DNA of 64,000 nt from Afipia felis ATCC 53690 (lineage in GTDB: Bacteria > Pseudomonadota > Alphaproteobacteria > Rhizobiales > Xanthobacteraceae). Every line of letters begins with the position of its first letter. Positions within the stretch are counted from its first letter, which is position 1. The DNA is taken from positions 930,001 to 994,000 of the forward strand of contig NZ_KB375270.1 in NCBI RefSeq assembly GCF_000314735.2, read 5' to 3'. The position numbers were made by a program, and so were the translations under genes. Of this stretch, positions 1 to 64,000 are shown one piece after another. The notes beneath the pieces are model-generated. The model was given only the letters and a program-made list of their open reading frames with translations. It was not told where the DNA came from and ran no database searches.

Positions 1-90
1 CTGCGCTTGCATGCCGGCCATCGCGCCGCCCATATGGCCCCGCATCATCTGCTGCATCATGGACATGCAGTTCTGCCGCATGTTCTGCAT
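1..90 (-). CDS. Met-rich protein, partial (runs off the window)
   Basis: An open frame of 30 codons from an ATG at 90 runs leftward off the window without a stop. About a third of its residues are methionine (patterns such as MSMMQQMM and HMGGAMAGM), the composition of periplasmic copper-binding peptides. It starts inside the last 34 bases of the OpgC-like gene in another frame. The upstream in-frame stop is at 109-111, so ATG at 90 is the only ATG start. The only ribosome-site-like sequence is an AGG immediately before the ATG. Copper binding is inferred from composition and location only; it could also be an accidental frame. Confidence 0.35.
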   Translation of the reverse strand, partial: MQNMRQNCMSMMQQMMRGHMGGAMAGMQAQ

Positions 91-1271
91 CCTGGCCGGA
101 TTGAACCATCACCTGACGCCGGCCGATCGATTTCTTTGGACCAACTGCGGTAGTAAGCGACGGCAACCATGATCAAAATCCCGCACGTTCCGACGATGAG
201 CTCGACGATGACCCCGTCGGAGGTTGTGATCAGAACCAGATGTGCGACGAAGGAAAGAAAGATGCCGACGCAAAACACTTCAAGCGACTGCTGACCACAC
301 TTGATGAGGGGCCGGAGGAGCGGCCACGTAAGCGCCGGCCAATTGCGAGGAACGAGGTTAACCGCCAGCACCAGTAGCGCCAACAGGTGAACCACACGAT
401 AGGGAGCAAGATAAGTCTTCTCGTTGGGCACGAAAAGCACCCTGAGTTCAATCGGAACGAGCGGCTGCAAGGCAGGCAGTGAATCTGACAGGGTCACCAA
501 CAAGGCGAAGACGACGAAAGTCACACTGCCTATCATGGCTATTGGCGACGACGCGATTCGCTGAAGCCGCCGACCGCCACTCAGTGCGAGCCATCCCCCC
601 AACATGAACAGAAGCTGCCAGGTGAAGGGATCGAAATACCAGTATCCGCGTGGATACGAAGTGAGATTCCACTGGAAGCGACGTGCGACAAAATAAAGTG
701 CAACAGAACCGAGCATAGTCATGTCCGGCCAGCGCAATAGCAGCCAGAGTGCGAACGGGAAGGCAGACATCAAGACGATGTAGAGAGGGAGAACGTCGAG
801 GTTCAACGGCTTGAATCGAAGCGTCATAGCTTGGACAAGCGTATCGACAGGATCGTCCATCAGGCCTGCGACGTTGAACTGATCCATGAGATGACCGAGA
901 TCCCATTGATGGGCGACGTAGTGGATCGTGGCGGTATAGAACAGGAAGAGCAGCATTTGCGCGACATAGAGTTGCCAAGCGCGCTTCCACAGGCGGGTAG
1001 CACCAACAACGAACCCGCGTTTGATCATCATTCGGGAATAGACCAGGGTGGCCGTATAGCCCGAGATGAACACAAAAAGATCGGCGCCGTCGCTGAACCC
1101 GTAATTCCGACTGGTGAACCACGTCAGCAGGCTGTCCGGAACGTGGCCGAGGAAAATCAGCCAATTCGCCAGCCCTCGGAACAGGTCAAGCCGCAGATCA
1201 CGCTGCTTTTCACCCAAATCGGAAAATTTCTGCATTGCTTGCCCGGTGCCGTGTGAACCGATGATCACCAC
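57..1271 (-). CDS. OpgC-like membrane acyltransferase, copy 1
   Basis: A multi-pass membrane protein of 404 residues with the OpgC_C-family opening RDLRLDLFRGLANWLIFLGH, followed by NYGFSDGADLFVFISGY and FKPLNLDVLPLYIVLM. OpgC proteins transfer succinyl groups onto osmoregulated periplasmic glucans at the inner membrane; the substrate here is unknown. The gene starts with GTG three bases after the stop of the upstream DUF411 gene, with GAGGAG just before it; an ATG at 1235 would give a 392-residue product and is also possible. It is a clear paralogue of the gene at 10130-11326, sharing long identical stretches. It is the last complete gene of the cusBA-DUF411 run. Confidence 0.85.
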   Translation of the reverse strand: MVIIGSHGTGQAMQKFSDLGEKQRDLRLDLFRGLANWLIFLGHVPDSLLTWFTSRNYGFSDGADLFVFISGYTATLVYSRMMIKRGFVVGATRLWKRAWQLYVAQMLLFLFYTATIHYVAHQWDLGHLMDQFNVAGLMDDPVDTLVQAMTLRFKPLNLDVLPLYIVLMSAFPFALWLLLRWPDMTMLGSVALYFVARRFQWNLTSYPRGYWYFDPFTWQLLFMLGGWLALSGGRRLQRIASSPIAMIGSVTFVVFALLVTLSDSLPALQPLVPIELRVLFVPNEKTYLAPYRVVHLLALLVLAVNLVPRNWPALTWPLLRPLIKCGQQSLEVFCVGIFLSFVAHLVLITTSDGVIVELIVGTCGILIMVAVAYYRSWSKEIDRPASGDGSIRPGCRTCGRTACP

Positions 1272-1274
1272 CCG

Positions 1275-1766
1275 CTACTCCTCGGCCGCAACCACGCCCT
1301 TGAAACGCATGAACGGCTTGTGGCCCTCCGATCCGAACAGGACCACACTATAAGGCTGCGGATTTGCGGCTTCCATGCCGGGTGATCCAGCCGGCATGCC
1401 CAGCACGGCAAGACCTCTCGCTTTCGGACGCTCGGATAGCAGGCGTCGAATCGCCTGTGCCGGCACGTGGCCTTCCAGCAGATATCCGGCAATCTCCGCC
1501 GTGTGACACGCCGCCAGCTCCGCGGGGACGCCGAGACGGTTCCTGACCAGCGCGAGCTCCGAGGTCTCTTCCACTCGTATCGAGAACCCCGCGTCGCGAA
1601 CATGTTGAACCCAGCCCGAGCAGCATCCACAGTTGGGATCCTTATGCACTGTGATGCTGACTTCGTCCGCAACCGCCGCCGCGGGTGCTCCAACCGCAAT
1701 GGCGAGCATTAGCTTCACAAGTGATCTCCGCGTGATTAAGGGAGCGCCGGGCTTTGCCAGTGTCAT
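1275..1766 (-). CDS. DUF411 exported protein, copy 1
   Basis: A 163-residue DUF411 family protein. The ATG at 1766 was preferred over longer in-frame starts because it lies 31 bases after the cusA stop and begins directly with a signal sequence. That signal has a twin-arginine look (TRRSLVKL) followed by a hydrophobic stretch and AAAVADE. The mature part has CGCCSGW, ACHTAEIAGYLLEGHVPA, GMPAGSPGME and YSVVLFG, all family hallmarks. DUF411 proteins occur in copper and silver resistance operons, and the Cys/His motifs fit periplasmic metal binding, but the biochemical role is not established. A paralogue lies at 8130-8603. Confidence 0.9.
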   Translation of the reverse strand: MTLAKPGAPLITRRSLVKLMLAIAVGAPAAAVADEVSITVHKDPNCGCCSGWVQHVRDAGFSIRVEETSELALVRNRLGVPAELAACHTAEIAGYLLEGHVPAQAIRRLLSERPKARGLAVLGMPAGSPGMEAANPQPYSVVLFGSEGHKPFMRFKGVVAAEE

Positions 1767-1797
1767 GGTCTGTTCTCTTCGGTCCCGATCATTTGTC

Positions 1798-4700
1798 CTA
1801 TGCAGCTTTCGAAACATCCTGCGTGTCGCCGACCGATGAGGTCCCTGCGGGCACACTGGCATCGCGGGCAAGCCCACGCCCTTTCACCAGGCCGAAAATT
1901 GCCGGGATCACGATGAGCGTGAGCAACGTGGACGAAATCATGCCGCCGATCATCGGCACGGCGATGCGCTGCATGATTTCGGACCCGGTGCCTGTGCTCC
2001 ACATGATAGGCAACAGGCCCGCCATGATGGCGACCACGGTCATCATCTTGGGACGCACCCGCTCGACGGCGCCTTCCATGATGGCATCGTGGAGGTCCTG
2101 CTGTGTGAACGTGCGCCCCTCTCCGGCCCGCTTCGCCTTCATCGCGGTAAGCGCGTGATCCAGGTAGATCAGCATGACGACGCCGGTCTCGGCGGCGACG
2201 CCGGCAAGCGCGATGAAACCGACCACGACCGCGACCGACAGGTTGAAGTCGAGCCACCACATCATCCAGAGGCCACCGACCAGTGCGAACGGCAGCGACA
2301 GCATCACGATCAGGGTTTCCGTCATCGCCCTGAAATTCAGGTACAGCAGCAGAAAAACGATCGTGAGCGTCACCGGCACGACGGTCCTCAGGCGGGCGGC
2401 GGCCCGCTGCAGAGATTCGTACTGGCCGCTCCAGACGACGTAGTAGCCGGCGGGAAACTGGATGCTTTGGCTGACCGCTACTTGCGCGTCGGCGACGTAG
2501 CTGCCGATGTCGCGATCCCTGATGTCGACATAGATGTAGGTCGCAAGCTGGCCGTTCTCGGTCCGGATGGAGGTGGGGCCACGCGCCGGCTCGACCTTGG
2601 CCACCTCGCCGAGGGGCACGGCACCACCGGCCGGCATCGGCACCAGGATGTCACTGGCGATGGCGTTCGGATTGTCGCGGAGATCCCGCGGGTAGCGCAT
2701 GTTCACCGTGAACCGCTGCCGCCCCTCCACCGTCGTGGTAACCGTCTGGCCACCGAGGGCAGCGGCGATGGTGTCCTGCACGTCCTGGATCAGGATCCCG
2801 TAGCGGGCCAGCGCCTCGCGGTCCGGGACGATCTCAAGATAGTATCCGCCGATGCCGCGTTCGGCGTAGGCCGACGAGGTGCCGGGAACGGTCTTGATCA
2901 CGCGCTCGATCTGCTTGGCCAACCGGTCGATCTCGGCGAGATCCGTGCCCATCACCTTGACGCCGACCGGGGTACGGATGCCCGTCGACAGCATGTCGGT
3001 GCGCGCCTTGATCGGCATGGTCCAGGCATTGGAGACGCCCGGGAATTGAAGCGCCTTGTCCATCTCCGCGATGAGGCTGTCGACGGTGACGCCGGGACGC
3101 CACTGCTCCCTAGGCTTCAGGTTCACGACGGTCTCGAACATCTCGGTCGGCGCCGGATCGGTCGCGGTGGCCGCCCGTCCCGCCTTGCCGTAGACGGATG
3201 CAACCTCGGGAAAGGACCTGATGATCCTGTCCTGCGTCTGCATCAGTTCGGCAGCCTTGGTGATCGAAATCCCGGGCAGTGTGGTCGGCATGTAGAGCAG
3301 CGTCCCCTCGTTCAGTGTCGGCATGAACTCTGTGCCGAGCTGCCGGGCCGGCCAGACGGTGATGGCGAGTACGACCACAGCGGCCAGGATGACGAGTGTC
3401 TTGGCGCGCAGCACGCCCTTGATTACCGGGCGGTAGATCCAGATCAGGAAGCGGTTGATGAAGTTCTTGCTCTCCGGGATGATCCTACCGCGGACGAAGA
3501 TGACCATCAGCGCAGGCACCAGGGTGACGGACAGCAGAGCCGCAGCGGCCATCGAAAAGGTCTTGGTGAACGCCAGCGGACTGAACAATCGGCCCTCCTG
3601 CGATTCCAGGGTGAAGATCGGCATGAAGGAAACCGTGATGATCAGCAGACTGAAGAACAGTGCAGGGCCGACTTCCGACGCCGCGTCGATCAGGATCTGG
3701 ACGCGGGACTGATCCGGCCCAGCCCGCTCGAGATGCTTGTGCGCGTTCTCGATCATGACGATGGCGGCGTCCACCATGGCGCCGATCGCGATCGCGATTC
3801 CTCCCAGGCTCATGATGTTCGATCCCAGCCCGAGCAGCTTCATGGCGCCGAACGCCATCAGCACGCCAACCGGCAGCATCAAGATGGCAACGAGGGCGCT
3901 GCGGACGTGCAGCAGGAACACGATGCAGACGAGCGCGACCACGACGCTCTCCTCGAGCAGCGTGTGCTTGAGCGTATCGATCGCCGCATAGATCAGATTG
4001 GATCGGTCGTAGACGGGGACGATCTCGACCGATTTCGGCACGCTGCTGGCGATCTCCTTGAACCGCTTCTTGACGTTCTCGATGACGTCGAGGGCGTTGA
4101 CGCCGAAACGCTGGAGCACGATGCCGCTTGCGACTTCGCCCTCGCCGTTCAGCTCGGCGATGCCGCGCCGCTCGTCCGGCCCGAGCTCAACCTTGGCAAC
4201 GTCCCGCAGCAACACCGGCGTGCCGTTGCTGCTCTTCAGAACGATGTTGCCGAGATCGTTGATGCTCTTGATGTAGCCTTTGCCGCGGATGACGTATTCG
4301 AACTCCGAGAGCTCGACGGTCCGTCCACCGACATCGGCATTGCTGGCGCGGATCGCCTCGCGGATCTTCTGCATGCTGATGCCGCGGTCGCGCATCCGTT
4401 GCGGGTCGAGGACCACGTTGTACTGCTTGACGAAACCGCCGATGCTGGCGACCTCGGCCACGCCTTCAGCCTTCGCCAACGCGAATTTTAGGTTCCAGTC
4501 CTGAAGCGTGCGCGTTTCCGCCAGGTTCAATTCCTTGGACAGGACGGCATACTGGTAGACCCAGCCGACGCCGGTGGCGTCCGGCCCGATTGTCGGGGTA
4601 ACGCCGGCCGGAAGCCGCGAAGTCGCACTGTTCAGGAACTCCATGACACGCGAGCGGGCCCAGTAGATGTCCGTTCCGTCCTCGAAGATGACGTAAACGA

Positions 4701-4974
4701 ACGACGCGCCGAAGAAGGAGAACCCCCGCACCACCTTCGATTTCGGCACCGTCAGCATCGCCGTCGTCAGCGGATACGTGACCTGGTCCTCGATGACCTG
4801 CGGCGCCTGTCCGGGATATTCGGTGTACACGATCACCTGCGTGTCGGAGAGGTCCGGGATAGCATCGAGCGGAAGGTGAACCAGCGCGTAGAGGCCCGCG
4901 GCTGTAGCGAAGCCGGTGCCCAACAGCACCAGAAGCAGGTTGCGCGCAGACCAGGCGATGATGCGGGCGATCAT
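1798..4974 (-). CDS. cusA: CusA/CzcA-family heavy-metal RND efflux pump
   Basis: The inner-membrane proton-driven pump of a tripartite heavy-metal exporter, 1058 residues, the usual length for the HME-RND family. The N-terminus has one membrane segment then LPLDAIPDLSDTQVIVYTEY, typical of CusA/CzcA. GTDIYWARSRVMEFLN and the periplasmic DMLSTGI motif match Cu(+)/Ag(+) pumps; that methionine is one of the copper ligands in E. coli CusA. Two blocks of membrane helices flank the two periplasmic loops. It overlaps cusB by four bases (ATGA), so the two are translationally coupled. The outer-membrane partner is not adjacent but may be the TolC-type gene at 14608-16065. Metal specificity (Cu/Ag rather than Co/Zn/Cd) is inferred from motif and context. 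Confidence 0.95.
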   Translation of the reverse strand: MIARIIAWSARNLLLVLLGTGFATAAGLYALVHLPLDAIPDLSDTQVIVYTEYPGQAPQVIEDQVTYPLTTAMLTVPKSKVVRGFSFFGASFVYVIFEDGTDIYWARSRVMEFLNSATSRLPAGVTPTIGPDATGVGWVYQYAVLSKELNLAETRTLQDWNLKFALAKAEGVAEVASIGGFVKQYNVVLDPQRMRDRGISMQKIREAIRASNADVGGRTVELSEFEYVIRGKGYIKSINDLGNIVLKSSNGTPVLLRDVAKVELGPDERRGIAELNGEGEVASGIVLQRFGVNALDVIENVKKRFKEIASSVPKSVEIVPVYDRSNLIYAAIDTLKHTLLEESVVVALVCIVFLLHVRSALVAILMLPVGVLMAFGAMKLLGLGSNIMSLGGIAIAIGAMVDAAIVMIENAHKHLERAGPDQSRVQILIDAASEVGPALFFSLLIITVSFMPIFTLESQEGRLFSPLAFTKTFSMAAAALLSVTLVPALMVIFVRGRIIPESKNFINRFLIWIYRPVIKGVLRAKTLVILAAVVVLAITVWPARQLGTEFMPTLNEGTLLYMPTTLPGISITKAAELMQTQDRIIRSFPEVASVYGKAGRAATATDPAPTEMFETVVNLKPREQWRPGVTVDSLIAEMDKALQFPGVSNAWTMPIKARTDMLSTGIRTPVGVKVMGTDLAEIDRLAKQIERVIKTVPGTSSAYAERGIGGYYLEIVPDREALARYGILIQDVQDTIAAALGGQTVTTTVEGRQRFTVNMRYPRDLRDNPNAIASDILVPMPAGGAVPLGEVAKVEPARGPTSIRTENGQLATYIYVDIRDRDIGSYVADAQVAVSQSIQFPAGYYVVWSGQYESLQRAAARLRTVVPVTLTIVFLLLYLNFRAMTETLIVMLSLPFALVGGLWMMWWLDFNLSVAVVVGFIALAGVAAETGVVMLIYLDHALTAMKAKRAGEGRTFTQQDLHDAIMEGAVERVRPKMMTVVAIMAGLLPIMWSTGTGSEIMQRIAVPMIGGMISSTLLTLIVIPAIFGLVKGRGLARDASVPAGTSSVGDTQDVSKAA

Positions 4975-6398
4975 TGGTGCTCTCCCATCGCGTGGCCGAC
5001 ATCGGCGGGAGCTTGAGATCCAGCCTCAGCGAAACCCTTCAGCGCCGCCTTCAGATTGCTTTCCGCATCGATCAGGAAGTTCGCGGAGGTGACCACCGCC
5101 TCGCCGGCTGCAAGGCCGTCCCGCACCTCGATGTAGCCGCCGCCGCGGCGGCCGAGCTTCACTTCCCGCGGTTCGTAGCGACCGTCGCCTTTGTCGACGA
5201 GGACGGCCTGCCGGCTCCCGGTGTCGAGCACCGAACTATCGGCGACCGCCAGAACGGGTGCGGAATCGGCGGTGTCGATCTCGGCGTCAACGTACATGTC
5301 CGGCAGAAGCGCGAAGTCCGGGTTGGCCAATTCGACCCGGACGCGCGCCGTGCGCGTGTCCCGATTCACCTGAGGATAGATGACCGCAATCTTTCCGGAA
5401 AAGGTGCGGCCGGGGAAGCTTCGCGCACGGATGGTCACCGGCTGACCGACCGAGATGTTGCCGAGATCGCGCTCGGCCACATCGACGAGGGCCCAGACCA
5501 CCGAGATGTCGGCGATCCGAAACAGCACGTCCCCAGGATTGGCCCTCATGCCTTCGATCGCGTTGCGTTCGAGCACGATGCCGTCGCGTGGTGCCGACCA
5601 TTGCACCGTGACCGGGGCGACGTGAGACTTTTCTATCGCGGTGATGACCGGTTCCGGAACATCTAGATTCATCAGCCGCTGGCGAGAACCGCGACCGTAA
5701 AACTCGATGCCACCCACAATTTTCGAGTTGATGGTGGAAAGATATTCCGCTGCCGCGGAAGCAATTGTGGAACTATAGATCTCCATCAGCGGCTGATCTG
5801 CCTTCACGCGGGTGCCGGTGGTCACGTCGGCGACCTTCTGCACGAAGCTCTCGGAACGCATCGCGATCACTGAGACGCGGCGTTCGTCGAGCTGGATCGT
5901 ACCAGGCGCCTTCACGGCGACGCGGATGCTGTGCCGCTCGACGGGCTCGGATTTCACGCCGGTGCGCTGGATCTTGCCCGGCGAAAGCTTCACCATACCG
6001 TCATCGACGTCATCGCCTTCATAGACGGGAACATAGTTCATCCCCATCGGGTCCTTCTTCGGCACCGGCGAGGTGTCGGGCAGGCCCATGGGATTTCGGT
6101 AGTAGAGAATCTTGCGCGCGGAATCCGCTTGCTGTTTTGGCTTTGCGGGCTCGGCGGCGGCTTGATCATCCTCGTAGACGGGCAAGTAGTCCCGCCCGTG
6201 ATCATCCTTCTTCGAGCCTGCGGACCACAGCGGCGCGCCACTCGGATCACGGTAATAGAGCGGAGTCCGGTCCACGGCGACCGCAGCCGTGGTTGCACCG
6301 ACAAGAGCGGGCCAACGCCCGCCGTTCGAGTACCAATAGGCGCCCAGAGCCAGGCCACCGCCTAGCGCGAGAGTTGTCAGGAGACGCAGCGTTTTCAT
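4971..6398 (-). CDS. cusB: CusB-type periplasmic adaptor with two heavy-metal-binding modules
   Basis: The membrane-fusion (adaptor) subunit linking the CusA pump to an outer-membrane channel, 475 residues. One N-terminal hydrophobic segment (residues about 5-23) anchors or exports it. Two copies of the short heavy-metal-binding domain follow: residues about 47-76 (LYYRDPSGAPLWSAG ... YLPVYE) and 98-127 (LYYRNPMGLPDTSPV ... YVPVYEGD). The rest is the lipoyl/barrel-sandwich and beta-barrel adaptor core. Two tandem metal-binding domains are more than the single one usually seen in CusB and may pass metal to the pump. It is the first gene of cusBA. No strong Shine-Dalgarno sequence is visible before the ATG. 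Confidence 0.93.
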   Translation of the reverse strand: MKTLRLLTTLALGGGLALGAYWYSNGGRWPALVGATTAAVAVDRTPLYYRDPSGAPLWSAGSKKDDHGRDYLPVYEDDQAAAEPAKPKQQADSARKILYYRNPMGLPDTSPVPKKDPMGMNYVPVYEGDDVDDGMVKLSPGKIQRTGVKSEPVERHSIRVAVKAPGTIQLDERRVSVIAMRSESFVQKVADVTTGTRVKADQPLMEIYSSTIASAAAEYLSTINSKIVGGIEFYGRGSRQRLMNLDVPEPVITAIEKSHVAPVTVQWSAPRDGIVLERNAIEGMRANPGDVLFRIADISVVWALVDVAERDLGNISVGQPVTIRARSFPGRTFSGKIAVIYPQVNRDTRTARVRVELANPDFALLPDMYVDAEIDTADSAPVLAVADSSVLDTGSRQAVLVDKGDGRYEPREVKLGRRGGGYIEVRDGLAAGEAVVTSANFLIDAESNLKAALKGFAEAGSQAPADVGHAMGEHQ

Positions 6399-6450
6399 GG
6401 CGTGTATCGCGCGCCGGAGAGCGCGCGTCCTATGAATGGAAAAGGGATAT

Positions 6451-6473
6451 CGGGCACCGTCAGGCGGTGCCCG
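6451..6473 (-). terminator. Hairpin after the FixH/YtkA-like gene
   Basis: A perfect 9-bp inverted repeat, CGGGCACCG and CGGTGCCCG, with a 5-base loop. It starts six bases beyond the stop of the leftward gene at 6479-6871 and is followed on that strand by ATATCCCTTTT. It could be a weak Rho-independent terminator or a stabilising structure separating this gene from cusBA. Confidence 0.5.
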
Positions 6474-6478
6474 AACGC

Positions 6479-6871
6479 TTACTTCGTCGCCTTGACGATC
6501 ACCCTGCCGGTGACGGTCTCGGACTCGCCCTGCACCTTCGCGGACAGCGTGACCTGGTAGCGGCCAGCCATCGGCAGGTCCGTCTTGAAGGCGTATACGC
6601 CCGGCTCCTTCGACGGCAACGGCGCCACCGGCGACTCCATTTCGGCCATCCCGTCAGGGGCCATGTCGACGCGGGTCTTGAAGATCACCGCGTCCGGCAC
6701 CGGCTTGCCGGTCTGCTTGTTGGTCAACCGAACGCCGAGCGTGACGTCGTCGCCCTTCTTCATCTCCGGATTGACCGTCTCGAACGAATAGTCGCCGGCA
6801 CCTGCAATGGCTGCGAAAGCGGCAAGCGAAAGGGTGGCGGCTAGAGCCGCGGTACTGAATTTGGAAAACAT
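6479..6871 (-). CDS. FixH/YtkA-like exported protein
   Basis: A 130-residue protein with an N-terminal signal peptide (FSKFSTAALAATLSLAAFAA then IAGAGDYSFE) and one immunoglobulin-like beta domain resembling FixH/YtkA: VNPEMKKGDDVTLGVRLTN, then PDAVIFKTRVDMAPDGMAEM and GVYAFKTDLPMAGRYQVTL. Such domains appear beside RND copper exporters and in cytochrome-oxidase maturation. The ATG at 6871 was chosen over an upstream start because it has AGGACAGG in front and begins the signal peptide. It probably acts in the periplasm with cusBA; its precise role is unknown. Confidence 0.8.
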   Translation of the reverse strand: MFSKFSTAALAATLSLAAFAAIAGAGDYSFETVNPEMKKGDDVTLGVRLTNKQTGKPVPDAVIFKTRVDMAPDGMAEMESPVAPLPSKEPGVYAFKTDLPMAGRYQVTLSAKVQGESETVTGRVIVKATK

Positions 6872-6964
6872 TGTCCTGTCCTCATGATCTGATCTCGTGG
6901 CGCACTGGAGGCGCACGTCGGTTGTCGTCGCGAGCAAGCGTGCTGCGCGTCGGCTGTCGCGAGA

Positions 6965-7333
6965 TCAGACTCGAGGAGGTCGGAAGGGAGGACTGCCGCT
7001 GTGGACCGTGACCACCTGGTCGGCGGGAATGGCAATTGTGGTGGCCACGATCGCGAGAGGTTCGAAAGCAACGGCGCGGACGACGCCTAGTGCATTGGTC
7101 CCGCCGATGCAGCAGAAGCCCATCCCGCACTTGTAGCCATCCTTGTGTGAGGTCGATCCCTTCACGTCATCCGGACAGCAATCGTCCATCGACATGCCGC
7201 CGTGATCCACCATGTGCATGGTGGCCTGCATGTCGTCCGACGACATCCTGCGGCCGGCGGCAGATGCGCCCATCGGCAACAGCGCCAACGAGGCCGCAAT
7301 GGCGAGTGCCAGGATGGTGCGGAAAAGCCGCAT
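6965..7333 (-). CDS. Exported Cys/His/Met-rich protein
   Basis: A 122-residue protein not assignable to a characterised family. It starts with a clear signal peptide (RLFRTILALAIAASLALLP ... ASA). The mature part is rich in possible metal ligands: MQATMHMVDHGGMSMDDCCPDD and KCGMGFCCIGG. These fit copper or other soft-metal binding in the periplasm. It is the first gene of the leftward run toward cusBA, with a FixK/FNR-like box about 95 bases upstream. Function is inferred from composition and neighbours only. Confidence 0.65.
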   Translation of the reverse strand: MRLFRTILALAIAASLALLPMGASAAGRRMSSDDMQATMHMVDHGGMSMDDCCPDDVKGSTSHKDGYKCGMGFCCIGGTNALGVVRAVAFEPLAIVATTIAIPADQVVTVHSGSPPFRPPRV

Positions 7334-7425
7334 AAGATTTAGCTACCTACCTTGATCTGCACGGCGGCGAAGACGGCCGCCACATAATTGTATTTGATAC
7401 TATAATTCGCGCCGACGAGGAGTCT

Positions 7426-7439
7426 TTGACCCAGGTCAA
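7426..7439. promoter_or_regulatory. FixK/FNR-like box
   Basis: The 14-bp palindrome TTGACCCAGGTCAA fits the TTGA-N6-TCAA consensus bound by FixK/FNR/DNR-type CRP-family regulators, which are common in this bacterial group. It lies upstream of the leftward gene at 6965-7333, leaving room for a promoter. Activation by low oxygen is an inference from the consensus. Confidence 0.5.
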
Positions 7440-7537
7440 GTATCCGTGACATCACAGCGCGTCGTGCCACAGCGATCGTCGCGGTAGTCACTTTCTTTTG
7501 GTTCACGATTGGATCTCCTCTTGAGCGAGTCGCTTAG

Positions 7538-7906
7538 CTTTTTGCGACGGGTTACGCTAATATCTGGTTTGCTAAGCTACCCATCGGTCATCTGCGCAAT
7601 CTCACCAACCGCATCGATCCTTCCTATGGAATTTACATTTTCGGCTGGCCAATCACACAAACATTGATGTTGGCGCAACCGAGCATGAATGTCTGGTCGC
7701 TGACACTGCTTTCGCCTATATTGGCCATGGCTGTCGCACTTCCATCATGGCTCTCCATCGAGCGACCGGCCATGCGCGCTCGCAAAACCATCTCGATTTT
7801 AATCGAATCGCGCATTGACCGTCTTCGTCAGCGACTCAAATCAAAATCCCTGGTGGGGGAGATGGCGCGACATACAAGGTCGATGCAGCCGATTACCGAC
7901 CAGTAA
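7538..7906 (+). pseudogene. 3' remnant of an acyltransferase-3 family gene
   Basis: An open frame following a TAG at 7535-7537 has no credible start but reads clearly as the C-terminal part of an integral-membrane acyltransferase-3 (OafA-like) protein. It reads GYANIWFAKLPIGHLRNLTN, then DPSYGIYIFGWPITQTLM and WLSIERPAMRARK, and ends at a TAA. Intact members are about 350 residues or more; only about 120 remain, and the N-terminal catalytic half is missing. It is on the opposite strand to the surrounding copper genes. Best read as a decayed fragment left by rearrangement. The remaining bases of the 7334-8129 gap, apart from the FixK-like box, show nothing convincing. Confidence 0.7.
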
Positions 7907-8129
7907 GCCGGACCAGGTTATTGACTGCGCGTACGCGATCTCTGCCCGTTCGTTCGCTGGTACATTCAACATCAGCGTCATTACGGCGCCCGCGATCACA
8001 GAGCATGGCGAGGACGCGCTTGGCGGGCCACGCCTGTGCAGACAGGTTAAAGTTTAAGACAAACGTCCGGCTAAAATCCATACTGCCGAATGCAGGCGAA
8101 CGGCCATCGAGAACATCGTATTGGCCACT

Positions 8130-8603
8130 TCAACCGACGGGGCCCATGCCTTCGAATTTCATATAGGTACGTCGACTATTAGGTCCGAAGAGAACCACTG
8201 CGTAGCGTTCGGGCTTGCCGCCCTCCATGCCGGGCGACCCCACTGGCATTCCCGGAACCGCCACGCCTGTCGCAACGGGACGCTCCTTCAGCAAGCGCTG
8301 AATGGCCGTCGCCGGAACATGTCCCTCGATGACGTATCCGCCCGCTTCGGCCGTATGGCATGCGGCCAGATCGCTCGGGACGCCCCAGCGCTTCCGGATG
8401 ATCCGGGGGTCGGTGTCTTCCTGAACCGCGACGCCGAACCCCGTAGCTTCCAGATGACGCACCCACCCCGAGCAGCAACCGCAACTCGGATCCTTGTAAA
8501 CACGGATGATAATGCTCTGTGCCGCCTCAGAAACCGTCGGAGCAATCAAGGCCGCCGCGACAAGTCCGAGCGCGCTCCGTCGCGTTACGTCACCTATATT
8601 CAT
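8130..8603 (-). CDS. DUF411 exported protein, copy 2
   Basis: A 157-residue DUF411 protein, paralogous to the one at 1275-1766. The start at 8603 is preceded by GAAAGGAGGATCAAG, a strong ribosome site, and opens with a twin-arginine-like signal (TRRSALGLVAAALIAP ... SEAA). The domain motifs are CGCCSGWVRH, ACHTAEAGGYVIEGHVPA, GMPVGSPGME and YAVVLFG. It lies 57 bases downstream of the second copD fragment, so it probably belongs to the copC-copD transcript. Periplasmic copper binding is likely but unproven for the family. Confidence 0.9.
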   Translation of the reverse strand: MNIGDVTRRSALGLVAAALIAPTVSEAAQSIIIRVYKDPSCGCCSGWVRHLEATGFGVAVQEDTDPRIIRKRWGVPSDLAACHTAEAGGYVIEGHVPATAIQRLLKERPVATGVAVPGMPVGSPGMEGGKPERYAVVLFGPNSRRTYMKFEGMGPVG

Positions 8604-8660
8604 CTTGATCCTCCTTTCAAGCCTATCGCCTTCATCGCAATCATCCCTTTCGTACATCGA

Positions 8661-9230
8661 TCATGACAGTCCTGCAGCCGGCTGCATCGTGCCGAGGATA
8701 CTTACCGCCAGGAGAACCGCGTATCCCAAAAACTGCTCACCGAGCACGTGACGGCGCAGCCTTGTGGACCAGATGGCCAATTCACCTGCCGTACCCGTTC
8801 GGAGCACGCTCATCGACGGCACGAGCCAGAACCGGTTCGCGACCGCGAGCGCGAGCATTCCGCCGAACAGGGCAAGCTTCCCGAGAAGGATTTGGCCGTA
8901 CGGCGTGTTCAGCAATCCGGACAACGATCCGACCAGAAACCAGCTGTTGACGAGGCCCGACCCGATCAAGGTGGCGACCGCGACATATCCCATGCCGGAG
9001 AACCGCATCAGAATTCGATCCATGTCCTTCGGTCCGATGTTCAGGTCCGTCCCGAGATCACGATGCAGGATCAACGCCAACGGAATGAGGCCGCCGAGCC
9101 AGGCTCCAGCGGCGAGGAGGTGCGCGGCGTCGGCAACAACGTGCATGACGCCAGCCCACCCGTCCTCGATCTGGGCGTGCCCCGTCCCGGCCAGCGATAC
9201 AAAAAGAAGCGCGGCGAGGAGTGGCATCAT
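8661..9230 (-). CDS. copD: CopD, C-terminal part (after in-frame stop)
   Basis: A 189-residue membrane protein carrying the second half of a CopD-family copper-resistance/uptake protein: TGHAQIEDGWAGVMHVVADAAHLL with AAGAWLGGLIPLA, then several membrane helices. The ATG ATG at 9230-9225 follows directly after a TAG in the same frame that ends the N-terminal half. A normal CopD is one polypeptide of about 300 residues, so this is either one gene broken by a point mutation or two coupled genes with restart at the TAG-ATG junction. The conserved histidines expected in the CopD core (HVVADAAH) are intact. Confidence 0.8.
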   Translation of the reverse strand: MMPLLAALLFVSLAGTGHAQIEDGWAGVMHVVADAAHLLAAGAWLGGLIPLALILHRDLGTDLNIGPKDMDRILMRFSGMGYVAVATLIGSGLVNSWFLVGSLSGLLNTPYGQILLGKLALFGGMLALAVANRFWLVPSMSVLRTGTAGELAIWSTRLRRHVLGEQFLGYAVLLAVSILGTMQPAAGLS

Positions 9231-9602
9231 CTAATTCCGGCGATGCGCCGCCGCCTTCGAACGGAGACCCCTTGCCGCGACGCCAACCGTAAGAACCGCG
9301 AGAAGCATGCGCAGCGTCCAGACCTGACCGAAAACCGTGTCGTGGACGACCGCCCACACCGCCTCCGCATCGACCAGATCGCTTATGCTGCCGCTCATGT
9401 TCGCGGCCGCAAACGCGAACCAGCAAAGGCCGCTGAACAGCGCCGCAACGGCAGTCCACAACAGCCATCTGTGCCGCCAGCGGCCCAAGACGTCCGGTTC
9501 GGCTCCCGCGAACGCATAGAGCGGAAACAACGATAGCCCCGCGAGCGTCGTCGTCGCCAGATAATGCAAGAACCGTGCGATGATAAGCCAGGCCTCGATC
9601 AT
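9231..9602 (-). CDS. copD: CopD, N-terminal part (ends at in-frame TAG)
   Basis: A 123-residue membrane protein corresponding to the first four or so helices of CopD: IARFLHYLATTTLAGLSLFP, then WLLWTAVAALFSGLCWFAF and FGQVWTLRMLLAVLTVGV. The TAG at 9233-9231 is in frame with the following 189-residue frame; reading through it would give about 313 residues, the family's normal size. It starts at an ATG overlapping the copC stop by one base (TGATG). CopD sits in the inner membrane and acts with periplasmic CopC in copper transfer. Whether both halves are made and assemble cannot be told from sequence. Confidence 0.8.
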   Translation of the reverse strand: MIEAWLIIARFLHYLATTTLAGLSLFPLYAFAGAEPDVLGRWRHRWLLWTAVAALFSGLCWFAFAAANMSGSISDLVDAEAVWAVVHDTVFGQVWTLRMLLAVLTVGVAARGLRSKAAAHRRN

Positions 9603-9967
9603 CAGCGGGTCACGCTGAACGAATAAGTCCCCCTGACGCGGTGGGTATCGTCCGAGACGGCGTGCCAGTCGACCTTGTACTCGCCGGGAGACAATTCCTC
9701 TTTCAGCGGCACCACCAGGCGCTTCTTGTCGGCTGGATCCGTCTGGGATTTACCGGTCGCAATCGCCCGGCCCGCCTTGTCCTTGATCTCGATGCCGGAG
9801 AATTTCGGTATCACCACTTCGTTGAAAGTGATCCTGATCTGCTTGGGCGCAGTCGTCGCTGCTCCTACGGCAGGTTCGGAGGTCTCGAGTTGCGGATGAG
9901 CAAGGGCAGCTCCGCTTGAAAAGATTGCTGCGAGCAATGCAATGATAGCCGTTGAAGTCTTCGACAT
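9602..9967 (-). CDS. copC: CopC, periplasmic copper-binding protein
   Basis: A 121-residue CopC: signal peptide (KTSTAIIALLAAIFSSGAALA) followed directly by HPQLETSEPAVGA, the N-terminal histidine typical of the mature Cu(II) site. The family ending SDDTHRVRGTYSFSV supplies further ligands (D and H). The ATG at 9967 has AGGAAAA upstream and defines the signal peptide; longer in-frame starts would run into a multicopper-oxidase remnant. The stop overlaps the copD start, so the two are coupled. It binds copper in the periplasm and hands it to or from CopD. Confidence 0.95.
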   Translation of the reverse strand: MSKTSTAIIALLAAIFSSGAALAHPQLETSEPAVGAATTAPKQIRITFNEVVIPKFSGIEIKDKAGRAIATGKSQTDPADKKRLVVPLKEELSPGEYKVDWHAVSDDTHRVRGTYSFSVTR

Positions 9968-9996
9968 TTGTTTTCCTGTTGCGGTGAAGCGGAGGT

Positions 9997-10112
9997 TCAT
10001 TTCACGTCGAGAACGAGCATCAGGCCTCCGCCGCCCTGCTGCTCGACATTGTTGTTCGCGGTGTGATGCGGGATGTGGCAATGCACGAACCACTTGCCGG
10101 GCTTGCGCGATG
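9997..10112 (-). pseudogene. Tail of a lost multicopper oxidase
   Basis: In the frame ending at TGA 9997-9999 the leftward strand encodes KPGKWFVHCHIPHHT and then a tail GGGGLMLVLDVK. This is the C-terminal type 1/type 3 copper motif (HCHxxxH) of a CopA/PcoA or laccase-like multicopper oxidase. Nothing upstream of it remains, because the OpgC-like gene at 10130 abuts it. The end point given is approximate. It suggests copC once followed an oxidase gene that was replaced or deleted. Confidence 0.75.
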
Positions 10113-10129
10113 ACCGGTGGGTGCATCAT

Positions 10130-11326
10130 TCATCCTCCCTTTTCCGGCCGATTGCAGCGCGCGACCGATGCCCTGGGAGAACGCACGTCAAGAGTTCGGG
10201 ACCACGTCCGATAGAGCGCGACGGCCGTCATCAGTAAAATTCCGCCAATGCTCACTCCAATTTGGGTAAGCAGACGGTCCGAATACATCTCCAGAATGAA
10301 ATGCCCGACGAACGACAGGAAAATCCCTGTGCAGAATACTTCTAAAGATCTCTGCCCGCACACTATGGCCGGGCGGGCCAATTTCGAATCGAGACCTTTC
10401 CAGTTTCGTGGAACGAGGCGAACCACGATCACGGCAAGTGCCAGAAAATGAAGGATTCTATAGGGAGCGAGATTCGTTTTCTCACTGAGAACATCGAACA
10501 TAGGCAACAACGTCGATAACCCAAGGCGAGCGCCGACCGTCACAACGAACGCGAAGACCACGAAAGCCACGCTCGCGGTCAGGATCATTCGGGAGCGAGC
10601 CAACGCCTGTGCCCGAGAGGCGCCGCCCAATGCCGCCCAAGCGCCCATCGTGAACAGAAGCTGCCATGTGAACGGATTGAAGTACCAGCCGCCAGATGGA
10701 TGCGCAGGGAAATTCCAGCCGAAATGACGCGCCAGCACATAGACCGTGATTGCCGCAGCCAGCGCCGCGTTCGGAGCCCGCATCATCAGCATCAGCAACG
10801 GTGCAAATCCAGCCATCAGAACGATGTACAATGGCAGGACGTCCAAGTTGAGTGGCTTGAACCTGAGAAGGAGTCCCTGCGTAAGCGTCGCCACCGGTTG
10901 CTCGATCAATCCGGCCACGTTGAATTCATCCAGAAGGTGGGAATGTCCGTAGTCTTGCGCCACATACCCGATGGCCGCGGCGTAGAACACAAACAACAAG
11001 ATATGCGCCACATAAAGTTGCCAAACGCGGCGGATCAGCAGGGCCGTCCCCGCGAGGTATCCCTGCGCGGCCATCCTGCGTGCATAGATGAACGCGGCGG
11101 TATACCCGGAAATGAACACGAAAACGTCCGCCGCATCGCTGAAGCCGTAGTTTCGCGTGGTCACCCAAGCAACCAAGTTGTTCGGAATGTGATCCAGGAA
11201 GATCGCCCAGTTCGCCAACCCGCGGAACAGATCCAGCCGGAGGTCACGCTTGGAGGGTGACGTTTCCTTTGCGATCGGTCTCTCCGTTGACATCGATACG
11301 GGCGGACGGGGCATGGCAAGGCTCAT
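10130..11326 (-). CDS. OpgC-like membrane acyltransferase, copy 2
   Basis: A 398-residue multi-pass membrane protein of the OpgC_C family, paralogous to 57-1271: KRDLRLDLFRGLANWAIFLD, NYGFSDAADVFVFISGYTAA, RFKPLNLDVLPLYIVLMAGF. The start at 11326 has GGAAGGA seven bases upstream. The family succinylates osmoregulated periplasmic glucans; the acceptor here is unknown. The gene ends 18 bases before the oxidase tail, so its 3' side is a recombination junction. A role in altering envelope charge under copper stress is only a suggestion from repeated co-location with copper genes. Confidence 0.85.
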   Translation of the reverse strand: MSLAMPRPPVSMSTERPIAKETSPSKRDLRLDLFRGLANWAIFLDHIPNNLVAWVTTRNYGFSDAADVFVFISGYTAAFIYARRMAAQGYLAGTALLIRRVWQLYVAHILLFVFYAAAIGYVAQDYGHSHLLDEFNVAGLIEQPVATLTQGLLLRFKPLNLDVLPLYIVLMAGFAPLLMLMMRAPNAALAAAITVYVLARHFGWNFPAHPSGGWYFNPFTWQLLFTMGAWAALGGASRAQALARSRMILTASVAFVVFAFVVTVGARLGLSTLLPMFDVLSEKTNLAPYRILHFLALAVIVVRLVPRNWKGLDSKLARPAIVCGQRSLEVFCTGIFLSFVGHFILEMYSDRLLTQIGVSIGGILLMTAVALYRTWSRTLDVRSPRASVARCNRPEKGG

Positions 11327-11411
11327 CGCAATCCTTCCGACCTGTCGCGATCGCGTTCTGTTTCAGTCGTCGCCGCCGCAGAGCGCGCGCCGAACAATGC
11401 CGTCTCAATGA

Positions 11412-12083
11412 TCATCGCAGGTTCAATCTGAAAAGGAGGCTTCCGCCGACGTGAGGAAGTTCGGGATGCCACGGTATGTTTGCTCGCCGGACGCTCCGGA
11501 ACCCGAGCACCCGGTAGAAGGCTATCGCGCGCGTGTTGTCGGCCCAGACGTGAAGCGTGACCGATCGAAAACCTTGCCGCTTCGCCTCCGCGATGACCGC
11601 TTCAACTAGACGAACGCCGACGCCTTTCCTGCGCCAAGCCGGATTCACGGCTATGTTGTTGAGCAGATAGCTGCGTGAATCGTTCAATCGGGTCCGCGCC
11701 TCCAAATGTTCCTCGCGCGCCGTCAATGTCATGCTTCGGTCATTGTCAATGATACGCGCTGGAAATGCATTCGCGAGTCCGATGACCTTGCCGTTTGATT
11801 CAGCTGCGAGGCAGTTTCGGTACGAAAAGAGGCCGGTCTCACTCGCAATCATCTTGCAATAGATCGCCCGGGCATCCGCCGTCGGATCGATCCCCCTTGC
11901 AATGAACGCCAGCGTCTCTCCTCCTGCGATATCCGCCAGAACGGCAAGCGCATCACTGTCGGTCGCCATCGCCTTCCGGACTACCAAACTGAAACTGGTA
12001 ACGTTCCCTGCCCCCCAGGCTCCAACGGTACCGCCTTGGGATGAACCTGCATTCGGTTCGTGCCAGATGTCGCCCTTGGTCAT
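11412..12083 (-). CDS. GNAT-family N-acetyltransferase
   Basis: A 223-residue protein with a C-terminal GNAT fold. The acetyl-CoA-binding signature is NNIAVNPAWRRKGVGVRLVE, followed by VTLHVWADNTRAIAFYRVLG. The substrate is unknown. The start is uncertain: ATG 12083 has GGAG six bases upstream, ATG 12095 is in frame just before it, and a TTG at 12131 would also be open. It sits among copper genes on the same strand but has no known copper role; it may be a passenger. Confidence 0.8.
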   Translation of the reverse strand: MTKGDIWHEPNAGSSQGGTVGAWGAGNVTSFSLVVRKAMATDSDALAVLADIAGGETLAFIARGIDPTADARAIYCKMIASETGLFSYRNCLAAESNGKVIGLANAFPARIIDNDRSMTLTAREEHLEARTRLNDSRSYLLNNIAVNPAWRRKGVGVRLVEAVIAEAKRQGFRSVTLHVWADNTRAIAFYRVLGFRSVRRANIPWHPELPHVGGSLLFRLNLR

Positions 12084-12183
12084 TGGCGACTCCATTGTGC
12101 AAACGATCCCGCCATCGTAACTCCTGCTCAACCGCGCCCGACGCCGCCGATCCCGAGGTCGGCGACGTCGAACTGCCGCGGTT

Positions 12184-12489
12184 TTATTTCTGCTTCTCGA
12201 TCTTGGTGACGGTGATGCCAGCCGCCGCCCGTTCGGCTTGGAATTGCACTTTGTCGCCGACCTTGACCTGTTTCAGCATCGCTGGGTCCTGGACGCGGAA
12301 CACCATTGTCATGCCGTCCTCGTCCATATCGAGGTTCTTGATCGGGCCGTGCTTCATGGTGATCTTGCCCGCGGACTCGTCGATCTTTTTGACTTCACCC
12401 TTCACCATGTCCGCCTGCGCCATTGCTGCGGTGAACGACAAGGCGAAAGCGATCGCGGCAATTCCCGATATGATGTTGCGTGTTTTCAT
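12184..12489 (-). CDS. CusF-like periplasmic copper-binding protein
   Basis: A 101-residue protein with a signal peptide (RNIISGIAAIAFALSFTAAMAQA) and a small OB-fold resembling CusF: VKGEVKKIDESAGKITMKHG, LDMDEDGMTMVFRV, VKVGDKVQF. CusF binds Cu(+)/Ag(+) with His, two Met and Trp; here TMKHGPIKNLDM and MTMVF provide the His and Met, and the Trp position looks replaced. GAAGAGGAG lies upstream of the ATG. It is likely to shuttle copper in the periplasm to the CusCBA exporter. Confidence 0.88.
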   Translation of the reverse strand: MKTRNIISGIAAIAFALSFTAAMAQADMVKGEVKKIDESAGKITMKHGPIKNLDMDEDGMTMVFRVQDPAMLKQVKVGDKVQFQAERAAAGITVTKIEKQK

Positions 12490-12704
12490 TTTTTACTCCT
12501 CTTCAGTTACTGCACCTTCCCTTGGAAGGCCTTCTTTCACGCTGCCCGCGCTGTACCCTGTTGCGCGCGTCGCGGAGGATGAACAGTTCTCCGACGACCA
12601 CGCTCTCGGTCACGTTTAGGCAGCAGTGAGCTTTCGGATGGCTCGATCGTTTGTCCTGTTATCCGGAGTCGGAATTTTTCTTTCCTGCATGGCAATCAAG
12701 CGGG

Positions 12705-13187
12705 TTACTTGACGACAACAGTGCCGATCATTCCTGCCTCGCGGTGACCTGGAATCAGGCATGAGTATTCAAACGTGCCACTCTTCGTGAATTTCCAGAC
12801 GATCTCTCCGGTCTTCTTCGGCGCCAGGCGGATGCCGTTCGGATCATCGTGCTCCATGTCCGGATTCTTCTTCATGGCCTCCGCGTGCTTCAGGTTTTCC
12901 GCAGTGGTAGCGAGAATGAACTCGTGCTCCAGCTCGCCATTGTTGCGAAGCATAAACTTGACCTGTTCGCCCTTCTTCACTTCGATCTTGGCTGGGATGA
13001 ACGTCATCTTGCCGTCGGGTTCACCCATCGTGACCTGAATGATCCGTGCGGGCTTCGTCGTATCTCCGGGTTCACCGGCGGAGTAGGTTTCGTCGTGATG
13101 TCCCGCGGGCCCTGGTCCAGCCCATGCCGATGCCGAGAGAAGCATGGTGGCGCACAATACGACGCCGGTTCGATGAAGTGCTTTCAT
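12705..13187 (-). CDS. Cupredoxin-family copper protein
   Basis: A 160-residue exported protein with a plastocyanin-like domain. The signal peptide (KALHRTGVVLCATMLLSASAWA) is followed by a domain containing NNGELEHEFIL and, near the C-terminus, GTFEYSCLIPGHREAGMIG. These supply the type 1 ligands His, Cys, His and Met. The ATG at 13187 is preceded by AAAGGAGATTGAC, which decides it over an upstream start. It is 47 bases downstream of the multicopper oxidase and is probably its periplasmic electron or copper partner. Confidence 0.9.
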   Translation of the reverse strand: MKALHRTGVVLCATMLLSASAWAGPGPAGHHDETYSAGEPGDTTKPARIIQVTMGEPDGKMTFIPAKIEVKKGEQVKFMLRNNGELEHEFILATTAENLKHAEAMKKNPDMEHDDPNGIRLAPKKTGEIVWKFTKSGTFEYSCLIPGHREAGMIGTVVVK

Positions 13188-13234
13188 GTCAATCTCCTTT
13201 GTTGGTCGCGATTTGTGCTTCGTGCAGTGGCGGT

Positions 13235-14596
13235 TCACATCCCCTTCATCTTCATGCCTTTCATCTTTGCAGCGCCCGCAGCATCTTTGTCGTTCTGCGG
13301 TCGGACCGGCTCCGCAGCCGGAGCATCGACTTCATATGCGACGGTGCCGGGCGGATTCTTGTAGGGGCCGGGATCGCTGTAATCGTCGCGGGCCATGCCT
13401 TCGCGGATCTTCATCACCGTAAACATTCCGCCCATCTCGATCGGTCCGAATTGCCCGGAGCCCGTCATCATCGGCAGTGTGTTGTCGGGTGCGGGCATTT
13501 CCATCTCGCCCATCGCCATCCCGGTCGAGCCCATCACCATGGCGTCAGGTGCCAGCTTGCCGACCGCCTTGGCCAAATCCTTCTTCGAGACGCCAATCAT
13601 GTTGCGCATATCGTGTCCCATGGCGTTCATGGTGTGATGCGACTTGTGGCAGTGAAACGCCCAGTCGCCGGGATTGTCGGCGACGACGTCGAACGCGCGA
13701 ACCGCGCCGACAGGTACGTCGGTCGTCGTCTCCGGCCATTGCGCGCTTTCGGGAACCCAGCCGCCGTCGGTGCAGCTGACGGCAAAGTGGTGTCCGTGGA
13801 GATGGATGGGGTGGTTGGTCATCGTGAGATTGCCGATCCGGACACGAACCTTGTCGCCGAGACGGACTGGCAACGGATCGATCCCAGGAAACACGCGGCT
13901 ATTCCAGGTCCACATGTTGAAATTGGTCATCTCGTTGACCTTCGGCAGATAAGTGCCGGGGTCGATGTCGTAGGTGCTCATGATGAAGACGAAGTCGCGA
14001 TCGACCGGGCGGAAGGACGGGTCGCGCGGGTGCACGACGAACATCCCCATCATGCCCATCGCCATCTGCACCATTTCGTCGGAGTGCGGGTGATACATGA
14101 ATGTCCCGCTCTTCTTCAGCTCGAATTCGTAGACGAAGGTTTTGCCCGGTTTGATGTGCGGCTGGGTCAATCCGCCAACGCCATCCATGCCACTCGGCAA
14201 AATCATGCCGTGCCAATGGACTGTCGTATGTTCGGGTAGTTTGTTGGTGACGAAGATGCGGACCTTGTCGCCTTCAACCGCTTCGATCGTCGGCCCCGGC
14301 GCCTGGCCGTTGTAGCCCCAAAGATACGCCTTCATGCCGTCGGCGAACTCCCGCACCACGGGCTCTGCGACAAGATGGAATTCCTTCCAGTCGCCATTCA
14401 TCCGCCAAGGCAACGACCAACCGTTGAGGGTGACAACCGGGCGATAGTCCGGACCGCTGGTTGGGTGCAGCGGCGGCTGCATCGTCACCTTGTCCATGTT
14501 CGGCGCTTCCGGAATGTTTGCCGCCTGCACGCGGCCACTGACGGCGCTCGCGCTAACCAACGCAGCTGTTCCCAAAAATCCTCTTCGCGATAGCAT
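13235..14596 (-). CDS. Tat-exported multicopper oxidase
   Basis: A 453-residue multicopper oxidase with a twin-arginine signal (SRRGFLGTAALVSASAVSG). All four copper-ligand blocks are present: HWHG (about 127-130), HPH (169-171), HPIHLHGH (262-269) and HCHKSHH (315-321). The C-terminal 130 residues are rich in Met and end MKGMKMKGM, resembling the methionine-rich regions that give cuprous-oxidase activity in CueO/CopA. It is likely to oxidise periplasmic Cu(+) to Cu(II). The ATG at 14596 has GGAGATCAAC upstream; an ATG at 14611 is possible but less well placed. It overlaps the region of the tolC-like stop and belongs to the same operon. Confidence 0.93.
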   Translation of the reverse strand: MLSRRGFLGTAALVSASAVSGRVQAANIPEAPNMDKVTMQPPLHPTSGPDYRPVVTLNGWSLPWRMNGDWKEFHLVAEPVVREFADGMKAYLWGYNGQAPGPTIEAVEGDKVRIFVTNKLPEHTTVHWHGMILPSGMDGVGGLTQPHIKPGKTFVYEFELKKSGTFMYHPHSDEMVQMAMGMMGMFVVHPRDPSFRPVDRDFVFIMSTYDIDPGTYLPKVNEMTNFNMWTWNSRVFPGIDPLPVRLGDKVRVRIGNLTMTNHPIHLHGHHFAVSCTDGGWVPESAQWPETTTDVPVGAVRAFDVVADNPGDWAFHCHKSHHTMNAMGHDMRNMIGVSKKDLAKAVGKLAPDAMVMGSTGMAMGEMEMPAPDNTLPMMTGSGQFGPIEMGGMFTVMKIREGMARDDYSDPGPYKNPPGTVAYEVDAPAAEPVRPQNDKDAAGAAKMKGMKMKGM

Positions 14597-14607
14597 GTTG
14601 ATCTCCA

Positions 14608-16065
14608 TCAATGGCTGCCGCCGCCAGCTTGGGCGGTCGTCGTCGAACGGGATTCCGTTGGTGTTTCTCCAGAGCCGCCGCCGTTGACGGCGGTCTGAAG
14701 GTCGGACTGTGCGAACCAGAAAGCCCGCTTGGCTTCGATGGCCGCACGTAACGAGGCAATGCGTTGACGCGCTTCCGTCAGCAGCGCGAAAACGTCGACC
14801 TGCATACTTGAGAAACGCAGTTGCATCTCTTCCGTGATGATCTTGCGCAGCGGCAGGACCTCGCGCTGATACTGGCTGGCAATTTCAAAGGACGAGCGAT
14901 AAGTGCGGTACGCATCGCGCGCTTCCGACCGAACATTGACGGCCTTCTCGGTCAGACGGTTGAAAGCCCGGTTGTAGGTCTCCGTGGCCTGCCGGACTCT
15001 CACCTCGCCGCCATCGAAGATCGGAATCTGGAACTGGATGTCAAATCCACGCTCACGGAACGGTGCACCTTCCGGATCGCGCGTCTTCCGATCGATACCA
15101 GCTATATCCAGCATCGTGACGAATCGGCTGGCTTCGGTGAGGTTCAGGGATTTTGCAAGCGCGCCGAGTTCGATACGGGCGATCTGCAGATCGATCCGGT
15201 GTTCAACGGCGTCCACTTCGATGCGCGGTAAGGTCCGCGGGCGCGGCGGCAAAGCCGGTAGGTGGCTCGGCAGTTTGAAATTCAGATCTCCGTCCCACAG
15301 GCCCAACAGTCGCGCCAGAACTTCGCGCGAACTGGTTGCCTCCTGACGCAGCGTCGCAAGGTCCGCCGTGGTTTCCGCATAGAAGACCTGCTCGCGTGCC
15401 TGATCGAGCTTGTTGAGAGAGCCAGTCTCGCCAAGCTTTTTCGACAGTTGCGCGGTGGCTTCGGCGGTGCTCTTAGCGTCGCTGAGAAGGCCGACCAGTT
15501 CGTTTGCGGCAACCGCGCGGTAGTAAGCACGTCTGACATCGGCAGCAAGGCGCAGTGTTTCCAATGCGGCGCGAAGCTGTGCCTGATGGAAACGCTGTTT
15601 TGCGATTTCGGATCGGAACGGTAGCGTCGCAAGTGCGAGGATGTCTCCCACGACTTGGCGCTCGATCTCGGTCGCGCCATTGCCCGAAATGCGCGAGACT
15701 GAGAACGTCGGATTGGGCGGCAGGCTTTCCTGGACACGATCGGCTTCCGCCAATGCCAATTCATTGTATGCGGCCTGCAAGCCGCGATTGTTGAGCAGCG
15801 CGACCTGAACGGCGGTATCAACATTGAGCGTCCGGCGTAGCAAATGCTTGACTCTGTCGCTGGTCTGCTGCGCCTCATCCACCGAGCGGATCGCGATCAC
15901 ATCCTTCTTGATCGTATGATCGGCGACATCGACAACGACGCCCATTCCCCGATCCGGCGAGAAGGTCGCACAACCAGAAAGAAGGAGGGAAACGGCGAGT
16001 GCCAACACCGACCGATTGCTTCGGAGGAGGCTCTGATGCGGCAGCACGCCACGGATAATTTTCAT
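14608..16065 (-). CDS. TolC/CusC-family outer-membrane efflux lipoprotein
   Basis: A 485-residue outer-membrane factor. The signal peptide ends in a lipobox (LLLSGC, Cys32), so the protein is probably lipid-anchored. Two repeats of the TolC-type alpha-helical domain follow: NRGLQAAYNELALAEADRVQ and IEVDAVEHRIDLQIARIELG. It probably forms the exit channel for the CusBA pump, although cusBA is 8 kb away on the same strand. It lies between a small lipoprotein and the multicopper oxidase in a tightly packed operon, with AGGAGC before its ATG. Confidence 0.9.
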   Translation of the reverse strand: MKIIRGVLPHQSLLRSNRSVLALAVSLLLSGCATFSPDRGMGVVVDVADHTIKKDVIAIRSVDEAQQTSDRVKHLLRRTLNVDTAVQVALLNNRGLQAAYNELALAEADRVQESLPPNPTFSVSRISGNGATEIERQVVGDILALATLPFRSEIAKQRFHQAQLRAALETLRLAADVRRAYYRAVAANELVGLLSDAKSTAEATAQLSKKLGETGSLNKLDQAREQVFYAETTADLATLRQEATSSREVLARLLGLWDGDLNFKLPSHLPALPPRPRTLPRIEVDAVEHRIDLQIARIELGALAKSLNLTEASRFVTMLDIAGIDRKTRDPEGAPFRERGFDIQFQIPIFDGGEVRVRQATETYNRAFNRLTEKAVNVRSEARDAYRTYRSSFEIASQYQREVLPLRKIITEEMQLRFSSMQVDVFALLTEARQRIASLRAAIEAKRAFWFAQSDLQTAVNGGGSGETPTESRSTTTAQAGGGSH

Positions 16066-16074
16066 GACGCGCTC

Positions 16075-16374
16075 CTAGTGCTCGTGCCCGGATTTCGGTG
16101 ACGGGGTGACGCGCTGGTTCTGCTCCGCCCAGCCGGTAGGCGTGGTCGGGCGGAGGCTTGTATAAGGAGCGATGGTCGATCGGTAGCCGACGCCCGCGAC
16201 TTTTGCCCCAGCATCAGCAGGATCTGCGCCGACGAGCGGCCCAGTCGGTACCGTGCAGCCGCCCAGTGTCATGGCCGCCAAAGCCACGCCTGCGAATGCT
16301 CTAAGTGTTCTTCCGAATATTTTGCGCACCACCGAACCAACGGCGGCGACGATCGCCCCAATTTGCGCTGACAT
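16075..16374 (-). CDS. Small lipoprotein of the copper operon
   Basis: A 99-residue protein with a hydrophobic segment and a lipobox (MTLGGC, Cys40), then VGYRSTIAPYTSLRPTTPTG and a His-containing end (SGHEH). No domain of known function is recognised. AGGAAA precedes the ATG. It is first in the operon leading into tolC-like, multicopper oxidase and cupredoxin genes, and a CsoR-like palindrome lies 38-54 bases upstream of its start. It may support outer-membrane assembly or copper binding, which is inference from position. Confidence 0.7.
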   Translation of the reverse strand: MSAQIGAIVAAVGSVVRKIFGRTLRAFAGVALAAMTLGGCTVPTGPLVGADPADAGAKVAGVGYRSTIAPYTSLRPTTPTGWAEQNQRVTPSPKSGHEH

Positions 16375-16411
16375 AGATGTTTCCTGAACTGACGATGGAC
16401 CACAGGTGCGC

Positions 16412-16428
16412 GTACCCCGAACGGGTAC
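16412..16428. promoter_or_regulatory. CsoR-like operator 2
   Basis: A perfect inverted repeat GTACCC-N5-GGGTAC, the same 6-5-6 layout as the site at 17318-17334 next to the csoR-like gene. GC-rich tracts flanked by TA in a two-fold repeat are typical of CsoR/RcnR-family operators. It is placed where a promoter for the 16374-to-12705 operon should be. Copper-dependent derepression is inferred. Confidence 0.65.
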
Positions 16429-16453
16429 GGCGCCGCGTCACGCTGCTGTCAGG

Positions 16454-16948
16454 TCAGGAATTGGGGGGACGATAAAGCTGTGGGGGCGAATTGTCCGCAA
16501 GCTTCCGATGGTTGTCTGAAGCCTGGATGGCCTTCGGCACTGACGGATGTGCCACGGCGAGGAGTGTCGGCGCGGGGAGCGCGGTGACGCAAATTAGGCC
16601 ACAACACTTTCCATCCGCCGAATGCGGTGCCTTTGTCGAACCGGCATCACTCTTCAATGCGACAAGGCTCGCATTATGATCGGCGGATGAACCCGCGTGG
16701 GTCTCGATGCCGGAATGAGGATGAGCATTCCCGCCTTTATGGACGTGAATCGCGCCTTCACTATGCACATGATCGTTGTGCACGTGAACCATGCCCGGCA
16801 CATGATCCTCGTCGGTCAGACAGTAAGGCGTTGCCTGACTGCCTGGTAAGGCGAAGGACAACGTCGGTGCCAGCGCGCAAAACAGATAAGCCAGGGCGAC
16901 AAACCACCCTGCTTTCCGCCGTTGCGTCCTGGTAAGTCCGAGCAGCAT
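16454..16948 (-). CDS. His-rich exported protein
   Basis: A 164-residue protein with a hydrophobic N-terminal segment (WFVALAYLFCALAPTLSFALP) and a histidine-rich middle (VHVHNDHVHSEGAIHVHKGG, then NAHPHSGIETHAG). A conserved-looking CCGLICVTALPAP follows. It resembles short DUF2946-type proteins in copper loci but is not firmly assigned. No clear Shine-Dalgarno sequence precedes the ATG at 16948, so the start is uncertain. Metal buffering in the periplasm is likely from composition. Confidence 0.65.
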   Translation of the reverse strand: MLLGLTRTQRRKAGWFVALAYLFCALAPTLSFALPGSQATPYCLTDEDHVPGMVHVHNDHVHSEGAIHVHKGGNAHPHSGIETHAGSSADHNASLVALKSDAGSTKAPHSADGKCCGLICVTALPAPTLLAVAHPSVPKAIQASDNHRKLADNSPPQLYRPPNS

Positions 16949-17032
16949 TAACGCTTAGTACCCTCGATTTGCCGTATCCGAATTTGCAACCATAGTCGCT
17001 AAACCTTGTACCGCCAAGATGGAACCTAGAGC

Positions 17033-17308
17033 TTATCGTTCCGCCCTACCGACCACCGCCATCAACTCCGCAATCTTGCGGCGCTGATCTGCTTTGTCGC
17101 CACTCGCGATCGCATGCTCGACGCAATGGGCGACATGATCCTTCAACACCTCTTCCTCAACACGGCGCAGAGCGGCACGAACGGCGGATATCTGCGTTAC
17201 GATATCGATGCAGTACCGGTTTTCATCCACCATCTTGGCGAGGCCGCGCACCTGCCCTTCAATTCGGCTGAGGCGTTTCTGGCACGAAGTCTTGATGTCT
17301 TTGCGCAT
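17033..17308 (-). CDS. csoR: CsoR/RcnR-family metal-sensing repressor
   Basis: A 91-residue all-helical repressor of the CsoR/RcnR/FrmR family: KTSCQKRLSRIEGQVRGLAK then ENRYCIDIVTQISAVRAAL and HVAHCVEHAI. The Cys of YCID and the His and Cys of HVAHC (spaced H-x3-C) match the CsoR copper site. Copper binding would release DNA. The ATG at 17308 has AGGAC upstream and gives the family's normal length; an upstream start at 17350 would extend over the operator. It is divergent from the copper ATPase, with the palindrome between them. Confidence 0.9.
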   Translation of the reverse strand: MRKDIKTSCQKRLSRIEGQVRGLAKMVDENRYCIDIVTQISAVRAALRRVEEEVLKDHVAHCVEHAIASGDKADQRRKIAELMAVVGRAER

Positions 17309-17317
17309 TCGTCCTAT

Positions 17318-17334
17318 ATACCCCCATAGGGTAT
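17318..17334. promoter_or_regulatory. CsoR-like operator 1
   Basis: A perfect inverted repeat ATACCC-N5-GGGTAT between the divergent csoR-like gene (ATG 17308) and the copper ATPase (ATG 17362). Its position fits control of both genes. Design and context match CsoR operators; a second copy of the design is at 16412-16428. Confidence 0.75.
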
Positions 17335-17361
17335 GAGTTGCAAGTCCCACAGGAGACTTAG

Positions 17362-19809
17362 ATGTCCAATCCGGAAAAGGCTAATTCCAAGGGCGAATGC
17401 GGCTGCTCCTCGAAGGCAAGCGCGGCCCCGGGCCCCGACGAAACCAAAGCAGCTTGCTGCGGTGGCGGCCATGATCACGACGCTCATGAGCATCACCACC
17501 ATCCCGTTTCGGGAGACGGAAAGGTCATGGATCCAGTTTGCGGGATGACCGTCGATCCGACGACGAGCAAGCACCGATTCGATTACCAAGGTCACATTTA
17601 CCATTTCTGTTCGGCCGGCTGTCGCACGAAGTTCGCCGCCGCCCCCGAAACGTATCTCGATAAGTCCAAGGCCGCACCGAAAGAGCCTGTTCCGGAAGGC
17701 ACGGTCTACACGTGCCCGATGCATCCCGAGATCCGGCAGATCGGACCCGGCAGCTGCCCGATCTGCGGCATGGCTCTGGAGCCCGAAGTGGCAACTCTGG
17801 ACGCCGCACCGAATCCCGAGTTAGCGGACATGACCCGGCGGTTCTGGATAGGCTTGGTGTTCGCCCTGCCTGCAGTCATCCTTGAGATGGGCGGGCATTT
17901 GGTCGGCGGCCACGGCTGGGTCGACCAAACATTGTCAAACTGGATACAACTCGTCTCGGCGACACCGGTCGTGATCTGGGCGGGTTGGCCGTTCTTCGTG
18001 CGCGGCTGGCAGTCACTGCTGACCCGCAACCTCAACATGTTCACCCTGATCGCGATGGGGACTGGGGTCGCTTACGTCTACAGCGTCGTCGCCACGGTCG
18101 CCCCGCAGATTTTTCCACTCGCGTTTCGCGGACACGATGGTGCCGTTGCCGTCTATTTCGAAGCGGCGGCAGTGATCACCGTTCTGGTGTTGCTGGGCCA
18201 GGTGCTCGAATTGCGTGCCCGCGAGGCAACGTCGGGCGCGATCAAGGCTCTGCTCGACCTCGCCCCGAAGACGGCGCGCCTCGTTGCGGAGGACGGCACC
18301 GATCATGAAGTCCCGCTCGACGGCCTGAACGTCGGCGATCGGCTGCGTGTCCGTCCCGGTGAAAAGGTACCGGTCGACGGCATTATTCTTGAGGGGCGCT
18401 CATCGCTCGATGAATCCCTGGTGACCGGAGAATCCATGCCCGTCACCAAAGAGACCGACGCTAAGGTCATCGCAGGCACCCTGAATCAATCTGGAAGCTT
18501 CGTGATGCGGGCCGAGAAGGTCGGGCGCGATACTATGTTGTCCCAGATCGTGCAGATGGTGGCGCAGGCGCAGCGCTCGCGCGCGCCGATTCAGCGGCTG
18601 GCTGATCAAGTTGCCGGATGGTTCGTTCCAACAGTCATCGTCGCAGCGCTTGTCGCCTTCGCCGCCTGGTGGATTTTCGGGCCTGAACCCCGCCTGGCGT
18701 TCGGTCTCGTCGCGGCTGTCAGCGTTCTGATCATCGCCTGTCCGTGCGCCCTCGGGCTGGCGACCCCGATGTCGATCATGGTTGGCGTCGGGCGTGGCGC
18801 CCATGCTGGCGTGTTGATCAAGAACGCCGAAGCGCTGGAGCGTCTCGAGAAGGTTGACACCCTGGTGGTCGATAAAACGGGCACGCTCACCGAAGGCAAG
18901 CCAAAGGTCGTCTCCATCGTTTCCGCCGCGGGATTTCAAGAAGATGAACTCCTGCGATTGGCGGCCAGTGTCGAACGTTCCAGCGAGCATCCGCTGGCCG
19001 ATGCCGTTGTACGGGCAGCGAAAGAGCGGAATCTGACATTGATCAATGTGGAGGAATTCGACTCGCCGACAGGCAAAGGCGTCACCGGCAGGGTGGATGG
19101 CAAATCTGTCTTGCTGGGCAATGCGGCCTATTTGAAATCGTTAGGTATCGAGACACAAACGTTGGAGCCACAAGCCGAAATCCTGCGCGGTGAAGGTGCA
19201 ACCGTGATCAATATCGCACTCGATGGACAGTTGGCGGGCCTCTTTGCAATCGCCGATCCAGTGAAGCAATCGACGCCCGATGCCTTGAAGGCGCTGGCGG
19301 CTGAAGGCATCAAGGTTATTATGCTGACCGGCGACAATAGAACGACGGCAAATGCGGTCGCAAAACGACTCGGCATCCCCGATGTGGAGGCAGAAGTGCT
19401 GCCGGATCAGAAGAGTACAGTCGTTAGCAATCTGCAGAAGTCGGGTCGCATTGTCGCAATGGCCGGCGATGGTGTAAATGATGCCCCTGCCCTTGCTGCA
19501 GCCGAAGTCGGCATCGCGATGGGCACCGGCACCGACGTCGCGATGGAAAGCGCGGGAGTAACCCTTCTTAAGGGCGACTTGATGGGAATCGTTCGCGCTC
19601 GCCGTCTCTCCGAAGCGACGATGAGCAACATCCGGCAGAATCTGTTCTTCGCGTTCATCTACAACGCTGCCGGAATTCCGATCGCAGCCGGCGTCCTCTA
19701 TCCGACGTTCGGATTGCTGCTGTCCCCCATTATTGCCGCGGCGGCGATGGCGCTATCTTCAGTCAGCGTCGTGGGCAACGCGCTCCGATTGAAGACTGTG
19801 AAATTGTGA
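17362..19809 (+). CDS. copA: Cu(+)-exporting P1B-type ATPase with YHS domain
   Basis: An 815-residue inner-membrane copper pump. The N-terminus is Cys/His-rich ([25 protein letters not shown]), followed by a YHS domain ([10 protein letters not shown] ... [11 protein letters not shown]) and a heavy-metal-binding module ([20 protein letters not shown]). The core has the metal-path CPC (460-462), the phosphorylated Asp of DKTGTLTEG (Asp504), TGES and [10 protein letters not shown]. The last helix has [15 protein letters not shown], the P1B-1 Cu(+) pattern. There is no classical CxxC HMA domain. AGGAGACTTAG precedes the ATG, with the CsoR-like operator just upstream. It exports Cu(+) to the periplasm, where the oxidase and Cus proteins act. 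Confidence 0.96.
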
Positions 19810-19851
19810 GTTCTCGGACAAGTCTTCGACGCAGGACCATGGAGACAGTCG

Positions 19852-20733
19852 ATGGGCGCGGAACAATCTACATCCGACCGGGCGACCAACGTGCCGCCGG
19901 CCCAGTATCTTGATGCAAGGCACGCCATCGAGGCGATGGCGATGTCTAGCGGACGGCGGATGCTGGATGCACCATTCACTCATGTCTGCGTAATGGCGGC
20001 ATATGCTGGCGCACTGATCGCCCTGGGAGCGCTGTTCTCGGTGCTTCTCTCCGCAGGGGTGGAGACGCAAGGCCCGCGGCGACTGCTTGAGGGCCTCGGG
20101 TTTAGCGCCGGATTCTTTTTCGTGATTCAGTCGCAAGCTGCACTGTTCACGGAAATCAACGTCGTCATGCCCGTGACCTTACTTCACTATTCCAAGGGAG
20201 CCCTCCTGGCGAAAGCGGGACGATTCTGGGTATTGGCATTTGTCGCCAATCTGGTCGGCGCGCTGGCAATTGGTTATCTCGTGCCGACAGTGCAGTCCTA
20301 CCCGCCCGAAATGGCTTCGCGGCTGGCGGAAATTGTCTCGACCAAAATGGCGTATCGCGAAATCGGCGGTATCAATGGATGGATTCAGGCCGTCCTATCC
20401 GGGATGCTCGCAAACTGGCTCGTGGGCTTAGCAGCCTTCTTCGCCACCATGGGGCGTACGATCATCGACAAGTTCGTCCCCGTGTTCCTCGCTGTGTCGC
20501 TATTCGTCGCTGCGGGATTTCAACACAGCCCGGCAAACATGGCGTATTTTTCGCTCGCTGCCGGGGCGGGAATGGGCCCCGGATGGATCGCGGCATTAGG
20601 TTGGAGCATCCTTCCTGCCGCCCTCGGAAATCTCCTCGGCGGAATTGTACTCGTCACCGTGCCGTTATGGATATCCTTCGGCTCCAAGCACAGCTCCATG
20701 ATCGAAGACGATACATCTGGCGCGGGCCCTTGA
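19852..20733 (+). CDS. Formate/nitrite transporter-family channel
   Basis: A 293-residue protein of the FNT family with about six membrane helices: FTHVCVMAAYAGALIALGAL, QSQAALFTEINVVMPVTLLH, QAVLSGMLANWLVGLAAFFA, and FQHSPANMAYFSLAAG. The NWLVGLA and FxHSxANM motifs are hallmarks of FocA/NirC channels. The exported anion (formate, nitrite, hydrosulfide or other) cannot be told. It starts 42 bases after the copper ATPase, likely in the same transcript. A link to copper resistance is not obvious. Confidence 0.88.
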   Translation: MGAEQSTSDRATNVPPAQYLDARHAIEAMAMSSGRRMLDAPFTHVCVMAAYAGALIALGALFSVLLSAGVETQGPRRLLEGLGFSAGFFFVIQSQAALFTEINVVMPVTLLHYSKGALLAKAGRFWVLAFVANLVGALAIGYLVPTVQSYPPEMASRLAEIVSTKMAYREIGGINGWIQAVLSGMLANWLVGLAAFFATMGRTIIDKFVPVFLAVSLFVAAGFQHSPANMAYFSLAAGAGMGPGWIAALGWSILPAALGNLLGGIVLVTVPLWISFGSKHSSMIEDDTSGAGP

Positions 20734-20873
20734 GCCGCTGAATTCTCCTTGGCTCGTTGGACTGGGATATCCCGTGTCGGCAGCCAACCCACCGTCAGTC
20801 GTACGATGACAACGACTCAGGGCTCCACGTCGGGATCAGCAGTGGTGAAAGTGCCCTAAATCAGGAGGTCGCG

Positions 20874-22289
20874 ATGCCCGAACCAGAACGATACGACGTA
20901 GTTGTCATCGGTAGTGGCGAGGGCGGCAAGTACCTCGCATGGCACTTGGCCCAGGCTGGCAAGCGGACGGCGGTGGTCGAACGTCGCTGGATCGGTGGCT
21001 CCTGCCCCAACATCAATTGTCTCCCCAGCAAGAACGAAATCTGGAGTGCCGACGTCGCCAAAATCGCCGCCAGCGCAGGAGAGTTCGGCGTCAGAACCGG
21101 TCCAATATCGGTCGATATGGCGAAGGTCCTGCAGCGCAAGCGAGCCATGGTCGACGGCCTCGTTGCTTTTCACCTGGAGCGGTATGAAGCAAGCGGCGCT
21201 GAGCTCATCATGGGGAGCGCGCGTATCGTTGCACCGAAGACCGTCGAAATTTCTCTAAACGATGGCGGGACGCGGCGGCTTATCGCCGACAAGCTTTTCC
21301 TCAACCTCGGAACGCACGCCAGCATTCCAGGAGTGCCTGGCTTGGCCGAGTCTCAACCGCTCACGAACATCGAGGCCCTCGATCTCGACCGAATTCCGGA
21401 TCGTCTCATCGTTCTCGGCGGCGGATACGTCGGACTCGAGCTCGCGCAGGCATACCGCCGCTTCGGCAGCCGCGTCACTATTGTTGAGCATGGTCCAAGA
21501 CTGGCGGGCCGCGAAGACCCGGAGGTCTCCGAGGAAATCCGGGGCATCCTGGAGGCGGAAGGAATAGAGGTGCTGCTGTCCACTAAGGTCGAGCAGGTAG
21601 AAGGGCAGTCCGGCGAACACGTGCGCGCTCGGGTAGTCGCTTCTGATAGCCAAAGGACTCTCGATGCTTCCGACATCCTGATCGCAGCCGGCCGAACACC
21701 CAACACGCGGGGAATCGGTCTTGAAGAGACTGGCATTAAACTGACCGATCGGGGTTACATCCGTGTCAATGAACGCCTTGAGACCACAGCGCCCGATACG
21801 TGGGCGATTGGCGAATGCGCCGGGAGTCCGCAGTTCACCCACGTCTCCCTCGACGACTTCCGCGTCATCCGAGATAACTTGGGCGGCGAAAACCGGACGA
21901 CCGAGGGCAGGCTCGTGCCCTACTGCATGTTCATCGACCCGCCCCTCGCCCGAATAGGGATGAGCGAGCGCGAAGCGCGCGACAATGACGTAAAAGTGCG
22001 CGTGGCGAAACTACCAATGCGGGCAGTATTGCGAACCAGGACGACGTCGGAAACGATCGGGTTCATGAAGGCTCTTGTCGATGATGATGACCGCATCGTC
22101 GGCTTCGCCATGATCGGCGCGGACGCCGGCGAAGTGATGGCAGCCGTCCAGATCGCGATGATAGCAGACCTTCCCTACACGAGCCTCCGAGACGCCATTC
22201 TCACGCATCCGACAATGGCAGAGGGCTTGAACGCATTGTTCGGCAACGTCCCGGACAGATTAATCCAACGAGGCGCAGTGGTCGTTTAA
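20874..22289 (+). CDS. Mercuric-reductase-like FAD disulfide oxidoreductase
   Basis: A 471-residue class I pyridine-nucleotide disulfide oxidoreductase. FAD binding is by VVVIGSGEGGKYLAWHLAQA; the redox-active pair is GGSCPNINCLPSKN (Cys44 and Cys49); the NAD(P) site is LIVLGGGYVGLELAQAYRRF. The C-terminal HPTMAEGLNALF carries the catalytic His-Glu pair. The ATG at 20874 follows AGGAGGTCGCG, which decides it over an upstream ATG. It lacks the N-terminal metal-binding domain and the C-terminal Cys pair of MerA, so it is not a true mercuric reductase. It may be a related metal- or thiol-stress reductase; the substrate is unknown. Confidence 0.85.
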   Translation: MPEPERYDVVVIGSGEGGKYLAWHLAQAGKRTAVVERRWIGGSCPNINCLPSKNEIWSADVAKIAASAGEFGVRTGPISVDMAKVLQRKRAMVDGLVAFHLERYEASGAELIMGSARIVAPKTVEISLNDGGTRRLIADKLFLNLGTHASIPGVPGLAESQPLTNIEALDLDRIPDRLIVLGGGYVGLELAQAYRRFGSRVTIVEHGPRLAGREDPEVSEEIRGILEAEGIEVLLSTKVEQVEGQSGEHVRARVVASDSQRTLDASDILIAAGRTPNTRGIGLEETGIKLTDRGYIRVNERLETTAPDTWAIGECAGSPQFTHVSLDDFRVIRDNLGGENRTTEGRLVPYCMFIDPPLARIGMSEREARDNDVKVRVAKLPMRAVLRTRTTSETIGFMKALVDDDDRIVGFAMIGADAGEVMAAVQIAMIADLPYTSLRDAILTHPTMAEGLNALFGNVPDRLIQRGAVVV

Positions 22290-22409
22290 ACCTCAAATTC
22301 CGAGTCGTGCAGCGCAGATGCATAGGTGTGAAGCCTTCAATCTTCTGCTCTCTTCTGCATTTCTATTCAACAATGGTGCATTATTCTGCAGGGATTTGCA
22401 GAAGTCGAA

Positions 22410-23000
22410 GTGTGTCCCTATATGAAGGACAATGTCACAGGGGTTGTCTGGGTGCTGACAAACAAGCAGATCGAAGCTGGTGCCAAGGCGATTGCCGAGG
22501 ACATGATGCTGCCCGGCGGCGGTCGAAAGAAGCTGGCGCGGGTTGTTAACGACCATCTTGACTGGTTCGATGCGGTGGAAGCCCGCGGTTTGACGTGGGG
22601 CGACATGTCGCGGCTGCTGCTTGCCGCTGGCGCCCACGGCAGTGACGGCCGCGCAATTCCGATCGGGACACTGTCGTCAACCGTATGGCGCAAGCGGTCA
22701 GATGCCACGTCGCCGGCCTCCCGGGCGTCCACCAAAACTCACGCAACCGGTTGGGCCTCCCCTCGGATCGGCCAAGCAGAGCGTACCCGCGTCATTCCGA
22801 ACAAACCGCCGAGCCGCGCCGGCGACCAGAATTCTGTGGCACGAACCAAAAGCAAGTACGCCTCAAAGGCGAAGCAGCCAGCCATTCAACCAACAAAACC
22901 GGCATCTCGGACTGCGCCGAGCAATACGACAACCTCGAAAGCTCAGACGCTTGCCTTCATGAAACGAGCCGCATCGATCAGGCGTGGCCGGTCCGATTGA
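22410..23000 (+). CDS. Unknown protein with basic C-terminus
   Basis: A 196-residue protein not assigned to a family. Residues about 10-95 look folded (VWVLTNKQIEAGAKAIAEDM, RKKLARVVNDHLDWFDAVEA, LTWGDMSRLLLAAG), a helix-rich region that could bind DNA. The remaining half is low-complexity and basic, rich in Ser, Thr, Ala, Lys and Arg. The start is GTG 22410 or ATG 22422. It is the first gene of the mobile-element segment after the copper locus. A plasmid or element regulatory role is a guess from context. Confidence 0.6.
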   Translation: MCPYMKDNVTGVVWVLTNKQIEAGAKAIAEDMMLPGGGRKKLARVVNDHLDWFDAVEARGLTWGDMSRLLLAAGAHGSDGRAIPIGTLSSTVWRKRSDATSPASRASTKTHATGWASPRIGQAERTRVIPNKPPSRAGDQNSVARTKSKYASKAKQPAIQPTKPASRTAPSNTTTSKAQTLAFMKRAASIRRGRSD

Positions 23001-23103
23001 AAACGGTCACTCCGTCGAAGTTCGCCAAATTTAATTTCCGGTAGTCCAGCTGGTGCACGGCGGGGGGCACACATAGCCGGCAATACTGTCAAGGCAGTGT
23101 TGT

Positions 23104-23337
23104 TTAGCGCGCCGTCCGATCAAAGAGGACGGCCAGGTCGACCCCAAGCGCGGATGCCAGGCGGTCCAGCGATTCCAGCGTGGGATTTGCGGTCCCGACC
23201 TCGATCGCGCTGATGAGCGCCTGCCGCAAATCCGCCTCGGCCGCGACGTCATCCTGCGATAGCGCCCGTTCGAGCCTCAGCCGCCGCAGATTGCGGGCCA
23301 GAATCCGTTTGGCTGATAGAACTTCTCGCTTCGCCAT
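23104..23337 (-). CDS. XRE-family transcriptional regulator
   Basis: A 77-residue helix-turn-helix protein of the Cro/CI (XRE) type: ARNLRRLRLERALSQDDVAA, DLRQALISAIEVGTANPTL, ESLDRLASALGVDLAVLFDR. Nearly the whole protein is the DNA-binding domain. Its ATG is immediately preceded by a perfect 11-bp inverted repeat, a strong candidate for autoregulation; no good Shine-Dalgarno is present, because the repeat occupies that position. It may control maintenance or transfer genes of the element. Confidence 0.85.
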   Translation of the reverse strand: MAKREVLSAKRILARNLRRLRLERALSQDDVAAEADLRQALISAIEVGTANPTLESLDRLASALGVDLAVLFDRTAR

Positions 23338-23362
23338 TCATCAGGATGAACCATCCTGATGA
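23338..23362. promoter_or_regulatory. Palindromic operator upstream of xre
   Basis: An 11-bp perfect inverted repeat (TCATCAGGATG and CATCCTGATGA, spacer AAC) directly abuts the ATG of the XRE gene. It covers its translation-initiation region, so it could act as DNA operator or RNA hairpin. A separate perfect palindrome ACGCTATAGCGT lies at 23375-23386. Confidence 0.6.
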
Positions 23363-23393
23363 CAATTTCGCCACACGCTATAGCGTATAATAA

Positions 23394-23405
23394 ACGTTTT
23401 GACGT
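23394..23405 (-). promoter_or_regulatory. ACGTYAAARCGT-type site, copy 3
   Basis: On the leftward strand this reads ACGTCAAAACGT, one base different from the 26873-26884 site. It is 57-68 bases upstream of the XRE start. The rest of the 23363-23549 gap holds no gene. Confidence 0.35.
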
Positions 23406-23549
23406 ATAGGCGAATGACCGGTTCGGGTTCAAATGGTTTCCGATTGCAAGACATCAGCGCGCTGCTCCATAGCCTATGCGGCCCGAGTCCTCGTCGATCC
23501 GTCACGGACGATGGTGAGATCGGGGGTAGATTTGGCGCGTTGACGTGGC

Positions 23550-24464
23550 TCACCGGAGACCGGTGAGCCAATCGACTGCCTTTTGCGCGAGGGCTGCGGC
23601 GGCAAAGATCGCGCGCTTATCTGATTTGAGCACGGTCAGCCAACTGCCAAGGTAGGCCGCGTGGTCGGATCGCGGTTCGAGCGTGATGGAGAGGTCGGCA
23701 CAGAGAAATGCGGCACCTATCTCGGCGACGAGTTCTTCGCGCGCATATGCGTGGTCGCCAAAGCGCTTGCCAAGATCGCGGTCACAGCGATGCGGTGGCG
23801 AGGTCCAGTGGATCAGTTCATGCAGCACCGTCGCGTAATAGCCTTCGGCGGCGCTCGCCGTCGACGTATCGATGAATTGCGCATAGGGCGGCATTTCGAT
23901 GCGGTCGGCGGACGGAATATAGCAGGCGCGGTTGCCCCTGTGCACGATGGTCGCCCCGGTCGCGGCGATGAAGGCGTCGGCGAGCTCGATCCGAGTGGAC
24001 ACGGATTCTTTGATCGGGGACGGCTGAGCCGGTGTCGGCGCCGGCAGGCCATCGATCTGATCGGTGTTGAAGACAGTGTAGGCACGCAGCATGGGAATGC
24101 GCGTCACCGTCGCGTCGCCGGTCACAGCATCATCTTCGGCCCGTTCGATGGTCTTGGCATAGACCACGGTTGCGCCATGCTCGCCTTTGCGAACCTGCGC
24201 TCCGAGGGCTTGGGCCTGGCGGTAGGTCATCCATGTCGAGGACGAGTAGCCGTGCTCTATCGCCTCGGACCAGAGAATGAGAACATTGATGCCGCGATAG
24301 GGTGTGCCATCGCGGCGAAGCGGTCGGATTGAATCCGAGTCTTTGGACGTTGTGGTCCAGGGTTTGATCCACGAGCGGGTGCCCTGCTCCAGATCACGGA
24401 TGATGGTGTCGGTGACCCGCTGATAAATGTCGGCGCGCGGGTTCGCACTGAGATGCTTGCTCAT
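23550..24464 (-). CDS. ArdC-like antirestriction protein (zincin domain)
   Basis: A 304-residue protein. The N-terminal ArdC ssDNA-binding domain reads DIYQRVTDTIIRDLEQGTRS, IKPWTTTSK and YRGINVLILW, then WMTYRQAQALGAQVRKGEHG. The C-terminal metallopeptidase domain has the zinc motif HELIHWT and a downstream YAREELVAEIGAAFLC supplying the third ligand. ArdC-type proteins travel with conjugative DNA and protect incoming single strands or counter restriction. It is upstream of the XRE gene and downstream of a DUF736 gene on the same strand, a common order in alphaproteobacterial elements. Confidence 0.9.
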   Translation of the reverse strand: MSKHLSANPRADIYQRVTDTIIRDLEQGTRSWIKPWTTTSKDSDSIRPLRRDGTPYRGINVLILWSEAIEHGYSSSTWMTYRQAQALGAQVRKGEHGATVVYAKTIERAEDDAVTGDATVTRIPMLRAYTVFNTDQIDGLPAPTPAQPSPIKESVSTRIELADAFIAATGATIVHRGNRACYIPSADRIEMPPYAQFIDTSTASAAEGYYATVLHELIHWTSPPHRCDRDLGKRFGDHAYAREELVAEIGAAFLCADLSITLEPRSDHAAYLGSWLTVLKSDKRAIFAAAALAQKAVDWLTGLR

Positions 24465-24531
24465 CGGTGATGTCTTTCGATGTGAGGTGATGAGGACCGG
24501 CGCGGCCGGAAGCGACCGCGCCGGGTGCGGC

Positions 24532-24837
24532 TCAGTCGGCGCTGCGGCGCGACCAGATCAACTGGTGGCTCGCGTCTTCACCCTCGATCAGGTTGGCAAA
24601 GATCGGAGCGGCGAAGCTAGGATCATCAAGACGAACCGAGAGATACTCGCGGCCGTTCTGCGCGGTCTTTTTCCAGGCGGCGCCAAACTCGACGGCTCCG
24701 GCGAGGATGCGATAGTCGGGAGCCTTGTCGCTTTCCTTCTCGGTCGGGACGAACTTCGCTTTGACATTGAGGCTGAGCGTCTTGACCGCGCCCGCAAAGC
24801 CGTTGTCGCTCTTGGTGAATGTTCCGATGGTCGCCAT
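24532..24837 (-). CDS. DUF736 family protein
   Basis: A 101-residue DUF736 protein: [40 protein letters not shown] and [20 protein letters not shown]. The family is almost confined to alphaproteobacterial plasmids and integrative elements; its function is unknown. The ATG at 24837 has GGAGAGACGATC upstream and marks the start of homology; the longer in-frame extension is a low-complexity leader. It is 67 bases upstream of the ArdC-like gene and likely cotranscribed with it. Confidence 0.88.
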
Positions 24838-25534
24838 GATCGTCTCTCCGTTTGCTGTCGGGCTCGCCTGATTGCGGCCTCGATGACGGTCCTTGCGCCG
24901 GGCGGCGATCGACCTGCACCGGAGGCCGGAGCGAAGCGGAGGACGGCGAACAGGACGGCTTTTTTGTCTTGCGCGAGGAGACACGCGTAGCGTGGCGGGG
25001 AAAAAAGCTGGACTCGCCGTTGCAGGGAAACGATCGGGGCCAAAAGGCCCTTTACCGCTCGGCGATACCGTCCATCGTCAGAGGCCCAACATCTGCGTGA
25101 CCGCATCAGGCAAACGGACGGCTGATCTCGGCTATCGATTTCACGACAACGGATTCTTTGCAGGCCGGTATTCGAAAGTGGAGACTCTCAAGCAACCCGA
25201 CCGAGCCGCAAGGGATCAAGGTCATGATGACTTTACCTCGCTGACAATGGCGGTGCGCCGCCGTGATGAACCCATGCAAAATGGACGGCCGGGAATTCAA
25301 CGTCTGGACGAGCTTGACCGCAACGATGCCACCGCGTCGTGGTGACAGCGCACATCACCCGAGCAGGTGACCCGCGGAATCTTGGCTGTCGCAGCGGCCC
25401 GCGGTTGTTTCGCCGTGCGGGACCGTCGTTCACTTTGACATGCACCCATCCGCGGCGATCATGAGCGCAACGCGAGATTCAGCCGGGCAGACGATTGCAT
25501 CTCAGCTATCGCCAGATCGGGCGGTTCTCGGACA
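24838..25534. other. Gene-poor stretch upstream of the DUF736 gene
   Basis: No convincing gene. It contains GC-rich leader-like sequence and a short hairpin GGGCC-AAAA-GGCCC followed by TTT at about 25038-25053. A 39-codon leftward frame (25106-25225) has GAGG eleven bases upstream of its ATG but nothing else in its favour. Confidence 0.4.
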
Positions 25535-25696
25535 CTATCGACCACATTGACAGAAAAGCTTTGGCTGCGACCGCAAGCTGACCACGATCGCGGCGGATCG
25601 ATAGGTACCGTCATCAAACGGTCGGTACCGTTCTAGCCGCAGAGCGGTCCCGCCGGATGGAGAGACTGCGGAGCGTGGATCATACGTCATAGGCAT
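25535..25696 (-). CDS. Possible small protein
   Basis: A 53-codon frame starting at ATG 25696 with GGAAGG five bases upstream. The product (MPMTYDPRSAVSPSGGTA, then ALRLERYRPFDDGTYRSAAI) matches no family I recognise. Support is only the ribosome site and the lack of a competing gene. Confidence 0.3.
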   Translation of the reverse strand: MPMTYDPRSAVSPSGGTALRLERYRPFDDGTYRSAAIVVSLRSQPKLFCQCGR

Positions 25697-25839
25697 GGCG
25701 GCCTTCCGTTGGCGTATTGAGTCACCCGACGGATTCCGCGCGTGGCATTGTTGCGGATCGGCCAATGTTGCCTGACCGGTGTCCACCTGGGTCTTGCTAT
25801 CACGCCACGGGCGTGAAGGATGAGCGAAAGTGCATTTCG

Positions 25840-26352
25840 CTACGGCTCCGTAACGCATGGCGCGGTGGCCGCACCGTCCGACATTCTTTGCGCGATCTCG
25901 TTCGCTTGCGGCTGCCGCGCATTGACCGATGCCACACGGCAGGCTCCGGACGGGGCAATTTTGAGGATCATCAATTCTTCAAATTCGTGATCGCGACCGT
26001 TCGCGTCGGTCACAAGCCGCCAGATGCGGAGGATCGCCGCATGAGGATGCCCTTCCCTGAGCCGCCACTCGAGCTTCTCACCGAATACCCGCCCAGCACC
26101 TCGCCATGACACCGCGTGCGATGACGCGCGCTGTGCATTCGGCCGCCAGATAGCAATGCCGGCGATGTTCCCCTCGTCCATATACTCGGCCACGTAACCA
26201 ACCGGACCGGGGCAGCGCCATTGATTGAACCCTTCGCGCGATCGATCGTCGCAAGACGGTCCGTGGGTGGGAGCATAGACGTATGTCTCCTGCGCAGCTT
26301 GCGCGACAAAGACATACGCTCCCAGCACACCGGCGACCAATCCTGCACGCAT
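25840..26352 (-). CDS. Exported protein of unknown function
   Basis: A 170-residue protein with a signal peptide (RAGLVAGVLGAYVFVAQAAQ) and a mature part with four cysteines (PSCDDRSREGF, RCPGPVGYVAEYMDEG, PSGACRVAS, APCVTEP) that may form two disulfides. A central WRLREGHPHAAILRIWRLV segment is followed by DANGRDHEFEEL. No family is recognised. Its ATG at 26352 lies just inside or after the stop of the upstream membrane-protein gene (26358), so the two are likely cotranscribed. Confidence 0.65.
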   Translation of the reverse strand: MRAGLVAGVLGAYVFVAQAAQETYVYAPTHGPSCDDRSREGFNQWRCPGPVGYVAEYMDEGNIAGIAIWRPNAQRASSHAVSWRGAGRVFGEKLEWRLREGHPHAAILRIWRLVTDANGRDHEFEELMILKIAPSGACRVASVNARQPQANEIAQRMSDGAATAPCVTEP

Positions 26353-26357
26353 AGACT

Positions 26358-26840
26358 TCAAATACGTACTGCCTGCTGCTGTCGCAAACGCTGGATTTCA
26401 GCGGGGTTCGATCCGTAGAATCGCTCTTGCCGGTTCACCCGACCCGACAGAATTGTGATCAGATGGCCAAGACCGGGGAAGAGCCAGAACGACCCGAGGA
26501 AGCCAATTGGCATCAACAGCAATCCAAGGATGATATGATGCCACATCACCATTATCCGTACATTGGTGCGATCCATCACGGCCATGTTGTCGGATTTGAT
26601 GCCCCAGAGCTGGCAATGATACCGCCGCCCATATACGAACATTTTGTCGAAGAAAAACTCACCACTCGTTTCCATCGCCAACAACGCGGCTGTGTCGTTG
26701 CAAACCGCCACCTTATCGATCTGAACGCGACGACCAGAAGGCTCGGTAATTTCGATATAGGCGTAAACTGTATGAATGTTATCGAACTGGCTCTGACCGA
26801 GAGCCGTCACTGTTCCTGCAATATTGAACAAACCCATCAT
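26358..26840 (-). CDS. Membrane protein of unknown function
   Basis: A 160-residue protein. The N-terminal half looks like a small beta-rich domain (NIAGTVTALGQSQFDNIHTV, EPSGRRVQIDKVAVCND). The second half has one or two membrane segments (VMWHHIILGLLLMPIGFLGS, FWLFPGLGHLITILSG) and a basic tail. AGGTGCC precedes the ATG. Two ACGTTAAA-type repeats lie 33-63 bases upstream. It is cotranscribed with the exported protein at 25840. Function unknown. Confidence 0.6.
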   Translation of the reverse strand: MMGLFNIAGTVTALGQSQFDNIHTVYAYIEITEPSGRRVQIDKVAVCNDTAALLAMETSGEFFFDKMFVYGRRYHCQLWGIKSDNMAVMDRTNVRIMVMWHHIILGLLLMPIGFLGSFWLFPGLGHLITILSGRVNRQERFYGSNPAEIQRLRQQQAVRI

Positions 26841-26872
26841 GGCACCTAATAGTTGTTATCAATGGACGATAC

Positions 26873-26903
26873 ACGTTAAAACGTGTCACATACGTTAAAG
26901 CGT
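26873..26903 (-). promoter_or_regulatory. Tandem ACGTYAAARCGT-type sites, copies 1 and 2
   Basis: ACGTTAAAACGT at 26873-26884 (within the inverted repeat ACACGTT-AA-AACGTGT at 26871-26886) and ACGTTAAAGCGT at 26892-26903, 19 bases apart start to start. They are placed to control the leftward gene starting at 26840. A near match occurs upstream of the XRE gene. Confidence 0.4.
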
Positions 26904-26958
26904 TTGATCAGATTCTCGGCAACGCTGAGTTCTTCGACCGGCAACGCCACCGAATACG

Positions 26959-26991
26959 GGACCGGATGCCGCATAACGGCCTCCGGTCCCC
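26959..26991 (-). terminator. Hairpin after the ParB-like gene
   Basis: An 8-bp stem (GGGACCGG/CCGGTCCC), a 2-base internal loop, a 4-bp stem (GCCG/CGGC) and the loop CATAA lie 13 bases beyond the ParB-like stop. No T-run follows, so Rho-independent termination is not certain. Confidence 0.4.
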
Positions 26992-27003
26992 CATTCCGCC
27001 AGT

Positions 27004-29013
27004 TCATTCCGCCGCGATCATGCCCTCGGCGTCAGCGGTATGCTCAGCATCAGTCACCCCGTTAGTAGACGCGGGAACGATGGCCGGACCCGCAATGATC
27101 CGGGGAAGCCACCCGGTTCCGGCGACAAGCTGTTCGGCGGCTTCCGCCATCGGCGCCTTCTTCATGGCCGCAATGCGATCAGCGGCTTCCGGCCCGACCG
27201 CCTCACTAACGGCGGCGATGATGTGGTCCTTGGCGACACGGCCAAAGTAGGATCGCGCCGTCGGCAGCCAATGTTGACTCATATCGAGAGCAAGCACTGT
27301 CGCAAGCGTATCCGCTGCCGCCAACGCGCGCTGCCTCTTATCCCATGGCACTCTGACCGCGAACACGGTCAGCGCCGCGCAGTGTGCGAGCAGCGCCATG
27401 CGACTGTCGTGATCGAGTTCAACAACGAAGCTCCAGAGATCGGAAGGCGATTCTGGTAGTTGCACTGCCCATCGGTCATGGCGATCCGCCAACGCTGTTG
27501 CGGCAACGGTATCCTCAATGCCCTCGGCATGGGTCGCAAGTGCGGCACTTGTGGGCCGGATGTCGAGGCATGACACGGCTTGGTGATAAAACGTCTGCGC
27601 GACTATGGCATGGATGACCGCAATCAGCGCCACGTCCGGTTGCTCGCCCAGCGCGATGCGCAGACCAAGCGTGCGGTGCGCGGTCAGATCACGCACCAGC
27701 AAATCCGACAATGGCTTGCCGGTTGCTGCCTCATCGTCATGTCCGACCGACAGCCCGCCTTCCTCAAGGCCGTCCATTCCTGAGCGGCCATTGACTTCGT
27801 CCGCGCCCGTTGCCGAACTGTCGAAGTGCAGATGCTCGTCCTCACGACGGACAAAGCCGCGCTCGATCCGCAGTATCCCGTCATGATTAAGTATCACGAA
27901 CGCGCCGCAACGATTGACGACATCGGGAGCATAGGCCTCGCGCTTGGCGTCGATCCGTTCGATCTCGGCCTCAAGCTCGCCAAACCGCTCATCAATGTCG
28001 TCGGGCAACTCCTCTACACCCTCGAATTGCACCGTGAGAGCGTCGTAGGCCGCCTGCGCCGCCGCATAGGCCGCCGCGTCCTCCAGCGAGAGGTCAATCG
28101 GTGACGGATAGAGCCGCCGCAGGCCATGCGAATGCGGATAATCAAGATGAGCTTCCGTCCATCTCCAACCCTCCCGTTCGCAAAGCTCCGCAGCCGCGCC
28201 CTCCAGCTTCTCCTTGGCCAGACGGTGGAGCAATGCGGCGTCCTCCAGGTAGCCACCCTGATCCTCCGAGAACAGATCGCGCAGGATGGTCCCTCCCGCC
28301 ACCTCATAGGCTTCCAGCCCGACGAAGCGCGCACGGCGATCCCGCGCTGGAACATTAGTCTCGGTCAGCAATCGCCGGATCGCATAAGGCTCGCGGTTGT
28401 GGAGTAAACGTTCAAAGGCGTCTTCCTGCCGCACATGATCCTCGGTGAGGGCAAAGGCCATCAACTGATCCAAGGTCAGGTCGCCGTCACGATAGACCTG
28501 CATCAGCCTTGGCGAGACCGAACCAAGCCGCAACCGCTGGCGCACGACATGCGCGGTGACGCCGAACCGAGCCGCGATTTCTTCCGCGCCATAACCTTTT
28601 TCTTCCGCGAGATACTTGAACACCTCGAATTGATCCGCCGGATGCATGTCGCTCCGCGTGACATTTTCATCGAGAGAGATTTCTTTCGGATCGTTCGCGG
28701 TGTCGAGAACGCAGCGGATCGGTTCCGACTTCTTGATCTGCTTGCGCTTGGCACGCAACAATTGCGCCAGCCGCCGTCCTTCGCCGACGGTGACGAGATA
28801 AAACCCGGTCTCGGCACCGTCAGTATCGAGCTCGGGCTCGACCACAAGATTTTGCAACATCCCCTTGGCGGCGATGCTGCCCGCCAACGCTTCTATAGCG
28901 GCTTCGCCATGCGGCGTCTTGCGGGCGTTCTTCGGGGATTTCTTGAGCTTGCTGAGTGGGACGAAAATTTGCATCCCGCTCTCAACAACGGTTTCTGCTT
29001 GCTTGGCCGACAT
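27004..29013 (-). CDS. Large ParB/RepB/Spo0J-domain protein
   Basis: A 669-residue protein. The N-terminal ParB nuclease-like domain reads FVPLSKLKKSPKNARKTPHG, MLQNLVVEP and VGEGRRLAQLLRAKRKQIK. Next comes the ENVTRSDMHPADQF motif and a helix-turn-helix (GYGAEEIAARFGVTAHVVRQ RLRLGS). The remaining 400 residues are the long C-terminal extension seen in plasmid and integrative-element ParB-like proteins. A role in partition or in transcription of the element is likely. The ATG at 29013 has AAAAGGAGATCAATC upstream. No parA lies beside it; the nearest ParA-like ATPase is at 33833. Confidence 0.88.
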   Translation of the reverse strand: MSAKQAETVVESGMQIFVPLSKLKKSPKNARKTPHGEAAIEALAGSIAAKGMLQNLVVEPELDTDGAETGFYLVTVGEGRRLAQLLRAKRKQIKKSEPIRCVLDTANDPKEISLDENVTRSDMHPADQFEVFKYLAEEKGYGAEEIAARFGVTAHVVRQRLRLGSVSPRLMQVYRDGDLTLDQLMAFALTEDHVRQEDAFERLLHNREPYAIRRLLTETNVPARDRRARFVGLEAYEVAGGTILRDLFSEDQGGYLEDAALLHRLAKEKLEGAAAELCEREGWRWTEAHLDYPHSHGLRRLYPSPIDLSLEDAAAYAAAQAAYDALTVQFEGVEELPDDIDERFGELEAEIERIDAKREAYAPDVVNRCGAFVILNHDGILRIERGFVRREDEHLHFDSSATGADEVNGRSGMDGLEEGGLSVGHDDEAATGKPLSDLLVRDLTAHRTLGLRIALGEQPDVALIAVIHAIVAQTFYHQAVSCLDIRPTSAALATHAEGIEDTVAATALADRHDRWAVQLPESPSDLWSFVVELDHDSRMALLAHCAALTVFAVRVPWDKRQRALAAADTLATVLALDMSQHWLPTARSYFGRVAKDHIIAAVSEAVGPEAADRIAAMKKAPMAEAAEQLVAGTGWLPRIIAGPAIVPASTNGVTDAEHTADAEGMIAAE

Positions 29014-29508
29014 GATTGATCTCCTTTTGGCTTCATGGGCGCAGAGCGCACCTCGCGCCTGCGCCCTGCCGTCGGCGAGACCGGGGTAGCAAGGACAAGG
29101 GCGGCGGGGCGGAGGGGGATCACCCGGCCTGCACAAGCGATTTGAAGCGTGAGAATTTTCGCAGCGATCCGCGCGGAAGGTCGGGGAAACCGCGCCGGCC
29201 GGTCCCGGATCTTCCGGGACTTCACCCTTGCCCGCGCGAGGGCGGAGCCATTAGCTCTTAAACAGAAAAAATGCCGTCTGTGCCGTAGCGAAGCGAAGGT
29301 CAGTCGGCAGTTGCGAGACCGGTCAAAAAGGCACCCGCAGGAAGGTCAGCATAGCGCCGCCGGCGTGCCAACGGCGGCGGGACCCGGGACCGAGTGCCTC
29401 CGGCGAGCGGCTCAATGAAGGTTTGTTTCGCCCGCCGCGCGAAGGCCGTATCGCCAACACCTCAGTTGGAGCCTGCTAGACGATGCAGCTTCCGATACTG
29501 CGCGAGCA
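29014..29508. other. Non-coding stretch upstream of the ParB-like gene
   Basis: About 495 bases of GC-rich sequence with no gene supported by start, ribosome site and composition. It presumably holds the promoter of the ParB-like gene; no clear operator was found. Confidence 0.4.
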
Positions 29509-30435
29509 TCAGACGTGACGGAGCAATCTTTTCAAGTCACGTTCAGCTTTGCTTTGACGGTTCGGAATAGGCGGGCCCCTTGGAGCCAACTCCGGTTTCT
29601 CGCCAACCTTTTTCGTTTCAGGATCAACCTCTACGATTCCAATATTCTGGAGCTCCAGATCTTCGCACATCGTGCGAACGAGCCATATCGGCGACCAAGG
29701 CGGCATCAGGATCCAAAAATTTCGAAAGAACGTGGACTCGGTCGCGACGCGGGTCATACGTTTGGCCGTCTCGTCTTGTGCGACATCTCCGTAAATGGAA
29801 TAACAATCCACCGCATCGACGACGAGTTCATTATTCGAATCTCGAAACGCGATGACGAGATCGGGACTCGCATAGCGAAGACCTCCCGACCACCTGACCA
29901 CCTTCACCTTCTCGGCTCCGGAAAATTCCGGAAGTATCGCTGCATTCGTTTGAGTGAGCAGTTCAAGGCAAAAACTTTCGAACTGTCGCGCCGCGCGCTG
30001 ACCAGCAGCGATCGAAGAAGTCTGGGGCGCGCTATCCCGGATCTCGTGGAAGCGTTCTTCTAGTTCACGATAGGTGGGTATTCGGTTTGCCGTCAGACAC
30101 TGCCGGATCAATTCCACCCCCTTATCCCGATCGACCTTGGAAATGCGCGCCAGTATCTCGATCTGGCTGAACGGCAACGATCGGAGCAGCTTGTCCAAAT
30201 CAAATGGATAATCGAGGGCCAACTGCTCGATGGCTTTAATCGTTCGCTGCATTTTCCGGAGTTGATTGAGGCCATGACCTGTTTCCGCGGCGACGACCCT
30301 GGCCCAGGGGCGACCGTGCTCATCCATGATGCCCGCGGCTTCGAGCGCGGTGAGGGCATGAGTAACGTCGACCCAAGTGACGGCGCTCTGCTTAATGGAA
30401 CTGAGAATTGAAAAGGCATCTGGCGTACTAACCAT
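29509..30435 (-). CDS. Unknown protein, possible nuclease-like C-terminal domain
   Basis: A 308-residue protein of no recognised family. The N-terminal third is helical and could bind DNA (VTWVDVTHALTALEAAGIMD, VVAAETGHGLNQLRKMQRTI). The C-terminal half has a strand pattern LRYASPDLVIAFRDSNNELV then VDAVDCYS, suggesting but not proving a PD-(D/E)XK-type fold. The tail is basic (QSKAERDLKRLLRHV). It is transcribed away from the gene at 30606, and the shared promoter region holds a 22-bp-period direct repeat. Function unknown. Confidence 0.65.
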   Translation of the reverse strand: MVSTPDAFSILSSIKQSAVTWVDVTHALTALEAAGIMDEHGRPWARVVAAETGHGLNQLRKMQRTIKAIEQLALDYPFDLDKLLRSLPFSQIEILARISKVDRDKGVELIRQCLTANRIPTYRELEERFHEIRDSAPQTSSIAAGQRAARQFESFCLELLTQTNAAILPEFSGAEKVKVVRWSGGLRYASPDLVIAFRDSNNELVVDAVDCYSIYGDVAQDETAKRMTRVATESTFFRNFWILMPPWSPIWLVRTMCEDLELQNIGIVEVDPETKKVGEKPELAPRGPPIPNRQSKAERDLKRLLRHV

Positions 30436-30483
30436 TGATTTACCTAGATTTTCTGGAACCGATCCAAACTAGTTGACGAATTG

Positions 30484-30524
30484 TGTACTTTCCGTATATG
30501 AATTATGTACTTTCCGTATATGAA
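30484..30524 (+). repeat. Two direct repeats with 22-bp period
   Basis: TGTACTTTCCGTATATGAA occurs at 30484-30502 and again, without mismatch, at 30506-30524. A 22-bp period is about two helical turns, so a protein could bind both copies on one face. They sit between the divergent genes at 30435 and 30606. Confidence 0.75.
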
Positions 30525-30605
30525 GTCGGAACGAATTCATTTTCTTCTGGTATTCGCCCATCAGCTTCTGCGTACGATAAGTTTATACAGTAAAGGAGTA
30601 TACAA

Positions 30606-31046
30606 ATGAAGATCAAGGTCGCCGATAAGAGCGTGAAGAAAATCCAGAATGCGCTGGATCACGCTAACGGCGGGGCGCGCAAGCACACGGCGCTCCCCAG
30701 CGACATCTTCGCCCTTGCACGTAGGGCGGAAGAGTCGCTCGTCGCGAGCGGCCTGCCCGCCCGCGATCGCTCGGGGTCCGAGGTAGTCTGGCACGCGGAA
30801 GGCCCATCGACGAACGCCTACAGCTACAAGATGCTGCGCACGCGCATCACCCTGACGCGCGGCTTCGAGAACTGGTTCTTGACTGGCCTAGAGCGCATCG
30901 GTGTGTACCCACGCCAAAGCGAACTCTATCGCATTACGATCTCGTCAGCACAGCGCCACCGCATCGTGGCAGTGGCGCTCGCCATCTTCCAGGTGCGCGA
31001 CAACATGGACGCCGACACCACGCCGGCCGTGGTGGAGATGGTCTAG
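30606..31046 (+). CDS. Unknown protein
   Basis: A 146-residue protein with AAAGGAG eight bases before the ATG. A basic N-terminus (KIKVADKSVKKIQNALDHAN) precedes a compact domain (AYSYKMLRTRITLTRGFENW, SSAQRHRIVAVALAIFQVRD). No family is recognised. It is the first of three or four rightward unknown genes between the repeat-bearing promoter and the transfer genes. Confidence 0.65.
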   Translation: MKIKVADKSVKKIQNALDHANGGARKHTALPSDIFALARRAEESLVASGLPARDRSGSEVVWHAEGPSTNAYSYKMLRTRITLTRGFENWFLTGLERIGVYPRQSELYRITISSAQRHRIVAVALAIFQVRDNMDADTTPAVVEMV

Positions 31047-31118
31047 CCGGCAACGCATCAGATCCGCGTGCTGCTCAAACTGTAGATCTCAAACTTTGCT
31101 GAGCTTCGGAAGGCTGTC

Positions 31119-31706
31119 ATGACATTGCCTACTGCATTTTACGCCCAACCTCGTTTCGACGCATCGAGCCCGGGCTTTGAGAGACTCAAAGCCGCCACCG
31201 AACTGGTACCCGGTACGCCAGAGACTTCATTGGCGTTGGCCATCGACTACTATCAGACTGAAGCATTCAGCACGAAGGTTGAGCGGGATGAAGCCTGCGG
31301 TCCGACCGGACACGCGGACATTCGATACTTTCCAATCAGCCGCAGCGCACTCCTTCGCGCTGGCGACACTATAAATACCATTGCCTGCGGCCACGGCATC
31401 GACCATCCGCGCTTCGAACAAATATTTGCGCCGCTTTTTTCCGCCGCTCTACGCCGTCAAATGAAAGACGTCTCGCAGGCCGGCAGCAAATCGAAGGGTG
31501 TCATCGCTACAACTGCGGTGTCGATCGCACGGGTTCGTTACACGATTTCTGTCATTGGCGCCGGCGATTGGCTGAATTTTGATATGAGCGCCCTTTCCGG
31601 GTTCGAGGACGCTGAACCAGCCATCATGGACCGCACGATGGAATATCTGGATCACCGATTGAGGCTCGAACTTTCACCATCATTGATCCGCGCAAGACTC
31701 AATTGA
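31119..31706 (+). CDS. Unknown protein
   Basis: A 195-residue protein of no recognised family. It starts with ATG 31119 and has SLALAIDYYQTEAFSTKVER, YFPISRSALLRAGDTIN and a C-terminal VSIARVRYTISVIGAGDWLN. GGAAGG lies upstream of the ATG. It lies between two other unknown genes on the same strand, 72 bases after one and 43 before the other, suggesting one transcript. Confidence 0.6.
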   Translation: MTLPTAFYAQPRFDASSPGFERLKAATELVPGTPETSLALAIDYYQTEAFSTKVERDEACGPTGHADIRYFPISRSALLRAGDTINTIACGHGIDHPRFEQIFAPLFSAALRRQMKDVSQAGSKSKGVIATTAVSIARVRYTISVIGAGDWLNFDMSALSGFEDAEPAIMDRTMEYLDHRLRLELSPSLIRARLN

Positions 31707-31749
31707 AGCCGAGATAGCCGAACGGCGACCGATATAGAAGGAGCAGCTC

Positions 31750-32418
31750 ATGTTTACACGGCTAATAAATGTCGCGGGCTTTGGCTTTCAGAACTCCCTC
31801 GATCAACGAGAGCTTCAGAGACGATACGATGACATCCTTCGACATCTGGATGTCAGGCGTGCGCGCCTCCAGCTTTCCAGTATCGATAATGCCGGTTTCC
31901 AGGAACTGCTGGTGCAGCTTGACGACCTGAGTATTGTCATCGGCGCTGACGCGCTCTTGCCAGTCGACGCTGCCCGAGCTCTTCCGAGATTCGGGCTGAC
32001 GCTTGTTCTTCCCAAGCGACGACCGCTGATCTGGCTTAACCTATTCAAGCACACGGATGCGATAACGCTTATCGACACCGTCGCGCATGAAGCGATTCAC
32101 GCAACGGTCAACCTGCTCGGACGCCATCCGCAAACCCCACAGCCGACAAACGAACTCGCCTATCACGCAGAGGAAATCGTGGCCCTGAGCGGCGCGAACT
32201 GGATTTTGAACCGGATCGGAGCTCCTGCAAACCACCAGATCGCACAGAACCTTGCCACCATCGATCACCACGCAGAGATATTGATCGGCCTTGGGCGCAG
32301 CCCGGCTTTCCTGCAGCAGAAAAGTGCGGAGGGCGTTGCCGCCGCGAAATTTCTGATGGAGCCACATTTGATTGAGGTCGCCGCCCCCACCTTGGCCGAC
32401 CTAAACGCGTGTCGATAG
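31750..32418 (+). CDS. Predicted zinc metallopeptidase-like protein
   Basis: A 222-residue protein with a zincin signature: DTVAHEAIHATVNLLGRHPQ, where HEAIH gives two zinc ligands and the general base, followed 20-odd residues later by LAYHAEEIVALSGA, which can supply the third. The N-terminal half is unassigned. AGAAGGAG precedes the ATG. It resembles the peptidase domain of ArdC-type proteins in layout but lacks the N-terminal ssDNA-binding part. Substrate unknown; it may be an antirestriction or cell-wall-related factor of the element. Confidence 0.65.
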   Translation: MFTRLINVAGFGFQNSLDQRELQRRYDDILRHLDVRRARLQLSSIDNAGFQELLVQLDDLSIVIGADALLPVDAARALPRFGLTLVLPKRRPLIWLNLFKHTDAITLIDTVAHEAIHATVNLLGRHPQTPQPTNELAYHAEEIVALSGANWILNRIGAPANHQIAQNLATIDHHAEILIGLGRSPAFLQQKSAEGVAAAKFLMEPHLIEVAAPTLADLNACR

Positions 32419-32447
32419 ATCAATCGCCTTCCAGGCTTTTACAGAAT

Positions 32448-32465
32448 TCTTCGTTCCTGAAATTT
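32448..32465 (+). promoter_or_regulatory. Conserved 18-nt element, copy 1
   Basis: TCTTCGTTCCTGAAATTT, identical to the copies at 33738 and 37127. It ends 48 bases before the ATG at 32514. It is too well conserved in otherwise unrelated intergenic DNA to be chance. Confidence 0.7.
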
Positions 32466-32513
32466 CAACGGGGAGCTTAGGCCACCATGCGTGGATGAAA
32501 TGCGAGGCCCTTC

Positions 32514-33716
32514 ATGAACAATTTTCCAACCATCAGACCGGTTACCCTGCAAGCAGCGATCAGGGAGCTTAACTTCCACCCTCGCCCCTTCGTTGTTGTT
32601 AACACTGGGTGCCACACGACGGAGCATATCGAGTTCCCATCAGAGATATTTGAAAAACTGCCCGACGGATTTACCGGCGACCTCTTCGTGGCGCCGACGA
32701 CCCTGGCAGAGCTCAACGGCGCCGGGCTCGCCCTCGGGCGTCGTCGGGAACAGTTTCTCGCAGGCGAATTTGTCCTCATCTTTGTCGACTTGCTGCATGG
32801 AATCCTGGAGCGCGCCCACGGCGGCCAGACCGCTGGGGACTTAGAGGAGCGCGCCCGCGATGGCCTGCGGGTAACCATGACGTTGGCGACGGAGAGGATA
32901 CGGGCATGCGTCGACCTGCGGGAGCATCGCAAACTTAGCACTGAGACGCGTCGTAGTGAGATTTTTACGTGCTTCGAACCGCATCTGGCCGGGTTTAGGG
33001 CGATCAACACCTTTCGCGAGGGCCAGGAACTCATCAAGAAATGGTATCCTGGCAAGACGTCGCACCGAACGATGAAATCGGCCTATACGAGTGTTGCAAC
33101 GTTGCCAGGGGCCAGACTTGGAAAAGTAGATCTTGTCGCCATCGAAAACGAGCAGATGGATCTCGTTCGCACCGCGGGCTCTGTCTATAGCAAAACGCTT
33201 GCCTTCCTCGCCGCTCAACATGAAATGTCGGACATGCTGCGCGAACTGAAAGAAAGCGCCGAATTCACGAATGCCACAGACGAAGAGCAACACGCCATGA
33301 TGGCCGGACTGCTGCGTGAGAAGGGCCCGGCGCAGCACCAGACGCTCGCACATGACGAGCAACACAGCCCCTCACTTGTCCAGTTGATGCGTGCCGCGAA
33401 TGGCATGAACTTCAATCCGGCATGGGTTTTCCTGAACGTGCGTGCCTACACGACCGAGCTCGATTGCGCCATGTTGCTCGGGCGAGCGGAGCGCGGCATC
33501 GGCGCGATGTTCAAGCCGGAGCAGATTGCGAGGCTCAAGCGGTTCATGGCGCTGGGCGAAATCGCCGGTGACGGCGCCAGTGCTAACGAAGAACTTCAAG
33601 CGGCAAAGACCTTGCGAGAGCATGCATTACGCGTGAGGTCGCAAGCGGGATGGGACGAGTTCTTTGCGATTGCGTCGGCTGACGGCGGGTCGCTGTGGGT
33701 AACAAAAGCGCTGTAA
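32514..33716 (+). CDS. Unknown protein under the conserved 18-nt element
   Basis: A 400-residue soluble protein of no recognised family. Features include FHPRPFVVVNTGCHTTEHIE, APTTLAELNGAGLALGRRRE, and a central helical region rich in charged residues (AAQHEMSDMLRELKESAEFT). The C-terminal part has NPAWVFLNVRAYTTELDCAM. No membrane segment or signal peptide is seen. It is preceded by the conserved element shared with the TraL-like and relaxase genes, so it is probably coregulated with DNA transfer. Confidence 0.65.
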   Translation: MNNFPTIRPVTLQAAIRELNFHPRPFVVVNTGCHTTEHIEFPSEIFEKLPDGFTGDLFVAPTTLAELNGAGLALGRRREQFLAGEFVLIFVDLLHGILERAHGGQTAGDLEERARDGLRVTMTLATERIRACVDLREHRKLSTETRRSEIFTCFEPHLAGFRAINTFREGQELIKKWYPGKTSHRTMKSAYTSVATLPGARLGKVDLVAIENEQMDLVRTAGSVYSKTLAFLAAQHEMSDMLRELKESAEFTNATDEEQHAMMAGLLREKGPAQHQTLAHDEQHSPSLVQLMRAANGMNFNPAWVFLNVRAYTTELDCAMLLGRAERGIGAMFKPEQIARLKRFMALGEIAGDGASANEELQAAKTLREHALRVRSQAGWDEFFAIASADGGSLWVTKAL

Positions 33717-33737
33717 CGACGGCCCCGCACGAATAAA

Positions 33738-33755
33738 TCTTCGTTCCTGAAATTT
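33738..33755 (+). promoter_or_regulatory. Conserved 18-nt element, copy 2
   Basis: Same 18 bases as copies 1 and 3, ending 77 bases before the ATG of the ParA/TraL-like gene. The next 25 bases also resemble those after copy 3 (TTCGG, then ATTG). Confidence 0.7.
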
Positions 33756-33832
33756 TCAAGGCACCTTCGGCTTATTGAAACGGCTCCGCAGCAATCCCGA
33801 CACATGCATGGTCGGGATCAAAGGAACCCCGT

Positions 33833-34681
33833 ATGGCAAAATCTGTTCCTCTCGCTTCTGTTTCGCACGCTCCGCTCTTGATGGTGGTCGATGGTGACGT
33901 CGGCGGCGTCGGAAAGTCGACCCTCGCCACCCTAATCGCCATGTGCTGCTCGCTGGTCGATGTCGAGCTCGACGTTTTCGAGCTCGATGAGCAGGGTAAG
34001 CTTGCGCGCTTCTTAGGGCATGACAATGTTGTCAGTCTTCATGGCGCGATTCTTAATGCCGATGCCGACGGTGAGCGCGACCTGGTGCCGGTCTTTGCAC
34101 CGCTTCATCGCGCACTTGTTGCCATGCCCGCCACCAAGCGCTCTGCGATCCTCGAAGTCGGAGGCGCTCTGACCGGTGTGTGGAACAGCTTCATTCGCGA
34201 GGCAGACCTGGAGGAAGATCTGGTGGCCGTAGCCATCCCCCTCGTCGTCTTTCTGGTGCTGATCGCGGGTGAAGAATCGGCGCGCCAGGTCCTGGGCCAG
34301 ATCAAAGAGCTGCGCCGCACCTTGCCTTCGGCGAAACTCGTCATCGTCCGTAACGAGCGTGACGGTTGTCCGGTCACCGAGGCCAAGGAGCTGCCGGCGG
34401 ATTTGCGCAAAGCTCTGGAGCAGACGCTTAAGCTCTATCCGTCGATCCGCATGCCCAGACTGCGCCTGAAATCGCGCCGGATTTATGAAAAGTTGGGATT
34501 GCCGCCATCGACTATTATTGCCTGGCACCGCGAGCACTATCGCGAGGCCATCGCCCGGACGGGCCGGCCGCTGCTTGAAGCCAAGCGACTGGTCAAAGAC
34601 ATCGCTGCCTGGTCGGAAAGCGTGCGCTCCGAACTCGTCGGCCTGTTGCCGTTTCTGGGAGGCGGTGACCGTGACGCGTAA
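33833..34681 (+). CDS. ParA/MinD-type ATPase, TraL-like
   Basis: A 282-residue P-loop ATPase. The deviant Walker A is DGDVGGVGKSTLATLIAMCC (residues about 20-39), with the signature lysine pattern GGVGKST of the ParA/MinD class. Downstream ELDEQGKLARFLGH and AILEVGGALTGVW fit the fold. Plasmid TraL proteins of the transfer operon share this architecture, and the position directly before coupling-protein and relaxase genes supports that role. It overlaps the next gene by 11 bases. Partition of the element rather than transfer is the alternative. Confidence 0.78.
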   Translation: MAKSVPLASVSHAPLLMVVDGDVGGVGKSTLATLIAMCCSLVDVELDVFELDEQGKLARFLGHDNVVSLHGAILNADADGERDLVPVFAPLHRALVAMPATKRSAILEVGGALTGVWNSFIREADLEEDLVAVAIPLVVFLVLIAGEESARQVLGQIKELRRTLPSAKLVIVRNERDGCPVTEAKELPADLRKALEQTLKLYPSIRMPRLRLKSRRIYEKLGLPPSTIIAWHREHYREAIARTGRPLLEAKRLVKDIAAWSESVRSELVGLLPFLGGGDRDA

Positions 34682-35291
34682 GCTCAATGAATTCTTGAAA
34701 GACGTGGAAAGCGCGACGGCCAAGGCGAATGCCGCCGATGCCAAGGTGGTCGAGAAGTTGAAGACGCTCTCGGCGGAGGATTTTGCTCGCCTGCCACGGC
34801 CACTCCTGAACAATCTCTCCAACCGGCAATATCGGGAGATCGTTCACTCGATCGCGCCTACCGTCACGCTGAAACGAGAGCCGGCGCTGGTCCACTCCAA
34901 CCGATCAGGCAGGAAACATCATTCGTTCAGCACCTGGTTTCCACGGTCGGCGACCGCGGCGAGCCTTGCAATTGTGGCAGGTCTTCTGGTTCTGATCGTT
35001 GGTGTCGGCGCAGGGCCAATGTTGGAATGGTGGTCGTATGGCAAGCCGCTGAACCGCGCTGCCTCAACCGCAGAATGGCCGCGTTGTCCGAGCCTGACGA
35101 GATGGACCGACGGCTGCGTCTATCGCGTTGTCAAAGGGCTGGACTGGGCCGAGGCAGCCTACGATCTCGCGCTTCCCGAGAGCTATTTGCGGAAGCTGAA
35201 CCACCATATTCCATCGCAAGTCATTCCTGCCCAGTCCGACCTGATCGTCTGGCGCGCGCGATTTGCACTGCAAACGGAGCGCGTTCGATGA
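34671..35291 (+). CDS. Membrane protein with LysM-like C-terminal domain
   Basis: A 206-residue protein starting at GTG 34671, preceded by GGGAGG and overlapping the ATPase gene by 11 bases. The first 80 residues are helical and charged (RKLNEFLKDVESATAKANAA). One membrane segment follows (ATAASLAIVAGLLVLIVGVG). The C-terminal periplasmic part CVYRVVKGLDWAEAAYDLAL then IPAQSDLIVWRAR resembles a LysM module, which would bind peptidoglycan. It overlaps the coupling-protein gene by four bases (ATGA). A role in anchoring the transfer apparatus to the wall is inferred. Confidence 0.7.
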   Translation: MTRKLNEFLKDVESATAKANAADAKVVEKLKTLSAEDFARLPRPLLNNLSNRQYREIVHSIAPTVTLKREPALVHSNRSGRKHHSFSTWFPRSATAASLAIVAGLLVLIVGVGAGPMLEWWSYGKPLNRAASTAEWPRCPSLTRWTDGCVYRVVKGLDWAEAAYDLALPESYLRKLNHHIPSQVIPAQSDLIVWRARFALQTERVR

Positions 35292-37093
35292 AGCTGGCAA
35301 AATATGAGCGGCGTTCGCCCCTTGAAGCAACACGTATCACGATCGCCGTGAGCATTCTGATCGGAACGATAGCCTGCATAGTCACGATGGAACTCGCTCC
35401 TCTTGTGATCTGGGTGGACGATCACACTCAGTTCATGACTGCAACATGGTTGGCGCAGGGGTGGCAGGATTACTTCCGAACCGCCTTCAGCGCGATGTCG
35501 AGGTCTGACGACATTGTTGCCACGATGAGCACGACCCTTGTTGCATCTTTAGTCGCCACAGCTCAATGGACCTCAGATAATTTTGTGATGATGGCTTTGG
35601 GGCGAGTGCTGGCTGTAGCGCTGACAGCAGTTATCGCTGCTGCATCGATATCGTACGCTATGATGATCTCGAATGCGCCGGTCGTCGATACCAGAGAGCA
35701 TGTTGACGGTATGCGCCTATTGCGGGGTAAAGAAGGTCTCGGTCATCTGCGTGCTATCACGGGAAACGAATCCGGCAAACAGCCAGCGGGACTTGAGATC
35801 GCGCCCGGTGTTTCGTTGGCGAAACTGCGCGAAATCCGTGGCACATTGATCTTGGGTGCGATCGGCAGCGGCAAAACCCGCATCCTCCTTTATATTCTGG
35901 ATCGTGTCCTCGATGCAATCAAGACCAAACCTCAGCGCCGAATTCGCTTGTTGGTCCACGACACGACAGGCGAGTTGCTGGACGGATTGCCGCTTGAAGA
36001 CAATCAATTCGCGGCCCTGCATGGCGCACGCCCGGGCGGTTGGGCCTGGGCGATCGGCCGTGATGTTTTGACTGCTTCTGATGCCGAGTCAGTGGCAGAT
36101 GCGATGGCGCCGAAAACCGGCGACATGTGGGGCGCCGGCGCTTCGATCTTTCTCGCTGCCGCGCAAATCAAATGCCAGCACGAGCACAACACGTCCTGGG
36201 GAATAGCGGAGTTCTACGACAATTTGTTGGAAGACCCGATTACGCTGAAACCATTGTACGAAAGGATTTACCCGGTCGCGGCCTCGCTGATCGAAATAGA
36301 TCCTGTCACCGGCGCACTGTCGAAGACGACGGTATCGTTCTTGCTCACGTTTCGAGCAGCGGTTTTGCGCTACCTGCGGCCACTTGCCGAAAACTGGCGG
36401 GACGTTCCAGGCGAAAGACAATTCTCCTTCATTGAATGGCTGGAGGGCTCCAATCCGGCGTATCCCGCAGTGGTCGTGCTACAGCGCGCGGGAAAATATC
36501 CGCAAATGTCGGCCGCCTGGATTGGTGCCGTCGTCGACACCATCGCGGGGCACGTCAATGACGCCTCCTTCTCGAACTCACAAGATCGGCGCGTTCTCCT
36601 CGCTCTTGAGGAATTGGCGACGCTCGGCAAATTGAAAAATTTCAGCACCCTGCTGGACACCGGCAGGAACAAAGGCATCGGCGTGTTCGCGTCTGTCCAA
36701 GAACCCGAGCAGCTCGCGATTCACTACGGTAACGAGGAAGCGAAGACCATTCTTAAACGCTTCCGAACGAAAATCATCTGTCAGCAGGTTCTGGATGCGG
36801 ACACCGACGATTTTTCGATAGCTCATATCGGCAAGCGAACCGTCATCGAGACGACTGAAACAAAATCCGCCACAACAGTTAAAGGCGTTACGACGACCGC
36901 GGTCACGCGCAACGAAACCAATAAGGAAGTTCCGAGCATTCGCGGAGAACGCCTTGCCTACGATCTCGGAGTGCATGGCGACCGGATAAGGGCGATTATC
37001 GCAGGCATGGAGGATCCCGTCGAAGCCGAATGGCCGCTGACAATCTGGCCGCGCCGACGCAATCTTCCTGTCGGCAAGCCTGGAAGCGGCTGA
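35288..37093 (+). CDS. VirD4/TraD-like type IV coupling protein
   Basis: A 601-residue ATPase. Two N-terminal membrane stretches (ITIAVSILIGTIACIVTMEL and MALGRVLAVALTAVIAAASI) are followed by a cytosolic motor domain: Walker A GAIGSGKT (about 190-197) and Walker B-like LLALEELATLGK (about 438-449). The C-terminal VFASVQEPEQLAIHYGNEEA with AKTILKRFRTKIICQ is typical of TraD/VirD4. Coupling proteins bring the relaxase-bound strand to the type IV secretion channel. The ATG overlaps the previous stop by four bases. The length fits the family. Confidence 0.88.
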   Translation: MKLAKYERRSPLEATRITIAVSILIGTIACIVTMELAPLVIWVDDHTQFMTATWLAQGWQDYFRTAFSAMSRSDDIVATMSTTLVASLVATAQWTSDNFVMMALGRVLAVALTAVIAAASISYAMMISNAPVVDTREHVDGMRLLRGKEGLGHLRAITGNESGKQPAGLEIAPGVSLAKLREIRGTLILGAIGSGKTRILLYILDRVLDAIKTKPQRRIRLLVHDTTGELLDGLPLEDNQFAALHGARPGGWAWAIGRDVLTASDAESVADAMAPKTGDMWGAGASIFLAAAQIKCQHEHNTSWGIAEFYDNLLEDPITLKPLYERIYPVAASLIEIDPVTGALSKTTVSFLLTFRAAVLRYLRPLAENWRDVPGERQFSFIEWLEGSNPAYPAVVVLQRAGKYPQMSAAWIGAVVDTIAGHVNDASFSNSQDRRVLLALEELATLGKLKNFSTLLDTGRNKGIGVFASVQEPEQLAIHYGNEEAKTILKRFRTKIICQQVLDADTDDFSIAHIGKRTVIETTETKSATTVKGVTTTAVTRNETNKEVPSIRGERLAYDLGVHGDRIRAIIAGMEDPVEAEWPLTIWPRRRNLPVGKPGSG

Positions 37094-37126
37094 ACGGGGA
37101 CGTTCGCAGGGGGATTCTCGCGAAAA

Positions 37127-37144
37127 TCTTCGTTCCTGAAATTT
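37127..37144 (+). promoter_or_regulatory. Conserved 18-nt element, copy 3
   Basis: Same 18 bases as copies 1 and 2, ending 47 bases before the relaxase ATG at 37192. Confidence 0.7.
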
Positions 37145-37191
37145 GCAAGCCAGTTCGGACGTAATTGGAAGGCCTCATTATCGAGGTTTTC

Positions 37192-39948
37192 ATGGTCACG
37201 CGCCCGAACAAGGTCTTCTCCGCGACGTACTTTACCCAGGAGCTGGAGTCCGCGCGGTATTTTCTCGCGGATTCCAACCTCAGCGCCTTCTGGCTGACGG
37301 GCGACGCGCGGTTTGGCGTACAAGCAGGCGCTGCTCTCAATCCCACTCACTTCGAGCGGCTGTTCGAGGGCCGCGACGAGAGCGGTCAGTCGCTGCTGCT
37401 GCAAAATACGGGGCTGAGGAAGCGCATCAGCGCCTACGAACTCTCGGTCGGCGTCTCCAAATCGGTTTCAGCCGCGTGGGCATTGGCGTCCCCGCAAGAC
37501 CGTGCGGCAATCGAGCAGGCCTTTTGCAAATCGCTGAACGCGGTGTCGGATCACGTTTGCCGCAACTCCTTCACGCGGCTTGGCCATAACGGCAAGGTCT
37601 TCACGCCGGTGCAGCCGAACATCGCGTGCTTCATTCAACCTGACACGCGCCCGGTTCTGCAAGCCGACGGCGCGGTGGCGATACAGCCTCAGTTGCATGC
37701 ACATTTAATTTTGCCAAACTTGGTGGCGATCCAGCCCCACGAATTGACTCTATCGGAGCGAAATCGCGCGCCACACGCTCAGGGCGATACGGGCAAGATT
37801 CCGTTGCGCTACCTAACTCGCTCGTTGGACGGCCAGCCGCTCTATCACGGCGCCAAGTCATGGGGAGCAATTCAGCACTTGGCCTGCGCGACTGAATTGC
37901 AAAAGCTTGGTTACTGCATCGGTGACATCGGGCCCAACGGCACCTTCGAGATCGTGCCACCATCGCACGAACGGGATGCCGACGAGCGCTTACGACACTT
38001 CTGGAGTGCACGCCGTAAGGAAATCGAAAACGAGCTCTCCGAAGCAGGTTTGACCACGGCGGAATCGCCTGAGCTCGCCGCAAGGGCCGCCGTTAAAACC
38101 CGACGCGCCAAGGTCGCCACCTCGGAAGATACATTCGCTCGCTGGCGTCGCGAAGCGGAAACGCTTGGCGTCAATGTCGAGCGATATACCGAATATCGTC
38201 GTGAACTGGAGATGCCGTCACCCACTCTCCATGATTCCGCAATTGCTATCCGAATGGCGGATATCCCACGGCGACTGACGGAATTCGAGGCGACATTCGA
38301 TCACCACGACCTCATCCGGGAGGTGGCGTCCGCCCTCATCGGCACTGGCGTGGAAGTCTCACGCGTCGACGAAGAAATAGCGAAACTCTCCGAGAGTGGT
38401 GCGATTGTTGAGATCGGACGGACCGAACGGGAACGCATCTTCTCCACGCAGGAAATGATCCACTTGGAACGCGAAGTGGTCGAGGCATCCGGCCGCCTTG
38501 CGATAAAACCATGGCATCCCATCGATCGCGCTCGGCTGGTGGATTTCTGTTTGTCGGCAAATCTTTCAGACGAGCAGACGGCGGCCGTGCTCGGCGTCGC
38601 CAACCGCCGTTCGATCGACTTCATCGAAGGCCGCGCCGGGACCGGCAAGACCACAACCCTGCAGCCACTATGCCGCGCACTTGAGAAAAATTTCCGAATT
38701 ATCGCAACGGGGGTAAGTTGGCGCACGGCGCGCATGCTTGAAGATGAACTGTCCGGTCCTGACCCACGTTCGCATGTTGAGGCCAGGGCTCTCGATTCCT
38801 GGCTGGCGTTAGACAAAGCCGGTGGCCACTTCTGCGATGGACGCACGCTCCTCCTGGTGGACGAAAGTTCGCAGATTGGCGTTCGCGCCATGCACAACCT
38901 GCTGACTGAGGTCGAACGCTCGGGAGCTTGCGCTTTATTTTTGGGCGACCGCGCTCAAACATTAGCTGTGTCGGCTGGGTCAGGCATCGAGCTTGTCGCC
39001 CGCACCGTTGAGGCTGCGGAAATCTCGAAAGTAGTTCGCCAGAGCGACCCGCAACTGCGCCTGGTAGTCGAACAGCTGGCGAGGGGTGATGTCGTCACCG
39101 CGTTGGAAACGATGGCCGACCGCGACTGCATCATCGAGGCAGACGGTCAGGCTGCGACCGTCAAAACAGCGGTCGACAATCTCTTCGCACGGCGCGCCGC
39201 CACCCCTGAAAAATCGCACCTGTTAATCTGCAAATCCAACGCCATGCGCCTCGCGCTCGATTCGGAAGTTCGCCGTCGCCTGCGCGCCGAAGGCCTCTTA
39301 ACCGGAGAAGACGTTAGAATTGATGCCGTAACCCCCTCCGGACGGGCCTACCGCCTGTCGCTGGCCAAAGGTGACCGAATCCGTTTCGGCATCCGTTGCG
39401 ACATCTCCGATCATCGTGTGATCAACGGCACGATCGGAAAAATCAGCGACATCGTCGCGGAGGAGGACGGCCACGCGCTGATCGCGGCAGACGTCGATGG
39501 ACACGAATTGCTTTTTTCGTCGCGCGAAGTCGTGGATGACCGCGGGCGGATCCGACTCGCGACCGACTACGCCAGCACCATCTGGTCGTCCCAGGGGCTT
39601 ACCAGCCATTCCGCGACCATCGTCACCGACGCCGCTTTCGACCGTAGAGACATCTATGTAGCCCTCAGCCGAGCGAAGCAGCAATCGACCCTTTGCGTCG
39701 ATTCGCGCGCCCTGAATTTTGCCATCCGCGCGGAAACCGGTTTCGATCGGTCTGCAGAGGACATCACGGTCGAAGAACGGCGCGAGCATCTGGTGCGGCA
39801 GATGTCACGTTGGCGTACAAAAACGTCGACGCTTGACTTTGTATCAGATCGCTCCGCCTTGGAGAGCAAGGAGCACCTTCGAGACGGACGAGCGGCCACC
39901 AGCCGACGCGCACGCGGCCTCCAAGCTGAGGCGGAGGCTGGTCTGTGA
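37192..39948 (+). CDS. MobF/TraA-like relaxase-helicase
   Basis: A 918-residue protein with an N-terminal MobF relaxase domain and a C-terminal RecD-like helicase. Tyrosines at 13 and 23 are candidates for strand nicking. YELSVGVSKSVSAAWALA is the usual MobF motif. The metal motif is PQLHAHLILPN (His169, His171), but the first histidine of the usual three appears as Gln149 (FIQPDTR instead of FxHxTSR). The helicase has GRAGTGKTTTL (about 480), LLLVDESSQIG, and a C-terminal YVALSRAKQQ. The ATG at 37192 has GAGG upstream and was chosen over a TTG at 37165. It nicks and unwinds the element for transfer. Confidence 0.9.
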   Translation: MVTRPNKVFSATYFTQELESARYFLADSNLSAFWLTGDARFGVQAGAALNPTHFERLFEGRDESGQSLLLQNTGLRKRISAYELSVGVSKSVSAAWALASPQDRAAIEQAFCKSLNAVSDHVCRNSFTRLGHNGKVFTPVQPNIACFIQPDTRPVLQADGAVAIQPQLHAHLILPNLVAIQPHELTLSERNRAPHAQGDTGKIPLRYLTRSLDGQPLYHGAKSWGAIQHLACATELQKLGYCIGDIGPNGTFEIVPPSHERDADERLRHFWSARRKEIENELSEAGLTTAESPELAARAAVKTRRAKVATSEDTFARWRREAETLGVNVERYTEYRRELEMPSPTLHDSAIAIRMADIPRRLTEFEATFDHHDLIREVASALIGTGVEVSRVDEEIAKLSESGAIVEIGRTERERIFSTQEMIHLEREVVEASGRLAIKPWHPIDRARLVDFCLSANLSDEQTAAVLGVANRRSIDFIEGRAGTGKTTTLQPLCRALEKNFRIIATGVSWRTARMLEDELSGPDPRSHVEARALDSWLALDKAGGHFCDGRTLLLVDESSQIGVRAMHNLLTEVERSGACALFLGDRAQTLAVSAGSGIELVARTVEAAEISKVVRQSDPQLRLVVEQLARGDVVTALETMADRDCIIEADGQAATVKTAVDNLFARRAATPEKSHLLICKSNAMRLALDSEVRRRLRAEGLLTGEDVRIDAVTPSGRAYRLSLAKGDRIRFGIRCDISDHRVINGTIGKISDIVAEEDGHALIAADVDGHELLFSSREVVDDRGRIRLATDYASTIWSSQGLTSHSATIVTDAAFDRRDIYVALSRAKQQSTLCVDSRALNFAIRAETGFDRSAEDITVEERREHLVRQMSRWRTKTSTLDFVSDRSALESKEHLRDGRAATSRRARGLQAEAEAGL

Positions 39949-40262
39949 GATCCGCTTTACCATCGTCACGGCGCAGCGAGCCAGCTCAACGGAGCTTGGC
40001 CGTGGCTAGGGCAGAAAGCGCCCACCAGCTGCGAGGCAAGCCTTGCGCGACCGACCCGGCTCAGCCCGAGTGCGGCCCGATCGCGGGCGGCACAATCGAT
40101 GAGCCGAGCGTGCTCGACGATCTGCCCGAGGTGATTCCAGTTACCGGGCCGGAGTTGGATGTCATCGAAGCCTACCTCGGCAACCTCATCGACCAGTTTC
40201 TTCTGGACGCCGCCTCCGACGCTTCTATCTCCACTGGGGTCCCTGCCCTAGATCGCGACTAG
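39945..40262 (+). CDS. Small unknown protein after the relaxase
   Basis: A 105-residue frame starting at GTG 39945, overlapping the relaxase stop (GTGA) with GGAGG upstream. The first 50 residues look disordered; the end is acidic (TIDEPSVLDDLPEVIPVTGP, ELDVIEAYLGNLIDQFLLDA). Coupling to the relaxase supports it being real. Function unknown. Confidence 0.5.
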   Translation: MRSALPSSRRSEPAQRSLAVARAESAHQLRGKPCATDPAQPECGPIAGGTIDEPSVLDDLPEVIPVTGPELDVIEAYLGNLIDQFLLDAASDASISTGVPALDRD

Positions 40263-40269
40263 TCACGCC

Positions 40270-40935
40270 ATGTGCCCGCCTGACCGCGCAAACGAAGAAC
40301 CCGACGAGCGTGACGCCAGCGAAGGATCTGGTAGCAGCACTAACGCTGCCCAAGAGAAGAATAACGTCGTAGGCCCACTGACGGACGAGGAGATGCAGAT
40401 CGGCGGCATGGATCGCGTCGTAGCCTACATCCGAACGAAACGGTCGAAAGAAGCACTGCGGAAGGAAAAGCAGCGAAAAAAGCAGCACGCCAACGGCACA
40501 CGCCAAATTAACCTCGACGTTCCTAACAACGACCGTTCGCGCGCCACCATGCGGCGCGCTGCAATCGCGATCAAAGACGAGGTGTCGCACCAGGCTCTCG
40601 AAGTGCTGCTGGCAAACGAACGACTCCGCCCGCTGATTGTCGGCCTCGCCGCTCGTCCCGAGCTTCACGAAATAGTCGACCTTATCCAGCAGCGACCGGC
40701 AACACCAAATTCGCTGAACGCCGCGAGACTCGTTATCACTGATCCAGCCATTGCCGAACTGGTAGATAGGGCGACTACGACTAGCCGCGTCCGAGAGGCC
40801 TTAGAATTGGCCGCCGCCAATCCGGAGTTTGTGTTTTTCGGTCGCAACGCCGCCACTGGGCGTAGCCTCTGCGCACGACTGGCTCGGCTCCTGCTTAGGA
40901 TTCGCAAAGTTCGCCACGTCGAGAACGCCCCGTAA
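40270..40935 (+). CDS. Unknown charged protein, possible DNA-binding accessory factor
   Basis: A 221-residue protein. A low-complexity acidic start (PPDRANEEPDERDASEGS) is followed by a very basic stretch (YIRTKRSKEALRKEKQRKKQ) and helical repeats. No family is recognised. It directly follows the relaxase and the small protein on the same strand and could be a transfer accessory protein. The role is inferred from position. Confidence 0.6.
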   Translation: MCPPDRANEEPDERDASEGSGSSTNAAQEKNNVVGPLTDEEMQIGGMDRVVAYIRTKRSKEALRKEKQRKKQHANGTRQINLDVPNNDRSRATMRRAAIAIKDEVSHQALEVLLANERLRPLIVGLAARPELHEIVDLIQQRPATPNSLNAARLVITDPAIAELVDRATTTSRVREALELAAANPEFVFFGRNAATGRSLCARLARLLLRIRKVRHVENAP

Positions 40936-41102
40936 CCCTATGCTGAAACGGTGAAGCCTATTCGGGGCGGAGGCGCGCGCAGCAACGCTCAGGAAGAATC
41001 CTCAAGCGACAGCGAAAATCGATTAACCGCCTGGAAAATAAGGCTTTGCGGTGGCGTCCCGAACTGCAAGACTCGTCCCAATTCTTTGAAACTGGAAAGC
41101 GT

Positions 41103-42794
41103 ATGAGCAACCGTAAGCGCCAAGCAAAACCTATCCCTGGGGCCAACAGGACCCGCGTCGCTCTGTACCTGCGCGTCTCAACGGATCGACAGCGGCAGCA
41201 CGACCTGTCGATCCCGGATCAACGCACGCAAATTTTGTCTTGGTGCAAAACCCAGGGCAATGAGGCGGTCGCGGAATTCGTCGAGGCCACGACCGGGACC
41301 GACGACAAACGACCGGTATTCCAGCAAATGATCGAACGGGCCTGCGATGGCGACAATGCGTTCGATGTCATCGCCGTGCATAGCTATAGCCGGTTCTTTC
41401 GCGACGCGTTCGGCCAGGAGTTTTATCTCCGCAAGCTCGCCAAACAGGGCGTCAAGCTGGTTTCGATTACGCAGCCCCTCGGCGACGAGGATGACCCGGC
41501 GCAGGCGATGATGCGGAAGGTCATTGCGCTGTTCGATGAATATCAATCCAAAGAGAACGCAAAACACGTACTGCGCAATATGAAACTCAACGCTCAGCAG
41601 GGTTTCTGGAACGGTTCGCCCGTCCCTCTTGGCTATGTCCTCGTCGAGGTCGAGAAGCGCGGCACCAAGATCAAGAAGACCCTGGCCATCGACCCCGTCG
41701 ATGCCGAAACTATCCAGCTCATTTTCAAGCTCTATCTCCGTGGCGACGGCACGTCGGGCGCGCTTGGCGTCAAAGAAGTCGTGAAATGGCTCAACAGCCG
41801 CGGCTATCGCACGCGCAAGAGCAAAACGTTTGGCGTTGGCACCATCTACAAGATCCTCACCAACACGACCTATAAGGGTGAGTGGAAATTCAACCGGATG
41901 TCGTCCCGCACCGGCAAATGGAAGCCTGAGGAAGAGGTCGTCACGTCAGCGGTTCCCGCGATCATCGAACCTCATCTGTTTGAGCAGGTCCAACGCCAGC
42001 TTCATGCCCGCAGCCCCAAGGTCGCCGCGCCGCGCGCGACAACCGGACCGATCCTGCTCACCGGTCTCGCCGTATGCGCAACCTGCAATGGAGGAATGAC
42101 GCTGCGGACCGGCACTTCGAAAACCGGTGCCGTCCATCGTTACTATACGTGCTCGACCTGCGCCCGAAAGGGCAAGACGGTCTGCAAAGGCCGGTCGATA
42201 CCTATGGACAAGCTCGACAATCTCGTCACCACCCACATGACCGAACGACTGTTTCAGCCGGAGCGTCTGGCCGTGATCTTGTCCTCGCTGGCATCACGGC
42301 GCTCGGAAAAGGCAGACGCTGTCAATGCCCGTGTCATCGCTTTGCAGCGCGAGGTCGCCGACGCCGACGACAAGCTCAAGCGGCTCTATCGGCTGGTCGA
42401 GGACGGCATGACCGAAATGGACGACGTCCTCAAGGATCGCCTGAACACCCTGAAGGCCGATCGGGACCGCGCCAAGGCGGCGCTCGAGCGCGCCAAATCG
42501 CATTCGTCGCAAGCCATCCGGATCGACCCCGCATTGCTTGAGCAGTTCGGTCGCACCATGCGGGAGAACATCACCTCCGGATCGATTCCATTCCGCAAGG
42601 CCTATCTGCAGTCCCTCATCGACGTGGTCGAGGTCGACGATGCCCAAATCCGGATCAAAGGCAGCAAAGACGTGCTTGAAAGGGCGGTCCTGGCCGGCCG
42701 AAATGGGACCGTACCGGGTTCGCAGATGAGTACTGAGTGGCGCTCCCTAGCGGAATCGAACCGCTCTCTCCACCGTGAAAGGGTGGCGTCCTAA
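41103..42794 (+). CDS. Large serine recombinase (integrase)
   Basis: A 563-residue site-specific recombinase. The N-terminal resolvase domain has the catalytic serine in VALYLRVSTDRQ (Ser26) and the SYSRFFRDAFGQE region. Next come the Recombinase domain (NAQQGFWNGSPVPLGYVLVE) and the zinc-ribbon (VCATCNGGMTL ... YYTCSTCARKGKTVCKG). A coiled coil of about 60 residues follows. The last 19 or so codons are read from the tRNA-Glu gene in antisense, ending at 42794 (SLAESNRSLHRERVAS). The start at 41103 is preferred over an upstream ATG. It most likely integrates and excises the island at this tRNA. Confidence 0.9.
   Translation: MSNRKRQAKPIPGANRTRVALYLRVSTDRQRQHDLSIPDQRTQILSWCKTQGNEAVAEFVEATTGTDDKRPVFQQMIERACDGDNAFDVIAVHSYSRFFRDAFGQEFYLRKLAKQGVKLVSITQPLGDEDDPAQAMMRKVIALFDEYQSKENAKHVLRNMKLNAQQGFWNGSPVPLGYVLVEVEKRGTKIKKTLAIDPVDAETIQLIFKLYLRGDGTSGALGVKEVVKWLNSRGYRTRKSKTFGVGTIYKILTNTTYKGEWKFNRMSSRTGKWKPEEEVVTSAVPAIIEPHLFEQVQRQLHARSPKVAAPRATTGPILLTGLAVCATCNGGMTLRTGTSKTGAVHRYYTCSTCARKGKTVCKGRSIPMDKLDNLVTTHMTERLFQPERLAVILSSLASRRSEKADAVNARVIALQREVADADDKLKRLYRLVEDGMTEMDDVLKDRLNTLKADRDRAKAALERAKSHSSQAIRIDPALLEQFGRTMRENITSGSIPFRKAYLQSLIDVVEVDDAQIRIKGSKDVLERAVLAGRNGTVPGSQMSTEWRSLAESNRSLHRERVAS
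42738..42794. other. Candidate att site / right edge of island
   Basis: The 3' part of tRNA-Glu shared with the integrase frame. Element genes are to the left, housekeeping genes to the right. No second copy of the tRNA 3' end was seen elsewhere in the window, so the other attachment end is probably outside it. Confidence 0.5.
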
Positions 42795-42812
42795 CCGATA
42801 GACGAAGGGAGC
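42738..42812 (-). tRNA. tRNA-Glu (anticodon TTC)
   Basis: On the minus strand this folds as a complete tRNA with CCA encoded. The acceptor stem is GCTCCCT/AGGGAGC with discriminator G; the anticodon stem CCACC/GGTGG encloses CTTTCAC, anticodon TTC (Glu); the T arm is AGCGG-TTCGATT-CCGCT. The 3' end faces the serine recombinase, whose reading frame overlaps 57 bases of it. The usual orientation for an island inserted into the tRNA 3' end is preserved. Confidence 0.95.
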
Positions 42813-43017
42813 GAATCCGGCTGCTTTCGCGCCAGGCGCGCAAGCGGCAGGTGTTCGCGAGGAAATTCGTACAGGATCAACAGGTTAGGAGGTCGATGCC
42901 TGCGGCTTTCCCAAGGCCGGAACAGCGCTCCGGCTCAAGGCTGGGAACGTATAATGGCGTTTCGCGGCAGCGGCAAGCACCCATCTCGGTCTTATCGTCA
43001 GACCGGTGGATTCCGTC

Positions 43018-43311
43018 TCAGCAGCCGCGGCAGATGCTCTTGATCTTGCGATCCAGCGCCTTTTCTTCCGGCGTCGCCTGATAGGGCTGCTCGCCAGCCG
43101 ACAGGTCGCGGCGGGGTTGCAGATGCCCGACCGGCGCTTGCATGGGCGAGCCTGAGCCCAGCGAAGGCGGAACGGTGGGATTGGCGGGGGCGTTGAGGCC
43201 GCCCCCTGCTCCGGCACGTCCGCTTTGCGCAAACGCAGCCGGTGCCACCGTCAAAGCCACGGTCATCGCAAGCACCGATATCGATCCGATTGCTTTCACC
43301 GATGTCCGCAT
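43018..43311 (-). CDS. Small exported protein
   Basis: A 97-residue protein with a signal peptide (KAIGSISVLAMTVALTVAPA then AFAQS), followed by a Gly/Pro-rich mature region and TPEEKALDRKIKSICRGC at the end. The ATG at 43311 has AAAAGAGGAGTCGTC upstream, much better than the longer in-frame starts, which run into the epmB remnant. Conserved-looking but of unknown function. Confidence 0.75.
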   Translation of the reverse strand: MRTSVKAIGSISVLAMTVALTVAPAAFAQSGRAGAGGGLNAPANPTVPPSLGSGSPMQAPVGHLQPRRDLSAGEQPYQATPEEKALDRKIKSICRGC

Positions 43312-43348
43312 GACGACTCCTCTTTTGTATGATCCGTACCCAGCGATG

Positions 43349-43487
43349 CTACGCCAGAGGATAAGAGTGCACATCACCACAATAGTCCACAAGCCGTCTT
43401 GGTTGCATCCCCTCGCCGTCACGTTGCTGCGACAGATAGGCTGGTCCCACAGGAATCTTGCCTCAGCCGCCCGGCATATCGGAGGCA
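43349..43487 (-). pseudogene. Decayed 3' end of an epmB-like gene
   Basis: The leftward strand reads DMPGG, a TGA stop, then GKIPVGPAYLSQQRDG and RRLVDYCGDVHSYP before a TAG at 43349. This lines up with the C-terminus of intact EpmB at 46204 (DIPGGYGKIPVGPTYLSSER ... RRLVDYCGEVHVYP). The tyrosine codon of PGGYGK has become a stop, and nothing upstream is recognisable. The left end is the stop; the right end is approximate. Confidence 0.8.
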
Positions 43488-43520
43488 TTATCCAGGATGC
43501 GATGGAAATCGCTATTTCTA

Positions 43521-44525
43521 TTATTGCGCGGCGGATCGTTCGCCACTTTTAGCCGGCATCAACGACCGGATGGGAGGAATGGCCAGATAGGCAAGGCGCT
43601 TCATTTCATGACGCCCTGTCGAGCTCATATCGAGAATGAGACCTGAAAAGACGCTCAGCATTCCCATCAGGGCCAATCCCACGATCAAAACGGCCGTAGG
43701 CAAACGCGGCACGAATCCTGTTTCAACGTAAGTGTAAAACAGCGGAATACTCAAGACGAAGGCAATGATCTCCAGAACGGCCCCGGCTATTCCAAAAAAC
43801 ATCAACGGCCGTTCGTTGCGTACGAGATTGGCGATGAGACGCAGAATACGCCAGCCGTCCCGATAAGTCCGCAGCTTGCTGAAAGAGCCTACTGGCCGCT
43901 CCTGATAAGCGGTCGGCATCTCCGCACACGGCATCCGAAGGCTGAGTGCGTGAACCGTAAGTTCGGTTTCGATTTCGAAACCCCGCGACATCGCAGGAAA
44001 GGATTTCACAAACCTTCGAGAAAAGACCTTGTAGCCTGACAGCATGTCGGAAAACTGGCGGCCAAAAAAACACCGTACCAGAGAAGTCAGCATGCGATTG
44101 CCAAACCTGTGGCCCGATCGGTAGGCTCCCTGCAATTCGGTAACGCGCGCTCCGTTAAAGAAATCCAGGTTATCAGTGATCATCCGCTCGACCATGGCCG
44201 GCGCGGCGCCCGGATCATACGTCGCATCGCCGTCCACCAGGATGTAGACGTCGGCATCGACATCGGCGAACAACCGCCGCATCGCATGCCCTTTCCCCTG
44301 CCTGGTTTCCACGATCACGACGGCACCGCTTTCGCTGGCGCATTGGGCCGTCCGATCAGTCGAGTTGTTATCGCAGACATAGAATGCAGCGGCGGGCAAT
44401 GCTTCCCGGAAACCTGCAACAGTGGAGGCTATCGTCAGTTCTTCATTATAACAGGGAATGATGACTGCGACACGGTACGACGCGCAATGCGACGACTGAA
44501 TAGCGATGTCCACTGCGCACTCCAC
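43521..44525 (-). CDS. Family 2 glycosyltransferase (polyprenyl-phosphate type)
   Basis: A 334-residue GT2 enzyme. The GT-A domain reads VAVIIPCYNEELTIASTVAG, YVCDNNSTDRTAQC, GKGHAMRRLF and VDGDATYDP (nucleotide-sugar and metal site). Two C-terminal membrane helices follow (FFGIAGAVLEIIAFVLSIPL and TAVLIVGLALMGMLSVFSGL). This layout is that of dolichyl- or undecaprenyl-phosphate sugar transferases. The start is GTG 44525; no ATG is available nearby. It lies six bases after the partner GT-C-like gene and probably makes the lipid-linked sugar used by it. Confidence 0.85.
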   Translation of the reverse strand: MECAVDIAIQSSHCASYRVAVIIPCYNEELTIASTVAGFREALPAAAFYVCDNNSTDRTAQCASESGAVVIVETRQGKGHAMRRLFADVDADVYILVDGDATYDPGAAPAMVERMITDNLDFFNGARVTELQGAYRSGHRFGNRMLTSLVRCFFGRQFSDMLSGYKVFSRRFVKSFPAMSRGFEIETELTVHALSLRMPCAEMPTAYQERPVGSFSKLRTYRDGWRILRLIANLVRNERPLMFFGIAGAVLEIIAFVLSIPLFYTYVETGFVPRLPTAVLIVGLALMGMLSVFSGLILDMSSTGRHEMKRLAYLAIPPIRSLMPAKSGERSAAQ

Positions 44526-44531
44526 GATCGT

Positions 44532-46151
44532 TCAAGCTCCAGAGCGGTTACTTATGAGCGAGGAGACCTTATCCTCGACAAGACGGCAAGTAATCAACAC
44601 GCCCATCTTGGTCGGAATCTTCAGGCAATCGTCTGATTCAATCCGTAGGCCAAATTTTTGCAAATGCAAAACAGACCCCTTTGTGTCGTAGTTCAAAGGC
44701 GTCAGAGTGCGGATGTCCCCTTTATGCTGCATCAGCTTCGCAGCGATGGCGCGACCAATCCCCGTTGTCGTGGTAATCGGCATATTTCCTTCAATCCTGA
44801 CAAAAACATCGGATGCAGGAAGATACGGGATGACATAGGCCATCGGATCTCCCGACAGCATCACAAAAAAAGTATTTCCGCCTTTGAGTTCGTCGGCAAC
44901 GCTGACATCAAACCAGTCGTGCGTGAAGGGCACCCGCCTCCAATTCGCACGAGACGTCGTTAGCGAGATCGCCAGCACCGCCATCGCTGAACAGGCAAGC
45001 AATACGCGGCGATTCCGAACGACAAATGACAGCAGCATAATCAAAAGCAGCGGCGCCAGCATCTCCAGCACGACAGCATAACGCTGGATACTGAACGCCC
45101 TAAGCCAGACCACAAAGCCGACAAGGCAGAAGACCAGCAGGAAGGCGCGAGGTCGTCGATCGAAAGTCTGCGGTCGTATACTTTCCCCCGAAGCGCGGCG
45201 ATCCCAAAGCAACATCGCGACCACGGGCAACAGAAACAGGATCAGGGTAAAGCGCAGATCGGCAAACGGCACTTCGGTCGTGGGGTGCAGCCCTAACGGC
45301 CATTTCCAGAAATAGCTCAGCGCATCGGCGAATCCATGCGGTTTGAACCGGTCATCGGAAATCGGTTGCAGACCATAGAACGGCGATTTGAAGAGGTGAT
45401 TGAAAAACGGAAAAACCGGATTGTCATACATGCGGAAAATATAAAAATTCCACACGCCTCCTAACGGGAGGTAGGACAAACAGGCGCCAAGACCTGTCGC
45501 AAACATGGCTCGCATCGAGCGCCAACGCTCGACGAACAGCGTTGCGAAGAACCATGCAATCAGGAAGCAGCCATTGGTCAGCTTCAATGCCAGCGCAACA
45601 CCGATCAGCAAGCCCGATATGAAATAGGCGAGCGTTCCAAAACGACCGAAAAACAGCGTTGCCAGTGCAGCTAAAATAAACGCGGCAATGATCCCGTCCG
45701 CCAGCGTGGCCCCAAGTTCGGACAGAAACATCGGGGACATGAAAGCCCCGATAGCTGCAATAGCCGCCATCGCCCAAGCGCTTTTCGTGCTTTGCTCGGA
45801 AGACAGAGCCAATCGAGCGATGACAAAAACGAGAACGACGGAAACAGCCGAAAGCGCCGCCAAAATCCCGGAGGCGATTTGGGGCGAAGCCGACGAGATC
45901 AATAAATAGACGAGGACCGAGGGGAGCGGGTTGAGCCAGGTTTGAATTTGACTCGCTGCAACGTCGATCGCAAAGCGACCGTGCAGCAGCGCATAACCGC
46001 TATAATAGTGGTAATTGAGAAGGTCCCAGTTTGCGTCCTGCCCTTCTTTTAAGCCGACTCCAACGCAAAGTACGACAGCAACAACCGCAACGATCGTAAT
46101 TTCCAGCCGGCCGACGTGGGTTTTGCTGCGGTTTGTCGTATCGGCGATCAC
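44532..46151 (-). CDS. Polytopic membrane protein, GT-C glycosyltransferase-like
   Basis: A 539-residue protein with about ten or more membrane helices and an early periplasmic loop LKEGQDANWDLLNYHYYSGY, where an acidic residue lies as in GT-C transferases (PMT/ArnT-like). The C-terminal 120 residues are soluble. GTG 46151 (after GAGAGC) is the likeliest start, because the frame upstream of it overlaps epmB. It is the first gene of a two-gene operon with the GT2 enzyme. Probable role: transferring a sugar from a polyprenyl carrier in the periplasm. Base composition looks a little lower in GC than its neighbours. Confidence 0.72.
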   Translation of the reverse strand: MIADTTNRSKTHVGRLEITIVAVVAVVLCVGVGLKEGQDANWDLLNYHYYSGYALLHGRFAIDVAASQIQTWLNPLPSVLVYLLISSASPQIASGILAALSAVSVVLVFVIARLALSSEQSTKSAWAMAAIAAIGAFMSPMFLSELGATLADGIIAAFILAALATLFFGRFGTLAYFISGLLIGVALALKLTNGCFLIAWFFATLFVERWRSMRAMFATGLGACLSYLPLGGVWNFYIFRMYDNPVFPFFNHLFKSPFYGLQPISDDRFKPHGFADALSYFWKWPLGLHPTTEVPFADLRFTLILFLLPVVAMLLWDRRASGESIRPQTFDRRPRAFLLVFCLVGFVVWLRAFSIQRYAVVLEMLAPLLLIMLLSFVVRNRRVLLACSAMAVLAISLTTSRANWRRVPFTHDWFDVSVADELKGGNTFFVMLSGDPMAYVIPYLPASDVFVRIEGNMPITTTTGIGRAIAAKLMQHKGDIRTLTPLNYDTKGSVLHLQKFGLRIESDDCLKIPTKMGVLITCRLVEDKVSSLISNRSGA

Positions 46152-46203
46152 GAAAGCTCTCGTTGGGCGCGTGGGTGCAGTGCAATCATAAAAGATCGAA
46201 ACG

Positions 46204-47262
46204 CTATTCCGGCGGATAGACGTGGACTTCACCACAGTAATCCACGAGTCGCCTTCGTTGCATAGGTCCGTCACGCTCGGAGGACAGATAGGTCGGCCCC
46301 ACAGGAATCTTGCCGTAGCCGCCCGGGATGTCGAGCACGTAGTCAGGCTGACACAAGCCCGAGACGTGCCCGCGCAATCGACGCATCAGTGCCTCGCCCT
46401 CCTCCAGAGTGGTCCGCAGATGCGCCGTGCCGGGTGCGAGGTCACCGTGATGCAGGTAATAGGGTTTGATCCGGCATTCGACGAAGGCACGCATCAAGGC
46501 CGTCAAGGTCTGCGCATCGTCGTTGACGCCGCGCAACAACACCGACTGGCTGACCATCGGGATGCCGCGATCGATCAGTCGTGCACAGGCTTCCCGCGCA
46601 GCAGGCGTCAGTTCGCGCGGATGATTGGCATGCAACGCCACCCATATCGTGACATCGTGGTGACGCAGCGCTTCCGCGACCTCGTCCGTCACCCGCGCCG
46701 GATCGGCAACCGGCACGCGGGTGTGGAAGCGTATGATCCTGACATGCGGAATGGCGGCAAGGTCATCCACAATTTCCTTCAGCCGCCGTGCCGATAACAT
46801 CAAGGGGTCGCCGCCGGTGAGAATGACTTCCCAGATTTCCGGGTGCGCGCGGATGTAATCGATGGCCGTCGCATAGGCCTTTTCCGAAAGCGACGTTTCC
46901 TTGCCCGGCCCGACCATCTCGCGGCGGAAACAGAATCGGCAATAGACCGCGCAGACGTGCACGAGCTTGAGCAACACGCGGTCGGGATAGCGATGCACGA
47001 CCCCCTCGACCGGCGAGCGGGCGTCGTCACCGATCGGATCGGCACGCTCGACGGGCTGCGTTTGCAATTCCTGCGTGCTCGGCACGTACTGCTTCGCAAT
47101 AGGGTCATTGGGATCGCTGGGGTCGATCAACTCCGCAACGGCGGGGGTGATGGCAATGGCGTAGCGCGCCGCCACAGCTTCCAACGCGGGCACAGCTTCG
47201 CGCGAGATCAGATCGTGGTCGGCGAGTTCGGATGGCCGCCGCAGCGTGTTGGCGGGTTTCAT
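46204..47262 (-). CDS. epmB: EF-P (R)-beta-lysine pathway radical SAM aminomutase
   Basis: A 352-residue lysine 2,3-aminomutase-family enzyme. The radical SAM cluster motif is CAVYCRFCF (Cys104, Cys108, Cys111); the PLP-lysine region is PGGYGKIPVGP near the C-terminus. EpmB converts (S)-alpha-lysine to (R)-beta-lysine for attachment to elongation factor P. The ATG at 47262 overlaps the epmA stop (ATGA). The size and the adjacency to epmA and efp favour EpmB over a catabolic KamA. Confidence 0.92.
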   Translation of the reverse strand: MKPANTLRRPSELADHDLISREAVPALEAVAARYAIAITPAVAELIDPSDPNDPIAKQYVPSTQELQTQPVERADPIGDDARSPVEGVVHRYPDRVLLKLVHVCAVYCRFCFRREMVGPGKETSLSEKAYATAIDYIRAHPEIWEVILTGGDPLMLSARRLKEIVDDLAAIPHVRIIRFHTRVPVADPARVTDEVAEALRHHDVTIWVALHANHPRELTPAAREACARLIDRGIPMVSQSVLLRGVNDDAQTLTALMRAFVECRIKPYYLHHGDLAPGTAHLRTTLEEGEALMRRLRGHVSGLCQPDYVLDIPGGYGKIPVGPTYLSSERDGPMQRRRLVDYCGEVHVYPPE

Positions 47263-48296
47263 GACGGAGCCCATACGACCTGTTCGAGTCGCGTCGCGCC
47301 GCTCGCCAGCATCACCAGCCGGTCGAAACCAAGCGCCACGCCGGAGGCAGGCGGCATCTGCGTGAGCGCGGTGAGAAAGTCCTCGTCGAGCGGATAGCGC
47401 TCGCCATAACGCCTTTCCTTCTCGTCCATGGCGGACATGAACCGGCGGCGTTGCTCGGCTGCATCGGTCAATTCACCGAAGCCGTTGGCAAGTTCGACCC
47501 CGCAGCCGTAAATCTCGAACCGCTCCGCAACGCGCGGGTCGCCAACCTTGGAGCGCGCCAGTGCTGCTTCCGGCGAAGGATACTCGTGCAAAATCGTCAG
47601 CGCGCCCTCGCCGAGTCGCGGCTCGACATGCTCGGTCAAGATCTTGCTGAAGATGTCCGACCAGTCGTCATCCGCGCTGATCTGGGTTTTACCGGACGCC
47701 TGTGCCGCCAACGCATCGCGATTGCCGTGCGCGCCTTCGATCGTCGCCAGAAGATCGATGCCGGCGAAACGCTCGAACGCCTCCGCAACCGTCAGCCGCT
47801 GGGGCGGTTTGAGCGGATCGAGCGTCTTCCCACGGAATGAAAACCGCTTTGTGCCCGCCGCCTCGGCCGCCTGCGCAATGACGGCGATGCAATCCCCCAT
47901 GACGGCCTCATAAGGCGCGTTCGCCCTGTACCATTCCAGCATGGTGAATTCGGTCAAATGCAGAGAGCTGTCCTCGCGGCCGCGAAACACTTTCGCGAAC
48001 TCGACGATCTTCGCCTCCCCCGCCGCCAATAGCTTCTTGCAGGCGAATTCCGGTGAGGTGCGCAGATAGCACGCCACATCTCCGTTCCCGCCCGGCAGAT
48101 CGGCCCGCAGGGCATGTAAATGGGTCTCATTGCCGGGAGAGACCTGTAAAATCCCGGTCTCGACCTCGACAAAGCCCTGTGCCGCGAACCAGCCCCGGAC
48201 GGCCCGGGTGATTCCCGCGCGCTGGCGCAGGAACGGCTGACGGTCCCTGTGGCGGTCCTTGTCCCACCAGGGCGAGGTTTGAGGGGGAACCGGCAT
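47259..48296 (-). CDS. epmA: EF-P lysine ligase (PoxA/GenX)
   Basis: A 345-residue class II lysyl-tRNA-synthetase-like enzyme without the anticodon-binding domain, the hallmark of EpmA. Motifs include VSPGNETHLHAL, YLRTSPEFACKKLLAAG, AKVFRGREDSSLHLTEFTML and the C-terminal SGVALGFDRLVMLASGA. It ligates beta-lysine to the conserved lysine of EF-P. It is coupled to epmB and divergent from efp, 141 bases away. The ATG at 48296 is favoured over a TTG two codons upstream. Confidence 0.93.
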   Translation of the reverse strand: MPVPPQTSPWWDKDRHRDRQPFLRQRAGITRAVRGWFAAQGFVEVETGILQVSPGNETHLHALRADLPGGNGDVACYLRTSPEFACKKLLAAGEAKIVEFAKVFRGREDSSLHLTEFTMLEWYRANAPYEAVMGDCIAVIAQAAEAAGTKRFSFRGKTLDPLKPPQRLTVAEAFERFAGIDLLATIEGAHGNRDALAAQASGKTQISADDDWSDIFSKILTEHVEPRLGEGALTILHEYPSPEAALARSKVGDPRVAERFEIYGCGVELANGFGELTDAAEQRRRFMSAMDEKERRYGERYPLDEDFLTALTQMPPASGVALGFDRLVMLASGATRLEQVVWAPS

Positions 48297-48437
48297 CAGC
48301 AAAATCGGCTCTCGGGGCTATCCTTGGGGCTGGCGTCAGCGGGACAAATCAGTATGTTGCGGCCCGAAACCGCCCCAAACGCCGTTTGTGCCCCTTCGCG
48401 GGCCCGCAGTCGGCCCCTCAGATTAGGAAATTGATCC

Positions 48438-49004
48438 GTGAGAGTCATCGCAAGCTCGATCCGCAAAGGCAATATCATCGAACAGGACGGCAAGCTATAT
48501 GTGGTCCTGAGCGCCGAGAACATCCATCCCGGCAAGGGCACGCCGGTCAGCCAGATCGAAATGCGCCGGATCAGCGACGGGGTAAAGATCTCCGAGCGCT
48601 ACAAGACCACCGATCAGGTCGAGCGCGCCCATGTTGAGGACCACGATTACAACTTCCTCTACGCGGACGATGACGGCTTCCATTTCATGAACAACGAGAG
48701 CTTCGAGCAACTCATGGTGCCGAAGGATGTCGTCGGCTCCTCCGCGCCGTATCTCTCCGAGAACCTCACCGTAAAGCTCGCGATCCATGAAGGCGTCGCG
48801 GTGGCGATCACCCTGCCCCAGCGCATCACGCTCGAGGTCGTCGAGACCGAGCCTGTCACCAAGGGACAGACCGCGTCGTCGTCCTATAAGCCCGCCGTGC
48901 TGTCGAACGGCGTGCGTTCCGCCGTACCGCCGCACATCGGCATCGGCACCCGCATCGTGGTGATGACGGAAGACGGCTCCTACGTCGAACGCGCGAAGGA
49001 CTAA
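48438..49004 (+). CDS. efp: Elongation factor P
   Basis: A 188-residue EF-P. It starts with GTG 48438 ([20 protein letters not shown]) and has the modification loop [13 protein letters not shown], with Lys33 as the expected lysylation target. Three OB-like domains follow, ending [23 protein letters not shown] relieves ribosome stalling at polyproline; its modifying enzymes EpmA and EpmB are encoded divergently next door. Confidence 0.96.
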
Positions 49005-49023
49005 ACTCGACTTCGACTCGATC

Positions 49024-49048
49024 CGCTCCGCACGACCTGTGCGGAGCG
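49024..49048. terminator. Hairpin between convergent efp and Rieske genes
   Basis: A perfect 10-bp stem (CGCTCCGCAC/GTGCGGAGCG) with loop GACCT, in the 63 bases between the two convergent stops. No T-tract is present, but the position suggests bidirectional termination. Confidence 0.55.
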
Positions 49049-49067
49049 TGTGGCCTCCCATGACGCC

Positions 49068-49721
49068 TCAGATTTGCAGGATACTGCCGAAATCGAAATG
49101 GACACCGGACGGATTCTCGCCAACCCGGAGCGTGGTGTCATTAACGAAGCGATAAGGCGGGACCGGCAGATTATAGGGCGCAGGTACGCCCCTGAAGACA
49201 CGGCCCGCCAGATCGTATTTCGATCCATGGCACGGGCAGAAATAGCCTCCCAACCAGCCTTGCACCGGCTCGGATGGATTGGCATCGGGATAGAACAGCG
49301 GAATGCATCCCAGATGCGTGCAGATGCCAACGACGACACCATATTCGGGATTGGCCGAACGGTGCCAGTTTTGAGCATAAGGCGGCTGCTGAGCTTCCTC
49401 GGACTGCGGATCGGCAAGTTGCGCAATCAGCTTTGGGTCCTGAAGACCCTGCAATAATTTTGGCGGCCGCCGTGTGACGAAAACCGGGTGGTCCTGCCAA
49501 CGCACCACGACTTGCTGGCCGGGCTCCATCTTGCTGAGATCGAGGTCGACGGGGCCTCCGGCGGCGAGCGTCGATGCGTCCGGATTCATCTGGGACAACA
49601 TCGGCACGAGAGTAGCAAACCCTCCTACGAGACCAAAAGTCGCGGTGACGACGTAGAGAAAGTCACGCCGCGTCGGCGACGATGCATCTGCGAAATCGAT
49701 GTGGGAAATCTCGCTGCTCAT
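49068..49721 (-). CDS. petA: Rieske iron-sulfur protein (cytochrome bc1-type)
   Basis: A 217-residue ubiquinol-cytochrome c reductase iron-sulfur subunit. A twin-arginine membrane anchor ([20 protein letters not shown]) is followed by the 2Fe-2S motifs CTHLGCIP and CPCHGS. GGAG precedes the ATG. In most alphaproteobacteria petA is followed by cytochrome b and c1 genes; here neither neighbour is one, so this is a stand-alone, possibly extra, Rieske protein. Function as part of a bc1 complex is inferred from the fold. Confidence 0.9.
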
Positions 49722-49989
49722 GACAGGCTCCGGTGACAGTCGCGCTGCCCCTGGCGTCTAATATAACGACCGACGAGCCTACGTTTTGTTCCCACTGCAC
49801 GCTTGTTCGCTGCGGCAAAGCGTTGTTTGACATTCCAGATAAACTGCATAGCTTTGGCCCACGCAGATGTTCGCGGGGGATTGCGAACCGATGCGCATGG
49901 GGCAACGCCGCATCGCTATGTCCGCTTCCCCGAAAACCTACCCGATAGGGCCGATGAGCCCTGCCTTCACAGGCTAGGGTTGAAAAGCA

Positions 49990-50011
49990 AATGCAGCGCC
50001 AGCGCTGCATT
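49990..50011. promoter_or_regulatory. Perfect palindrome upstream of the small gene
   Basis: AATGCAGCGC-CA-GCGCTGCATT, a 10-bp perfect inverted repeat, 94 bases upstream of the small ORF at 50105. It could be an operator or a hairpin. The remainder of 49722-50104 shows no gene. Confidence 0.4.
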
Positions 50012-50104
50012 GCCATCCTGCGCGGAGGATGCATTGCATCACCTAACTCCGCGCGCCACGCATGGACAGTTGAGGTCCGTTCACCCCTCAAGGAGGTACG
50101 AGCC

Positions 50105-50305
50105 ATGTCAGTTCATCCCGGCAAAGATTCTTTGACCGCAAACGCCACCTCGACCGGGAAGGTCCAAAAGGACAACGTCCATCGGTTCGTTCCGCGCGCC
50201 TCGCAAACACATCAGACGCCAGCTCCGGCTGCGCCGGAAAGACCGCCGATACGCGGGAGCGAGGATTTCAGTGGCGGCGACGACCCCGGCCCAACCGCTG
50301 CCTGA
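50105..50305 (+). CDS. Small hydrophilic protein
   Basis: A 66-residue frame with AAGGAGG nine bases before the ATG, an excellent ribosome site. The product is polar and probably disordered (SVHPGKDSLTANATSTGKVQ, PERPPIRGSEDFSGGDDPG). It lies upstream of speD-speE on the same strand. Function unknown. Confidence 0.5.
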   Translation: MSVHPGKDSLTANATSTGKVQKDNVHRFVPRASQTHQTPAPAAPERPPIRGSEDFSGGDDPGPTAA

Positions 50306-50371
50306 CACGGCAAGCTGCTCGCAACCACCGGGGCGAGCAACGACCCCAAGCTGAAATCCCTGCGTTGAAAG

Positions 50372-50454
50372 ACGCGCCCTTTGCGAAGGGCGCGTGCCGT
50401 CGCGCGCCCAATTCCTCAAGCTTCTTCGTCGGCGACGCCGCGCTACGCGCGGCG
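50372..50454 (+). promoter_or_regulatory. Two strong hairpins in the speD leader
   Basis: ACGCGCCCTT-TGCG-AAGGGCGCGT (50372-50395) and CGCCGCGC-TAC-GCGCGGCG (50436-50454) are perfect stems of 10 and 8 bp between the small ORF and speD. A third, weaker repeat (GCCGG-CTTGAA-CCGGC) follows before the ribosome site. Attenuation or polyamine/SAM control is possible but not shown. Confidence 0.45.
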
Positions 50455-50519
50455 GATCGCCTTATCGCTTATTGCGCCGGCTTGAACCGGCTCTGTTTCT
50501 GTCAAACTGGGAGAACTGA

Positions 50520-51077
50520 ATGAAGAAAATCGCCCTGCGCAACTCGGACGCGCGCCGGAACGGCCTCGCTCATGGCCCCCAAGCCCATCCCCGCAACGGA
50601 TGGACGCACGCGCACGAGTCTCGCGTGGAGCACGAACCCGACGCAGGCAAGAGCGAAGCAAGCGCTGCCGTAAAGACGAGCGTCGCATTCAACGACAATG
50701 CGGACTACGACGGCTTCGTCGAGCGCGAGGGTCTGCGCTTTGCAGGTACCCACCTCATTCTCGATCTGTGGCAGGCATCGAACCTCGACAGCCTGGAGAT
50801 CGTCGAAAGCGCACTGCGTCAAGCAACCGAAGCTGCGGGCGCCACGCTCCTGAGCATCGATCTCCATAGTTTTACCCCGACAGGAGGCATCACCGGCGTT
50901 GCGATCCTCGCGGAAAGCCACATCTCGATTCACACCTGGCCTGAGCATTCCTATGCCGCCCTCGATATTTTCATGTGCGGCAAAGCCAGTCCCCATAAGG
51001 CTATCGACGTGCTGCGTCTCGCATTCACACCGGGAAAACTGGTTCTGGCCGAGCACAAGCGAGGACTGATGCCATGA
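50520..51077 (+). CDS. speD: S-adenosylmethionine decarboxylase proenzyme
   Basis: A 185-residue class 1B SpeD. The self-cleavage site is in LAESHISIHTWPEHSYAALD, where the Ser after LAE becomes the pyruvoyl group; FMCGKASP carries the catalytic Cys. It makes decarboxylated SAM for spermidine. An N-terminal extension of roughly 60 polar residues precedes the conserved FAGTHLILDLW start, longer than in many bacterial SpeD proteins. GGGAG lies upstream of the ATG. It overlaps speE by four bases (ATGA). Confidence 0.93.
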   Translation: MKKIALRNSDARRNGLAHGPQAHPRNGWTHAHESRVEHEPDAGKSEASAAVKTSVAFNDNADYDGFVEREGLRFAGTHLILDLWQASNLDSLEIVESALRQATEAAGATLLSIDLHSFTPTGGITGVAILAESHISIHTWPEHSYAALDIFMCGKASPHKAIDVLRLAFTPGKLVLAEHKRGLMP

Positions 51078-51934
51078 CCGTTTTTCATGAGACCATGGAT
51101 CAGGGGCACGCGCAGGCTCTCACTGTCGAAAAGACCTTGTATCAAGGCCGCACTGCCTATCAGGACGTGCTGATTTTCAGGAACGAGACATTCGGCAACG
51201 TCATGGCGCTCGATGGCGTCGTGCAATTGACCGATCTCGACAATCACGTCTATCACGAGATGATGGCTCACGTGCCGCTGACCGCGCACGGCATGGTCAA
51301 GGACGTGCTGATCGTCGGCGGAGGCGACGGCGGGGTACTGAAGGAGATCCTCAAGCACCCGGTCGATCGCGCCGTGTTGGTCGAAATCGATCCGCAGGTC
51401 ATCGAGCTTTCGAAGCGCTATTTTCCCACGGTGTCGGCCGGCTCGTTCGAAGATTCGCGCGTGTCGGTACGGCTGGAAGACGGGCTTGAATACGTCGCCA
51501 ATGCCGATCGTCAGTTCGATGTGGTGATTATCGATTCTACCGATCCGGTGGGGCCCGGCGAGGCGCTGTTTTCGGATGCGTTTTACGCCAGCTGCCGCGC
51601 TTTGCTGCGCGCGGGCGGGCTCTTGGTTCTGCAAAGCGGCACGCCATTTTTCAGACCCATCGAACTTGACAGAATCTGTCGACAGCTCGCTACGCATTTC
51701 GGCGCGGCCAAACCGTTCCTCGCACCAGTGCCGACCTACGCGCATGGCCAGCTCGCGCTGATCGCCGCAGGTCCATCAGCAATCGCTCTGTACCCGGCGC
51801 TCGCGACGCTCGATGAGCGCTTTGCGCCTCTCAGCGACAAGCTGCGATACTATTCGCCACAGATTCATCATGCTGCATTCACTCTTGCGCCGGCGCTCCA
51901 GAATAGTGTTGCCGTCGACAACGCCGCACAATGA
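51074..51934 (+). CDS. speE: Spermidine synthase
   Basis: A 286-residue aminopropyltransferase of the SpeE family: AYQDVLIFRNETFGNVMALD, VYHEMMAHVPL, VLIVGGGDGGVLKEILKHP (decarboxylated-SAM site), VVIIDSTDPVGPGEALFSDA (active-site Asp). It transfers the aminopropyl group to putrescine in the cytoplasm. Coupled to speD by an ATGA overlap. The length and motifs are normal. Confidence 0.95.
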   Translation: MTVFHETMDQGHAQALTVEKTLYQGRTAYQDVLIFRNETFGNVMALDGVVQLTDLDNHVYHEMMAHVPLTAHGMVKDVLIVGGGDGGVLKEILKHPVDRAVLVEIDPQVIELSKRYFPTVSAGSFEDSRVSVRLEDGLEYVANADRQFDVVIIDSTDPVGPGEALFSDAFYASCRALLRAGGLLVLQSGTPFFRPIELDRICRQLATHFGAAKPFLAPVPTYAHGQLALIAAGPSAIALYPALATLDERFAPLSDKLRYYSPQIHHAAFTLAPALQNSVAVDNAAQ

Positions 51935-52034
51935 TGAAACCGAGTCCCCCGAACCGAGGAACCAAGGTTCCCGCGCCACATCGTCTCGTCCCAACACGGT
52001 TTTGGCTTTGGCGGCGCTCAGCTAGACTGCACCC

Positions 52035-53264
52035 ATGGCTGATGACGATTCCCTGTTGCCCCTTGCATTAACGCGCCGCAGCTTGCTGTTCGGCGTGGGA
52101 ACGCTAGTACTCGCGTCCACATCGGCTTCTGCCGCCGCTCCGGCGGGTTTCGATGCCTGGCGGGACTCGTTCCGGGCCAAGGCGCTTGCCAAAGGCGTTT
52201 CAAACTCAACCTATTCGCGCGTGATGGGCCGGATCGAGCCCGACATGAGCGTGTTCGCGCAGATGGGAAACCAGCCCGAGTTCAAGGAAGAGCTCTGGCA
52301 ATACATCAACCGCCGTGTCTCCGACTGGCGCATCCGCGCCGGCAAGGACGCGTTGCGCCAGCACGGCGCCCTGTTCACGCGCATCGAGCGCGATTTCGGC
52401 GTCGAGCGCGGCACGCTGCTTGCGCTGTGGGGCGTCGAGAGCGCGTTCGGCGATCCGCTGGTCCAGAAGAACCACATGAAGCCAGTGTTTCCCTCGCTCG
52501 CCGCTCTGGCGTGGCGTGCGCCGCGCCGCAAGGCCTATTGGGAAACCGAACTCATCAACGCGCTGCGCATTGTCGAGCGCGGCTGGAGCACGCCGGAGGA
52601 AATGCGCGGCTCATGGGCAGGCGCGATGGGCCATACCCAATGGATGCCGGAAGTCTGGCTCAATGTAGGCTTTGACTATGACGGCGACGGGCGTGTCTCT
52701 CCGTTCGGCAAGCCCGACGACGCATTGGGTTCGACGGCGCGTTATCTCGTCAACCGCGGCAAGTATCACCGCAACGAGCATTGGGGTTACGAAGTCACCG
52801 GCAGCAATGGCGGGTCCGGAAAGGAGAACCGAAGCTACGCGCAATGGGCGGCAGCCGGTGTCTCACGCGCGGATGGCAAGGCTTTCCCGCGCCCGCACGA
52901 CATGGCACGGCTGTGGACCCCGGTCGCCGGCGGTCCCTCGTTCCTGTTGGGACCGAATTTCTTCTCCGTGCGAAGCTACAATCCCTCGATGAACTACGCG
53001 CTCGCCATCGTTCATCTTGGCGATCGCATCCTCGGCGATGGACCGTTCAAACATCCCTTCCCCGGCTCGGAGCGCGCGCTGACGCTCGCGGAAATTCAGG
53101 AAGTGCAGACACGCCTGACCAGGGCCGGGTTCAACACCGGCGGCACAGATGGGCGCGTCGGCAACGACACCATGAAGGCGGTAAAGAATTTCCAGAGCAA
53201 GACGGGATTGCTCGCCGACGGTTACGCCGGTCTTCAGGTTCTGGCGCGATTACGCGCCATGTGA
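52035..53264 (+). CDS. MltB-family lytic murein transglycosylase
   Basis: A 409-residue periplasmic enzyme. A Tat-like signal (LTRRSLLFGVGTLVLASTSA) precedes the SLT_2 domain: LLALWGVESAFGD (catalytic Glu), WAGAMGHTQWMPEVW, FDYDGDGRVSPFG and PDDALGSTARYLVNRGK. The C-terminus is a peptidoglycan-binding domain (LTRAGFNTGGTDGRVGNDTM). It cleaves glycan strands to 1,6-anhydro products. It converges on recJ, six bases apart. Confidence 0.92.
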   Translation: MADDDSLLPLALTRRSLLFGVGTLVLASTSASAAAPAGFDAWRDSFRAKALAKGVSNSTYSRVMGRIEPDMSVFAQMGNQPEFKEELWQYINRRVSDWRIRAGKDALRQHGALFTRIERDFGVERGTLLALWGVESAFGDPLVQKNHMKPVFPSLAALAWRAPRRKAYWETELINALRIVERGWSTPEEMRGSWAGAMGHTQWMPEVWLNVGFDYDGDGRVSPFGKPDDALGSTARYLVNRGKYHRNEHWGYEVTGSNGGSGKENRSYAQWAAAGVSRADGKAFPRPHDMARLWTPVAGGPSFLLGPNFFSVRSYNPSMNYALAIVHLGDRILGDGPFKHPFPGSERALTLAEIQEVQTRLTRAGFNTGGTDGRVGNDTMKAVKNFQSKTGLLADGYAGLQVLARLRAM

Positions 53265-53270
53265 TGCGGA

Positions 53271-55112
53271 TCAGCGGATCGAAACCGGCTCACGCTGCGG
53301 CACGGCGACGTCGGAAATCCGCAATTGCACCCGCTCCGCGCCCTGCCAGCGATCGATACTCAGTGATCCGGCAACATGCACCATCTGCCCGCGATTATCA
53401 GCGAGCGCATTGCCAAGTTTCTGGCCGACCGACCGGAATGCGATGCCGTTGACCATCGCGCCGTCACCGGACTTTAGCCGTACTCGCATATGCGCGCCGC
53501 CGACCTCGTCGGCATAAACCAGTTGATGCGAAGGCAGCGCGATCATCGGCTCGGGATTGCCCGTGCCGAACGGTCCGGCGCGATTGAGCGTCCCGACAAA
53601 ATCGGTGGTGACGGCGCGCGCACTCACCGCACCGTCGATGAACAGTTCATCGACATGCCGCGCCTTGGCGACATCCTGCGCCAGCGTTTGTTCGAGATAG
53701 GCGCGAAACTCTGCGAGCCGATCTTTCTTCAGGGTCACGCCTGCCGCCATGGCGTGGCCGCCGCCTTTCATGAGCAAACCTTCCGCGACAGCGCCGCGCA
53801 CCGCTTTCCCGAGATCGACGCCAGCGATGGAGCGGCCCGAGCCGGTGCCGATCCCACCGGGCTCGAGCGCGACTGCAAACGCCGGTCGCGAGAACTTCTC
53901 CTTCAAGCGCGATGCGACGAGACCGACCACGCCCGGGTGCCAGCCCTCGGACGCCGTGACGATCACCGCTCCCTTGTCTTCCAAACCGAGCGAGGCCAGC
54001 GCCTCGGCTTCGGCCTGTTGTTCGGCGGCCTGTTCGATCAACCGCCGTTCAACATTGAGACGATCCAGTTCGGCTGCGATCCGCGCCGCTTCGGAGACAT
54101 CGCCTTCGAGCAACAGCTTGACGCCGAGATCGGCCTGCCCGATGCGGCCGCCCGCATTGATGCGTGGTCCGAGCATGAAGCCGAGATGCCACGCTTCGGG
54201 CGGACCATTGAGGCGCGCGACATCCATTAAGGCAGTATGACCGATATGGTCGCGACGCCGCATCGCAATCAGGCCCTTGGCGACGAAGGCGCGATTGAGT
54301 CCCAGCAGCGGCGCCACGTCGGCGACCGTGCCGAGCGCCACATGATGCAGCATGTCGAGCAGGTTGGGCTCCGGCCGCTCCGGCGTCCAGAAATTACGCA
54401 CCCGCAATTCACGGTTCACCGCAACCAGCGTGACGAACACAAGACCGACAGCCGCGAGATGACCAAGTCCCGACAGATCATCCGGCCGGTTGGGATTGAC
54501 GATGGCGTTGACCACGGGCAACTCGTCACCGCATTGATGATGGTCAATCACCACCACATCCATGCCGAGCTTGCGCGCTTCCGCGAGCGGCTCGATGCTC
54601 GTTGTGCCACAATCGACCGTCACCAGCAGCTTTGCGCCACGCGCCGACAGCGAGCGGATCGCCTCGACGTTCGGGCCGTAGCCTTCGAAGATGCGGTCTG
54701 GAATGTGGATCAGCGGATCGAGCCCGCAATGGCGCAGATGCCATGCCAACAACGCCGCCGAGGTCGCACCGTCCACGTCGTAATCGCCGAAGATCGCAAT
54801 TTTCTCGCCGCGCACTGCCGCGTCCGCGATGCGTTTGGCGGCCGCTTCCATCTGCGTCACGGTCGATGGATCGGGCAGCAGTTTGCGGATGGTCGGGTCG
54901 AGAAAATCCTCGACGGCATCGATGTCGATGCCGCGGCCCGCTATGATGCGCGCCAACATTTCCGGCAATTGATAGCGCTGCACGATAGCCAGCGCCTGTG
55001 CCGCACCCCGTGCATCAAGCCGATCGCGCCACAGTTTGCCCGTGGCCGAGCGCGTCACGCCGAGAAAGGCATGCGGTGTCTCGACAGGCAGTATGGTGAC
55101 AGGAGGCGTCAT
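53271..55112 (-). CDS. recJ: Single-strand exonuclease RecJ
   Basis: A 613-residue 5'-3' ssDNA exonuclease. DHH-family motifs include IAIFGDYDVDGATSAALLAW and VVVIDHHQCGDELP; the DHHA1 region contains GGGHAMAAGVTLKK. A C-terminal OB domain is visible. RecJ works in recombination and mismatch repair. ATG 55112 was preferred over a TTG at 55151. It is the last gene of the aminotransferase-hom-glpX-dehalogenase-recJ operon. Confidence 0.95.
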   Translation of the reverse strand: MTPPVTILPVETPHAFLGVTRSATGKLWRDRLDARGAAQALAIVQRYQLPEMLARIIAGRGIDIDAVEDFLDPTIRKLLPDPSTVTQMEAAAKRIADAAVRGEKIAIFGDYDVDGATSAALLAWHLRHCGLDPLIHIPDRIFEGYGPNVEAIRSLSARGAKLLVTVDCGTTSIEPLAEARKLGMDVVVIDHHQCGDELPVVNAIVNPNRPDDLSGLGHLAAVGLVFVTLVAVNRELRVRNFWTPERPEPNLLDMLHHVALGTVADVAPLLGLNRAFVAKGLIAMRRRDHIGHTALMDVARLNGPPEAWHLGFMLGPRINAGGRIGQADLGVKLLLEGDVSEAARIAAELDRLNVERRLIEQAAEQQAEAEALASLGLEDKGAVIVTASEGWHPGVVGLVASRLKEKFSRPAFAVALEPGGIGTGSGRSIAGVDLGKAVRGAVAEGLLMKGGGHAMAAGVTLKKDRLAEFRAYLEQTLAQDVAKARHVDELFIDGAVSARAVTTDFVGTLNRAGPFGTGNPEPMIALPSHQLVYADEVGGAHMRVRLKSGDGAMVNGIAFRSVGQKLGNALADNRGQMVHVAGSLSIDRWQGAERVQLRISDVAVPQREPVSIR

Positions 55113-55172
55113 GGGATGACCGGAGATAGGGGCCGCGCGCGTAGGTTTCAATGATTCGCGAAAACTGCGCCG

Positions 55173-55883
55173 TCAGCAACCCAGCCGGGAGGCCAGATCC
55201 TCGATATCCGCAACCACGAAGTCCCAGTCACTCGTGGCCTCGAAGTCCTCTTTCTGGTGCGGGCCGTATTCCGCGATGCGCGGCACAAAGCAGGTCTTCA
55301 GTCCGCAGGCACGTGCGGCAATGAGATCGTAATTATGCGCCGCGACCAGCATCACCTGCTCCGGTCGCAGCCCGAGCAGTTTGGCCGCACCGAGATAGAC
55401 CTCGGGGTCCGGCTTGTAGCGCTGGAAGATTTCAGCACACAGGATCACGTCCCACGGCAAACCAGCATATTTGGCCAAATTGGTCATCAGCGCGACATTG
55501 CCGTTCGACAGCGGCGAGATGACGAACTTCGTCTTCAGCCGCGTCAGGCCCGGCACGCTGTCCGGCCACGGCTTCAGGCGATGCCAGCCGAGCGTGAGGT
55601 GATCGAAATCGTCCCTGCTCAGTCCCGTGATGCCGAGCCGCGCCGCGAGCGGCTCGACTGACTGACGTTGCAATTCATCGAGCGTGAGAAAGCCGCGCTC
55701 AGGGTGGCTGCGCACCTCGTCCATCGACGGACGGTACGCACTGCGCCAGGCATCGACCAGCGCGGCCCAGTCGACGGTGAGGCCCCTCGCCTCACCCCAT
55801 GCAGTGAAATCCGCGATCAGGCTGCCGCGCCAATCCACGATGGTACCGAACGTATCGAACAGCAGAGCCTTGACGTCCGGCAT
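55173..55883 (-). CDS. Haloacid dehalogenase, type II
   Basis: A 236-residue HAD-superfamily protein. Motif I is ALLFDTFGTIVDWRGS (nucleophile Asp of DTFGT); motif II is VISPLSNGN; motif III includes RYKPDPEVYLGAA; then VMLVAAHNYDLIAARACGLK. This is the pattern of L-2-haloacid dehalogenases. Substrate is not certain. ATG 55883 follows a possible GTG. It lies 19 bases after glpX. Confidence 0.85.
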   Translation of the reverse strand: MPDVKALLFDTFGTIVDWRGSLIADFTAWGEARGLTVDWAALVDAWRSAYRPSMDEVRSHPERGFLTLDELQRQSVEPLAARLGITGLSRDDFDHLTLGWHRLKPWPDSVPGLTRLKTKFVISPLSNGNVALMTNLAKYAGLPWDVILCAEIFQRYKPDPEVYLGAAKLLGLRPEQVMLVAAHNYDLIAARACGLKTCFVPRIAEYGPHQKEDFEATSDWDFVVADIEDLASRLGC

Positions 55884-55902
55884 CACCGCAATCCCGCGCC
55901 GA

Positions 55903-56898
55903 TCAGTCGAGGTGGAATTTCTCGAGCTGGCGGTGCTCGGCCTTGATGTAGCGCACCGTGCCGGTGACGGAGCGCATTACAACCGTCTCGGTCTCGATGG
56001 TGTGCTTGCGGAATTTGACGCCCGACAGCAACGAACCGTCGGTCACGCCAGTGGCCGCGAACAGGCAGTCGCCCTTCACCATGTCCTCGATGCCGTAGAT
56101 CATGGACGGGTCCTTGATCCCCATCTTGGCAGCGCGTTCGCGCTTCTCATCGGTGTCGAGGATCAGGCGGCACTGCATCTGGCCGCCAATACAACGCAGC
56201 GCCGATGCTGCCAGCACGCCTTCCGGCGCGCCGCCAGTGCCGATGTAGATATCGACGCCAGTGTTCTCGGGATCGGCAGTGTGGATCACGCCCGCCACGT
56301 CGCCGTCCGTGATTAGGCGCACAGCAGCGCCGGTCGAACGGACGGCGTTGATGATGTCGGCATGACGCGGACGGTCCAGGATCAGTGCCGTGATCGCGGA
56401 CGGATGCACGTCCTTGGCGCGGGCGAGCCTGCGGATGTTCTCGGCCGGCGGTGCGTCGAGATCAATCACGTTCTTGGCGTAACCGGGACCGACGGCGATC
56501 TTCTGCATGTAAACGTCAGGTGCATTGAGAAGCGTGCCGCCTTCCGCCATCGCCATCGTGGCGATCGAGCCCGGCATGTCCTTGGCGCACAAGGTCGTAC
56601 CTTCCAGCGGATCGACCGCGATGTCGACTTCCGGTCCGACTTCCGCGCCGACCTTCTCGCCGATAAACAGCATCGGCGCTTCGTCGCGCTCGCCCTCGCC
56701 GATCACGACCGTGCCCTTGATCGGAATCTTGTTAAGCTCGCGGCGCATTGCGTCAACCGCCGCCTGGTCCGCGCCCTTCTCGTTGCCGTGGCCGCGCAGA
56801 CGCGCTGCCGACACCGCGGCGCGCTCCGTCACGCGCACGATCTCCAGTGTCAGGATGCGCTCGAGCAAGAGCTGCGGCGGGACGGAAATGGTCGACAT
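55903..56898 (-). CDS. glpX: Class II fructose-1,6-bisphosphatase
   Basis: A 331-residue GlpX-type enzyme for gluconeogenesis and, where present, the Calvin cycle. Features: KGTVVIGEGERDEAPMLFIG, VDIAVDPLEGTTLCAKDMPG (metal and phosphate site), IYIGTGGAPEGVLAASALRC. Full length and intact. It sits 53 bases after hom, a conserved order in this bacterial family. Confidence 0.95.
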   Translation of the reverse strand: MSTISVPPQLLLERILTLEIVRVTERAAVSAARLRGHGNEKGADQAAVDAMRRELNKIPIKGTVVIGEGERDEAPMLFIGEKVGAEVGPEVDIAVDPLEGTTLCAKDMPGSIATMAMAEGGTLLNAPDVYMQKIAVGPGYAKNVIDLDAPPAENIRRLARAKDVHPSAITALILDRPRHADIINAVRSTGAAVRLITDGDVAGVIHTADPENTGVDIYIGTGGAPEGVLAASALRCIGGQMQCRLILDTDEKRERAAKMGIKDPSMIYGIEDMVKGDCLFAATGVTDGSLLSGVKFRKHTIETETVVMRSVTGTVRYIKAEHRQLEKFHLD

Positions 56899-56951
56899 CA
56901 GTAAAGCTCCTCATCGTATGCCGCGCGAGGCGGCATGTGTCGTGTATTGTC

Positions 56952-58274
56952 TCAGTTCTTCTCGATCCGGATAACCTGCGGCTTTCCGGTGATGACGCGA
57001 TCCTGCTGCACGGCATGCAGCGCGCGACGCACGGCATCCTCCGTGGTTGCGTAGGTGATCAGAATCACCGGCACTGGCTGGGACTTGCCGGCTGGCTTAT
57101 CGACATCAAACGTGCCGTCAGGATGACGCTGCACGATCGACTCGATCGAGATTTTCTGTTCGGCCAGCCGCGTGGCGATGGTCGCCGCCGTGCCAGCGAG
57201 GTCACGCGCCATCAGACGAATGTAATAACCACCTTCATGGCGTTTCATTGGCGCTTTCGTCGTCACCTTGAGTTTGGCGACGGGACGACCGAACGGCAGC
57301 GCACGCACGCCGCGCGCAATATCGGCGATGTCCGCAACAACGGCCGATGCCGTCGCAGCGCCGCCCGCACCGGGGCCGACCAAGGTGATCGGAGGAATGC
57401 CGTCGCCATCAATGGTCACGGCATTGGTCACGTCCATCACCTGCGCGATCGACGAAGTCCGCGGCACCATGGTCGGATGCACGCGCTGCTCGATTCCAGT
57501 TTCGGTCTTCACCGCAACGCCGAGCAGCTTGACGCGATAACCAAGCTCCTGCGCCGCGCGCAGGTCTTCGGGCGCAATCGAGGAAATGCCTTCGACGTAC
57601 ACTGCGCTCTGGTTGACCTTGGTGCCGAAAGCGAGGCTCGCAAGGATCGCAAGTTTCTGCGCCGTGTCGTGGCCATCGACGTCGAAGGACGGGTTGGCCT
57701 CCGCGTAGCCGAGCCGTTGCGCATCCTTCAGGCATTCTGCGAACGACAGCCCTTCCCGCTCCATCCGCGTCAGGATGTAGTTGCAGGTGCCGTTGAGGAT
57801 GCCGTAGACGCGATCGATATCAGTCCCGGCAAGACCTTCGCGCAACGTCTTGATGACAGGAATGGCCGCGCCAACGGCGGCCTCGTAGTTGAGCGCACCG
57901 CCGTGCTTTTCAGCGAGAGCCGAGAGCCGAGAGCCATGCTTGGCAATCAGCGCCTTGTTCGCGGTCACGACAGACTTGCCGCTGCGCAGCGCCGCCTCAA
58001 TGGCGGACAGCGCGGGATCGCCCACACCGCCCATCAGTTCAACGAACACATCGATCTTGGGATCGGTCGCAATCGCAAGCGCGTTCTTCGCCCAGGCAAT
58101 ACCTGTGAGATCGACGTTGCGCTTCTTGACCTTGGAGCGGGCCGAGACCGCGACCACGCGTATGCCGCGCCCGCAGCGTAGCGACAACGCTCGCTTCTGT
58201 CGTTCTATCAGACCCACGACCTCGGCACCCACGGTGCCGAGCCCCGCAATCCCCACTCTGAGCGGAGCAACCAT
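56952..58274 (-). CDS. hom: Homoserine dehydrogenase
   Basis: A 440-residue enzyme of the threonine/methionine branch. NAD(P) site: LRVGIAGLGTVGAEVVGLIE; catalytic core: GILNGTCNYILTRMEREGLS, YAEANPSFDVDGHDTAQKLA; a C-terminal ACT domain (YYIRLMARDLAGTAATIATR) for threonine feedback. It begins 24 bases after the aminotransferase stop. Confidence 0.96.
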   Translation of the reverse strand: MVAPLRVGIAGLGTVGAEVVGLIERQKRALSLRCGRGIRVVAVSARSKVKKRNVDLTGIAWAKNALAIATDPKIDVFVELMGGVGDPALSAIEAALRSGKSVVTANKALIAKHGSRLSALAEKHGGALNYEAAVGAAIPVIKTLREGLAGTDIDRVYGILNGTCNYILTRMEREGLSFAECLKDAQRLGYAEANPSFDVDGHDTAQKLAILASLAFGTKVNQSAVYVEGISSIAPEDLRAAQELGYRVKLLGVAVKTETGIEQRVHPTMVPRTSSIAQVMDVTNAVTIDGDGIPPITLVGPGAGGAATASAVVADIADIARGVRALPFGRPVAKLKVTTKAPMKRHEGGYYIRLMARDLAGTAATIATRLAEQKISIESIVQRHPDGTFDVDKPAGKSQPVPVILITYATTEDAVRRALHAVQQDRVITGKPQVIRIEKN

Positions 58275-58298
58275 ATTCTATTTAACCTGCCGGATGAG

Positions 58299-59516
58299 TT
58301 AGCGCCGGTTGGCGAGAGGAACCACGTTGTGCAATGTTTCAACGCCCGCTTCAAGGAAACGGCGGATATTTCGGGCAGCCTGACGGATGCGCTGCTCGTT
58401 TTCCACCATCGCTATACGAACAAAACCTTCACCGTGCTCGCCGAACCCTGAGCCGGGAGACACCGCAACTCCTGATTTCTCGACCATGAGCGTCGCAAAA
58501 TCCATGCTGCTGATGTGGCGGAATTTCTCAGGCAACGGCGCCCAGGCGAACATCGAGGCCGCCGGCGGGGGAATGTCCCAGCCCGCCCGGCCAAAGGCCT
58601 CCACCATCGCATCGCGGCGCTTGTGATAGGTGTCGCGCATCTCCTGGATGCAGTCCTGCGGACCGTTCAGCGCCGCGACGGCAGCCACCTGAACCGGGGT
58701 AAAGGCACCGTAGTCGAGGTAGGACTTCACGCGCGTCAGCGCCGCGATCAGGCGCTCGTTGCCGACCGCAAAACCCATGCGCCAGCCGGCCATGGAATAG
58801 GTCTTCGACATCGAGGTGAATTCAACGGCGATATCCATCGCGCCCGGTACCTGCAGCACAGACGGCGGCGGCTCGCCGTTGTAATACAGCTCCGCGTAAG
58901 CAAGGTCGGACAGAATGAAGACCTCGTGCTTCTTCGCGAACGCGACGAGATCCTTGTAGAAATCGAGCGACGCGACATAAGAGGTCGGGTTCGACGGATA
59001 GCAGACCACCATCGCGATCGGCTTCGGAATCGAATGGATGATCGCGCGCTCCAGGTGAGCAAAGAGCTGCGGCGTCGGCTCCGCCGGGACCGACCGAATC
59101 ACGCCGCCCGCCATCAGGAAGCCGAATGCATGAATCGGGTAGCTCGGGTTGGGCACCAGCACCACATCGCCCGGCGCGGTGATCGCCTGAGCCATGTTCG
59201 CAAAGCCCTCCTTCGAGCCCAGTGTCGCGACGATCTGGGTCTCGGGGTTGAGCTTCACGCCGAAACGGCGCTCGTAATAGGCAGCCTGTGCCCGGCGCAG
59301 ACCGGGAATGCCTTTGGAGGCCGAATAACGGTCCGTCCGGGGCTTGCCCAGCGTCTCCTTGAGCTTCTCAAGGACGTGTGGCGGGGCAGGCAAATCCGGG
59401 TTCCCCATGCCCAGATCGATAATGTCGGCGCCAGCGTTGCGCGCGGCGGCCTTGGCCCGATTCACCTGCTCGAAAACGTAGGGTGGCAAACGGCGAATGC
59501 GGTAGAATTCTTCCAT
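58299..59516 (-). CDS. Class I/II PLP aminotransferase (AlaC/DapL-like)
   Basis: A 405-residue fold-type I aminotransferase. EEFYRIRRLPPYVFEQVNRA is the typical start, followed by IIDLGMGNPDLPAPPHVLEK and TSMSKTYSMAGWRMGFAVGN with the PLP lysine. Close relatives are annotated as alanine aminotransferase (AlaC) or LL-diaminopimelate aminotransferase; position upstream of hom suggests amino-acid synthesis. ATG 59516 was chosen because homology begins there; the frame extends upstream without meaning. Confidence 0.9.
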   Translation of the reverse strand: MEEFYRIRRLPPYVFEQVNRAKAAARNAGADIIDLGMGNPDLPAPPHVLEKLKETLGKPRTDRYSASKGIPGLRRAQAAYYERRFGVKLNPETQIVATLGSKEGFANMAQAITAPGDVVLVPNPSYPIHAFGFLMAGGVIRSVPAEPTPQLFAHLERAIIHSIPKPIAMVVCYPSNPTSYVASLDFYKDLVAFAKKHEVFILSDLAYAELYYNGEPPPSVLQVPGAMDIAVEFTSMSKTYSMAGWRMGFAVGNERLIAALTRVKSYLDYGAFTPVQVAAVAALNGPQDCIQEMRDTYHKRRDAMVEAFGRAGWDIPPPAASMFAWAPLPEKFRHISSMDFATLMVEKSGVAVSPGSGFGEHGEGFVRIAMVENEQRIRQAARNIRRFLEAGVETLHNVVPLANRR

Positions 59517-59629
59517 GGATTCAAGGCTCCGAGCCCGGCTAAGGGCCCTCAGACGGCAAATCACTGAGGACGCGATAGCATCTTCTAACACGAACCTCGG
59601 GCCGCGCCACCAGCCCAAAGGAACGGAAT

Positions 59630-59947
59630 TCAGTTCGCGGGTGGATTTGAGGCCCGGGGCTTCGCGGCCCGCGCCTTCACCCCTTCCTGACGGTCCCGCG
59701 CCGCCGTCAGGTCCCGCGTGAGCTGCGCCCGCTGCTCGGGGGTCATGGGGGCTTCGGTGCGCGGTGGCGGGGTATCGTTGACCGGGAGATAAGCCGGCGC
59801 GACGGCGGGCCGCTCCGGCGTATTGGCAGGCAGGCCCACCACGGGCATATCGGCGACGTGAGATGCACATGCGCCCAGCATCTGGCCGAGCGTCAGCAAA
59901 GCCACTCCCATCCAGACCCGTTTTCCATGGCGACGCAGCGAACGCAT
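59630..59947 (-). CDS. Small Pro-rich lipoprotein
   Basis: A 105-residue protein with a signal peptide and lipobox (LGQMLGAC). The mature part is proline-rich (NTPERPAVAPAYLPVNDTPP) and ends with a basic helix (TPEQRAQLTRDLTAARDRQE). It lies upstream of the aminotransferase operon on the same strand. Conserved-looking but of unknown function. ATG 59947 follows a TTG. Confidence 0.7.
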   Translation of the reverse strand: MRSLRRHGKRVWMGVALLTLGQMLGACASHVADMPVVGLPANTPERPAVAPAYLPVNDTPPPRTEAPMTPEQRAQLTRDLTAARDRQEGVKARAAKPRASNPPAN

Positions 59948-60179
59948 CAAGCTCCCGCCCTATTCCATTCCCGTCAAATTCCGCCCCAAGGCGCCCAGCG
60001 AACCGATATTCCGGAAAAGCGTTAAATTTCCGACCGCATACGCTGCGGTGGCGCATGCAGGCCGAATATGTCCGAACCAAGACATCTGCTGCAACGCATA
60101 TAGCTATTGGAAAGGAAGCTCGTTTAACTGAGAAGAGGCAACGTACCCCTTCGGCCCGACACGCGGATATATCGTCTTC

Positions 60180-61982
60180 ATGAGCGCGCTCCCCACCGAC
60201 CCTCCGACGACAAAACCCTTCGACGCCGATGCGTTCGCACTCAACATCGCCCGCGCCATGGAAAGTGGCGGCAAGGCGCTCTCCGCCTTCCTGCAACCAC
60301 GCGAGACCGGCGACATCAACAATCGCGCCCCCGGCGAGATGGGCGAGGTCATCAAGACTTTCGCCGAGGTCGCCGAATACTGGCTTGCCGATGCCGATCG
60401 TGCCGGCAACGTGCAGACGCGGCTTGGGAAAGCCTACCTTGAATTGTGGGGTCAGTTCTCACGGAAGCTCGCCGGTGCCGAGGACGAGGAACCGACCATC
60501 GCACCCGCGCCGAGGGACAAGCGTTTTCTCGACCCCGAGTGGAAATCCAACCACTTCTTCGATTTCATCATGCAGCTCTATCTGCTCACCACGAAATGGG
60601 CGCATGAGCTGGTGGAAGAAGCGGAAGGCCTCGATCCGCATACCCGCAAGAAGGCCGAGTTCTACGTTCAGGTACTCACCAACACCTTCGCGCCTTCGAA
60701 CTTCGTGCTGACCAATCCCGAAGTCCTGCGGGAAACCGTCGCAAGCAGCGGCGACAACCTGTTTCGAGGCATGCAGATGCTGGCCGAGGACATTCAGGCA
60801 GGTGGCGGCACGTTGAAGATCAGACAGTCAGGCGGGACGTTCGAGGTCGGCAAGGATCTCGCGCTCACCCCCGGCAAAGTGATCTACCAGAACGACGTCA
60901 TGCAGCTCATCCAGTATGAGCCGACCACGGAGCATGTGCTGCGCACGCCGCTTTTGATCGTGCCACCTTGGATCAACAAGTACTACATCCTCGACCTCAC
61001 GCCGCAGAAGTCCTTCATCAAATGGCTGGTGGATCAGGGTCTGACGGTCTTCGTCATTTCGTGGATCAACCCGGACAAAAGCCTCGGGACCAAGACCTTC
61101 GAGGATTACATGAAGGAAGGCCCGCTCACGGCGATGGACGTGATCGAGAAGGCGACCGGCGAGATGAAAGTCCACACCATGGGCTATTGCATCGGCGGCA
61201 CCCTGCTCGCCACGACGCTCGCATGGCTCGCCGACAAGCGCCGCGTGCGCACCACCTCAGCCACCTTCATGGCCGCGCAGGTCGACTTCACCCATGCCGG
61301 CGACCTGATGGTCTATATCGACGAGAGCCAGCTCGCAGCGCTCGACCGCGACATGCAGCAGACCGGCGTCCTGCACGGCACGCGCATGGCGATGGCCTTC
61401 AACATGCTGCGCTCGAACGACCTGATCTGGCCTTACGTGATCAGCAATTACCTCAAGGGCAAGGAACCTTCGGGCTTCGATCTTCTGTTCTGGAATGCCG
61501 ATGCCACGCGGATGCCCGGCGCAAACCATTCCTTCTACCTGCGCAACTGCTATCTCGAGAACCGGCTATCGGCGGGCACCATGGTGATCGACAATACCCA
61601 ACTCGATTTGTCGAAGATCAAGACGCCGATCTACAATCTCGCGACCAAGGACGATCACATCGCTCCTGCGCAGTCGGTGCTGTACGGCTCGCAATTCTTC
61701 GGTGGACCAGTCCGTTTCGTGCTGAGCGGTTCGGGCCATATCGCGGGCGTGGTCAACCCTCCTGCCACCGGTAAATACCAGTACTGGACCGGCGGCAATG
61801 CTGCAGCTGAGACGGTGCAAGACTGGATGAGCGGCGCGACCGAGCACTCGGGTTCGTGGTGGCCGGACTGGCGGGCCTGGATCGAGGGTCTCGATGCTGA
61901 AACCGTTCCAGCTCGTAGCGCCGGCGCGTCCATGACCATTCTGGAGGAAGCGCCGGGCAGCTATGTCCGGATGCGCGCCTGA
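60180..61982 (+). CDS. phaC: Class I poly(3-hydroxyalkanoate) synthase
   Basis: A 600-residue PhaC. The lipase-like box is GYCIGG (nucleophile Cys), with the catalytic Asp and His near KDDHIAP and SGSGHIAGVVNPP. PPWINKYYILDLTPQKSFIK and WINPDKSLG are standard. It polymerises hydroxyacyl-CoA into storage granules. No phaA/phaB or phasin gene is adjacent. The 229 bases upstream (59951-60179) hold no gene. Confidence 0.95.
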   Translation: MSALPTDPPTTKPFDADAFALNIARAMESGGKALSAFLQPRETGDINNRAPGEMGEVIKTFAEVAEYWLADADRAGNVQTRLGKAYLELWGQFSRKLAGAEDEEPTIAPAPRDKRFLDPEWKSNHFFDFIMQLYLLTTKWAHELVEEAEGLDPHTRKKAEFYVQVLTNTFAPSNFVLTNPEVLRETVASSGDNLFRGMQMLAEDIQAGGGTLKIRQSGGTFEVGKDLALTPGKVIYQNDVMQLIQYEPTTEHVLRTPLLIVPPWINKYYILDLTPQKSFIKWLVDQGLTVFVISWINPDKSLGTKTFEDYMKEGPLTAMDVIEKATGEMKVHTMGYCIGGTLLATTLAWLADKRRVRTTSATFMAAQVDFTHAGDLMVYIDESQLAALDRDMQQTGVLHGTRMAMAFNMLRSNDLIWPYVISNYLKGKEPSGFDLLFWNADATRMPGANHSFYLRNCYLENRLSAGTMVIDNTQLDLSKIKTPIYNLATKDDHIAPAQSVLYGSQFFGGPVRFVLSGSGHIAGVVNPPATGKYQYWTGGNAAAETVQDWMSGATEHSGSWWPDWRAWIEGLDAETVPARSAGASMTILEEAPGSYVRMRA

Positions 61983-62121
61983 GCCGTCTTCCTTCCACGT
62001 CAAATTCCTGAGAGGCCTGCCGTTCAGTTGGCCTCGTTCCGCAGTTCGACTATGAATGAGAGATCGTCGCCGGTACCCGCCCGGCGAGATTCGATGCAGG
62101 CTGCGAGGAAAGGAAAAGGCG

Positions 62122-62520
62122 ATGACGCGAGAATTGTTCTGGCTGACCTTGACCGTGATTTTGACCGGCGTGCTCTGGGTCCCCTACATCCTCAACCGCT
62201 GTGCGGTGCGCGGCATCGGCGGCGCAATGGCAAACCCTTCGCGCGGCGACAAGCCACATGCCGAATGGGCGAACCGGATGATGTTCGCGCATGACAACGC
62301 GATCGAAAATCTCGCGATCTTCGCACCGCTGGTGCTGATCCTCAACGCCATCGATTATTCGAGCAAATGGACAGTGCTCGCCTGCGCGGTCTATTTCTGG
62401 TCGCGGCTTGCTCACGTCATCATCTACGCGCTCGGCGTACCGGTGCTGCGGACGCTCACGTTCGTGATCGGATTCCTCGCGCAGGCCGTGCTGGTGCTCG
62501 CGATCTTCCGCCTCTGCTGA
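62122..62520 (+). CDS. MAPEG-family membrane protein
   Basis: A 132-residue membrane protein with four helices: FWLTLTVILTGVLWVPYILN, DNAIENLAIFAPLVLILNAI, WTVLACAVYFWSRLAHVIIY, TFVIGFLAQAVLVLAIF. RAHDNAxEN-like (FAHDNAIENLAIF) and SRLAH are MAPEG signatures. Function in glutathione or eicosanoid-type chemistry is known only for relatives. ATG 62122 follows AAAGGAAAAGGCG. Confidence 0.85.
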   Translation: MTRELFWLTLTVILTGVLWVPYILNRCAVRGIGGAMANPSRGDKPHAEWANRMMFAHDNAIENLAIFAPLVLILNAIDYSSKWTVLACAVYFWSRLAHVIIYALGVPVLRTLTFVIGFLAQAVLVLAIFRLC

Positions 62521-62526
62521 GAATAA

Positions 62527-62552
62527 AAAAGAGCCGCTCCCGCGGCTCTTTT
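62527..62552. terminator. Bidirectional Rho-independent terminator
   Basis: A stem AAAAGAGCCGC/GCGGCTCTTTT with loop TCCC lies between the convergent MAPEG-type and argC genes. The T-run on one strand and A-run on the other make it effective both ways. Confidence 0.9.
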
Positions 62553-62556
62553 CAGA

Positions 62557-63615
62557 TCACGACGACAGCGCCGGCTGATCGATGCCGAGCGTCTCGGCAA
62601 AGCCGAACATGACATTCATGTTCTGCACCGCCTGCCCCGACGCGCCCTTGGTGAGATTATCGAGCGTCGAGACGATGATCGCTCGCCCCGGCTTGCGATC
62701 CTCGGCAACACCGATGAACGTCATGTTCGAGCCGCGCACATGGTGCGAGTCCGGCGTCTTGCCGAACGGCAGAACATAGACGAATGCGTCCTTCTCGTAC
62801 TGCTTGCTCAGGAGCTCGTGCAACTCGCGCGCGGTCTTGCCGCGCCGTCCGCGAACGTAGATCGTCGAATAGATACCCCGATTTGTCGGCAGAAGATGCG
62901 GCGTGAACGTCGCCGTCACGTCCTTGCCGGCAGCCTTGGAGAATTCCTGATCGAGTTCGGACATATGCCGATGATGACCTACGCCATAGGCGCGGAATCC
63001 TTCGGAGACTTCCGAGAACAGCATTTCCTCTTTCGCCGAGCGCCCCGCTCCGGTCATGCCGGACTTGGCGTCGATCACGATCTCATCACTCTCGATCGCC
63101 TTGGCCTTCAGTAGCGGAATGAGTGGCAGTTGCGCGCAGGTGGTGTAGCAGCCGGGATTGGCGACGAGCCGTGCCTTCTTCACATCGCGCCGGTAGATTT
63201 CGGTGAGGCCGTACACGGCCTCCTTCTGCAGTTCGAGCGCATGATGCTCGTGCCCGTACCACTTCGCGTAGACGGCGGGATCGGTCAGACGGAAGTCGGC
63301 CGACAGATCGACCACCTTCGTCTCCGGTGCTTTCGCCAGCAGATCCTTGAGCACGGTCTGCGTCGTCGCATGCGGGAGCGCGCAGAATACAAGGTCGAGC
63401 GCGGCAGCCGCCCAGTCGACGCTCTCGATCGAGACAAGCTGCGGCAGATCGTAAGGCGCGAACTGCGGAAACACGTCGCCGAGCTTCTGCCCGGCGCGAC
63501 GGTCGGCAGTCAGAAGAACGATCTCGACGCGCGGATGCCGCAGCAACAGGCGTACGAGTTCTGCCCCGGTGTAACCGGAAGCGCCGAGAATGCCGATCTT
63601 CTTCTTTTCAGCCAT
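62557..63615 (-). CDS. argC: N-acetyl-gamma-glutamyl-phosphate reductase
   Basis: A 352-residue ArgC, third step of arginine synthesis. NADP site: KIGILGASGYTGAELVRLLL; catalytic Cys in LVANPGCYTTCAQLPLIPLL; GVGHHRHMSELDQE and HLLPTNRGIYSTIYV follow. ATG 63615 has AAGGAC upstream and starts the conserved region. The gap 63616-63850 holds no gene. Confidence 0.95.
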   Translation of the reverse strand: MAEKKKIGILGASGYTGAELVRLLLRHPRVEIVLLTADRRAGQKLGDVFPQFAPYDLPQLVSIESVDWAAAALDLVFCALPHATTQTVLKDLLAKAPETKVVDLSADFRLTDPAVYAKWYGHEHHALELQKEAVYGLTEIYRRDVKKARLVANPGCYTTCAQLPLIPLLKAKAIESDEIVIDAKSGMTGAGRSAKEEMLFSEVSEGFRAYGVGHHRHMSELDQEFSKAAGKDVTATFTPHLLPTNRGIYSTIYVRGRRGKTARELHELLSKQYEKDAFVYVLPFGKTPDSHHVRGSNMTFIGVAEDRKPGRAIIVSTLDNLTKGASGQAVQNMNVMFGFAETLGIDQPALSS

Positions 63616-63850
63616 GACAATAGTCCTTATCCGACGGAGCGCGGGACAGGTGATGCGGCGATTTGTTGGAAGAGACAAGGCGCCGCGGACTTATCCTGCG
63701 GCATTGGATCGAGCAAACGCGACCTGCCGCTAGATTGCACAGCGGCGGCGACGGAGGGTTCTGTTTGCGGGTTCGATCATGGGGCCGCATATAAAACCCC
63801 TCTGGCGCAGGGTCAAGCAGCCCAGCGGCCGCCTCAGCGCCAGTCGGCTG

Positions 63851-64000
63851 TCAGACCACCGCCCAGAACCAGGTCGCCAGCTTTGAGATCGCGTCGCCGA
63901 ACAACAGCAGAGTCGCCGACCAGACGAATGCCGACGAGAAATTCGCGATCTGGAAGTGCCAGTACGGCATCTCGAATATACCGGCGACCAACGGCACTGC
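63851..64000 (-). CDS. DedA/VTT-family membrane protein, 3' end only
   Basis: The last 49 codons of a gene entering from the right: AVPLVAGIFEMPYWHFQIAN, FSSAFVWSATLLLFGDAISK, ending in a hydrophobic WFWAVV. The pattern of a loop followed by NFxSAFVW and a final helix is that of DedA (SNARE-associated/VTT) proteins. The start lies outside the window. Confidence 0.6.
   Translation of the reverse strand, partial: AVPLVAGIFEMPYWHFQIANFSSAFVWSATLLLFGDAISKLATWFWAVV

Follow-up and report, generated by a model that had tools for sequence, protein, structure and literature searches.

Three genes in the transfer region of an integrated element in Afipia felis ATCC 53690 are preceded by the same 18 nucleotides, which raises the question of whether these copies mark promoters that are switched together and, if so, by what. 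The window (the whole stretch of DNA analysed, 64,000 nt) contains three copies of the identical element TCTTCGTTCCTGAAATTT, all on the + strand, as listed in the first-pass annotation. The distance given there, 47–77 bases before each gene, also holds, with the 18-mer lying 48, 77, and 47 bases from the start codons (ATG 32514, ATG 33833, and ATG 37192, respectively). The relaxase start was set at ATG 37192 rather than at the ORF caller's TTG 37165 because the leaders and starts of its relatives align there. The copies and the genes of the mobilisation module are:

32448–32465, + strand: 18-mer copy 1, before U400; kept in relatives
32514–33716, + strand: U400, 400-residue protein, gene 1 of the putative regulon; no Pfam family at E <= 0.01; 60 relatives
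33738–33755, + strand: 18-mer copy 2, before the ParA-like operon; kept in relatives
33833–34681, + strand: ParA-like P-loop protein; PF01656 at E 0.00068, under the curated cut-off
34671–35291, + strand: 206-residue operon protein; relatives in the four other close elements
35288–37093, + strand: type IV coupling protein (TrwB/TraD type); PF10412 at E 7.1e-39
37127–37144, + strand: 18-mer copy 3, before the relaxase; kept in relatives
37192–39948, + strand: MobF relaxase-helicase; PF08751 at E 4.9e-34, NF041492 over its cut-off

With up to 3 mismatches allowed, these copies are the sole matches within the 64-kb window (shuffle mean of 0.03, with 0/100 shuffles reaching 3), and a search of the whole genome (G000, 4,203,290 bases in 11 contigs) returns the same three and none besides, while the backwards control of the 18-mer gives 0 matches. 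Across a collection of 84,980 genomes, the exact 18-mer occurs in 15 stretches, 3 of them in transfer modules; of the other 12, 10 fall within open reading frames of 340 codons or more and the remaining 2, in Bacteroidota, lie outside such frames, and about 7.5 exact matches are expected by chance by our own arithmetic. Many copies unrelated to transfer genes, which would speak against the transfer regulon proposed in the first-pass annotation, were thus not found, either in this genome or in the larger collection. The plasmid collection yielded no match to U400 or to the copy-2 region. Among the viral contigs, relatives were confirmed neither for U400 nor for the coupling protein; a degenerate 18-mer occurs in 4 of these contigs, and a module protein in none of the 4.

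In five close elements (the window counted), the 18-mer is kept ahead of the same three genes at 15/15 sites with at most 3 substitutions, while protein identity falls to 47–57%, and to 33–35% for MobF. The flanks drift around it, those upstream of site 1 being only 7–20% identical to their counterparts in L057, L055, and L056. One position of the 18-mer is T or C by lineage and is uniform across all three copies of each element. Beyond these five, the 15-site matrix finds no match at 10 bits in the MobF leader of G525, nor is there a relative of the 18-mer at that score on the M. oryzae plasmid (L061) that carries the relaxase. The shared 18-mer and the synteny across the five close elements tie U400 to mobilisation, as had been suggested, and the regulon itself finds sequence-level support in this conservation, in a fixed spacing to a downstream hexamer, and in the presence of other words at equivalent places in 3/4 distant relatives.

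The spacing is exact: a -10-like hexamer begins 17 nt past each 18-mer, and in a 130-column alignment, the sole invariant column outside the 18-mer is the second base of this hexamer, an A. The hexamers in the window and the leader features beyond them are:

32483–32488, + strand: -10-like hexamer CACCAT, 17 nt past copy 1; weak, with its second base A kept
33773–33778, + strand: -10-like hexamer TATTGA; 17 nt past copy 2
33780–33832, + strand: leader stretch before the ParA-like gene; no excess loss on truncation in this leader
37162–37167, + strand: -10-like hexamer TAATTG; 17 nt after copy 3
37168–37191, + strand: 9-bp hairpin with GAGG in its 3' arm; directly after the -10 and adjoining the relaxase ATG

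The downstream similarity of copies 2 and 3 noticed earlier is real and consists of TTCGG, followed by TATTGA or TAATTG 17 nt past the 18-mer and by the beginning of an inverted repeat. The hexamers at site 1 are poor -10s, and none of the three places in the window matches the sigma-70 consensus. The 17-nt spacing recurs at site 2 of G1163 (TAATAG) and at the MobF site of L091 (TAATTG; 4 differences from the 18-mer); in the distant lineages, the spacing to the hexamer was chosen by eye and is therefore no test.

We think it probable, with some reservation, that the mobilisation genes of an integrative mobilizable element have co-regulated promoters, with the 18-mer as their -35-region site, an explanation in which the translational lock described below is included. 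We infer promoter activity, activation as opposed to repression, a start site, a factor, and the lock. Under this model, a dedicated factor, most likely borne by the element and possibly supplied by a helper, would bind the 18-mer and recruit RNA polymerase to the -10 exactly 17 nt downstream in the manner of a class II activator. The three coordinately controlled promoters would then drive U400, the operon of the ParA-like protein, the 206-residue protein, and the coupling protein, and the MobF relaxase. The recurrence of this tag, or of a different one, at the same places in related islands suggests one dedicated switch that turns the transfer genes on together.

The same geometry would also suit a repressor whose operator overlies the -35 region and holds the three promoters off while the element is integrated. 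A site at -47 to -30 is well placed for steric blocking, and the fixed spacing fits; a promoter freed in this way, however, would have neither a sigma-70 -35 nor a good -10, and a repressor requires no single exact spacing. Neither point is decisive, and we regard repression as unlikely. Direct recognition by an alternative sigma factor, with the 18-mer and the hexamer as its two promoter boxes, is quite improbable: the exact 17-nt spacing, the invariant A in the downstream box, and the asymmetry of the site are all compatible with this, but 18 bases would be long for the upstream box of a sigma factor, and the module proteins scanned, a subset of the element's proteins, include no sigma-like family. 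GGAAC on the other strand was considered by eye as an ECF-type -35 and set aside, the second box not being seen. Least credible, and in our view very improbable, is a ParA/ParB partition system with the 18-mers as its centromere-like sites. A ParA-like gene does come after copy 2, and a ParB-HTH protein is encoded at 27004–29136, but in those stretches of A. birgiae that were searched, where the 18-mers are kept, the latter finds only short matches, 24 residues long, and it was rejected as the factor on the same ground. The TTCG/CGAA dyad is moreover broken in the T form, and the place before start codons and the fixed -10 spacing would need a separate explanation. A palindromic operator was also discarded, since these arms are intact only in some C-form copies.

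The element encodes its own relaxase and integrase, the MobF protein and a large serine recombinase, and the following features are also relevant:

22410–23000, + strand: K160, small HTH-like protein, candidate regulator; relatives in A. birgiae, L066, L070, L064, L092, L093, and L060
41046–42794, + strand: large serine recombinase of the element; PF00239, PF07508, PF13408
42738–42812, - strand: tRNA-Glu gene, probable insertion site; overlaps the end of the recombinase gene

A second 14-base repeat of the tRNA-Glu gene was found neither within the window nor in the 18 kb to its left, and the other end of the element was not found. As far as the window shows, the element looks mobilizable rather than self-conjugative, since the genome's matches to VirB4 (PF03135) and P-loop_TraG (PF19044) all lie outside it. 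The absence of an own VirB4 from the window would fit a factor that belongs to a conjugative helper, with the island bearing the site only; promoters of mobilizable islands that respond to AcaCD of IncC plasmids are documented (PMC8409611). A helper would be expected to bear the site itself, however, and the rest of the genome, with its two VirB4 matches, has none at <=3 mismatches; the helper may be absent from this strain, and we consider this origin of the factor unlikely. Within the element, K160, which is HTH-like by our own reading, and U400 are candidate factors for the 18-mer. SetCD and AcaCD are activators of an FlhDC-like family, and no activator of that family appears among the subset of element proteins scanned with Pfam; a helper could also supply one.

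Before ParA and MobF, a hairpin extending to the ribosome-binding site adjoins the -10, an arrangement absent before U400. Like the 18-mer, its conservation, and its spacing, the hairpins and their place are read directly from the sequence. In computed folding, hairpins reach z <= -2 in 9/9 ParA leaders, 8/9 MobF leaders, and 0/6 U leaders, and with start sites assumed, stability is lost on truncation, beyond that of shuffles, at z >= 2 in 7/9 ParA and 8/9 MobF leaders (15/18 together) and in 1/6 U leaders, counts that include many related leaders. Excess loss is absent in the ParA leaders of the window and L058 and in the MobF leader of G414. Transcripts from the dedicated promoter would begin within the hairpin's 5' arm and thereby lose that arm, while read-through RNA would keep it; the dedicated promoter of the ParA operon or the relaxase would therefore give translatable RNA, and read-through RNA would stay locked. 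The ribosome-binding stretch is predicted to gain >0.2 in accessibility in only 7/18 ParA and MobF leaders and also in 2/4 U leaders, and these predictions back the read-through lock only partly. The inverted repeats past the -10 may instead act as DNA, as an operator or part of oriT, a reading that we consider a serious possibility, if short of an even one: a dimeric protein could equally use perfect repeats across the presumed start site, and a repeat lies directly before the relaxase gene in all nine folded modules. Against it, the sequence of the repeats varies by lineage while pairing and the place at the ribosome-binding stretch are kept, and the same kind of repeat also precedes ParA. 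Termination was rejected as a general role of the hairpins, as a T run follows some (the MobF hairpins of G242 and L056) and not others (those of G249 and G414).

Activator sites at the -35 of transfer promoters are documented (PMC4344509, PMC8409611). In the SetCD regulon of SXT/R391 elements, described in the former, a 19-bp site lies close to the -35 of the transfer promoters in the class II position, and the regulon resembles the arrangement proposed here in placing one site near the -35 of several transfer promoters of an integrating element. It differs in that its sequence shows no relation to the 18-mer as far as could be seen, a SetC/SetD-like protein was not identified here, and the hosts here are alphaproteobacterial. 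The AcaCD-responsive SGI1-like islands are mobilizable without a full T4SS of their own, as the present element seems to be from the window, and likewise share one site among several transfer promoters, but their activator comes from the IncC helper (PMC8409611), whereas here the site is nowhere else in the genome. For the hairpins, the closest parallels are the leaders of T4 gene e and I-TevI, for which PMC3014915 and PMC2988022 describe a hairpin that hides the ribosome-binding site in long transcripts and a dedicated promoter in the 5' arm that yields its own RNA without that arm. Those are phage late promoters, whereas the present genes are a relaxase and a transfer operon, for which the role is predicted from folding only. 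The predicted placement of such hairpins at transfer-gene promoters is what is new here. The integrative mobilizable elements of Mesorhizobium, likewise integrated elements of Hyphomicrobiales with a MOBF relaxase, mostly carry traACD loci (PMC8627217), while the present element has the ParA-like/206-aa/coupling-protein operon before the relaxase and a large serine recombinase. No description of this element was found among the titles and abstract starts of the open-licence literature, and in a string search, two longer strings were absent among the matches listed, which contained the 10-mer.

In the distant relatives G249, M. aquaticum, and G414, the equivalent places share a different repeated word, at a level above that of shuffles. 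No significant shared word is present in G242 (L092), and in M. aquaticum, the word is absent before the gene in the U position, whose 568-residue product was rejected as a U400 relative. The coupling protein of G131 (L094) matches at 26%. Relatives with other words would be expected to have partner factors of other specificity. By comparison across lineages, we also noticed a possible common core, TTCRTTYC.

More broadly, we tentatively propose, while doubting that every part will hold, that this family of alphaproteobacterial mobilizable islands has a two-level lock, in which K160 or U400, as an element-encoded regulator of a new family, reads a private, fast-diverging promoter element and hairpins permit translation only of RNA from its own promoters, so that read-through from chromosome or cargo makes no relaxase. 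To our knowledge, transfer-gene switching is known for few mobilizable islands, and the examples considered here are gammaproteobacterial. The regulon described here can be read from sequence, with a sharp edge (three sites per genome), a site that changes between lineages, and few candidate partners, and regulator and site should therefore be matchable by ordinary reporter tests. If true, hairpins placed in this way would offer an integrated element a simple means of remaining silent under read-through, and the family of 60 unnamed proteins to which U400 belongs would gain its first role.

The 18-nt element TCTTCGTTCCTGAAATTT, which the first-pass annotation had described as identical at three places, is confirmed: three copies are present in the window at the positions below, and a search of the whole genome at ≤3 mismatches finds no other match.

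32448-32465 (+), site 1, upstream of the gene for the 400-residue protein U400 (32514-33716)
33738-33755 (+), site 2, upstream of an operon (from 33833) for a ParA-like protein, a 206-residue protein and a coupling protein
37127-37144 (+), site 3, upstream of the MobF relaxase gene (37192-39948)

U400 matches no Pfam family. Sequence-level evidence supports the proposal that the element defines a transfer regulon. All VirB4 and P-loop_TraG matches in the genome map outside the window, so the module appears to be the mobilisation region of an integrative mobilizable element. A large serine recombinase gene lies downstream, overlapping a tRNA-Glu gene. To the left stand efflux, multicopper-oxidase, CopD and P-type ATPase genes. 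The following features also occur in the window.

57-1271 and 10130-11326, OpgC-family proteins, one on either side of a metal-efflux and CopD gene block
23550-24464, ArdC-type anti-restriction protein with a zincin-like domain, sharing 91% identity with its A. birgiae counterpart
27004-29136, 710-residue protein with a ParB HTH match and relatives (43-45% identity) in loci L066 and L092
30478-30521, a 22-nt unit (GAATTGTGTACTTTCCGTATAT) present twice in tandem between divergent ORFs (29509-30435, -; 30606-31046, +)
31750-32418, 222-residue protein whose HEAIH stretch is zinc-protease-like by eye; among the relatives compared, only A. birgiae has one

The tandem 22-nt unit, which is possibly an operator or origin, was not found in 11 related loci searched at ≤3 mismatches.

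Of 391 family genomes, 5 contain a relative of U400 (E <= 1e-40), as do 2 of 126 genomes in the genus of assembly G759; of these two, G1163 is new and its match is partial. The five family genomes supply the close elements compared here: the window, L058 (A. birgiae), L057 (a putative Pseudolabrys MAG), L055 (putative Bradyrhizobium) and L056 (a putative Hyphomicrobiales MAG). In them the 18-mer is present at 15/15 sites. The window, L058 and L057 carry TTCGTTCCTGAAAT, with one G-to-A change in a single L058 copy, and L055 and L056 carry TTCGTTCCCGAAAT, the C form, from which two L056 copies depart by one more base each; the T or C is uniform across all three copies inside each element. Relative to L057, L055 and L056, identity over the 40 bases upstream is 7-20%, 23-33% and 33-40% at sites 1, 2 and 3, respectively, and over the 17-nt spacer downstream it is 29-65%.

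Across the 15 sites (130-column alignment), 12 invariant columns fall inside the element and 1 outside, the latter being an A at the second base of a -10-like hexamer set 17 nt downstream of the 18-mer. At sites 2 and 3 this hexamer reads TATTGA, TAATAG, TAATAA, TAATTG or TAGTTG; at site 1 it reads CACCAT, AATAAT, CATGGT or GAAGAT. The 17-nt spacing and a TAAT hexamer recur at site 2 of G1163 and at the MobF site of L091, a second module in assembly G242, where the element has 4 differences. A sigma-70 consensus scan gives no match at the three 18-mer places. As read from sequence, this architecture fits a promoter needing a protein bound at its -35, an arrangement also described for SetCD sites.

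Searches with the coupling protein (149 family, 385 class and 397 order genomes) and with U400 (29 genus genomes), with plasmids searched in addition, yielded modules in G414, G242 and G249 and on plasmid pMaqPC3 of Methylobacterium aquaticum, plus a 3.7-kb contig of G525. We observe ATTCATTTCC upstream of three genes in G249, AATCAGGTTTTCATTC upstream of ParA, a small ORF and MobF on pMaqPC3, and ACTCAGAATCCATC upstream of U (the U400-position gene) and ParA in G414, with a partial match upstream of MobF. These words were reached by 0/100 shuffles at widths 10 and 14, and at width 18 by 0 (G249), 0 (pMaqPC3) and 4 (G414) of 100. The pMaqPC3 search used three of four upstream regions; AATCAGGTTTTCATTC is absent from the fourth, which belongs to the U-position gene. 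In G414 only 9 nt separate the element from the called start of the U ORF, so the real start probably lies further downstream. For the G242 module L092, shared words were reached by 18 to 25 of 100 shuffles, and we make no claim. Two side observations concern these assemblies: coupling-protein matches in G242 are interrupted by internal stops on both contigs (L091, L092), and a large block is repeated on pMaqPC3 (L062 and L063, NZ_CP043630.1), which gives two copies of most of the module and reflects either a dimer or an assembly artefact.

In nine modules (G525 contributing only its MobF leader to this comparison), ParA and MobF are preceded by a hairpin that starts at or close to the -10 and whose 3' arm extends to the ribosome-binding stretch. 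From -10 to start codon, z <= -2 is reached by 9/9 ParA, 8/9 MobF and 0/6 U leaders; several leaders are related, so that the 18 ParA/MobF leaders are not 18 independent tests, and the hexamer was placed by eye in the four distant modules. With RNA starting 7 nt after the -10, stability loss exceeds that of shuffles (z >= 2) in 7/9 ParA, 8/9 MobF and 1/6 U leaders; the ParA leaders of the window and L058 and the MobF leader of G414 show no such excess. The T4 gene e and I-TevI leaders have the same arrangement, in keeping with a possible translational lock. Predicted opening of the ribosome-binding stretch (> 0.2 in 3/9 ParA, 4/9 MobF and 2/4 U leaders) backs this idea only partly, and the same symmetry could alternatively reflect an operator in the DNA that covers the start site.

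The two candidate factors are U400 and K160 (22410-23000, +), the latter a protein of about 160-215 residues with what we read as an HTH-like stretch. Family and PDB comparisons give no convincing match for either: K160 gives weak single matches to DUF6471 (E 0.0071) and GcrA (E 0.13), and the best for U400 is no better than 0.02. K160 adjoins U on its upstream side in G414, G242, G249 and pMaqPC3, and is more distant from it in the window, A. birgiae (82% identical) and loci L066 and L070; none is seen on the short contig of L056/L068. The K160 stretch LSSxVWRKR occurs in the window, L066 and L070, and the four lineages that carry other elements have a different one, a pattern that shared ancestry alone could explain. 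Because the two related mobilisation modules of G242 differ, L091 having the TTTGTTCCTGAAAT element and L092 lacking it, this one assembly points to specificity that belongs to the element and not to the host.
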